A DNA stretch of 37,709 nucleotides from positions 1-37,709 of the forward strand of contig MFYT01000068.1 of NCBI GenBank assembly GCA_001789205.1, given 5' to 3'. Source of the stretch: Candidatus Raymondbacteria bacterium RIFOXYA2_FULL_49_16. Lineage in GTDB: Bacteria; Fibrobacterota; OXYB2-FULL-49-7; XYB2-FULL-49-35. Under the pieces are notes generated by a model that saw nothing but the letters and a program-made list of their open reading frames with translations, did no database searches and had not been told where the DNA came from. The position numbers and the translations under genes were made by a program. Shown piece by piece: positions 1-37,709 of the stretch (the stretch's first letter is position 1; each line of letters starts with the position of its first letter).

Positions 1-3000
1 CTTCAGGCAGCGTTGTCGCTGAAGGTCCGTGAGGACGAGGTAATCAAGCGTCTTGGCGACGCGTATTACAATGCGAAGAACCTGAAGGCCGCGCTACCGT
101 ATCTTGAGCGTGACAATGCGAAGAACGCGGGGAATGCGGAGACGTTGGAGCGTTTGGTGAACGCGTATTTGTCGGTACAGGACGCTGCGAACGCGGTGAA
201 GTATTTGAAGGTCCTGAACCAGAAGGACCCGGGGAAGTTTGGTTCGAGCTATCTTGCCGCCTATGCGTTTGTGCTGCAGAAGGACGATAAGTCTGCGCAG
301 CCGATACTTGAGAAGTATTGTGCTGCCAATGGGAGCGACGACAAGGCGCTGCGCATGCTTGCAGACTTGTACAAGCGTCAGAATAATGCCAAGGGCGCTG
401 TTGAAGTGCTTGAGAAAATGTACGCGGCAAAGGCCAGACCCGAGCTCAAGAAAGAAGTGGGAGATCTTCTTGTCAAAATAGATCTGCCCAATGCGGCTGA
501 GGCGTACGAAATCTACATAAAGACCAACCCCAAAGACAAACAAGTCCTGCTGGCCTTGCGCGATCTCTATGAAGCGCTCAAACACGACGAGTCGCTCAAT
601 CCGGTGCTGCAGCGTCTTCTGGTACTCGATCCGAGCAATGAGGCCCTCCTTTCTCGAATAGGAGACATTGATTTTGCAAACAAGCGGTACAAGGAAGCAG
701 TAACCGTTTATGCGCAGGTTGTGAAAAGGAATCCGAAGAACAGCGGTGCGGACCTAGTGCTGGGCGAATCGTATTATAATCTGAATCAATACGCGCTTGC
801 AGAACCGTTTTTAGTAAAGGCAGTCGAACGCAATTCGAATGATGTTGATCTAACCCTGCATTTAGCCCAGGTTTTTGAAAAGAACAAAAAGACCAATAAT
901 GCGGCCGATACGTACGAAAAAGTGTTTGCCAAGCGGCAGAAGGATATTGCGCTCATTGATAAGCTCATAAGTCTCAACGAGGCGCTTGGCAATAAAGCGC
1001 GCCTTATCGAGCTCTATCGGACGCGCCAGGACGTGTCGGGAAAAAAGGACAAGGATCAGCTTTTAAAGCTTGGCGCCATCTATTTGGCCCAGAAAAAGAC
1101 GAACGACGCCATCACGACATTTGAAGCTGTCTTGCTGCTCGACAAGGAGAATATGGCCGCGCTTCAAGCGCTTGCCGATCTCTACGAGCAGAACAAAAAC
1201 CTCAAGGAAGCCTCGTCCCGTCTCGAACAACTTATTGCTTTAAAACCCGACGCGGACCTCTATCTCCGGTTGGCGCACATGTATATCGACATGAAGGACA
1301 GTACCAAGGCAATCGATCCTCTCGAGAAATATACCGCAGCTAAAAAGATTGCGCCTGTGGAACTGTATGTGCTTGGAAAGTGCTATCTTACCCAGAAAGC
1401 GGCGGACAAAGCTGAGAACGCGTTGCTCAAGGCCCAGGACCAGGCGGAAAAGACCAATAAAGAACTTTTCGGCGTTGCACTTAAGACGCTCTACGGCATA
1501 TACAGCGCAAAAGGTGACAACGATAATATCAAGAAAACCCTGGTAAAACTTACGGTTTTTGATCCAAAAAATGCCGATTATAACTATGAGTTAGGCGAAC
1601 GGTTTTATCGGGACAAGGCGTACGATGCCGCGCTAAAGTCGCTTCTTGTGGCAAACGCGGTTTCCCCGAACCTGAGGAACGCGCCACTCATGATTGGCAC
1701 TATATTATATATGAAGAAACAGGGTAAACAGGCCCTGCCTTATCTCCAGGTTGCGGAAAAGGCCGATGCGAAGAACAACGATGTTCACCGGATGCTTGCC
1801 GGAATTTATAGCGAGAACCCTGCCACATTCAATCTTGCCGCGAACCAATACGAGACTGTTTTGCAGAGTGACCGAAAGGACATTGAATCCGCCAAATCGC
1901 TCATGGCGTTGTACGAGAAGCAGAAACGGCAGAAGGAGCTTGTGCCGGTCTATGAACGGATCCTTGAACTTGAGCCCGCGAACAAGGTTGCATGGCTGAA
2001 ACTGGGAACCCTCGCCGCCGATCTCAAGGACGATGCACGCACCGAACGGGCGTTCTTGAAAGTCGTGGAACTCGACCTCAAGAACCTCCAAGCGCTTATA
2101 ACCCTCGGTGAATTCTACGAAGCGCGCAAAAAATCAAAGGAGGCGATCGGCCATTATCTCAAAGTGATAGAACAGAAGCCGAAAAACCAGATTGAATTCG
2201 AACGGCGCGTGGGCGAACTATACCTTGCGGCGAACGACACGGCAAATGCCGAGACCTATTTCAGCAAGGTGATTGAAACCGACCCTTATCAGCACGAGGT
2301 CAGCTTCAAACTGGGTGTTATTACCCAGGAAAAGAAGAACTATACAGGCGCAGCCTCCTATTTCGAATTGGCGGCTGAAGCCAAACCCGAGATCGCCAAG
2401 TATAATTTTAGGGCGGGACTCTGTTATTTTAAACAGAGCGACTATCCCAACGCAAAACGGCTGCTTCTCGTAGCGCTCAAGCGGGATCCGAAGATCGCTG
2501 AGGCGAATTTTATGGTGGGACAGATTCTGATGACCCAGGACGCTTTTGCCGCTGCCATACCATATTTTGGCAGCGCAAATAAATATAAACCCGATGATCT
2601 TGATTATCTGAAATTCTACGCTGAGGCGGCATTCAAGGCGAAGAATTACCCGCAGGCTATACCGCTCTACAAGACGCTTTTGGCAAAAAAAGCCGATGAT
2701 TTCGAATCGCGGGCAAACCTCGGCCGCTGCTTCATGTACCTGAAACAGAATAAGGAAGCGCTCGGAGAATTCGATAAGGTTTTTACCGGAAGGGTGCAGC
2801 TCATTGAAGATGAATACGCCATTGGCGAGCTTTATTTCATGGAAAAACGGTCGACCGAAGCGCAGCGTATTTTGGTCAATGTGCTCCGGACCCACCCGGA
2901 GAACGCTGATGCGCAGCAGATGGTTGCTGAGATATTTGAGGCGAATGGGGACAAACAGAAGGCCATCGACCATTACGATGAAGCGGTGAAGGCGGATAAA

Positions 3001-6000
3001 AAGCGTTCTTCTCTTCTCAAGCGGGTGGGTGCCCTGTATTCAGGGCTTGCCAAAGAAGACAAGACCATTACTTCATGGGAGGAGTATCTCAAGAGTAACA
3101 ACGATGTCGAGGTGGCAAAAAAACTGCTCGCTATTTACAAGAAAAATAACCGGATTGAGGATGTGCGGCGCATGTATTCCATTATTGCCAGGGTCGACAC
3201 CAAGGACGCGGACAATCTGATGAACCTTGGTCTTCTCGACTACGAGTTCAAAAAACAGGTTGACGCTTTGGGTTCTTTTAACCGGGTGCTGGCGCTTAAT
3301 CCGAACCATAAAGAAGCGCTGTATATGGCCGGTAAAATCTATTTTGAAATAAAAGATTATACCAAGGCTTTGCCCAAATTGACCGTTGCGGTGCGCGTTG
3401 ACCCCTCGTCGATCAAGGCCGCTCTCTGCCTTGCCGACTTGTATTACGAGACAAAGAAAGCGGATGAGGCTATTGAGTTTTATAAAAAAGTTTCGGTTGT
3501 TGAGCCGCGCAATGAATATGTCCTAGACCGCCTAGTAGATCTGTATAGGATAAAAAAGCAAGATGGCGACCTCATCTTCTTCCTCAAGAAAAAGACGGAA
3601 CTCAACGCGAAAGCGGGGGATGCGTGGGTCGAGTTAGGCGTTTTCTATCGCAAGGCAAGGAGAAACGAGGAAGCTGAAGTTGCCTTCAAGAAAGGGCTCG
3701 ATATCAAAGGCGAAAACTACGATGCCTTTGTGAACCTTGCGGAAATGTTTGTCGAGAAAAAACGGGTTGAGGAGGCGATTGAGTACTATAAGAAGGCCAT
3801 CTATGTCCAGTCAAAAAATCCGGTCAACTACATGAAACTGGGGCGGATCTATCTCTCTAAAGGCGATTCAACCGCGGCCATGGACGCTTTTGAAAAAGTC
3901 CTTCAGTACGATCAGAACAGCGGAGAAGCCATCTCAATTCTCGGCAATCTCTATGTTTCGTTTAACTACCAGGACAAAGCAATATCTACGTTCCAGAAAA
4001 TTGTAAAGGCAAATCCCAAGGATCCGTCAGGATACAAAGCATTGGCCAGATCTTACCTTGGCCAATCGAAGTACCGCGAAGCAGAGGCAAATTTGAACAA
4101 CGCGTTGCGGCTTTCCCCGAAGGATGCGCAGGCGCTTTATCTTATGGGTGACCTTTACAACGCCCAGAAAGATCACGGCCGCGCTATTGCTTATTACGGC
4201 AAGGCCTATCAGCTAAATCCCGATGATATTGATAATGCAGGTAAATACGCTGATGCTCTCTACGAGGATAAAAACTTCAAAACCGCGCTGCCGGTTTTGC
4301 TCCGTCTCAAAGCCCAAAGTAAAAGTGATCCGCGTATTACAGCGGTGCTCATGGATTGCTATCTGTCTCTGGGCGACCATGCAAACGCCATGAAGTATGT
4401 TGATATCCTTGAAAAGGCCGATCCCAAGCTGCTCGCGAAGAATTTCAAGGTTGCCGTGGCATTTTACAAGCTCAATAAATTTGACAAGGCGCAGTCAATA
4501 CTTGAGGCCATGGGTCCCCAGAAAAACAAGGAATATTACAATATGCTGGCCAATATCTACATTTCCAAAAAGAAATGGAACGATGCTGCCGACGCCATGA
4601 AGGAGTTGCTGGCGCAAGATCCGAGTGATCTGAAAATGAGCCTGCAACTAGGCGATATCTACGAGAACAGGGGAGACGATGAGCTGGCGGTGGAATTGTA
4701 TAAGAAGATGGAGACACCCTATCCACGAGAATTGCTTCTCAAGGAACGCCTCGTCAAGCTGTATAAAAAGCTTGGTTCTGAAAAAGTTGAGGATCTGCGG
4801 ATCTCCTTGAACGAAGCCATTGGCCTGAACCCGAAGAACGCGGATTATCTTTTTGAACTTGCCGCAATAATGTTCAACGATGGACAAATGGGAGAGGCGC
4901 GGGCAAAGCTATCTCAGGTTGTTACCATGCTTCCAAGCCATCCTCAAGCCAACGCTCTCCTTGGACGAATCTTTCTTGAGAACAAAGACTTCGGCAGGGC
5001 TGAGCAGTATCTGCTCATTGCGGCGAAAACCATGGAAAAGGACCCGGTCATTACCCGCAGTCTGGGCGAGCTCTATCTTCAGACCAAACGGTACGACAAG
5101 GCGCGTTCCTATCTTGAGGCTACGCGCGCGGCCAATCCTCAGGACATGGGCACTATTATTAAGTTAGCTGAGGCCTACGAAAAACTCAATCTCAACGACG
5201 CCCTTTTCAATCTGTATATTACCATCACCAAGAAAGACCCGACCAATGTTGTGGCCCACAAGGGATTGGGCGACATCTATTACGGTAAAAAGCAATTCAA
5301 GGACGCAATGAGCGAATACCGCATTGTTGTTCAGCTCAAGAATGACGACGTCAAGGTTCTGAATCGTCAGGCTGGCATGCTTCTCGATATTGGGAAGATT
5401 GACGAAGCCGTGGGTCTTTTCCGAAGCTCTCTGCAGTATTCGCCAAACCAACCTGATATTGCCTACAAATTGGGTGTTATCTTTCTCAACAACAGGGGCA
5501 ATGAAGAGGCGGCAAAGGAGCAGTTCGAACGGGTCATTCTCATTGACCCGAAGAACGGAGACGCGTATAAAATGCTGGCAGCTATTTATCTGCAGGGCAA
5601 TGACCGCGCGTCGGCTGTCCGCTATTTTCAACAGGCGCTCTCGGTAAATCCCAATGATATTGAGAGTATGAGTAAGCTCGCGGACCTGATGGTAAAAGAC
5701 GGTGATATCAAAGAGGCCGAACCCATTCTTGTAAAAGCAGTGGCCGCGAATCCTAAGGATATTCAGTCCAAAATATCGCTTGGACGTCTGTATTTGAACA
5801 CCAAGCGGTTCAAAGAGGCCGAACCCCTGCTTGCAGCGGCTGAAAAGGCAAAGCCCGCGGACCTGCAACTAATGATGGATGTCATAAAAATCTATAATGG
5901 CCTGGGCCAGTTTGCCCAGGTAATCCCGCGTCTTGAGAAACTGGTGCAGTCTGGTCAGGCGACCAATGACGTGAAAATGCAGCTGGGTATCGCTTATTTC

Positions 6001-6822
6001 GGCAAGGGTGAAGTAGCCAAGGCGAAAAAGATACTCGAAGAACTGCTTACCAAGATCGAAGGTTCGGTCGAAGCCTACCAGATACTCGCGACTATCTATT
6101 ATTCGGAAAATGATCTACGCAAGGCCAAAATAGTCTTCAGAAAAATGCTCGATCTGGACAAGGCAAACCCCGAGGCGAATTTTTACCTTGGCGAACTTGC
6201 CTACGCCGACAAAGATTACGACCTTGCGGTCGTGTATTATGAAATGGTGCTTGCCTCTGATCCAAATCGTGAAGGTATCACAGACCATTTGGCTGAATGC
6301 TATGTCATCCAGGGCAACTACGAAAAGGCGAAGACTTTTATTAAGGCTGGCCTCAAAAAAGATTCGAAAAATGGAATGCTGCTCCTCAACTATGGCAAAG
6401 TCCTTTTTGCTGAGGAGAACTACAAAGAATCGCTGAAGTTTTTGAGTCTGGCCACAAAGGCCATGCCGGGCAACGATGAACCAGCTTATTTCTACCTCAT
6501 GGCCCTGGTAAAGCTAGAGGATGTCAACGCTGCGCTCAATCTCTCCAAGGAGTTTGTGGCAAAGTTCAAGAGCTCGGACAAGATCTATTTTGCCACGGGC
6601 AGCGCCTTTATGCTCGCGAAACAGGCGGACAAAGCGCTTAAAGCGTTTCAGTTGGCGCTAAAATTGAATCCAAATTATCGCGATGCGTATAAAAAATGCG
6701 GCGATATTTATTTCGGGTTTATGAAGGACAATGCTGCGGCTGTTGCGAATTACAAACGCTATGTGTCGCTGGGCGGAAATTCTGACGATATTCCCCGGCT
6801 CTTGCGCGATAAAATGCAATAA
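1..6822 (+). CDS. Giant tetratricopeptide-repeat (TPR) protein, 5' end outside window
   Basis: The frame is open from base 1 with no start that must be used, so the N-terminus is missing; about 2,270 residues are visible. Almost the whole length is tandem ~34-residue TPR units with the usual small/aromatic pattern (for example A-x-x-x-Y at unit ends, repeated N-P-K-D or D-P-x-N turns between helices). At 34 residues each there is room for more than 60 units. TPR arrays form superhelical protein-binding scaffolds. No enzymatic domain, membrane span or export signal is visible in the part present; whether it has a signal peptide cannot be judged. The C-terminus ends naturally after a last TPR (YVSLGG, then LLRDKMQ). 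It is followed 21 bp later by a small lipoprotein gene, which suggests an envelope role, but that is inference. All Glu/Lys codons before about base 400 end in G, unlike the remainder. Confidence 0.9.
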   Translation, partial: LQAALSLKVREDEVIKRLGDAYYNAKNLKAALPYLERDNAKNAGNAETLERLVNAYLSVQDAANAVKYLKVLNQKDPGKFGSSYLAAYAFVLQKDDKSAQPILEKYCAANGSDDKALRMLADLYKRQNNAKGAVEVLEKMYAAKARPELKKEVGDLLVKIDLPNAAEAYEIYIKTNPKDKQVLLALRDLYEALKHDESLNPVLQRLLVLDPSNEALLSRIGDIDFANKRYKEAVTVYAQVVKRNPKNSGADLVLGESYYNLNQYALAEPFLVKAVERNSNDVDLTLHLAQVFEKNKKTNNAADTYEKVFAKRQKDIALIDKLISLNEALGNKARLIELYRTRQDVSGKKDKDQLLKLGAIYLAQKKTNDAITTFEAVLLLDKENMAALQALADLYEQNKNLKEASSRLEQLIALKPDADLYLRLAHMYIDMKDSTKAIDPLEKYTAAKKIAPVELYVLGKCYLTQKAADKAENALLKAQDQAEKTNKELFGVALKTLYGIYSAKGDNDNIKKTLVKLTVFDPKNADYNYELGERFYRDKAYDAALKSLLVANAVSPNLRNAPLMIGTILYMKKQGKQALPYLQVAEKADAKNNDVHRMLAGIYSENPATFNLAANQYETVLQSDRKDIESAKSLMALYEKQKRQKELVPVYERILELEPANKVAWLKLGTLAADLKDDARTERAFLKVVELDLKNLQALITLGEFYEARKKSKEAIGHYLKVIEQKPKNQIEFERRVGELYLAANDTANAETYFSKVIETDPYQHEVSFKLGVITQEKKNYTGAASYFELAAEAKPEIAKYNFRAGLCYFKQSDYPNAKRLLLVALKRDPKIAEANFMVGQILMTQDAFAAAIPYFGSANKYKPDDLDYLKFYAEAAFKAKNYPQAIPLYKTLLAKKADDFESRANLGRCFMYLKQNKEALGEFDKVFTGRVQLIEDEYAIGELYFMEKRSTEAQRILVNVLRTHPENADAQQMVAEIFEANGDKQKAIDHYDEAVKADKKRSSLLKRVGALYSGLAKEDKTITSWEEYLKSNNDVEVAKKLLAIYKKNNRIEDVRRMYSIIARVDTKDADNLMNLGLLDYEFKKQVDALGSFNRVLALNPNHKEALYMAGKIYFEIKDYTKALPKLTVAVRVDPSSIKAALCLADLYYETKKADEAIEFYKKVSVVEPRNEYVLDRLVDLYRIKKQDGDLIFFLKKKTELNAKAGDAWVELGVFYRKARRNEEAEVAFKKGLDIKGENYDAFVNLAEMFVEKKRVEEAIEYYKKAIYVQSKNPVNYMKLGRIYLSKGDSTAAMDAFEKVLQYDQNSGEAISILGNLYVSFNYQDKAISTFQKIVKANPKDPSGYKALARSYLGQSKYREAEANLNNALRLSPKDAQALYLMGDLYNAQKDHGRAIAYYGKAYQLNPDDIDNAGKYADALYEDKNFKTALPVLLRLKAQSKSDPRITAVLMDCYLSLGDHANAMKYVDILEKADPKLLAKNFKVAVAFYKLNKFDKAQSILEAMGPQKNKEYYNMLANIYISKKKWNDAADAMKELLAQDPSDLKMSLQLGDIYENRGDDELAVELYKKMETPYPRELLLKERLVKLYKKLGSEKVEDLRISLNEAIGLNPKNADYLFELAAIMFNDGQMGEARAKLSQVVTMLPSHPQANALLGRIFLENKDFGRAEQYLLIAAKTMEKDPVITRSLGELYLQTKRYDKARSYLEATRAANPQDMGTIIKLAEAYEKLNLNDALFNLYITITKKDPTNVVAHKGLGDIYYGKKQFKDAMSEYRIVVQLKNDDVKVLNRQAGMLLDIGKIDEAVGLFRSSLQYSPNQPDIAYKLGVIFLNNRGNEEAAKEQFERVILIDPKNGDAYKMLAAIYLQGNDRASAVRYFQQALSVNPNDIESMSKLADLMVKDGDIKEAEPILVKAVAANPKDIQSKISLGRLYLNTKRFKEAEPLLAAAEKAKPADLQLMMDVIKIYNGLGQFAQVIPRLEKLVQSGQATNDVKMQLGIAYFGKGEVAKAKKILEELLTKIEGSVEAYQILATIYYSENDLRKAKIVFRKMLDLDKANPEANFYLGELAYADKDYDLAVVYYEMVLASDPNREGITDHLAECYVIQGNYEKAKTFIKAGLKKDSKNGMLLLNYGKVLFAEENYKESLKFLSLATKAMPGNDEPAYFYLMALVKLEDVNAALNLSKEFVAKFKSSDKIYFATGSAFMLAKQADKALKAFQLALKLNPNYRDAYKKCGDIYFGFMKDNAAAVANYKRYVSLGGNSDDIPRLLRDKMQ

Positions 6823-6843
6823 GAAAAATAAAGGAATATTCTT

Positions 6844-7038
6844 ATGAAAAAATTTCTTGTTTTAAGCGTGGTGGCTTTGCTTTTCGCAGGTTTTGCCGGT
6901 GGTTGTTCACAAAAACTGACCCAGGAAGAGAAAACGCAGCTTGAAGAGGCCAAGACGGCGGCCGAAGACGCCCAGAAAAAGCTGCACGAGATGCGTCAGG
7001 AAAAAGCCAAGCTCGAGGCTGAGAAGCAGGGGAAGTAG
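6844..7038 (+). CDS. Small coiled-coil lipoprotein
   Basis: A 64-residue protein that starts with MKK, has a hydrophobic stretch at residues 4-18 and a Cys at residue 21 preceded by A-G-G, i.e. a signal-peptidase-II type signal with a slightly unusual lipobox (Ala rather than Leu at -3). The mature ~44 residues are almost all Glu, Lys, Gln and Ala with heptad-like spacing, so they should form a single charged helix or coiled coil, as in Lpp-like small lipoproteins. AAGGA at 6831-6835 lies 8 bp before the ATG. It sits between the giant TPR gene and leuS with short gaps and is probably co-transcribed with the TPR gene. Family not recognised beyond this; a role in envelope tethering is only a possibility. 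LspA, needed to process it, is encoded at 28811. Confidence 0.8.
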   Translation: MKKFLVLSVVALLFAGFAGGCSQKLTQEEKTQLEEAKTAAEDAQKKLHEMRQEKAKLEAEKQGK

Positions 7039-7047
7039 AGCTTTTTT

Positions 7048-9744
7048 GTGGCACGCTACGATGCATCCGAGATAGAGCCCAAATGGCAGCGTTTTTGGGA
7101 TGAAGGCGGCGTTTTCAGGACGACCGCCGACCATACACGGCCCAAGTTTTATTGCCTCGACATGTTTCCGTATCCCTCTGGAGCGGGACTGCATGTAGGC
7201 CATCCCGAAGGGTATACAGCGACTGATATCATTTGCCGTTACAAACGTGCAAAAGGTTTCAATGTGCTTCACCCCATGGGTTGGGACGCTTTCGGCCTGC
7301 CTGCTGAACACTACGCCATCCAGACAGGCACGCACCCATCCATAACAACGGCGAAGAATTGCGAGACCTTTCGCAGGCAGATCAGGCGGCTTGGCCTTTC
7401 GTACGATTGGGAACGGGAGGTCAATACGACCGACCCGAAATATTACAGATGGACGCAGTGGATATTCATCAGACTGTACGAAACATGGTTCGATCCTGTT
7501 TTGGGAAAGGGACGGCCTATCAACGAACTGCCCATACCTCCGGAGGTGGCCGCAGGCGGGCCAGCTGCGGAGCGGACATACAGAGACGGTAAGAGGCTTG
7601 CATATTATGCGGACGCCCAGGTATGGTGGTGCGACAAATGCAGCATTGTCTGTGCGAACGAGGAAGTACTCGCTGATGGTTCTCATGAAAAATGCGGTAC
7701 CAAGGAGATCCGCCGCCGTAATCTCAAACAGTGGCTCATGCGCATCCCTTTGTATGCCGAACGGCTTCTCCAAGGCTTGGAAACTCTCGATTGGCCCGAG
7801 GGAATCAAGGAGATGCAGCGCAATTGGATCGGCCGTTCCTCTGGAGCGGAAGTTGATTTTACAGTCGCTATCACATCGACGGTCTCTTCCTCTTTGACGC
7901 TCAGGGTCTTCACCACGAGGCCGGACACTCTTTTTGGGGCCACGTACATGGTGGTTGCTCCGGAACATCCGTCGCTCAATGCCCTGGTTTCTCCTGAGCA
8001 GAAGGCTGCGGTTGAAATGTACAGGAAGAACGCGGCCCTTAAATCAGACTTGGACCGCACCGAACTAGCTAAGGAAAAGACAGGGGTCTTTACCGGTGCC
8101 TATGCGGTTAATCCGGTGAATGGAAACCGGATTCCTGTCTGGGTCGCTGATTATGTTCTTATGGGATATGGGACCGGCGCGATTATGGCGGTCCCAGCCC
8201 ACGATACGCGCGACTTTGAATTCGCTTCCAAATTCAATTTGCCGATTGTCTGCATCATGGAGCCCGATGCCACCTGCCCTCAAGACCTGCGCGAAATGGT
8301 CATCTCGGGAAAGGCGTGCTGGACCGAGGATGGCAGATATATCAGCAGTTCCAGCCCAATCTCGGGACTCTCCATTAATGGACTATCGAAAGAGGAGGGG
8401 GTCGCCGCAACAATTACATGGTTGGAGAAACAGGGTTTGGGCAAGGCATCTGTCAATTACAAAATAAGGGACTGGCTTTTCAGCAGGCAGCGATACTGGG
8501 GCGAGCCCTTCCCGGTAATCCACTGGAACGATGGGGGTGTTTCACTGATCCCTGAAAACGAACTTCCTGTCGTGCTGCCGGATATCGTGGATTTCAGGCC
8601 CCGTGAAGGCGGAGAAAGCCCGCTCTCTAACGCGGAAACGTGGCTCAATATAACTGATCCTGCAACAGGGCGCAAAGGACGCAGGGAAACCAATACCATG
8701 CCCCAATGGGCGGGATCGTGCTGGTACTATTTGAGATATATTAGCCCGCAATGCGATGCGGCTTTTGTGGATCCCGGCGAAGAACGGTACTGGATGCCGG
8801 TGGACCTGTATGTCGGAGGCGCGGAACATGCGGTGCTCCATCTGTTGTATAGCAGATTTTGGCACAAGGTGCTGTACGATCTTGGTCTGGTAAGCACGGA
8901 TGAGCCTTTTAAAAAGCTTTTCAATCAGGGTATGATCCTCTCCTATGCATACGAAGACGCTTCCGGAAGTCTTGTGCCTTCAGATGAAGCCGAAGAACGT
9001 AATGGGAAATTCTTTAAAAAAGGGACTGATGAGGGACTCCGCCAAATCGTCGCAAAGATGAGCAAGTCTCTGAAGAATGTCGTTAATCCTGACGAGATAG
9101 TGCGGAAACATGGCGCCGATTCCCTCCGATTGTATGAAATGTTCATGGGGCCGCTCGAAGCGACCAAGCCCTGGCAGACCCAGGGTATTGATGGTATGTA
9201 TCGTTTTCTCCAGCGCACTTTCAGAGCAATTGCCGGAGATGATGAAAAAACACCAACATTTAGTATCCTAGCGCCTCCTAAGTCATTGATTAGATTAACG
9301 CACCAGAGTATTGTTAAAGTATCAAGAGATATTGAAGATTTGTGCTTGAATACTGCGATTAGTCAACTGATGATTTTTTGCAACGAAATGCTGAAAAGTC
9401 CTGAAAGGTATCTTGCGGTATGTGAGGTCTTTGTCCAATTGCTCCATCCATTTGCCCCGCATTTGGCGGAAGAGCTTTGGGAAATGCTAGGAAAAAAGGG
9501 CGGTCTGGCTGGCGTACCATGGCCTGTTGCTGATCTGTCGCTTACAATCGAAGATACTCTCGAGATTGTCTTTCAAGTCAATGGCAAGGTCCGCGGCCAT
9601 ATCACTGTGGAGCGCGACCTTTCAAAAGAGAAGTTGGAGGAATATGCGCGCGCTGACGAGAAGGTTAAGGCGTTTATCGGGACAGGACAGATACGTAAAG
9701 TGATTGTCGTTCCAAACAAGCTGGTCAATATTGTGGTAAACTGA
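7048..9744 (+). CDS. leuS: Leucyl-tRNA synthetase
   Basis: Charges tRNA-Leu with leucine (class Ia synthetase, cytoplasmic). The 898-residue product is slightly longer than the ~860 of Escherichia coli. It has the HIGH motif as HVGH at 49-52 inside the typical FPYPSG...[10 protein letters not shown] block, a Cys-rich zinc-type insertion (CDKC ... C) near 194-220, the CP1 editing domain with [14 protein letters not shown] and [12 protein letters not shown], the KMSKS loop at 670-674, and a C-terminal VNGKVRG segment. The start is GTG; GGAAG at 7031-7035 is a modest ribosome-binding site inside the end of the lipoprotein gene. The stop lies only 5 bp from the stop of argF on the opposite strand, and no hairpin terminator is visible between the two. 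Confidence 0.97.
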
Positions 9745-9749
9745 TACTA

Positions 9750-10673
9750 TTATTGGAACAGGAGACTCAGGACAGCCTTCTGCACGTGCAAGCGGTTTTC
9801 CGCTTCATCTAGGGTAACAGACGATACGCTATCGAGCACTTCTGACGTAATTTCCTCTTCGCGATGGGCCGGCAGGCAGTGCGAAACCAGGCAGCCCTTC
9901 TTGGCTTTTGAAACAAGTGCGCTGTTCACCTGGAAACCGGCAAAATCCTGTTTCCGTTGCTTGATCTCTTCTTCCTGACCCATGCTTGCCCACACATCCG
10001 TATAGATCAGATCAGCGTCTTTAACAGCTCTGACCGGATCATTGGTGGTTTTCAGGCTGGCGCCGCTCTGCTTCGCAGATCGCAGAACCTCCTGTTCCAC
10101 TTTCTTATCGAGTTCGTATCCTTTGGGACAAGCCAGGACCGCATGCATGCCTAGTTTTGCGCACAGGATGAAAAGTGAGGCGGCAACGTTATTTCCATCG
10201 CCTACGAACGCAACGGTGATACCTTTAAATTTTTTAAGGTGTTCCTGGATGGTAAGACCTGTGGCCAGGGCCTGACAAGGGTGAAAGGTATCGGAAAGCG
10301 CGTTGATTACGGGGATTGAGACGGCCGAGGCCATATCCTCCACGGTTTTTTGGGCAAAGGTCCTTATAACAATACCATTGACCCATCGTTCCAAGTTCCG
10401 GGCAATATCGGCGGTCGATTCTCGTTTTCCCAAGCCAATGCTCTGGTTGTCGAGGTAGATGGGATGGCCGCCCAATTGCACAACTCCTGTTTCAAAGGTG
10501 ACGCGTGTGCGCAGGGAGGGTTTTTCGAAAATAAGGGCAATTACCTTGCCGGCAAGCGCCTGTCGTGTCTTTTTACCTTGTTTGAGCTCTTTTTTTATCT
10601 GTGCGGCAAGAGAAAGCGTTTTGAGTATGTCCTTCTCAGATAAATCAAAAAGGGATAGCAAGTCTTTGTTCAT
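9750..10673 (-). CDS. argF: Ornithine carbamoyltransferase
   Basis: Makes citrulline from ornithine and carbamoyl phosphate in arginine synthesis. The 307-residue length is normal for the anabolic enzyme. The carbamoyl-phosphate loop appears as SLRTR at 53-57 (the family usually has STRTR), followed by HPCQ at 131-134, the ornithine-binding DVWASMG at 226-232, and the catalytic HCLPAHR at 265-271. Those motifs separate it from aspartate carbamoyltransferase. AAGGA precedes the ATG at a good distance. No other arg gene is in the window; its only same-strand neighbour is the small DHp-like gene 20 bp upstream, with which it is probably co-transcribed. Confidence 0.97.
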   Translation of the reverse strand: MNKDLLSLFDLSEKDILKTLSLAAQIKKELKQGKKTRQALAGKVIALIFEKPSLRTRVTFETGVVQLGGHPIYLDNQSIGLGKRESTADIARNLERWVNGIVIRTFAQKTVEDMASAVSIPVINALSDTFHPCQALATGLTIQEHLKKFKGITVAFVGDGNNVAASLFILCAKLGMHAVLACPKGYELDKKVEQEVLRSAKQSGASLKTTNDPVRAVKDADLIYTDVWASMGQEEEIKQRKQDFAGFQVNSALVSKAKKGCLVSHCLPAHREEEITSEVLDSVSSVTLDEAENRLHVQKAVLSLLFQ

Positions 10674-10693
10674 AAATTGTCCTTGTGGTGATT

Positions 10694-10933
10694 TTATTCT
10701 TCAGCGATTTTTGTCTGTATTGAGCGCAGGCGGTCACTCAGTTGCTTTGCGGTTTTTACCTTGCGCTGGACAGTGGAGAGCAGTTTTTCCTGGAAAAATG
10801 CGTATTCTTCGCGGTTTTTGTTTTTGAGGGCTTCGTCGGCGAGCTCGGCATACCCATTGAGCGTATTAAAAATGTTGTTATATTCGTGGAGAATTTTGCT
10901 TATTTCCTCAGCCATTTTTTTCCGGCTTTTCAT
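10694..10933 (-). CDS. Stand-alone histidine-kinase DHp-like helical protein
   Basis: A 79-residue, all-helical, charged protein. Residues 10-30 read like the H-box of hybrid sensor kinases (typical form: H-[DE]-[FY]-NN-x(4)-[IL]-x-GYAEL): here LHEYNNIF, then NGYAELADEAL. The second half (about 45-75) matches the second DHp helix in character. No ATP-binding domain follows and there is no sensory part, so it is only the dimerisation/phospho-acceptor hairpin. His-16 would be the acceptor. The ATG at 10933 has no clear ribosome-binding site; an in-frame ATG at 10915 is preceded by CCGGAAA and may be the real start, giving 73 residues. It lies 20 bp upstream of argF. A phosphotransfer or kinase-interacting role is inferred; a chance helical similarity cannot be excluded. 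Confidence 0.65.
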   Translation of the reverse strand: MKSRKKMAEEISKILHEYNNIFNTLNGYAELADEALKNKNREEYAFFQEKLLSTVQRKVKTAKQLSDRLRSIQTKIAEE

Positions 10934-11006
10934 GCCATAAATATAATATTCTGAACATGGGCTCTGTATATACCGTTACGAAAAATAGTATTTTATCCAG
11001 ACGCCT

Positions 11007-13771
<2,765 letters not shown>

Positions 13772-13775
<4 letters not shown>

Positions 13776-15349
13776 GGGTTGATCCAGATTGGGTTTGTCA
13801 TGCCGAAAAATACATCTTTTCCCAACCGCGATGACACTTCGGCGCGTATCCATCCGGGTCTTTCAATCGCCATTTCCTGCGCCAGGTTTTCAGATAATCC
13901 CTGGGGTTTACCGGAAAAGATCATTTTTTCCCCATGACCGATTTCACCATGGAACAGGGTTAGTGAACACAAGGCGCCAAATTCCTCCGTTGAAAGCGCA
14001 TGTACAGTCATACGTATATCTTTTCCCGTCACAATCCCGCCCATAGCAGCGTGTTGAACGCCCGCGTCAATTTGGATCGATACAAAGGGGCCGTTGGTGA
14101 CCATTGCCCTGCCTGCTTTTACCGCATCCACAATGCTCTCCCGGGAAAGCTGATTGCACGCAACAACGGTGCGTACAAAACCGAATCTGTTCTTGTTGTC
14201 TTCCCTGATGAAAAGAAAGGGAAATCCGATACGGCGGGTCCGGTTAAAGTCTCCGTGCGCATCGTTACCGCCGATAATCACTACTTTTTTTCCAGCAGAG
14301 AGCAAGGATAGCCACATTTTTTTCCCTTTAAAAAAAGCGGCGTCAATTGTTCCGTTCCAGAACTGTATAGCGGCAATATTGTCTGTAATGTCTTCCTGTT
14401 CCCAGTTGCCGCGATTGAGCAGCGTTTTCTCGAGAAACAGCCAGCCGGGACGGGGATGGGCGGCGAAAACAAGCGCATTGGGGTTCGTACCTGCCTGCTG
14501 TGAAAGTAATTCTACGGTGCTGTCCTGATTTTTCCCGCAAAAGTTTCTGCCGCTGTCACGATATCCTGGGAAAAAGGTCCCATGGTTTACCACGCCCGCG
14601 TGCACGGTTTTGTTCTTTCTGTTTCGGGCACTCACCTCCTCGCCGGGTAGCAGGACAAACGAGCTATCCGACCGGGAAATGGCCTCGTCCCGCATTGCGG
14701 CAAAAGTTTCTGTGCTGTTGTTGAAGGGATTGCGGCCATCAAGGTCGTAGCTGTGATCCAAAACACAGGCGAACGATAGGCCTTGGGCGCGCGCCAGGGG
14801 TGGTACAACCGCCAGGGGCGCGCCGTATTCCACCTCGTCATTGGTATAACGGCTGTGCATATGCATATCGCCTGACGCAAAACCGGGCAGGGTCGGCAGT
14901 TTGGTCCGCGAGACAAGAACCGTATACCCGATATGGGAGCCAAATGGCAGGTTATCATTCATGAAAAAAGACGGTTTGCCATGTATGGTATACTCTACTT
15001 TGAAATTGAGGTGTATTTTGCCTGAATAGTTCTTGGGCAGGGGCAGAGTAAACACTTGGTGCCATAAGGGGGTGCGGATGTCCGTGTGTGAAGGAAACAG
15101 ATTGTGCAAGAAAGTCCGGTTTTTTTCAGCCAGGGAGATGGTCGCGGTTATATGCCGGAGTTCGACCGGATACCGGTCCGCGTCCTTGATGAGCATAGCA
15201 ACGGGAATTTCCTGCGCAGGATTAATCCTAAAGGGTACATCGAAGAGTATTTCAGGCGCTTTGCGGAAAAGCAGTGAGAAACCGAACCTGAACCGGAAAT
15301 GGGTCTCAACGTAGGAACGGCGGTATAGGGGGAAAAGTCTCCACATCAT
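13772..15349 (-). CDS. CehA/McbA-type PHP-domain metallohydrolase
   Basis: 525 residues. The first ~150 look like a beta-rich domain (alternating hydrophobic strands, no signal peptide evident). A PHP (polymerase and histidinol phosphatase) domain follows, opened by GDMHMHSRYTND with His-163 and His-165 as metal ligands, then VLDHSYD, then a late GGNDAHGD with Asp-363 and His-365. This arrangement fits the CehA/McbA family, whose named members hydrolyse carbamate pesticide esters; the natural substrate here is unknown. The C-terminal ~110 residues form a further small beta domain. The start is one of two consecutive ATGs; no ribosome-binding site is seen. The stop overlaps acpS (ATGA). The divergent regulator at 15377 is only 27 bp away and may control it, which is inference. 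Confidence 0.85.
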
Positions 15350-15376
15350 GTTGTAAGAATAATATATTTATACGCC

Positions 15377-16384
15377 ATGCCCAGAGTAAATGAACAGGCC
15401 GAACTAAAAAAAATAGAACGGATCCTGAATATCATAGTCCAGTTAAGCGCCCCGCATGGTACGTTCACCATCGATGGTCTTGCCGATGCGTTTTACGTGG
15501 ACCGCCGGACAATCATGCGGGACCTTTCCCAGCTGGCGGCTCTTGGGTTCAGACTCAAGAAAAAAACAGGTATCATTGATAAAAAGCGTATTTTGAGGTT
15601 CGATCAGGTCGCAAGTCCTCTGGCCGCTCCATTAGGGTTTACGGAAGACGAACTTGTCTCGTTGTATCTTACCAGAGAAATTTACACGGTCCTCAAGGGA
15701 TCGCATTTCGAGAAGGCCGCGGAAAGCGCGATCCGGAAGATCGAGGGACTATTCGGCGAGGAGACTGCCGCCAGACTCAGGGATACGGTCAAGGTGAAGA
15801 CTGGTCCGATAAGAAACTACCGGAATCACAGCGTGGTCATCCGTACCGTGACCGAGGCGGCCATCAACCGCAAGAAAATGCGTATTGGGTATTCTTCCGC
15901 CTCGTCACGGAAACACGATGTCTTTATCATTCATCCTTATACGCTGCTTTTTTATGCCAACAGTCTTTATGTCATCGGATATAGCGAAAAGCATCGCGAG
16001 GTCCGTACCTTTGCGCTTGAACGGATCGGACAAGCGCAGTCCTGCGCCGAACCGTTCACCATATGCAGGGACTATAACGAGGACTCCTATTTCGATCCTT
16101 TTTTCGGCATTCATACCGGTGAAAAAGAAACCGTAAAATTGTGGGTTGGACCTGAATATAAAAATAGAATTAAAAACAAGATTCTCCATCCTTCCCAGAG
16201 GAGTGTTTATCCGCGTGACGGTTCCATGGAGATTACCCTGACTATTGCTGGAAAACAGGATCTGTTCAAATGGATTCTTTCACAGGCTGGCGCCGTTAAG
16301 TTGCTCGAACCTCAATCCTGGGCAAAGGAATTGTATCATAAGGCCTCTGAAATCATGCGTTTGCATGCCTCTGCGACGATTTAG
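15377..16384 (+). CDS. WYL-domain transcriptional regulator with N-terminal helix-turn-helix
   Basis: A 335-residue DNA-binding protein. Residues ~10-65 form a DeoR/HTH_11-like winged helix (FTIDGLADAFYVDRRTIMRDLSQLAALG). Residues ~155-225 are a WYL domain with HPYTLLFYANSLYVIGY followed by REVRTFALERI, the ligand-sensing fold that in other bacteria binds nucleotides or nucleic acids. The remaining ~110 residues fit the C-terminal WCX extension. WYL regulators often control DNA-repair or defence genes, but the nearest target here is the divergent PHP hydrolase 27 bp away. The AT-rich intergenic strip (TATAAA- and TATATT-like on the minus strand) has no clear ribosome-binding site for either gene, so one or both messages may be leaderless. 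It is followed by the terminator at 16441. Confidence 0.9.
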   Translation: MPRVNEQAELKKIERILNIIVQLSAPHGTFTIDGLADAFYVDRRTIMRDLSQLAALGFRLKKKTGIIDKKRILRFDQVASPLAAPLGFTEDELVSLYLTREIYTVLKGSHFEKAAESAIRKIEGLFGEETAARLRDTVKVKTGPIRNYRNHSVVIRTVTEAAINRKKMRIGYSSASSRKHDVFIIHPYTLLFYANSLYVIGYSEKHREVRTFALERIGQAQSCAEPFTICRDYNEDSYFDPFFGIHTGEKETVKLWVGPEYKNRIKNKILHPSQRSVYPRDGSMEITLTIAGKQDLFKWILSQAGAVKLLEPQSWAKELYHKASEIMRLHASATI

Positions 16385-16440
16385 CCATTGTATTCCTGCT
16401 AATACATAAGTTATATTTATTAAATTATTTTTACGAGCTC

Positions 16441-16465
16441 AAATGGGCCGGTTGGCCCATTTTTT
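16441..16465 (+). terminator. Rho-independent terminator or attenuator before rimP
   Basis: A perfect 9-bp stem, AAATGGGCC (16441-16449) with GGCCCATTT (16454-16462), closed by the loop GGTT and running into a T tract (16460-16465). It sits 56 bp after the WYL gene and 31 bp before rimP. It overlaps the ATG of the longest rimP reading frame (16443), one reason for choosing the later rimP start. If the operon promoter lies downstream of 16465 it is an ordinary terminator; if it lies in the AT-rich strip at 16385-16440, the hairpin is an attenuator in the rimP-nusA leader. Confidence 0.85.
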
Positions 16466-16496
16466 ATATAAGCTGGATTTTTGGAGCAAAAGAAAA

Positions 16497-16949
16497 ATGG
16501 CGGATATCAGGGAAACAGTCAAAGAGATCGCGGAACAGGTGGTCAAGGGCAGGAACCTGGACCTTGTCGATATTGATGTCCATGCATCGTCTAAAAAGCC
16601 CCTCATTCGCGTATATATCGACAAGGAGGGCGGCGTCACAGTCAAAGATTGCGCCGACGTTTCCCACGAGCTTTCTGTCAACTTTTATGTCGATGAGTCG
16701 GTTCCCGAGGATTTCACCATCGAAGTTTCGTCGCCGGGAATAGAACGGCCCCTGACAACCGACCGGGATTTTTCACGGAATACCGGCCGCATGCTCGAAG
16801 TGCTTTACCGGAAAGAGGGTGCGACCGCCTCTCTTACTGGAACACTGGTCCAGTCCGGCGCCGCCGAGATTGTATTGCGGACAGGCAGTAGTGAACACCG
16901 TATTAACCGTCTGGATATCGTGAAGGCAAAACAGCATATATCGTTTTAA
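16497..16949 (+). CDS. rimP: Ribosome maturation factor RimP
   Basis: Helps assemble the 30S ribosomal subunit. The 150-residue product has the N-terminal alpha/beta domain (LVDIDVHASSKKPLIRVYIDKEGGVTVKDCADVSHEL), the signature VSSPGIERPL, and a C-terminal Sm-like barrel. The start at ATG 16497 is preferred over an in-frame ATG at 16443 because GGAG at 16483-16486 is well placed, the RimP family begins near this point, and the earlier ATG lies in the terminator stem. First gene of the rimP-nusA-infB-rbfA operon, an order conserved widely in bacteria. Confidence 0.96.
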   Translation: MADIRETVKEIAEQVVKGRNLDLVDIDVHASSKKPLIRVYIDKEGGVTVKDCADVSHELSVNFYVDESVPEDFTIEVSSPGIERPLTTDRDFSRNTGRMLEVLYRKEGATASLTGTLVQSGAAEIVLRTGSSEHRINRLDIVKAKQHISF

Positions 16950-16976
16950 CCGTACATACACAGGAGGAGCAGGATT

Positions 16977-18119
16977 ATGACGTTCGAGATCAATGAACTC
17001 ATCCAGCAGATATCAAAGGAAAAAAACATTTCCCAGCATATTGTGGAAGAGACCATTAAAAGCGCCTTTGCCACGGCGGCCAAGAAATACCTTGGGCTCG
17101 ATAAGTTTATCGACGTCAAGATCAACCGTCAGACCGGTGAAATCGACGTTGCGCTGGTGGTCGACGTTGTCGAACAGATCAACGAGGAAAAGGCGGAGCA
17201 TGAGGTGCTTTTGGCCGAGGCGCAGCAGATTGAACCTGACGTGCAAATAGGCGACCGTCTCATGCGCGAGATTACACTCGATGAATTCGGCCGTAATATC
17301 ATCCTTTCGATCAAACAGATGGTGGTGCAGCGTATACGCGATCTCGAACGCCAGAAGGTCTTTGAGGACTACAAGGACCGGGTCGGCGAACTGATTACCG
17401 GCAGCGTCCAGCAGGTTGACCGTGGCATCATTCTGGTAAATCTGGGCCGTACCGAAGCCATCATTCCGCTCAAGGAACAGATACGGGGAGAAAAATACCG
17501 TCAGGGTGACACTATCCGCGCCTACATTCTCGAAGTTGACGAGGGAAGCTCCGGTGCACAGGTCATTCTCTCACGCACTCATCCTAGTTTCCTGATCAAA
17601 CTCTTCGAACTCGAGGTCCCAGAAATATACGACAAAATTGTGGAGATCAAAGGCGTTGCCCGCGATCCGGGCAAACGGGCCAAAATCGCCGTCTATTCCA
17701 AGGACGAGCGCATCGATCCAGTAGGATCATGCGTAGGCATGAAGGGAAACCGGGTACAGGCGATAGTGCGTGAGCTTAATAATGAGCGCATCGACATTAT
17801 TCACTGGCACGAGAACGTCGATGTGTACCTGCGCCGTTGCTTCCACCCGAGCGAAATCAAGAAGTTGTTCTATGTTGGAGACGAGAAGGTCGTGGTCATT
17901 GTCAGACAGGACGATCTTGCCCAAGCCATCGGCAAGGGCGGCCAGAACGTCCGGCTGGCAAGCAAGCTCATCAAGAAACAACTAGATGTCTTTGGCGGTG
18001 ACGATTTCGAAAAAATGACCGACGATGAAAAAGACGCTGTACTCACAAGCGGGATGGGTGCGTCGGACAAGGAAGAAGAGATTGAGGTGGTTGTCGAGGA
18101 CGATTCGACTGAAGCATAA
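16977..18119 (+). CDS. nusA: Transcription termination/antitermination factor NusA
   Basis: Binds RNA polymerase and nascent RNA, and modulates pausing, termination and antitermination. At 380 residues it lacks the C-terminal acidic repeats of E. coli NusA. The N-terminal polymerase-binding domain covers about 1-130, an S1 domain about 135-200 (GSVQQVDRGIILVNLGRTEAIIP), and two KH domains follow with GMKGNRV at 254-260 and IGKGGQNVRLA at 318-328. A short acidic tail ends the protein. AGGAGGAGC just upstream is one of the best ribosome-binding sites in the window. The hairpin upstream of rimP would be a natural target if NusA controls its own operon; that is inferred from NusA biology, not shown here. 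Confidence 0.97.
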   Translation: MTFEINELIQQISKEKNISQHIVEETIKSAFATAAKKYLGLDKFIDVKINRQTGEIDVALVVDVVEQINEEKAEHEVLLAEAQQIEPDVQIGDRLMREITLDEFGRNIILSIKQMVVQRIRDLERQKVFEDYKDRVGELITGSVQQVDRGIILVNLGRTEAIIPLKEQIRGEKYRQGDTIRAYILEVDEGSSGAQVILSRTHPSFLIKLFELEVPEIYDKIVEIKGVARDPGKRAKIAVYSKDERIDPVGSCVGMKGNRVQAIVRELNNERIDIIHWHENVDVYLRRCFHPSEIKKLFYVGDEKVVVIVRQDDLAQAIGKGGQNVRLASKLIKKQLDVFGGDDFEKMTDDEKDAVLTSGMGASDKEEEIEVVVEDDSTEA

Positions 18120-18132
18120 AGGAATACCAGTT

Positions 18133-20892
18133 ATGGCAGTGAAGAAAAAGACGGCGAAGGCGGAACCCGCTGAAAAAAAGGAACCGGCCAAGAAAAAAAC
18201 GGTGCAAAAGACCGTGAAGAAAGGTGCGGCCAAACCGGCGGATATTTCCACCGCCCAAAGCCCTCCTCCAGCGGAAATTGAGCTGAACGAGGAAGAATTA
18301 TTGCTCGCTGAGAAAGATATATTCGGTTCTTTTGGGTCGCCCTCGTCGCCGGTCGTGGCAGCGCCCAAAAGAGGTATCATAAAGAGAAGTTCCGTGGCCA
18401 GGAAGGATGAGACCGCTGGCGTTCCCGTGTTGGGGAAACGGGTACTGGATGAAAAAAAAATCACCATTATCCGGAAGGAAACACTGGCAAAGGCCAAGGA
18501 AGAGGAAGAAAAACACGAGGCGGAACTGGCCGCCGCACCGCAACCGCAAGAGGTAAAAGAAGAGAAAATGTCCGCGGCTTACAAAGTGGGCGGGCGTGAA
18601 AAACCCGATGACAAGGCCGAGGCGGTCAGGCGTCATATATTCGAGTTGAAAGAGCAAGAAAAAAAGAAGAAGGAACGCGAGGAAAAACAGAAAAAACACG
18701 AGGAAAAGAAAGAAGAACGGTTTGAGGTAAAACAGCAAGCGCCATTCGAGAAGGCCATTGTCGTTATCCGCGAGGATGAACCAGGAACTGGTCCCAAGGC
18801 GGTCTCGTATAAGGAATTCGACGCGTCCGCGGTCGTGGACGATGCCGACAAGTACGAGGAGGTTGAACAGGTGGTCGAAGAGGTGATCGAGGAGGTGGAA
18901 TACGAGGAGGAAGCCGTACGTACCCCCATCACCGCGCCAAAAAAGAAATCCGAGGATGAATACCGGTCCGAATTCGGCGGCCAGAAACGGCGGCGCAGGA
19001 AGAAAAAGAAAAAACAACAGGTTGATATTCTTGCCACCAAAGACGCGGTGAAGCGCACCCTTGCCCAGATCAATGTAGAGAGCACGGCGTCGCGGAAAAG
19101 ATACAAGAAGGCTGGCGAATCGGGTGAGGGGGAAGTCGAAGAGACCAATGTCGTGAAGGTCAGCGAATTCATGTCCGTGGCTGAGATCGCGGGGGTCCTC
19201 AACGTAAAACCGGCGGACATTATAGCCGCGTGCATGAAGTTGGGTCTCATGGTCGCCATAAATCACCGGCTCGATTTCGACACTGTCGCGGCGGTTGTCG
19301 ATGAATTCGGCTTCAAGGCAGAACTCATGGAAGAATACGCCGAAGACACCATTGTTCAGGAGAAGGACGATCCGGCCGACCTTGTCAAACGTCCTCCCGT
19401 GGTCACGGTGATGGGCCATGTTGACCATGGAAAAACTTCCTTACTCGACTTTATCCGGAAAACCAATGTTGTTGGGGGAGAATCGGGCGGCATTACCCAG
19501 CACATCGGCGCGTATCGGGTTCTCACCCGCCACGGATATGTCACTTTTCTCGACACTCCTGGCCATGAGGCCTTTGCCACAATGCGCGCACGGGGTGCAC
19601 GCGTCACCGACTTGGTAGTGCTTGTGGTTGCGGCCGATAGCAATGTGATGCCCCAGACAATCGAATCAATCGACCATGCCAAGGCGGCGGGGGTCAAAAT
19701 CATCGTTGCTATAAACAAGATGGACCTGCCCACGGCAAATCCCCAGCAGATCAAGAACCAGCTTGCGCAGCACGGGGTCATTGTTGAGGATTTTGGCGGC
19801 GCGACAGTCGCGGTTGAAATATCGTGCAAGACCGGGCAGAACATTGAGAAACTACTCGACATGCTCGCCCTCGAGTCAGATCTGCTCGAACTCAAGGCCA
19901 ATCCGAAGAGGAAGGCGCTGGGTACCATCATCGAATCGCGTCTCGACAGTCAGTTGGGCGTGGTGGTCAGCCTCCTTGTCAATAATGGCACCCTGCACAG
20001 AGGCGACAATTTTGTCACTGGATCGCAGTACGGCCGTGTCAAGGTTATGACCGACGAACATGGCGTGCGTATCGACGAATCCGGGCCGTGCACCCCGGTA
20101 CAGGTGCTGGGCCTCAACGGTGTGCCGCGCGCGGGAGACAACTTCACTGTTGTCGAGAGCGAACAGGACGCGCGCGAGATAGCGCTCAAGCGAAGCCAGG
20201 CAGAAAAGGAGCGCGAGCGCCGGCGCATCAAACACATGTCCCTCGATGAACTATACGACGAAATCAAGATCGGCGGGGTACGTGACGTTAATCTCATCAT
20301 CAAAGGTGACGTTGACGGATCGGTCGAGGCCCTGTCTGGAGCGCTGCAGAACCTTTCTACGGACAAAATCAAGATCAGCATTGTCCACAAGAGCGTAGGC
20401 GCCATTAAAGAGAGCGATATTCAGCTTGCCGCGGCCACCAACGCGGTCATTATCGGCTTTCATGTCTATCCTAATAGCAAGGTGCGTGAACTCGCCCAGT
20501 CCGAAGGTGTTGATCTGCGCGTCTACCGGATCATCTACGAGGCGGTTGAGGAGATGGAGAAGGCCTTGAAGGGTATGCTTGAACCCACGATCAGGGAAGT
20601 GGTCACCGGTGAAGCCGAAGTCCGCGACCTGTTCAAAATATCGAACGTGGGTGTCATTGCTGGAACGTCCGTGACAACCGGTGTTGTCAAACGGAACAGT
20701 ATGGCCCGAATTTTGCGCGACAGCAAGGTGGTGTTTGAGACTAAGATTGTTTCGCTCAAGCGGCTTAAGGACGATGCGTCTGAAGTCAAGGCTGGTTTCG
20801 AGTGTGGCATTGGCCTCGATGGATTCAACGATCTCAAAGTCGGCGATTTTATTCAGACTTTTGAGTCGCAGCGGATACCGCAGCAGGAATAG
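18133..20892 (+). CDS. infB: Translation initiation factor IF-2
   Basis: GTPase that brings initiator tRNA to the 30S subunit. The start is ATG 18133 (MAVKKKTAK); the frame is open upstream to 18025 but that would overlap nusA deeply, and GGA at 18121-18123 fits the later ATG. The product has 919 residues. About 1-330 is a low-complexity Lys/Glu/Ala region, with a KKRRRKKKKK-type basic patch near 290. An IF2_N domain follows near 340-395. The G domain starts with GHVDHGKT at 428-435, then DTPGHE and NKMDLP. The beta-barrel and C-terminal initiator-tRNA domains complete it. The TAG stop is immediately followed by the rbfA ATG. Confidence 0.97.
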   Translation: MAVKKKTAKAEPAEKKEPAKKKTVQKTVKKGAAKPADISTAQSPPPAEIELNEEELLLAEKDIFGSFGSPSSPVVAAPKRGIIKRSSVARKDETAGVPVLGKRVLDEKKITIIRKETLAKAKEEEEKHEAELAAAPQPQEVKEEKMSAAYKVGGREKPDDKAEAVRRHIFELKEQEKKKKEREEKQKKHEEKKEERFEVKQQAPFEKAIVVIREDEPGTGPKAVSYKEFDASAVVDDADKYEEVEQVVEEVIEEVEYEEEAVRTPITAPKKKSEDEYRSEFGGQKRRRRKKKKKQQVDILATKDAVKRTLAQINVESTASRKRYKKAGESGEGEVEETNVVKVSEFMSVAEIAGVLNVKPADIIAACMKLGLMVAINHRLDFDTVAAVVDEFGFKAELMEEYAEDTIVQEKDDPADLVKRPPVVTVMGHVDHGKTSLLDFIRKTNVVGGESGGITQHIGAYRVLTRHGYVTFLDTPGHEAFATMRARGARVTDLVVLVVAADSNVMPQTIESIDHAKAAGVKIIVAINKMDLPTANPQQIKNQLAQHGVIVEDFGGATVAVEISCKTGQNIEKLLDMLALESDLLELKANPKRKALGTIIESRLDSQLGVVVSLLVNNGTLHRGDNFVTGSQYGRVKVMTDEHGVRIDESGPCTPVQVLGLNGVPRAGDNFTVVESEQDAREIALKRSQAEKERERRRIKHMSLDELYDEIKIGGVRDVNLIIKGDVDGSVEALSGALQNLSTDKIKISIVHKSVGAIKESDIQLAAATNAVIIGFHVYPNSKVRELAQSEGVDLRVYRIIYEAVEEMEKALKGMLEPTIREVVTGEAEVRDLFKISNVGVIAGTSVTTGVVKRNSMARILRDSKVVFETKIVSLKRLKDDASEVKAGFECGIGLDGFNDLKVGDFIQTFESQRIPQQE

Positions 20893-21234
20893 ATGAAGTC
20901 AAAGCGAATCGGCAGAATCGAAGACCTCCTGGTCCAGGAAACGAGCAGCGTCATTATGAACCGGCTCAAGGACCCGCGCATTGGCATGGTAACCATTGTC
21001 GCTGCTGATGTTTCTCCCGACATACAGAACGCCATTATTTACTACAGCGTCATGGGCGGAGAACGGGAAAAGGAACAGGCTGCCGCGGGTCTTGCCCATG
21101 CAGCATCCTTTATTCGCAGGGAGCTGGCGCAGGTATTAACCATCAAAAGCATGCCCCGGTTACAGTTTGTCTTCGACGGGTCTGCGGAACATGCCGAACG
21201 GCTCGACATGCTTATCAAGGGCCTTTCCGCATGA
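20893..21234 (+). CDS. rbfA: Ribosome-binding factor A
   Basis: Acts in late 16S rRNA processing and 30S maturation. The 113-residue protein has the KH-like RbfA pattern: RIGRIEDLLVQETSSVIMNR at the start, DPRIGMVTIVAADVSPD in the middle, FIRRELAQVLTIKSMPRLQF near the end. It starts directly after the infB stop, with AGGAA inside the infB end as ribosome-binding site, and its stop overlaps the next ATG by 4 bp (ATGA), so translation of the following gene is coupled to it. Confidence 0.95.
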   Translation: MKSKRIGRIEDLLVQETSSVIMNRLKDPRIGMVTIVAADVSPDIQNAIIYYSVMGGEREKEQAAAGLAHAASFIRRELAQVLTIKSMPRLQFVFDGSAEHAERLDMLIKGLSA

Positions 21235-22202
21235 AAACCGCTGGTGTGTCCCGGGGTATCGCGCGCGGCAAGAGGTTCGTGGTATCGACCCATGTCAACC
21301 CTGATGCCGATGGGGTTGGAGCATGCGTTGCCTTGTGCTGGATGCTCCGGAAAATGGGCAAGAGCGCCCAATTGGTCATTATCGAGAAACTTCCCCGCAA
21401 CCTTTCTTTTATAGAAAAAATATTTCCCGTGGCGCGCTCATTTACGAATGCTTTCCAGAACGCAGATACCTTTGTCGTCATCGATTCGTCCCGCATAGAA
21501 CGCACTGGTGTGACGCAGGCGCCCAAAGGTCTTTCAATCATCAATATCGACCATCATCGTGATAACAGCCGTTTTGGAGACTACAACTGGGTCGATCCCT
21601 GCGCTCCAGCCACCGCGGAGATGGTGTATTCGCTCATTTCCCATTACGGATTCAAACCGGAAAAGAAAATCGCTGAGGTGCTTTATGCCGGTATTCTTGT
21701 AGACACTGGCGGTTTTAAGTTTTCTAACACACAGACCCGCGTATTTTCCGTGTGCGCTCGGTTGGCGGCGTGCGGTATCGATTGCCACCAGCTCTACCGC
21801 ACGGTCTTCCTCGATAAAAGCAATGGCCGGATACGGCTCGAAGGTCTCCTGCTTAGCGAAGCCGTTTTTCTGCGCAACGGCCGCATATGTGTTATGACCA
21901 TCGGTGCGCGTGAACTTCAGCGCACCGGCGCCCGCGATTCAGATCTCGAGGGCATATCAAACCTCACCATGGCCCTTATGAGCGTCAGAATCGGCATACT
22001 GTTTTTTAGAAACAATGATTCTGTCAAAATTTGCTTCAGATCAGACGGTTCATACGACATTGGCGAGTTGGCCGGATCTTTCGGCGGTGGCGGTCACGCT
22101 GCTGCCGCAGGGTGCACGCTCGAAGGACACTGGACAGACGTACGCAGAAAAGTATTGCGAGGCGCCGTGACGCTACTCACAAAAAGAGGAAAATCTTCAT
22201 GA
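21231..22202 (+). CDS. nrnA: DHH-family nanoRNase / pAp phosphatase
   Basis: A 323-residue DHH/DHHA1 phosphoesterase of the NrnA type, which degrades 2-5-nt RNAs and often 3'-phosphoadenosine 5'-phosphate. Metal ligands are visible in HVNPDADGVG at 21-30, VVIDSS near 82-87 and DHH at 107-109. The C-terminal DHHA1 domain has the GGGGHAAAAG substrate-binding loop around 285-294. Its location between rbfA and truB is a common arrangement in bacteria and supports the NrnA call over RecJ, which is much longer. Overlaps both neighbours by 4 bp. Confidence 0.93.
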   Translation: MKTAGVSRGIARGKRFVVSTHVNPDADGVGACVALCWMLRKMGKSAQLVIIEKLPRNLSFIEKIFPVARSFTNAFQNADTFVVIDSSRIERTGVTQAPKGLSIINIDHHRDNSRFGDYNWVDPCAPATAEMVYSLISHYGFKPEKKIAEVLYAGILVDTGGFKFSNTQTRVFSVCARLAACGIDCHQLYRTVFLDKSNGRIRLEGLLLSEAVFLRNGRICVMTIGARELQRTGARDSDLEGISNLTMALMSVRIGILFFRNNDSVKICFRSDGSYDIGELAGSFGGGGHAAAAGCTLEGHWTDVRRKVLRGAVTLLTKRGKSS

Positions 22203-23098
22203 ACGAACGCATACCCGACGGCATACTCGTTGTTGATAAGCCTTTTGGGAAAACTTCGTTCTGGATGGTTTCCCAGATCAAACGTCTTCTCCGTGTTTCC
22301 AAAGTCGGTCATGCGGGCACGCTTGATCCCCTTTCAACCGGCGTGCTTGTGATGGGTATCGGCTATGCCACGCGCGTGCTCAAATACATTGAATCGTACG
22401 AAAAGGAATATACCGGCGTGGTGAAACTCGGCGAGACGCGCACCACAGACGATGCGGAAGGCGATGTTATTGACCAACGGACCGTACCCGATCTTTCAGC
22501 GACCGGCCTTATCGCAATTTTCGCCTCGTTCACGGGCTCTATTATGCAGCAGCCCCCCCTCTTTTCCGCTGTGAAAATACGGGGCGAACGGGCTTTTGCC
22601 CGCGCACGCCGCGGAGAACAATTTTCTCTTGCCGCCCGGGCGGTTACCATACACGAGATTGCGCTTGTCTCCTTTACCGCGGAACTGAATGAGTTCACCA
22701 TCAGGGTCAGGTGTTCCAAGGGAACCTATATCCGGTCGCTGGCCCGCGATATAGGTGAAGCGCTTGGGTGCGGGGCGCACCTTAAGTCATTGCGGCGTAC
22801 CCGTATTGGCCACTTCAACGTACATGCCGCGCTGCTGCTCGAGCAGAACGATACAGCCGCAAGCATCGCGCCGCGCATCATTCCGATCATCGACGCGCTC
22901 AATGGGGTCCCACGCATGCAGGTCAACTCCACTGAGGCCATTGTCCTTAGGGGCGGTATGCCGGTGGCCGCGCCTTCAGGCTCTGACGAGACCGAAGTCC
23001 TTGTAGTAGATGACACCGAATCACCGGTCTGTATTGGTATGCGTTCACGGAGCGAAAAAGGATATTTTATAAGGCCTCTTCGGATTTTAAAAGCATGA
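22199..23098 (+). CDS. truB: tRNA pseudouridine-55 synthase
   Basis: Forms pseudouridine 55 in the T-loop of tRNA. The start is ATG 22199, overlapping the nrnA stop (ATGA) and preceded by AGAGGA; the frame runs open to 22031 inside nrnA but that part is only an out-of-frame shadow. The product has 299 residues. The N-terminus carries GILVVDKPFGKTS, and the catalytic Asp-43 lies in GHAGTLDPLSTGVL. YEKEYTGVVKLGETRTTDDAEG and GTYIRSLARDIGEALG are further family motifs. The C-terminal part looks like a PUA-type domain. Confidence 0.96.
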   Translation: MNERIPDGILVVDKPFGKTSFWMVSQIKRLLRVSKVGHAGTLDPLSTGVLVMGIGYATRVLKYIESYEKEYTGVVKLGETRTTDDAEGDVIDQRTVPDLSATGLIAIFASFTGSIMQQPPLFSAVKIRGERAFARARRGEQFSLAARAVTIHEIALVSFTAELNEFTIRVRCSKGTYIRSLARDIGEALGCGAHLKSLRRTRIGHFNVHAALLLEQNDTAASIAPRIIPIIDALNGVPRMQVNSTEAIVLRGGMPVAAPSGSDETEVLVVDDTESPVCIGMRSRSEKGYFIRPLRILKA

Positions 23099-24042
23099 AG
23101 ATATACGATGCCATGAATGCGCCGCTTCGGATCAGAAACAGCGTGGTTACCATAGGTAATTTTGATGGTCTCCACCGCGGCCATCGTGCCATTCTGAGCG
23201 TGCTTATGCGCCGCGCCCGCGATATGCGCGGTGAGAGCGTGGTCGTAACCTTTGATCCCCATACCCAGTCGGTTGTGAGCAAAGGAGATTGCTCCTGCGT
23301 GCTCACAACGCGGACCGAAAAGGAGGAGCTGTTTTCATCCCTTGGCATAGACCATCTGGTCTTCCTCCGTTTTAACAGCAGGCTCAGGAATATGAGCCCT
23401 GCAATATTTATGTCCAGCATCATTTTCAAATACCTCAATCCGCGCGGTATTGTCTTTGGGTACGACCATAAGTTTGGAAACAAACGGGCCGGCGATTACG
23501 CATTATTGAAAAAAATGTGTCTTGGCCGCAAGGTTCGTGTATGGAAAGTTTCTCCCTATAGATTGGACCATACCATAGTAAGCAGCACTATGATCAGAAA
23601 ACGCATAAAACATGGCGATATCAGGCAGGCGGTGCGTCTGTTGGGCGGTCCCTATCCTCTGACTAGCATCGTAGAACAGGGCAATGGTTACGGACGGAAA
23701 CTCGGCTATCCAACGGCAAATCTTTCAATCTCCCAAGAAAAATGTCTTTTTCCCGAGGGGGTTTATTACGGTTCCGCCTGGACGGGAAAGCGGAGATACG
23801 CGGCGGCCATATCGTACGGCCGGAGGGAAACGGCGTTTGCACAGGGAAGTCCGGTGTTCGAAGCGCATCTATCCGGATTTTCAGGGAACCTGTATGGGAA
23901 AAAATTGCGCGTTTTTGTCGAGGGCCGCATTAGAAATCAGGTCATTTTCCCAAGTGAAGCCGCACTTGTACATAGGATCGAAAAAGACATTGCATATATC
24001 AAAACAATAAAAAAGGAGGATTTCTTTGGCAGTCACAATTGA
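23095..24042 (+). CDS. ribF: Bifunctional riboflavin kinase / FAD synthetase
   Basis: Converts riboflavin to FMN and FMN to FAD. The N-terminal adenylyltransferase domain has [11 protein letters not shown] at 20-30, [21 protein letters not shown] and the [10 protein letters not shown] loop. The C-terminal kinase domain has [16 protein letters not shown] and PEGVYYG. 315 residues is typical. The ATG overlaps the truB stop (ATGA). Its last 17 bp overlap the TTG start of rpsO. truB-ribF-rpsO is a common order in bacteria. Confidence 0.95.
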
Positions 24043-24295
24043 GAAAAAGAAGGAACTTGTCACAAAGCATGGCAAGTCGAGTAAGGACACCGGAAGGACC
24101 GAGGTCCAGGTCGCCATTCTGACGGAAAACGTCAATATGATCAGCGAACACCTAAAGAAACACCCGAAGGACCATCATTCGCGCACTGGCCTGCTCAAGG
24201 AAGTGAACAGGCGGCGCGACTTGCTCCAGTATTTGAAAAAACAAGATATTGAGCGGTACCGTTCCATTATCAAGGAACTTGAACTCAGGCGCTAA
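24026..24295 (+). CDS. rpsO: 30S ribosomal protein S15
   Basis: Binds 16S rRNA early in assembly of the 30S platform. 89 residues, the exact usual length, with [36 protein letters not shown] and [12 protein letters not shown]. The start codon is TTG at 24026: GGAGG at 24015-24019 is correctly placed 6 bp before it, and the protein then begins with the family's MA/MAVTxEKK pattern. The start lies inside the end of ribF, so expression should depend partly on ribF translation or on S15 feedback known in other bacteria. Confidence 0.95.
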
Positions 24296-24337
24296 GCCTT
24301 TGCGGCAGCACTTGGATCCGGTCGCTATTTTTATTAA

Positions 24338-24364
24338 GAAAAGCGGTCTTTTTGCCGCTGTTTT
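24338..24364 (+). terminator. Hairpin with T tract between rpsO and pnp
   Basis: AGCGG (24342-24346) pairs with CCGCT (24355-24359), extended outward by an A/T stem with one bulged G and ending in TTTT (24361-24364). The rpsO-pnp gap in E. coli also holds a terminator and RNase III processing hairpins through which PNPase controls its own message, so a similar role is plausible. The stem is short, so this could be a partial terminator or a processing site. Confidence 0.45.
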
Positions 24365-24428
24365 CCAAAGTCCGGGGAACAGGGCGCACACGCATGCGTA
24401 ATGCGTATCTTTTACTTGTGGAGTTGTT

Positions 24429-26531
24429 ATGACAGAACACAAACGAGAAATTGAAATTAACGGAAAACTATTTTCTTTTTCAACAGGTGTGCTTGCGAAA
24501 CAAGCCAACGGTTCGGCCCTGGTGCGTTTTGGGGACACTATGGTGCTTGTCGCCGCAACGGCAACCAAGGAGCCCAAACCGAACGCGGGCTTTTTTCCGC
24601 TTTCCGTTGAATACCGTGAGAAAACCTATGCTGCGGGGAAATTTCCCGGCGGATTCTTTAAACGTGAGACGCGTCCGAGTGAAAAAGAGATCCTCAGTGC
24701 GCGCTGCATCGACCGCCCAATAAGACCGCTCTTTCCCAAGGACATGTTCAACGAAGTGCAGGTGATCGCGATGGTCATTTCGCAGGACCAGGAAAACGAC
24801 GCTGATGTGCTCGCGATGTCAGCGGCAAGCCTTGCACTCTGTCTTTCGGATATCCCCTTCGGAGGCCCCGTTGCCGGTGTTCGGGTGGGCATGATTGATG
24901 GGGAAATTGTGATTAACCCCACCTTCGAGCAAGTCGAGCAGGGCACTATGGATATGGTGGTCGCCGGATCACGCGAATCCATCCTCATGGTCGAAGGGGG
25001 GGGGTACGAGATTTCTGAAGAGGAGATGATCAAGGGCATTACCACTGCTCATGAAACCATCAAGAAGATCGTCGCCATACAGGAAGAGCTGGTGGCTGAA
25101 CTCGGCAAACCGAAATTTGCGATCAAACCGCCTGAGGTCAACGCCGACCTGGTGAGCAAGGTCATTGCCCTAGCCGCTGAGAAGATCAGGGAATTGAACA
25201 AAGTACAGGGCAAACACGAACGGCAGGAACAGATTGACGCATTTACTGCCCAGATAATTGAACAGCTGACACCCGATTTCCCGGAATGCGAGAAAGCAGT
25301 AAAGGAAACAATCCACGATATTGAGAAGGATACCATGCGCGAGCGTATTCTCAACGAAGGCATGCGCGTGGACGGACGTTCCTCCGAGGATATCAGACCA
25401 ATCACCAGCTCCGTTGGCCTGCTGCCGCGTGCGCACGGTTCCGCGATTTTTACCCGCGGCGAGACACAGGCCCTGGTTGCGGCCACTCTTGGAACCAAAC
25501 TAGACGAACAGAAGATAGACGCCCTGCACGGTGAAACCTACAAGGACTATATGTTCCACTACAATTTTCCGCCTTTCAGCACCGGCGAGGTGAAACCCAT
25601 CCGTGGCACCAGTCGCAGGGAGGTTGGCCATGGCAATCTAGCCGAACGGTCGCTTGCGGCAGTGCTGCCGCGTAAGGAAAATTTCCCTTATACTATCAGG
25701 ATTGTTTCAGAAATCCTTGAGTCCAACGGTTCATCGTCAATGGCATCGGTGTGCGGCGGTTCCCTTTCGCTTATGGACGCGGGCGTGCCGATTAAAGATG
25801 CGGTCGCCGGAATTGCCATGGGACTTATCAAGGAAGGCGAAAAGGTCGCCATTCTTTCCGATATTCTCGGGGTCGAAGACCATCTGGGCGACATGGATTT
25901 TAAAGTGACCGGCACCAAGGAGGGTATAACCGCCTTCCAGATGGACATCAAAATCAGCGGCATTACACCAGAGATCATGCGAAAAGCGCTTGATCAGGCC
26001 CGCCGCGGCAGGCTTCATATCCTGTCAAAAATGGCGGAAGCCATCACCAAACCACGGAAGGACCTGTCTCCGTATGCGCCGCGTATCCTTTCTCTGAAGA
26101 TCGCGGTCTCCGATATTGGCATGATCATTGGTCCCCAGGGCAAAGTGATAAAGGAGATCCAGGAAAAAACCGGCGCTACCATTGTTATCGAAGACGACGG
26201 CACTGTGTTCATCAGTTCTCCGGGAGGCGTGGGCGGACCTGAGGCAAAGGCCATCATAGAACAAATGACTGAAAAACCGGTCGTTGGCAAAATCTATTCC
26301 GGCATAGTAAAAACAGTCACTAATTTCGGTGCGTTTGTTGAGTATTTGCCGCAGAAAGAAGGGTTGGTCCATATTTCTGAACTTGCGGCATCGCGTGTTC
26401 GGGTTGTCGAGGATGTGTGTAATGTGGGCGATACCATTACGGTCAAACTCATCGGCATTGACGAAGCCACTGGCAAGGTACGGCTGAGCAAAAAAGCCGC
26501 TGACGGCGAAGCCCCCCAAGGTGAGAAATAA
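24429..26531 (+). CDS. pnp: Polyribonucleotide nucleotidyltransferase (PNPase)
   Basis: 3'-5' phosphorolytic exoribonuclease, core of RNA turnover. 700 residues in the standard order: RNase PH-like domain 1 (FGDTMVLVAAT, FPGGFFKRETRPSE), an all-helical linker, RNase PH-like domain 2 with the catalytic Asp block GVEDHLGDMDFKVTG, a KH domain (IGMIIGPQGKVIKEIQEKTGA) and an S1 domain (GKIYSGIVKTVTNFGAFVEYLPQKEGLVHISE). GGAG at 24420-24423 is 5 bp before the ATG. Follows rpsO by 133 bp and precedes the M16 peptidase by 8 bp. Confidence 0.98.
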   Translation: MTEHKREIEINGKLFSFSTGVLAKQANGSALVRFGDTMVLVAATATKEPKPNAGFFPLSVEYREKTYAAGKFPGGFFKRETRPSEKEILSARCIDRPIRPLFPKDMFNEVQVIAMVISQDQENDADVLAMSAASLALCLSDIPFGGPVAGVRVGMIDGEIVINPTFEQVEQGTMDMVVAGSRESILMVEGGGYEISEEEMIKGITTAHETIKKIVAIQEELVAELGKPKFAIKPPEVNADLVSKVIALAAEKIRELNKVQGKHERQEQIDAFTAQIIEQLTPDFPECEKAVKETIHDIEKDTMRERILNEGMRVDGRSSEDIRPITSSVGLLPRAHGSAIFTRGETQALVAATLGTKLDEQKIDALHGETYKDYMFHYNFPPFSTGEVKPIRGTSRREVGHGNLAERSLAAVLPRKENFPYTIRIVSEILESNGSSSMASVCGGSLSLMDAGVPIKDAVAGIAMGLIKEGEKVAILSDILGVEDHLGDMDFKVTGTKEGITAFQMDIKISGITPEIMRKALDQARRGRLHILSKMAEAITKPRKDLSPYAPRILSLKIAVSDIGMIIGPQGKVIKEIQEKTGATIVIEDDGTVFISSPGGVGGPEAKAIIEQMTEKPVVGKIYSGIVKTVTNFGAFVEYLPQKEGLVHISELAASRVRVVEDVCNVGDTITVKLIGIDEATGKVRLSKKAADGEAPQGEK

Positions 26532-26539
26532 GGACACCC

Positions 26540-27808
26540 GTGAAGCGGCAGATATCCCGCTCAAAACTCTGCAAAACGGTTGTCCTTATTTCAGAAAAGG
26601 TCCCCGGGGTTAAGTCCATTTCCCTGGGGTTCTGGATCAACCGGGGCTCCCGGTTTGAGGCGCGCGAAGAGATGGGTTTGTCGCATCTCTACGAGCACAT
26701 GATTTTTAAAGGCACGCGTTCGCGTTCCGCGCGAGACATTGCCCGTGTTCTCGAACAGAGTGGGGGAAATCTGAACGCCTTTACCGGCAAAGAGCAGATT
26801 TGCATTCACGCAAAATTTGTGGACGAGGAGCTGCCTTGCGCCGCTGATGTCATCAAAGACATGTTTCTGAACCCGGTCTTCGATACTGAGGAGTTGACAA
26901 AGGAGAAAAACGTCGTTCTAGAGGAGATCCGGGGCTCTCAGGACAATCCCGAGGAATATGTCCAGGATTCATTCATGCAGTGCCTGTGGCCGCGCCACCC
27001 CCTGGGATTTCCTATTGCAGGCAGGAGCGAGACTGTGCAGACCCTCGATCGTGACGATCTGCTTTCCATGCAGCAGCGCGCCTTTTCCTCAAAAATTGTG
27101 ATTGCCGCGGCTGGCAACGTGAACCACGCTTCTCTCAGGTCCCTGTTCCGCGAACTGGGACGCCTGCCACGCTTCCGCCTTTCTACCCCTCGCGCTCAAC
27201 TCCATCCGGTGCGGCGCATGCTTTTTGATAAGGAAATTCTTCAGGCAAACGTGAGTATGGGATTCAGGATCTGTTCCTACCATTCCGAAGACAAGTACGC
27301 CTTCCTTGTTCTCAACGCCCTTTTGGGCGATGGTATGAGTTCACGCCTCTTCCAGAATATCAGAGAGCGGCTTGGCTTGGTATATTCTATCTATAGCTTT
27401 ATGGATTTTTTCATTGATTCAGGCGTTTTTGGCGTATTTTTTGGCACTGAGCCCCATCAGATGAGACAAGCTGCTGAAAAGGCGCTCCAGGAAATCAGGG
27501 AACTGGTGGGTGGGGGAGTGACTGACGGGGAATTGAACTTCGCAAAGACGTATATCAAGGGCAATATTCTCCTGGGCATGGAAAATACCACGAACCGGAT
27601 GAGCCAGTTGGCACGGTCCGAGCTTTTTACCGGTGCTGTCGAGGACATGGATATTGCACTTTCCAAAATCCAGGCGGTTTCACGCAGCGATCTGAAACGC
27701 ATTGGTCAGCGCTATATTACTCCGAAGAACCTCTCCATGGCCGTGGCTATGCGTAAACCAGCGCGGTTCAAACGGTTCGTCGAGGAGGTGCGTTTTGCTC
27801 TGGCGTAA
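26540..27808 (+). CDS. M16-family zinc metallopeptidase
   Basis: 422 residues, the size of bacterial processing-peptidase-like M16B enzymes. The inverted zinc motif HxxEH is present as HLYEH at 49-53, with the third ligand Glu in NVVLEEI at about 129, roughly 76 residues later as expected. The C-terminal half has the RLGLVYSIYS motif. Both the catalytic and the partner half are in one chain, as in PqqL/YmxG-like proteins. The GTG start is preceded by AAGGA at 26530-26534. Placement right after pnp is common in bacteria. The substrate is unknown. The 3' end overlaps the next gene, whose ribosome-binding site lies in its last codons. Confidence 0.93.
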   Translation: MKRQISRSKLCKTVVLISEKVPGVKSISLGFWINRGSRFEAREEMGLSHLYEHMIFKGTRSRSARDIARVLEQSGGNLNAFTGKEQICIHAKFVDEELPCAADVIKDMFLNPVFDTEELTKEKNVVLEEIRGSQDNPEEYVQDSFMQCLWPRHPLGFPIAGRSETVQTLDRDDLLSMQQRAFSSKIVIAAAGNVNHASLRSLFRELGRLPRFRLSTPRAQLHPVRRMLFDKEILQANVSMGFRICSYHSEDKYAFLVLNALLGDGMSSRLFQNIRERLGLVYSIYSFMDFFIDSGVFGVFFGTEPHQMRQAAEKALQEIRELVGGGVTDGELNFAKTYIKGNILLGMENTTNRMSQLARSELFTGAVEDMDIALSKIQAVSRSDLKRIGQRYITPKNLSMAVAMRKPARFKRFVEEVRFALA

Positions 27809-28814
27809 TTTTTCGCGAATCCTTCCCGTGCTGGCCCTGCTGGCACCCTGCGGCGTCCAGGCCGCGCTTACGCCTCATGCCTATGCCCTGGTCATAGATT
27901 CGGGTATTGCGCTCACTATGAATCAGGAATATACCGCTGTTGTTTCATTGTTGAAAGCGCATGCAGCCAAAGAGCCGTCAAACCCCCTTTTCATGTTCTA
28001 TCTCATGCATGTGTACCAGGTCATGATGATCGATTACGAGACAACGGATTTTAAAAGGGAATTTGACAGCTGCGCTCTGGCGGCTGAAAAAGGTTTTCTC
28101 AAACGGGCCGCGTCCGAGGCCAATAATCCCTGGATCAATTATTATCTGGGCAATATCTATGTCACCCAGGGCGCATACGAACTCCGGTTCGCGAATTATC
28201 TCAATTTCTCAAAAAACATCCTCAAAGGGGTAAAACAACTGAAGAAGGCTTTTGAAAAAGATACAACGTTATACGACGCCTGCATATACCTGGGGCTGTT
28301 CCAGTATGCCAAGGCTGAACTGTTCGGCTGGGTCACCTTCTGGGAAGATGACAAGGATGTTGCTATCTCCTTGATCGAAGAGGCAAGCAAGAAATCACGG
28401 TATTCCCGCGAGGTCGCCGAGGAGATACTTATCGGTCTCTATGGACACAGGGGAGAACGTGAAAAGGCCTCGGCAGCCGCGGCCCGCGTCAAAGAGCGTT
28501 TTCCCGGCAATCGCGCTGTTTACTGGCTCATGGCGAATATTTATTTGAGAAACAAGCAGTATGCCGCCGCAAAGACCGAATTCGACGCCCTTGCGCCTCT
28601 GGTCAACCAAATTCCCGCCACATACCAATATAACTATATCTCCCTCGATACGTACCGTGCCAAAGTCGCATTTGAACTTGGGGACTATGGCCAATGTTTA
28701 GCCCTGTGCGACACAGTGCTTGGCCGCCAGAGCGGCGATGAGCGCATAACGCCATTCAAAGATATTGTCCGCAAATTGAAAAAGAAATCGGCTGAACGGA
28801 AAATGCAGCCATGA
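27795..28814 (+). CDS. Exported TPR-like protein
   Basis: The frame is open from 27702, but the TTG at 27795 is preferred: GAGGAGG at 27782-27788 lies 6 bp before it and translation then begins with a good signal peptide (RNFSR basic start, hydrophobic LPVLALLAP, likely cleavage after GVQA). That gives 339 residues. The mature part is helical with TPR-like pairs, for example near NPWINYYLGNIYVTQGAY, DACIYLGLFQYAKAE and AVYWLMANIYLRNKQYAAAKTEFDAL. A Cys in LAPC could suggest a lipoprotein, but Pro at -1 makes that unlikely. Family not recognised. Overlaps the M16 peptidase by 14 bp and lspA by 4 bp (ATGA), so it is translationally coupled to both and probably periplasmic. Confidence 0.8.
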   Translation: MLWRNFSRILPVLALLAPCGVQAALTPHAYALVIDSGIALTMNQEYTAVVSLLKAHAAKEPSNPLFMFYLMHVYQVMMIDYETTDFKREFDSCALAAEKGFLKRAASEANNPWINYYLGNIYVTQGAYELRFANYLNFSKNILKGVKQLKKAFEKDTTLYDACIYLGLFQYAKAELFGWVTFWEDDKDVAISLIEEASKKSRYSREVAEEILIGLYGHRGEREKASAAAARVKERFPGNRAVYWLMANIYLRNKQYAAAKTEFDALAPLVNQIPATYQYNYISLDTYRAKVAFELGDYGQCLALCDTVLGRQSGDERITPFKDIVRKLKKKSAERKMQP

Positions 28815-29335
28815 AACGAAAAACGGCGTTTCTGGCAACCGCAGTGCTGTTCCTGGTGGCCCTGGATCAGGCGACCAAGTGGCTGGTCGTAACACGTATG
28901 GAGTTATACCAATCCATTCCCGTGATCGGCGAATGGATAAAATTAACCTTTGTGTACAACCAGAACGGCGCCTTTGGTCTTGCGCCTCAGCGATTGCTTC
29001 CTTTTCTGAGTACGAGGATTTTTTTTGTTACATTTACCATTATTGCCGCAACGGTCGTATTTGTCCTGTATTTTCAAACGCCTTCCGCTGATCGCTGGAC
29101 CCGCTTGTCGCTTGTTCTGATTCTCGGAGGCGCTGCTGGTAATTTTATTGACCGTGTGCGCCTTGGGAAAGTCGTTGATTTTATTGACTGCGATTTCCCG
29201 GATTTTATCATGGAACGGTGGCCTGTATGGAATGTGGCGGACAGTTGCGTTACCATTGGCATAGCGATTTTATTCATTATCACCTTATTTGCCAAACGAC
29301 GTGAGTCTCATAATAAAGACAATTGTCCAACCTGA
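28811..29335 (+). CDS. lspA: Lipoprotein signal peptidase
   Basis: Aspartic protease of the inner membrane that cleaves signal peptides of prolipoproteins. 174 residues with four predicted membrane spans. Motifs: DQATKW at 19-24, YNQNGAFG at 49-56, GGAAGNFIDR at 106-115, catalytic Asp-123 in VVDFID and Asp-144 in NVADS. Presumably processes the lipoprotein at 6844. The ATG overlaps the stop of the TPR gene and its end overlaps rluD; lspA followed by an rluD-type gene is a common pair. Confidence 0.96.
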   Translation: MKRKTAFLATAVLFLVALDQATKWLVVTRMELYQSIPVIGEWIKLTFVYNQNGAFGLAPQRLLPFLSTRIFFVTFTIIAATVVFVLYFQTPSADRWTRLSLVLILGGAAGNFIDRVRLGKVVDFIDCDFPDFIMERWPVWNVADSCVTIGIAILFIITLFAKRRESHNKDNCPT

Positions 29336-30257
29336 AGAGGCTGGCGCGCGGATCGACCGGCATGTGTGCGGCATCCTTTCCGATGCGTCGCGCACCGCGG
29401 TGCAGCGCGCCATTGAAGACCACGCCATTCTCGTGAATGGGACGCCAATTGCGAAAAATTACAAAATCAGGCCAGGCGACGCTATTACCGGCTCCTTATC
29501 AGAGGCCTGCAACCCGGATACTCTGGAACCGGAGAATATTCCAGTACAAGTCCTCTATGAAGACACCCACCTGGTCGTTATAAACAAGCCTGCCGGTATG
29601 GTTGTCCATCCTGGCGCGGGAGTGAAAAGCGGCACACTGGCCAATGCGCTCCTTTATCGCTGGAGAGAGGAAATTGCCGGCGTGGGTGATGTATCACGGC
29701 CAGGTATGGTCCATAGGCTTGACAAAGAAACCTCAGGAATCATTATTGTAGCGAAAAACAGCGTTGCGCATGCAAGGCTTTCCCGCATGTTCAAGGAACG
29801 TAGCGTGAAAAAGAGCTACCGGACCCTTGTTTGGGGAGTGCCGCCTCCCGCAGGCGTCATCAATGCCAGTCTTTCGCGCAGTTCAGTGCACAGGAAAAAG
29901 ATCGTTGTCATGAGCGAGGGGAGAAGCTCTTTGACCCGGTACGAAGTGAGAAAAAGCAACAATTGGATGGCGGAACTCAATGTTTTTCCCGAAACAGGCC
30001 GAACCCATCAAATTCGTGTGCATCTCTCCTCAATAGGACATCCGGTGCTGGGCGACGACCTTTATGGCGGTGGAAGAAAATACCTCGACAAAGTGTCGCC
30101 CATCTATAAGCCAGAGGCAAAAAAAGTGTCACTTCTTGCCACCCGAGTCATGCTTCATGCGGAACATATTGCATTTACCCATCCTGTAACGGGAAAAAGG
30201 ATATGTCTTACGTCGCCATTGCCTGAAGACATGAAAAAAATTATTTCTATGGTATGA
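29301..30257 (+). CDS. rluD: RluD-type 23S rRNA pseudouridine synthase
   Basis: Pseudouridylates large-subunit rRNA. An N-terminal S4 RNA-binding domain (GARIDRHVCGILSDASRTAVQRAIEDHAILVNG) is followed by the RluA-family catalytic domain with VVINKPAGMVVHPGAG, the catalytic Asp in HRLDKETSG (residue 141), and ETGRTHQIRVHLSSIGHPVLGD. The start is uncertain: GTG 29301 is chosen, TTG 29289 is the in-frame alternative, and neither has a clear ribosome-binding site; translation is likely coupled to lspA, which it overlaps. About 318 residues. RluD is the likeliest member because of the S4 domain and the lspA neighbour, but RluC-like activity cannot be excluded. Confidence 0.92.
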   Translation: MSLIIKTIVQPEEAGARIDRHVCGILSDASRTAVQRAIEDHAILVNGTPIAKNYKIRPGDAITGSLSEACNPDTLEPENIPVQVLYEDTHLVVINKPAGMVVHPGAGVKSGTLANALLYRWREEIAGVGDVSRPGMVHRLDKETSGIIIVAKNSVAHARLSRMFKERSVKKSYRTLVWGVPPPAGVINASLSRSSVHRKKIVVMSEGRSSLTRYEVRKSNNWMAELNVFPETGRTHQIRVHLSSIGHPVLGDDLYGGGRKYLDKVSPIYKPEAKKVSLLATRVMLHAEHIAFTHPVTGKRICLTSPLPEDMKKIISMV

Positions 30258-31708
30258 AGATAAAAAGCATTGTTAATGTTTTAGGCTTTTTACTCGTCAT
30301 TTTAGGCGGCGTGCTCCTTATTCCTTTCTCAATCAGCGCGTATCTGCACGAGGTTTCCCGGCTCCCCTTTCTCATTTCAATCGGGATCTGCCTGTGTACC
30401 GGACTTGCCGCCCATTTCTGTACCCGGGGAGAGAATGGTATTGGCATCAAGGAGAGTTTTGCCATCGTGACTTTTGGTTGGCTCATTCTGACCTTTTTTG
30501 GGGCGCTGCCTTTCTATATTTCAGGAAAAATGGGTGCGCTGTCCATGGGCCTCACCGACTGTTATTTTGAAGTCATGTCCGGCTTTAGCACTACCGGGGC
30601 CTCAATATTATCGAATGTTGAGAGCTTGCCCCGCGGGCTTCTTTTCTGGCGAAGTCTAACCCATTGGATCGGTGGCATGGGTATCATAGTCCTGACCTTG
30701 GCAATTCTTCCTCTTATCGGCGCAGGCGGTACCTGGTTGTTCAAAGCAGAGTCACCTGGCAGCACAATCTCGGACAAGGTGACACCCAGGATAAAGGACA
30801 CTGCCAAAGTGTTATGGGTAGTCTATGTGCTTATTACCGGGCTTGAGGTCATTCTTCTCAAAATTGGCGGTATGTCCCTTTTCGATTCTTTCTGCCATAC
30901 ATTCGGTACTGTGGGGACCGGCGGTTTTTCCACGCATAATACCAGCATCGCGGGATTTAATGTTTTCATACAGATCGTCATCATTGTTTTCATGTTCATA
31001 TCAGGCGCCAACTTTGCCCTTCATCTCCAGGCCCTTAAGGGAAAACCCGGCGGCTATTTGAAGAACCGGGAGTTTTTTTTCTATTGTATCATCTTTTTAA
31101 GCTTCAGCATATGCATTGCTATTGACCTGGTCCTGCGGTCAGGATACCCTGCGGGCAGGGCATTGCTCAACAGCGTTTTTCAGGTTGTATCCATAGGTAC
31201 GACCACAGGATTTGCCAATGATGATTTTGAACAATGGAGTTCCTTTTCGCGGTACCTGCTTTTTCTGCTCATGTTTATAGGCGCGTGCGGCGGTTCAACC
31301 GGCGGCGGCATGAAGGTGATGCGTATAATTCTGTTGTTTAAATACGCGTTGGTGCGCATGCGCAATCTCATTCATCCCCAGGGAGTGCTGCGCGTATGGA
31401 TACGCGATGTACCGGTGAAGGAACATGTGTTGGACGCGGTCTGCGGGTTCTTTGTGCTTTATATACTTACCTTCGCCATTGCCGCGTTTATTCTTTCATT
31501 TCTCGGCATTGATTTCCAGACCGCGCTTTCTGCATCCGCAGCATGCCTTGGCAATATTGGTCCCGGACTTGGCGCAGTGGGGCCCATGGACAACTATGGT
31601 TTTCTGCCAGCAGCGGCAAAATGGGTACTGGTTCTCTGCATGCTCGTTGGCAGGCTCGAAATTTATACGGTCCTGCTGCTCTTTGTCCCTGAAACCTGGA
31701 AACGATAA
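30254..31708 (+). CDS. trkH: TrkH-type potassium uptake channel subunit
   Basis: Potassium-translocating membrane protein of the Trk/Ktr superfamily. 484 residues with about ten to twelve hydrophobic spans and four pore loops bearing the filter glycines: STTGAS, TVGTGGFSTHN, IGTTTGFA and GNIGPGLG. The first-pore and third-pore regions are flanked by the conserved basic/aromatic residues (WRSLTHWIGGMGIIVL). It needs a cytosolic TrkA/KtrA nucleotide-binding partner, which is not in this window. The ATG overlaps the rluD stop (ATGA). Confidence 0.94.
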   Translation: MKIKSIVNVLGFLLVILGGVLLIPFSISAYLHEVSRLPFLISIGICLCTGLAAHFCTRGENGIGIKESFAIVTFGWLILTFFGALPFYISGKMGALSMGLTDCYFEVMSGFSTTGASILSNVESLPRGLLFWRSLTHWIGGMGIIVLTLAILPLIGAGGTWLFKAESPGSTISDKVTPRIKDTAKVLWVVYVLITGLEVILLKIGGMSLFDSFCHTFGTVGTGGFSTHNTSIAGFNVFIQIVIIVFMFISGANFALHLQALKGKPGGYLKNREFFFYCIIFLSFSICIAIDLVLRSGYPAGRALLNSVFQVVSIGTTTGFANDDFEQWSSFSRYLLFLLMFIGACGGSTGGGMKVMRIILLFKYALVRMRNLIHPQGVLRVWIRDVPVKEHVLDAVCGFFVLYILTFAIAAFILSFLGIDFQTALSASAACLGNIGPGLGAVGPMDNYGFLPAAAKWVLVLCMLVGRLEIYTVLLLFVPETWKR

Positions 31709-31724
31709 GCCTGGTCATCTATTT

Positions 31725-32585
31725 ATGGCTTTGCTTCGCATTATACGCCCTCTGAATTGTCTCATTGCCTTTTTCTCTGTTGGTGTGGGCATGTTCTCCG
31801 CGGTCCAACCAGTTGCCTCTATTTCATTGCTCAGACTTTTAGCAGCAGCGCTTGCGGCGTTTCTGGTCGCGGCATTCGGCAATGTGGTCAACGATATACA
31901 GGACACTGCCATTGACGCAGTTAACAGGCCTGACCGACCAATTCCTTCGGGCGCTATTTCTGGTCGGTGTGCAGGCTATTACGGCCTACTGCTACTTAGT
32001 GCAGGCCTTGGCGTCTCATACCTCGCTTCCCTGGCGCATTTTGCCTTTGCCTGTTGTGTTGCAGCGCTTCTTATCGCTTATGCGAACTGGTTCAAAGCTT
32101 CGGTTTTATTGGGGAATATCATAGTATCTCTGCTTACCGGCGCCACGCTGGTGTATGGAGGCCTGCTTGCCAGCCATTGGCAGCTTTCCCTGGTTCCCGC
32201 GTTTTTCGCTTTTCTCATCAATTTCTCACGAGAGATCATCAAAGATGCCGAGGATGTTGCAGGAGATGCCCAGAACAATATTGTCACCTTTCCGGTCCGT
32301 TTTGGCGCTCGCGCAGGCCAGAAACTGGCGGCACTTCCACTGGTCTTGCTATCGGTTCTGGTATTTGTTCCCTTTCGAATGTCATTATACGGGACCCTCT
32401 ATTGTATCATTGTCGCTATTGGCGTAAGTCTGCCGCTTCTTTTTGTCTCGTTCCTGCTGTTTTCTCGAGACTGCTCGCAAGAGGTTTTGCACCGTATTTC
32501 AATGGTTCTCAAGCTGGTCATGTTGATTGGCATACTAGCGATTCTTTTTGGGAGGGACGTGTGCGAGTTTGTGTTCAGCGCGTAG
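31725..32585 (+). CDS. UbiA-family prenyltransferase, DGGGP-synthase-like
   Basis: Integral-membrane prenyltransferase. ATG 31725 gives 286 residues; the frame is open to 31425 but that part is a shadow of trkH. Eight to nine hydrophobic spans. The two Asp-rich motifs are intact: NDIQDTAID followed by NRPDRPIPSG at 56-75, and REIIKDAEDVAGD at 169-181. The second motif in this form (KD-x-ED-x-x-GD) is characteristic of archaeal-type geranylgeranylglyceryl-phosphate geranylgeranyltransferases, whereas UbiA and MenA differ there. The product could thus make ether lipids, or a quinone precursor; no other pathway gene is nearby to decide. 16 bp after trkH, and its end overlaps dtd by 25 bp. Confidence 0.85.
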   Translation: MALLRIIRPLNCLIAFFSVGVGMFSAVQPVASISLLRLLAAALAAFLVAAFGNVVNDIQDTAIDAVNRPDRPIPSGAISGRCAGYYGLLLLSAGLGVSYLASLAHFAFACCVAALLIAYANWFKASVLLGNIIVSLLTGATLVYGGLLASHWQLSLVPAFFAFLINFSREIIKDAEDVAGDAQNNIVTFPVRFGARAGQKLAALPLVLLSVLVFVPFRMSLYGTLYCIIVAIGVSLPLLFVSFLLFSRDCSQEVLHRISMVLKLVMLIGILAILFGRDVCEFVFSA

Positions 32586-33016
32586 CACGCGCCACAGTCA
32601 CTGTTAACGGGTCTATTGCAGGCCAAATAGGGCAGGGGCTGCTTATCCTCATAGGTGTTGGAAAAAGTGATACTACGCATGAAGCTGATTGGGTTGCTGA
32701 GAAATGCGCTGGACTTCGGGTTTTCACTAATTCTGAAGGTAAAATGGACCTGTCTGTTCTGGACGTCAAAGGCTCTGTTTTAGTGGTCCCTCAGTTTACG
32801 CTTTATGGTGATGTGCACAAGGGAAAACGACCGAATTTTACCAATGCAGCTGGCCCTGAAATGGGTAAAGAGTTATACGAACATTTCTGTGAGCAAGTAT
32901 GCAAAGTCCATGGCCTTGTCGTGCAGACCGGCGTCTTTGGCGCGCATATGGACGTGGAATTGGTCAATGACGGGCCGGTGACTATTTGGATTGAAAAGGA
33001 AGCTGAAGGCTCCTGA
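32561..33016 (+). CDS. dtd: D-aminoacyl-tRNA deacylase
   Basis: Removes D-amino acids (and glycine from tRNA-Ala) mischarged on tRNA. GTG 32561 with GGAGG at 32551-32555 gives 151 residues starting MRVCVQRV, as the family does. The cross-subunit GP motif is present as NDGPVTIW near the end, and the catalytic loop as PQFTLYGD followed by GKRPNFTNAAGPE. Most relatives have Ser in the first position of that loop (SQFTL), so the Pro here is unusual. The frame is open far upstream (32054) but that part is a shadow of the prenyltransferase. Last gene of the compact operon; the accessory island starts after it. Confidence 0.94.
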   Translation: MRVCVQRVARATVTVNGSIAGQIGQGLLILIGVGKSDTTHEADWVAEKCAGLRVFTNSEGKMDLSVLDVKGSVLVVPQFTLYGDVHKGKRPNFTNAAGPEMGKELYEHFCEQVCKVHGLVVQTGVFGAHMDVELVNDGPVTIWIEKEAEGS

Positions 33017-33037
33017 ATCTTTATTGCAATCAGCCCC

Positions 33038-33053
33038 CTCTTGTTTTCCCTTA
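33038..33053 (+). repeat. 16-bp direct repeat, copy 1
   Basis: CTCTTGTTTTCCCTTA occurs just after dtd and again, identical, at 34806-34821 just after hicA. Both copies follow a stop codon by 20-50 bp in noncoding DNA, and the sequences around them are related but more diverged (both continue into a GTTTT-containing stretch). Confidence 0.7.
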
Positions 33054-33074
33054 GTGTTTTGTCACTGCGTTCCT

Positions 33075-33128
33075 AAGTGCAAAGTATCGTAACTCTTTGG
33101 ATCGCCGATAATCATATTTTTTGCACTT
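33075..33128. repeat. 9-bp inverted repeat around the island's first promoter region
   Basis: AAGTGCAAA (33075-33083) is the exact reverse complement of TTTGCACTT (33120-33128), separated by 36 bp. It lies 61-114 bp upstream of the XRE-type small gene and its right arm overlaps the candidate -35 box, so it could be an operator. Equally it could be a long-loop hairpin with no function. Confidence 0.4.
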
Positions 33129-33148
33129 TCTTGCCCCGCGTATATAAA
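33121..33148 (+). promoter_or_regulatory. Candidate sigma-70-type promoter for the first toxin-antitoxin group
   Basis: TTGCAC (33121-33126), a 16-bp spacer and TATAAA (33143-33148) lie 40 bp upstream of the small XRE-type frame. The -10 box is good, the -35 box weak, so the call is tentative. No other promoter-like pair is evident between dtd and the antitoxin at 33384. Confidence 0.35.
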
Positions 33149-33188
33149 ATTCTACCATTAGTAGTCTTTCGCAAGTTATTTTTTATGC

Positions 33189-33368
33189 ATGTTAAAAGTA
33201 CATGAGAACATAAGTCGCCTACACAAAAGCCAAGGCTGGACACAGTCCGATCTCGCCCAAAGGCTCGGTACTTTGCAAATCGTACGTTTGGAGAATCTCT
33301 ACGAAGAACTCTCCTCAAACGAACAGCGGGTTATTCTCAAACGAGTGGAAGTTCTCGCAGAACGATAA
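33189..33368 (+). pseudogene. XRE-type helix-turn-helix gene with an internal deletion
   Basis: A 59-residue frame, ATG to TAA. Residues 5-26 are the first two helices of an XRE/Cro domain (ENISRLHKSQGWTQSDLAQR then LG). The recognition helix and the turn that should follow (typically S-x-x-x-I-S-x-W-E-x-G) are absent; the text jumps to a C-terminal helix of the kind that ends such regulators (LENLYEELSSNEQRVILKR). This looks like an in-frame deletion joining the front and back of a longer XRE protein. Without helix 3 it should not bind DNA specifically, hence the pseudogene label, though a short protein could still be made. No ribosome-binding site is evident. 15 bp before the antitoxin at 33384. 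Confidence 0.6.
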
Positions 33369-33383
33369 TAAAAAGGATTAACC

Positions 33384-33611
33384 ATGGCTCCGAACTATCC
33401 GAAACTCATTGCCGAAACAGTGCAAGTGCTTCCAGTCCCGGAACAGGCCGAGGTGTACACCTTTGCCCAATTCGTACGCACTAAATCAGACGAGCACAGA
33501 CCATTACGGCGCTCCAACCGCAAACAAAGATCCGTCTTCTCCATGTTCGGTAAGGCCACAGCCAAAGTGACGGACGCCTCCATCAACCACGACAAGTATA
33601 TCTATGAATAA
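33384..33611 (+). CDS. VapB-like antitoxin
   Basis: A 75-residue protein directly upstream of a PIN toxin, overlapping it by 8 bp. The N-terminal helix pair (KLIAETVQVLPVPEQAEVYTF then AQFVRTKS) resembles DUF2281-type antitoxin N-termini (leucine, then P-x-x-x-Q-x-x-V-x-x-F-x-x-F-x-x). The C-terminal tail SVFSMFGKATAKVTDASINHD is a likely toxin-neutralising segment. AAAAGGA precedes the ATG. The DNA-binding capability is uncertain because no AbrB or ribbon-helix-helix pattern is obvious. Confidence 0.75.
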   Translation: MAPNYPKLIAETVQVLPVPEQAEVYTFAQFVRTKSDEHRPLRRSNRKQRSVFSMFGKATAKVTDASINHDKYIYE

Positions 33612-34026
33612 GCCGGTATTCGTTGACACGTCAGCATGGTTCGCCAGCATTGCCAAAAATGACCAGTCACATCGTCAGGCTATTGCGGAACACCATAAAC
33701 TGATAAAAGACAAAGCCCGCTTTTTCACATCCAATCTTGTGGTGCATGAGTCAACCATTCTTCTGGAACGTAAGGTGAACAGGCGGGAAGGGGTGCAATT
33801 CCTGACGTCAATTATCGAGGACCCAAACGTGGAGATTATCCACGCTACGCCTGAGATGGAACATGAGGCATATCAGCTTTATGAAAAATACCTGGATCAG
33901 GATTTCTCAGTTGCGGATTGCGTGTCTTTCACAATCATGAAACACTTCGATATCCATCGTGCGTTCACGTTCGATGATCATTTCCGCACTAGGGGCTTCG
34001 AGATGGTGCCACATACAAACCGGTGA
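33604..34026 (+). CDS. PIN-domain ribonuclease toxin (VapC-like)
   Basis: A 140-residue PIN nuclease expected to cleave RNA. All four acidic positions are present: Asp-8 in VFVDTSAWFA, Glu-49 in VVHESTILL, Asp-105 in FSVADCVSF and Asp-124/125 in FTFDDHF. It overlaps its antitoxin gene by 8 bp, the usual arrangement. The stop is followed within 10 bp by repeat R1. Confidence 0.9.
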   Translation: MNKPVFVDTSAWFASIAKNDQSHRQAIAEHHKLIKDKARFFTSNLVVHESTILLERKVNRREGVQFLTSIIEDPNVEIIHATPEMEHEAYQLYEKYLDQDFSVADCVSFTIMKHFDIHRAFTFDDHFRTRGFEMVPHTNR

Positions 34027-34034
34027 AAACATAA

Positions 34035-34197
34035 CCCCCGCCCACCTAAGCCCGCGTGCAAGTATACTCATGCCGCATTCCGCTCTATTTGCTTTACATA
34101 ATTAGCGTCCACGCGCTTTTGCACGGTCGCCCCGTAAGCGGATCGAGTTAGGTTAGGTCTCTGATGCATGGGTTACGCCTCCGACCGCATAGCCGAG
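34035..34197. repeat. Repeat R1 downstream of the first PIN gene
   Basis: Starts with CCCCCGCCCACC and ends with CGCATAGCCGAG; related over its whole length to R2 (35928-36085) at roughly 80% identity in the first 73 bp by eye. It contains CTTTACATAA (34092-34101) and, inverted, GACCGCATAG (34183-34192), a degenerate pair of the dif-like half-sites described at 35985. No open frame runs through it. Confidence 0.8.
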
Positions 34198-34230
34198 TAC
34201 CTTTTGAAAACTATTGAAGGGCATGGGTAG

Positions 34231-34270
34231 TTGTCAAGTTATTGAATTACCTTGGATGAAAGAGTATATT
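34231..34270 (+). promoter_or_regulatory. Promoter/operator of hicBA
   Basis: TTGAAT (34242-34247), 17-bp spacer, TATATT (34265-34270). Immediately upstream and overlapping the -35 is TCAA-GTTA-TTGA (34234-34245), a dyad of the size bound by ribbon-helix-helix repressors. The same block, with the same spacing, precedes the RHH antitoxin at 35301, and this match is the main evidence. The predicted leader to hicB is about 70 nt. Confidence 0.7.
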
Positions 34271-34345
34271 TACATCAGTGAAAGAAGGTTGTCGAATTTA
34301 TGGAAATCCTGGCAAAAGCATCAAGCATGTAAGGAGGAGTATACT

Positions 34346-34555
34346 ATGAGACGCGACACATTCACCGCAGTCATTCACAAGGAAGAGAATCTGTACGTTG
34401 CCGAATGCCCGGAAGTCGGCACTTTCAGCCAGGGCTACAACATTGAAGAGGCTTTAAGCAACCTCAAGGAAGCGACCGAGTTGTATTTGGAAGAGTTCCC
34501 GCTTCAAAAGACAGACCGCACGTTCATGACCACCTTTGAGGTTGAGCATGCCTAA
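34346..34555 (+). CDS. hicB: HicB-type antitoxin, minimal form
   Basis: 69 residues from ATG 34346, chosen because AAGGAGG at 34331-34337 precedes it and because HicB proteins begin with this strand. The partial RNase H fold is clear (FTAVIHKEENLYVAECPEVGTFSQGYNIEEALSNLKEATELYLEE). There is no C-terminal helix-turn-helix or ribbon-helix-helix extension, so the protein alone should not bind DNA. Its stop overlaps hicA by 8 bp. HicB neutralises the HicA ribonuclease by direct contact. The antitoxin-first order is less common than hicA-hicB but known. Confidence 0.92.
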   Translation: MRRDTFTAVIHKEENLYVAECPEVGTFSQGYNIEEALSNLKEATELYLEEFPLQKTDRTFMTTFEVEHA

Positions 34556-34775
34556 GCTTCCAAAGCTTTCGGGTAGCGAGGTCGTCAAAGCGCTCGAACG
34601 CATGGGATTTCATCAGGCACGACAGCGAGGCAGTCATGTGGTTATGAAAAAGGTATTATCGCAAGGTGCAGTAGGCTGTGTTGTTCCCATGCACAGGGAG
34701 GTTGCAACCGGAACTTTGCATGGCCTGCTGAAACAGGCTGCGGTTTCTCCGGAAGATTTCATGGCAAACCTGTAG
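34548..34775 (+). CDS. hicA: HicA-type mRNA interferase toxin
   Basis: 75 residues from ATG 34548, with GAGG at 34538-34541. It has the double-stranded-RNA-binding-like HicA fold: LSGSEVVKALERMGFHQARQ, then the catalytic His in RGSHVVM, then VVPMH, and GTLHGLLKQAAVSPEDF at the end. The glycine-serine-histidine and the last helix are intact, so the toxin is probably active. An in-frame TTG at 34536 is an alternative start. Confidence 0.92.
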   Translation: MPKLPKLSGSEVVKALERMGFHQARQRGSHVVMKKVLSQGAVGCVVPMHREVATGTLHGLLKQAAVSPEDFMANL

Positions 34776-34805
34776 ACGTCTCCCGCCCACCCAGCATTTC
34801 CGCTG

Positions 34806-34821
34806 CTCTTGTTTTCCCTTA
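34806..34821 (+). repeat. 16-bp direct repeat, copy 2
   Basis: Identical to 33038-33053. Here it follows hicA by 30 bp. See copy 1. Confidence 0.7.
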
Positions 34822-35062
34822 TCGTTTTCTTGCCCCCTTACGGCCTTGCGCCCACCACGCCTACCCGCTGCGGCCTATCCCCCCATTGCTTCGACAGGCG
34901 CAGCACCTTCGGCTTTTCGTATCCTTCGCCTCGCCTCTGAAAGAGGCGGGCCTTTCCGGCCGCCGTCGTCGTCCCTCCTTTAGGCGTCCAATATTGTACA
35001 GGCAATAGGTTTGATCCAAGGGGGCCAAGAAAAAAAAGGCAAATATGCCAGGGACAAATTCA

Positions 35063-35089
35063 CCCGCCTCGTCTGTGTAGACAGGCGGG
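35063..35089. repeat. Strong hairpin without T tract
   Basis: CCCGCCT (35063-35069) pairs with AGGCGGG (35083-35089), and inside it GTCT pairs with AGAC around the loop GTGT; one C is bulged. Eleven base pairs in total. Not followed by T residues, so not an ordinary intrinsic terminator. Purpose unknown. Confidence 0.6.
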
Positions 35090-35235
35090 CCGCACCTCTT
35101 TGCCCTGTTTACCGCTCTTTTTTTGACCAGAAACTTATCAGTTTTCCTGGTTAGATACTATTCCCGCCCGTGGGTGGGCAACCGCCATCTTCCTTCTCAA
35201 ATCCTCTTTAGTAATATGCGTATATACATGGGTTG

Positions 35236-35275
35236 TTGTCAAGATGTTGAATTACATAGCAGGAAAACGTATATT
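35236..35275 (+). promoter_or_regulatory. Promoter/operator of the RHH-PIN module
   Basis: TTGAAT (35247-35252), 17-bp spacer, TATATT (35270-35275), with TCAA-GATG-TTGA (35239-35250) over the -35. Matches the hicBA promoter in boxes, spacing and upstream GTTGTCAAG, whereas the spacers themselves differ, so the conserved parts are those expected to be functional. Confidence 0.7.
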
Positions 35276-35300
35276 ATATCAAGAAAAGGAGATAAAAATA

Positions 35301-35519
35301 ATGTCTGCAACACTCACCATCACTTTGCCGCCAAGAATGAAAGCTGATCTCGATAAAATGGCCAGGAAAACCCATCTCCGCAAAGGCGACCTTGTCCGCG
35401 GCGCTATCGGCAGGCTTGTGGCAAGGCAGCAGTTCCAGGCTATTCGTGAGGAATTGGCCGCTGAAGCGCAGCAAAAAGGCATTTATACGGACGAAGACAT
35501 CTTCAAGATGGTCTCATGA
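35301..35519 (+). CDS. Ribbon-helix-helix (CopG-type) antitoxin
   Basis: 72 residues from ATG 35301 (AAGGAG at 35286-35291); the longer frame from 35244 has no such site and runs through the promoter. The N-terminal beta strand SATLTITLPPRMKADLDKM followed by two helices (THLRKGDLVRGAIGRLV) is a classic RHH DNA-binding unit. The C-terminal 30 residues are a charged helix for toxin binding. Overlaps the PIN gene by 4 bp (ATGA). Expected to repress its own promoter through the TCAA-N4-TTGA dyad. Confidence 0.88.
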   Translation: MSATLTITLPPRMKADLDKMARKTHLRKGDLVRGAIGRLVARQQFQAIREELAAEAQQKGIYTDEDIFKMVS

Positions 35520-35923
35520 GAGTCTTCCTCGATACGAACGTCCTGCTTTCCGCTTTCTACTCGCATGGTACTTGCACCGAACTCTATGACCATTGCTTGG
35601 ATGCTCATGTTCTTTTTACCAGCGAATTTGTCCTTGAGGAGTTCCGGGAAAAGGCGGTCCGCAAACTCAAGTTCTCGCCGGAGCGTGTGGTAAAGGCTCT
35701 CCATAACATTCAGATGTACTCCATCATGGTCTCGGAAGCCACACTCCCGCATCCCATCTGCAAGGACAAGGACGATGACCATATTGTGGCTGCGGCGGTG
35801 AAGGCAGAAGTCGCCTGTATCGTGACCGGAGACAAGGAATTTCAGGAACTCAAATCCACCATGGGAATTCCCATCGTCGCTCCGTCGGATTTCTGGAAAT
35901 TCTCAGGACATCACGCGTCCTAA
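35516..35923 (+). CDS. PIN-family toxin (COG1569-like)
   Basis: 135 residues. Acidic PIN residues: Asp-6 in VFLDTNVLLSAF, Glu-41/42 in VLEEFREK, the KDKDDDHIVAAAV cluster at 83-95, and Asp-106 in VTGDKEF. This spacing fits the 'putative toxin component, PIN family' group and not the VapC at 33604, from which it differs throughout. Translationally coupled to the RHH antitoxin. Its stop is followed within 5 bp by repeat R2. Confidence 0.9.
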   Translation: MRVFLDTNVLLSAFYSHGTCTELYDHCLDAHVLFTSEFVLEEFREKAVRKLKFSPERVVKALHNIQMYSIMVSEATLPHPICKDKDDDHIVAAAVKAEVACIVTGDKEFQELKSTMGIPIVAPSDFWKFSGHHAS

Positions 35924-35927
35924 TATT

Positions 35928-36085
35928 CCCCCGCCCACCCAAGCCCGCTTTCAAGTACGCTCATTCCGCTTCCTGCTCCACTCGCTTTACATAATCAGCG
36001 CTATGCGCCCATGCACAGCCGCCCCGCGAACGGGTCGAGCCAAGTCCCTGATGCATGGGTCAAACCCTTCGGGCGCATAGCCGAG
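35928..36085. repeat. Repeat R2 downstream of the second PIN gene
   Basis: Second, better preserved copy of R1, with the same start (CCCCCGCCCACC) and end (CGCATAGCCGAG). Its left edge also carries AAGCCCGCTTTCAAGTACGC (35941-35960), which returns inverted with 3 mismatches at 36091-36110, so the unit has a second pair of arms outside the dif-like ones. Confidence 0.8.
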
Positions 36086-36096
36086 ATTATGCAAAC
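35985..36096. repeat. Palindromic unit with inverted dif-like ends (copy C-D)
   Basis: Left end: CTTTACATAA, 6-bp TCAGCG, CTATGCGCCC (35985-36010). Right end, inverted: GGGCGCATAG, 6-bp CCGAGA, TTATGCAAAC (36071-36096). The arms match except in the 6-bp centres and at single positions. Each end resembles a Xer site, e.g. E. coli dif with XerC half GGTGCGCATAA, 6-bp centre and XerD half TTATGTTAAAT. CCCATGCA and TGCATGGG form a further inner stem. Folded as single strand it would leave the centres as unpaired internal loops. Confidence 0.65.
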
Positions 36097-36212
36097 TTGC
36101 AAGCGGGCTTTCCCACCGCCCCAGGGCTCCCATCACCAAACGTTCTTTTCACTCCCAATCAAGGTAATCCTCTAATCCTACGAATCACGGTTCAGACAAT
36201 TTCTTCTCCTGC

Positions 36213-36268
36213 CGAAAACCGTGCCAACCTACGCCATTTTTAAGCGGCTTCGGTCGTCACGGTTTTCG
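36213..36268. repeat. 11-bp perfect inverted repeat
   Basis: CGAAAACCGTG (36213-36223) and CACGGTTTTCG (36258-36268), spacer 34 bp, in the 182-bp gap between two dif-like units. No T tract follows. A further CACGGTT at 36186-36192 suggests decay of a larger repeated structure. No convincing gene lies here; a 62-residue frame at 36055-36243 crosses R2 and has no family features. Confidence 0.6.
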
Positions 36269-36278
36269 CTCCCCCCAA

Positions 36279-36368
36279 GTTTGCATAATTTTCGCTATGT
36301 GGTCCGCCTATGGCGGAAGACCCACGCCCAGGGATGGGCTTGGGCATCATAGCGCAGATTATGTAAAG
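36279..36368. repeat. Palindromic unit with inverted dif-like ends (copy E-F)
   Basis: Left end: GTTTGCATAA, TTTTCG, CTATGTGGTC (36279-36304). Right end, inverted: GGCATCATAG, CGCAGA, TTATGTAAAG (36343-36368). Same architecture as 35985-36096 with a shorter, different interior that holds its own TCCGCC/GGCGGA hairpin. The left end is nearly the reverse complement of the right end of copy C-D (36071-36096). After it, 36369-36450 holds nothing recognisable. Confidence 0.6.
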
Positions 36369-36450
36369 ACACCGGAGTACGATGCGGAGGGGACGGACTT
36401 AGGAAAAATACTGGAAAGAGGTGTGGGGTAGACGGCAGGGTTAGTACAGA

Positions 36451-36864
36451 TCAAGACTTTGGCATGTTTTTTGTTTTAATAAAAGATTGTTTTATTTTCA
36501 ATCCTATCAGCGAAATGATACGAAAAAAAATCAACCAAAGATAAAACTTGAAAGGTAATATGATCAACGGCCACCACCAATCAGTCACAATCGTTAATTT
36601 GTGGGTTTTGAGTATGCCCATTATCCAGTTATTATTACTACTCAAGTCAAGCCAAGACTTGTCCAAATACATAATATTACAAAGTAATGGCGTAACTGGC
36701 AGCGAATGTGGATTATCTATTTTGCCATCATCGAAGATGTTGATTTGTTGCGGCCCTAATTGAGTACTCAGAAAATGATAGGAAATAAACATACAAAACA
36801 CAATTAAAACTAGAGCGGAATTGAAATTGTGTAATAATAATTTTCGGAGCAAATCTTTAGTCAA
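36451..36864 (-). CDS. Candidate membrane immunity protein for the RHS toxin
   Basis: 137 residues starting at TTG 36864, which has a GGGAG ribosome-binding site 8 bp upstream and overlaps the RHS stop by 8 bp. Two strongly hydrophobic spans, about 16-35 and 97-120, flank a ~60-residue polar, Asn-rich loop; the C-terminus is basic (IKQSFIKTKNMPKS). No family recognised. Small genes placed immediately after an RHS C-terminus usually encode the cognate immunity protein; a membrane-located one would fit a toxin acting in the periplasm or on the membrane. AT-rich compared with the housekeeping genes of the window. Confidence 0.65.
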   Translation of the reverse strand: MTKDLLRKLLLHNFNSALVLIVFCMFISYHFLSTQLGPQQINIFDDGKIDNPHSLPVTPLLCNIMYLDKSWLDLSSNNNWIMGILKTHKLTIVTDWWWPLIILPFKFYLWLIFFRIISLIGLKIKQSFIKTKNMPKS

Positions 36865-37709
36865 GCCTATTTCTCCCTGAGCTCATCATGCCATTCTTGT
36901 TCTCGTATAGCCATTCTTGGCCATATGGGTCATACATGTACCCATCTCCACCAGAATTCCCTGCTCTACCTGGATCATATATATAATCATCAACAGAATA
37001 ATTTGTGGTCTGATTCCTGTATAAATCAAAGACCATGTTGCCTAATGTAATAAGTTCTTTCCCAGAAAGGTATCCACCACTCACCAATTCTGTTATGATG
37101 GTTCCCGCTAAATTTCGATTATACTGCGTAGTCTCTGATTTGTATGACATCCCGAGAGGTAATAGATCACCCATTTGATTTTGAACATTACCAAGCTCAA
37201 ACGCATAGTTTACAGCAGTCCATAATCCTGAGCTGCCAGTAGCCATTTTGTTTGCATTAACATCAATGCTATTTAGAGTCCCCCCATAGTTAATATTAAC
37301 ACCTCTATTGGTCATTCTGTTTGACCAATTTGCTGTTGTGACGCCCCAGGCAAAATTACCCGATTCATTCTGGACATATGGGAGGTGTCCAAAAGTTACG
37401 GGGACTGGTGATTCATCAATGCCTGTAAGAATATTTTGAGCAGTTGGTGACCTGTACAAATATTCCAAAGCAGTAGAAGATATAGAATTTGCAGCAATCA
37501 CCAATCTACCATCTGGATCAATATTTGTGATAGGATTATCCCAACAGAATACATAGGGACTAATACCCATGGCCATGTCTTCAACATTAGGATCAATGCC
37601 CATCCATCTTCCGATTTCCGGGTCATAGTATCTAGCGCCGATTAGATACCATAGCTCATCCGCAGAGGTCCCGTTTGTTTCTATCCGTATGTATCCCATC
37701 AGTTTACCG
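36857..37709 (-). CDS. RHS-repeat protein C-terminus with variable toxin tip (5' end outside window)
   Basis: The frame remains open to the window edge (G-K-L precedes the first Met), so this is the 3' end of a larger gene. The first ~65 visible residues are the RHS core-associated signature: YLIGARYYDPEIGRWMGIDP, then SPYVFCWDNPITNIDPDG, with DPDG at residues 61-64 counted from the Met at 37699. This motif marks the self-cleavage end of the RHS cage. The following ~215 residues are the variable toxin tip, rich in Asn, Ser, Gly and Tyr; I do not recognise its fold or active site. RHS proteins deliver such tips to neighbouring cells by type VI or other export routes. AT-rich, which suggests horizontal transfer. 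Confidence 0.88.
   Translation of the reverse strand, partial: GKLMGYIRIETNGTSADELWYLIGARYYDPEIGRWMGIDPNVEDMAMGISPYVFCWDNPITNIDPDGRLVIAANSISSTALEYLYRSPTAQNILTGIDESPVPVTFGHLPYVQNESGNFAWGVTTANWSNRMTNRGVNINYGGTLNSIDVNANKMATGSSGLWTAVNYAFELGNVQNQMGDLLPLGMSYKSETTQYNRNLAGTIITELVSGGYLSGKELITLGNMVFDLYRNQTTNYSVDDYIYDPGRAGNSGGDGYMYDPYGQEWLYENKNGMMSSGRNRLD

Follow-up and report, generated by a model that had tools for sequence, protein, structure and literature searches.

Inverted pairs of dif-like sites beside toxin genes in Fibrobacterota, candidate folded-strand attachment sites of mobile elements carrying Rhs tips

Integron integrases are close relatives of the Xer recombinases. Among the described systems closest to the locus reported here is the attP(+) site of CTX phage, whose single strand, by folding, joins two oppositely oriented dif-like sites into one Xer site (PMC3089051); the phage has been called an incomplete analogue of integrons, having no integrase of its own and a stem without extrahelical bases (PMC4792948). 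In Acinetobacter, the dif-like sites of pdif/dif modules occur next to toxin-antitoxin genes (PMC12907356), and the rAID (recombinase-associated acquired interbacterial defence) systems of Bacteroidales combine a tyrosine recombinase with toxin-immunity genes and conserved intergenic motifs (PMC12247911). A literature search, mainly of openly accessible papers, found no published description of a system such as the one outlined below.

We analysed a 37,709-nt stretch of DNA (the window), which is contig C68 of the 5.43-Mb draft genome of Candidatus Raymondbacteria bacterium RIFOXYA2_FULL_49_16 (G000; other G numbers denote relatives, and L numbers denote loci). An earlier reading of its letters, the original prediction, had proposed inverted pairs of dif-like sites with a 6-bp centre, and this was confirmed: four sites, at 35986-36005 (+), 36076-36095 (-), 36280-36299 (+) and 36348-36367 (-), match TTTRCATAA-N6-CTATG with 0 mismatches, as compared with a chance expectation of ~0.001-0.003 sites of this type in the window. 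The sites form two units (Table 1). The inner region of unit A spans 70 nt and contains additional hairpins, and unit B is homologous to A on the opposite strand (covariance model scores of 70.1 bits on the plus strand and 65.3 bits on the minus strand), so that the two units are convergent. Both fold far better than shuffled sequences, as DNA or RNA and on either strand (z -4.9 to -6.3), and the element is larger than the unit itself, with an outer stem, P0, closing over a 5' region of ~30 nt. A third unit, R1, had been read as a decayed copy with sites at both ends; it is indeed a decayed copy, with scattered similarity to the left part of A (82% over 34035-34107, 73 bp), but only its left XerD arm is left (34093-34101), and its folding does not differ from that of shuffles (z near 0). 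The inverted repeat between the convergent units recurs downstream of unit copies in contigs C23 and C9, and also in C91.

Table 1. Features of the window, with loci elsewhere that carry tandem palindromic pairs in the last row.
Feature	Coordinates	Strand	Details
Truncated HTH regulator of mobile element	33189..33368	+	43% identity over 46 aa to G057 HTH
DUF2281-like antitoxin	33384..33611	+	56% identical to the G057 gene between HTH and S unit
PIN toxin	33604..34026	+	Followed by R1
R1, decayed unit	34093..34208	+	Left arm TTTACATAA intact; remaining arms and folding lost
HicB/HicA toxin-antitoxin pair	34346..34775	+	Between R1 and A
RHH (CopG-like) antitoxin	35301..35519	+	Upstream of A
PIN-domain (PIN_3) toxin	35516..35923	+	Stop 62 bp before start of A
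Outer stem P0 of A, left strand	35941..35956	+	Pairs with 36095-36110
5' region of A	35957..35985	+	From P0 to dif-like arm; TACGCTC..TTCC..; similar in other genera
Unit A, inverted dif-like pair	35986..36095	+	TTTACATAA-TCAGCG-CTATG ... CATAG-CCGAGA-TTATGCAAA
Outer stem P0 of A, right strand	36096..36110	+	CTTGCAAGCGGGCTT
Inverted repeat between convergent units	36213..36268	.	CGAAAACCGTG...CACGGTTTTCG
Unit B, reverse-oriented homologue of A	36280..36367	-	TTTACATAA-TCTGCG-CTATG ... CATAG-CGAAAA-TTATGCAAA on minus strand
Presumed immunity gene	36451..36864	-	Directly after Rhs tip, then B; presumed from position only, no family match
Rhs protein, C-terminal part	36857..37699	-	Rhs core TIGR03696 and variable tip; contig ends here
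Loci with tandem palindromic pairs			L180, L185, L186, L188, L195-L198, L200, L202-L204, L206-L208

In the window, PIN-R1, HicBA and PIN-A follow one another in tandem, and the succession of truncated HTH gene, DUF2281-PIN pair (33384-34026) and R1 parallels the order HTH, DUF2281-type gene, S unit in G057. Toxin-antitoxin genes had been predicted beside the units, and toxin genes are constant neighbours, but those adjoining B are an Rhs tip and its presumed immunity gene. Overall, Rhs tip and immunity gene are no less a conserved neighbour of the units than toxin-antitoxin modules. No recombinase gene was found in the window. Between 33037 and 35240, CCCGCCCACCYA occurs within ~10 bp after each of PIN, HicA and PIN, and a downstream CTCTTGTTTTCCCTTA repeat is common to the D-Tyr-tRNA deacylase and HicA genes.

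A dif pattern search located the dif of this genome, CGCATAA-TATATA-TTATGTAAA (= CGCATAATATATATTATGTAAA), at a single position, C8:101956; many Fibrobacterota genomes have this sequence or a near-identical one. The cumulative GC skew over the 192-kb contig C8 peaks in the 8-kb bin that holds this site, and the polarity of GGGNAGGG flips there, being 13:2 to the left of it and 3:12 to the right, as expected at a terminus. The key test of the original prediction was the comparison of the unit half-sites with this dif, and they agree: the outer arms of the units (TTATGTAAAG, TTATGCAAAC) are identical to its XerD half-site, and the reverse complement of the left end of A, CGCATAG-CGCTGA-TTATGTAAA, is 1 mismatch away from dif when the centre is left free. 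Units in G051 and G055 match both dif halves with a 6-bp centre. The units of this genome are carried on C68, C23, C40 and C9 and dif on C8, and hence they are not located at the chromosomal dif. In G043, many contigs carry a dif-like GGCATAAATTATTTTATGTTAA ~61 bp inside their ends, at repeat ends (e.g., C55:61-82).

By sequence, the units of the phylum fall mainly into an S class (78-90 nt) and an L class (105-112 nt), and a further type is that of G051. Covariation in the 22-bp main helix of the S class was assessed in 10 S units from 4 genomes (G000, G057, G077 and G081), revealing compensatory double changes in 12 of the 22 pairs and one-sided changes in 0; 83% of cells were paired, as compared with 31-45% in slid controls, and 0/500 shuffles reached this value. 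In the L class (8 units), 89% were paired, versus 28-51% in controls, with double changes in 8 pairs. The outer nine pairs, which form the XerD arm, are nearly invariant, and changes in the centre and XerC arm are matched on both sides (e.g., GTTACC/GGTAAC in C9). Because these inner parts vary while staying paired, it is the folded strand, rather than two duplex sites, that appears to be under selection. The inner half-site CTATG of the original prediction, exact in A and B, is replaced elsewhere by CAATATG, TTTTG or GTTACC, yet remains base-paired; a search of IMG/VR, GTDB and 101 relatives for inverted pairs with CTATG kept exact, which returned only this genome, was too strict given the variable XerC arm. 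Most S copies keep a mismatch at the fourth arm pair (TTTACATAA versus TTATGCAAA) and one mismatch in the centre. By eye, P0 covaries as well (GCGCAGG/CCTGCGC, CGGCCGAAG/CTTCGGCCG and CCGCCAG/CTGGCGG), and in flank comparison many copies show, again by eye, a further small hairpin, with TCC as its loop, that separates P0 from the main stem.

Within this genome, a nucleotide search recovered diverged copies of the unit at C23:175690, in C40 and at C9:42457, and a whole-genome covariance model search yielded five S copies in 5.4 Mb and no more, so that the units are not REP-like here. Like B, the C40 and C23 units come after an Rhs tip and a small gene. On C91, a helicase fragment, an HTH gene, VapBC and hairpins are followed, on the other strand, by a small gene and an Rhs tip, the same layout as at the right end of the window; the mobile element to which such pieces belong is only partly present in the assembly. 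The C40 unit is split by a group II intron (C40:1662-3557, L044) with RVT_1 and GIIM domains, inserted inside the stem at TTACA^TAAT, which recalls the introns that target attC sites. No gene turnover exactly at the edge of a unit was seen in this genome, which speaks against the original prediction. Contig C75 contains three tyrosine recombinases in tandem, in a RIT-like arrangement (5700-8500, L067); the idea that the units are the ends of this element was dropped, as searches of the genome found no unit there.

Among the 168 genomes of the phylum, 22 contain an inverted pair with perfect arms, and a reversed-pattern control was rarer. At most of the loci read, the unit directly follows the 3' end of a gene or operon, and facing pairs of units, 0.2-0.65 kb apart, are frequent. 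In G045, G055 and G077, the units adjoin an HTH gene, a gene of DUF5659 type (~110 aa), either a helicase or a CHC2 primase, and a tandem pair of tyrosine recombinases, and in G058 a helicase and one recombinase, with the hairpin directly after the latter, are found at three places. A profile of the helicase matched 9/168 genomes, 7 of which are among the 22 carrying units (hypergeometric P = 8e-6); in five cases, helicase and unit share a contig and are no more than 5 kb apart. The element loci are adjoined by orphan Rhs tips, each followed by another gene (L139, L142 and L145), and units in G015, G081 and G093 have Rhs core or Rhs-like genes on their flanks; an Rhs core stands beside units in these three genomes and in C68, C40 and C23. 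A motif count gave a modest excess of Rhs cores close to units (8/34, versus 0/34 in control loci, which were shorter). In G069, units adjoin a Tn3-type transposase-like gene and a serine resolvase (L155 and L211), possibly hitch-hiking on transposons. IS91-type transposon ends were rejected, as no Y2 transposase was noticed beside any unit read.

The recombinases of the Fibrobacterota elements score 180-246 bits against XerC/XerD models, and their pairs score 84-120 bits against the integron integrase model, for which the cut-off is 265. They retain the catalytic residues R-H-R-H-Y and lack an insertion at the integron I2 position, the distance from K to HxxR being 55-72, versus 68-75 in XerC/D. 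Xer enzymes had been named as the drivers of the system; the enzymes are of Xer type, but the likely recombinases are not simply those of the host; the elements of relatives encode XerC/XerD-like enzymes themselves.

A relaxed pattern matched 30 loci in GTDB, of which up to about eight would be expected by chance if all genomes were AT-rich. Matches of the hairpin type include Magnetococcales, Desulfarculales (adjoining a PAAR gene), a Thiothrix plasmid, Saprospiraceae (an inverted pair, then Rhs core and tip) and Flavobacteriaceae, in which the order is Int1-Int2-ORF6N-unit-inverted unit-Rhs; the layout recurs in these Bacteroidota loci. In the Flavobacteriaceae loci L192 and L199, Int2 has lost the first catalytic arginine, along with other active-site residues, and keeps the tyrosine; the arginine loss would suit the exchange of a single strand. 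Many of the matches, in Paenibacillus, Tissierellia and Clostridium, were set aside as having a different architecture, in which two palindromic sites, TTTACATAA-N6-TTATGTAAA, stand in tandem and in direct order in AT-rich DNA with a spacing of 50-70 bp. On plasmids, the helicase occurs beside HTH, toxin-antitoxin and XerC-like or tyrosine recombinase genes in Janthinobacterium (with Imm26), Leptospira and Salmonella, and covariance models of the unit found no hairpin in these loci or in that of Caballeronia. A looser palindrome scan did identify a hairpin in Caballeronia, with P0, a small hairpin and a main stem (z -7.5), ACATAA arms and a different inner arm. This plasmid carries two tandem copies of the element (L265, 895-3925 and 8461-11491) that are 99% identical over 3,032 bp, comprising the primase end, the recombinase, the hairpin and the Rhs core, with divergence setting in within the core and different toxin tips thereafter. 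The duplication is direct evidence that tips have been exchanged beside the site, by homologous or site-specific recombination.

We lean, at slightly above an even chance, towards the view that the units are dif-derived attachment sites, used as folded strands, of mobile elements carrying Rhs tips, and that the window holds sites left over from them. The units would derive from the chromosomal dif and have been adapted to function as a single strand in folded form, in which the two mirrored sites would pair into one duplex Xer site with the XerD arm at the base, the mismatched centre and then the XerC arm above it, and variable loops on top. Such folding of single strands is probable, and we infer that the strand is DNA, that the recombinases of the element act on it and that only one pair of strands is exchanged. 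The element family would comprise an HTH regulator, toxin-antitoxin genes, a primase or helicase, one or two XerC/XerD-like recombinases and an Rhs tip with its immunity gene; recombination at the units would insert or remove elements beside Rhs loci and thereby import new toxin tips and toxin-antitoxin modules, leaving behind sites and gene remnants such as those in the window. Of the Xer-driven, folded-strand cassette system that had been predicted, the selected pairing of the two sites was borne out, but the units appear to lie at a mobile-element junction rather than between single-gene cassettes. Counted against our explanation are the lack of a recombinase gene in the window, the incomplete assembly of the element in this genome, the dispersal of units in G051, the negative result of the hairpin models at the four plasmid loci, the modest excess of Rhs cores, and the fact that none of the loci showed a recombination product, an empty site or an excised circle.

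The G051 dispersal is a reason to consider that the units are non-autonomous, REP- or MITE-like repeats, spread by an unrelated enzyme such as a transposase or reverse transcriptase and landing in intergenic gaps beside toxin genes. In that genome the units are embedded in non-coding repeats of ~0.7 kb (mostly 73-93% identical) at no fewer than eight (>= 8) intergenic places, and no Rhs or recombinase gene was noticed beside them; the group II intron within the C40 unit would also fit, as would one G051 copy in which the repeat follows, at 230 bp, a four-helix-bundle (Avd-like) gene and a reverse transcriptase (L219 38-1580, on contig C84 of G051). REP-like scatter, which had been named as a pattern speaking against the original prediction, is thus seen in G051, but not in G000 with its five S copies. 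Many copies moreover keep both half-sites and the 6-bp spacing of the local dif, and the units are associated with Xer-encoding elements. We consider such repeats an unlikely source of the units.

The conserved P0 and small hairpin around the dif arms could alternatively belong to an RNA, and somewhat less probable than dispersed repeats is a reading in which toxin operons carry at their 3' end a regulatory hairpin or structured RNA, acting like a terminator or in RNA stability and resembling dif by coincidence. Units lie just past gene ends, their fold of P0, small hairpin and main hairpin is complex and conserved, and covariation, which does not separate RNA from DNA, fits either equally. 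Against this, the dif arms and their spacing are exact, an Rfam search of the window gave no match, the hairpin is not followed by a T-run, and linkage to recombinases extends over several phyla. Slightly more doubtful again would be a replication origin or primase-loading site, at which the CHC2 primase or helicase would act on the folded strand and the dif arms would serve only for multimer resolution: fully read copies of the element do have a primase or helicase near the unit on the HTH side, and the three-way fold is like that of priming structures generally, but units also stand alone after toxin-antitoxin or Rhs genes without a primase (in the window, L213 and L217).

It is very improbable that the units are two ordinary inverted duplex sites, used without folding for inversion or as the ends of a pdif-type module, even though both sites have a 6-bp centre and pdif modules carry toxin-antitoxin genes (PMC12907356). 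At just 48-70 bp apart the sites would be too close for duplex synapsis, their centres differ by a conserved mismatch whereas duplex sites recombining with each other would be expected to keep identical ones, and the covariation of the stem extends beyond the sites. Attachment-site remnants of a CTX-type filamentous phage, whose attP likewise has two opposed dif-like sites ~90 bp apart in a 150-nt hairpin (PMC3089051), are barely credible, since no filamentous phage gene lies beside the units read, the units are away from dif, and the helicase had no relatives in phage or IMG/VR collections.

Considered as dif-derived attachment sites, the units resemble CTX attP(+) and the sites of other elements exploiting Xer recombination (IMEX) in that two dif-like sites in inverted orientation, ~50-100 nt from each other, can come together by folding as one Xer site; unlike these, they belong to no phage and are not at dif, the elements of relatives encode their own Xer-type enzymes, the pairing covaries around conserved mismatches, and the cargo consists of Rhs tips and toxin-antitoxin genes. 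As in integron attC sites, the hairpin has a conserved outer arm, a mismatched centre, a covarying inner arm and a variable top and lies at the 3' end of a gene, and the conserved mismatches of the S units recall the extrahelical bases of attC. The arms differ, however (TTTRCATAA / TTATGYAAA, versus RYYYAAC / GTTRRRY in attC), the recombinases are XerC/D-like without the I2 insertion and there is no IntI, and the units form convergent pairs beside a mobile element, with no array of single-gene cassettes seen. Like the sites of pdif modules they adjoin toxin-antitoxin genes, but those modules are bounded by single duplex sites in alternating orientation and here each boundary is a hairpin of two sites. 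An own recombinase and a location away from dif, the lack of an IntI together with other arms, and a hairpin in place of a single site therefore set the units apart from the defining features of CTX-type IMEX, integrons and pdif modules, respectively. With rAID they have in common a tyrosine recombinase, genes for toxins and immunity, and intergenic motifs that are conserved, and they are set apart from rAID arrays, in which a single recombinase goes with orphan immunity genes; with REP/BIME and MITE sequences they share small intergenic palindromes, dispersed in G051, and differ in their low copy number in this genome, their dif arms and their tie to Xer-encoding elements.

We would put forward only tentatively, as a proposal rather less probable than its converse, that Fibrobacterota, Bacteroidota and Pseudomonadota share a complete single-strand-hairpin system with element-encoded Xer-type recombinases lacking I2, dedicated to shuffling Rhs tips, immunity genes and toxin-antitoxin genes and intermediate between CTX and integrons. 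If true, it would define a path for the exchange of Rhs toxins and their immunity genes among bacteria, and a mobile element combining its own Xer-type enzymes with dif-derived, mismatched hairpins would make the evolutionary step from Xer to integron testable, as a possible missing link between the phage's trick and the integrons.
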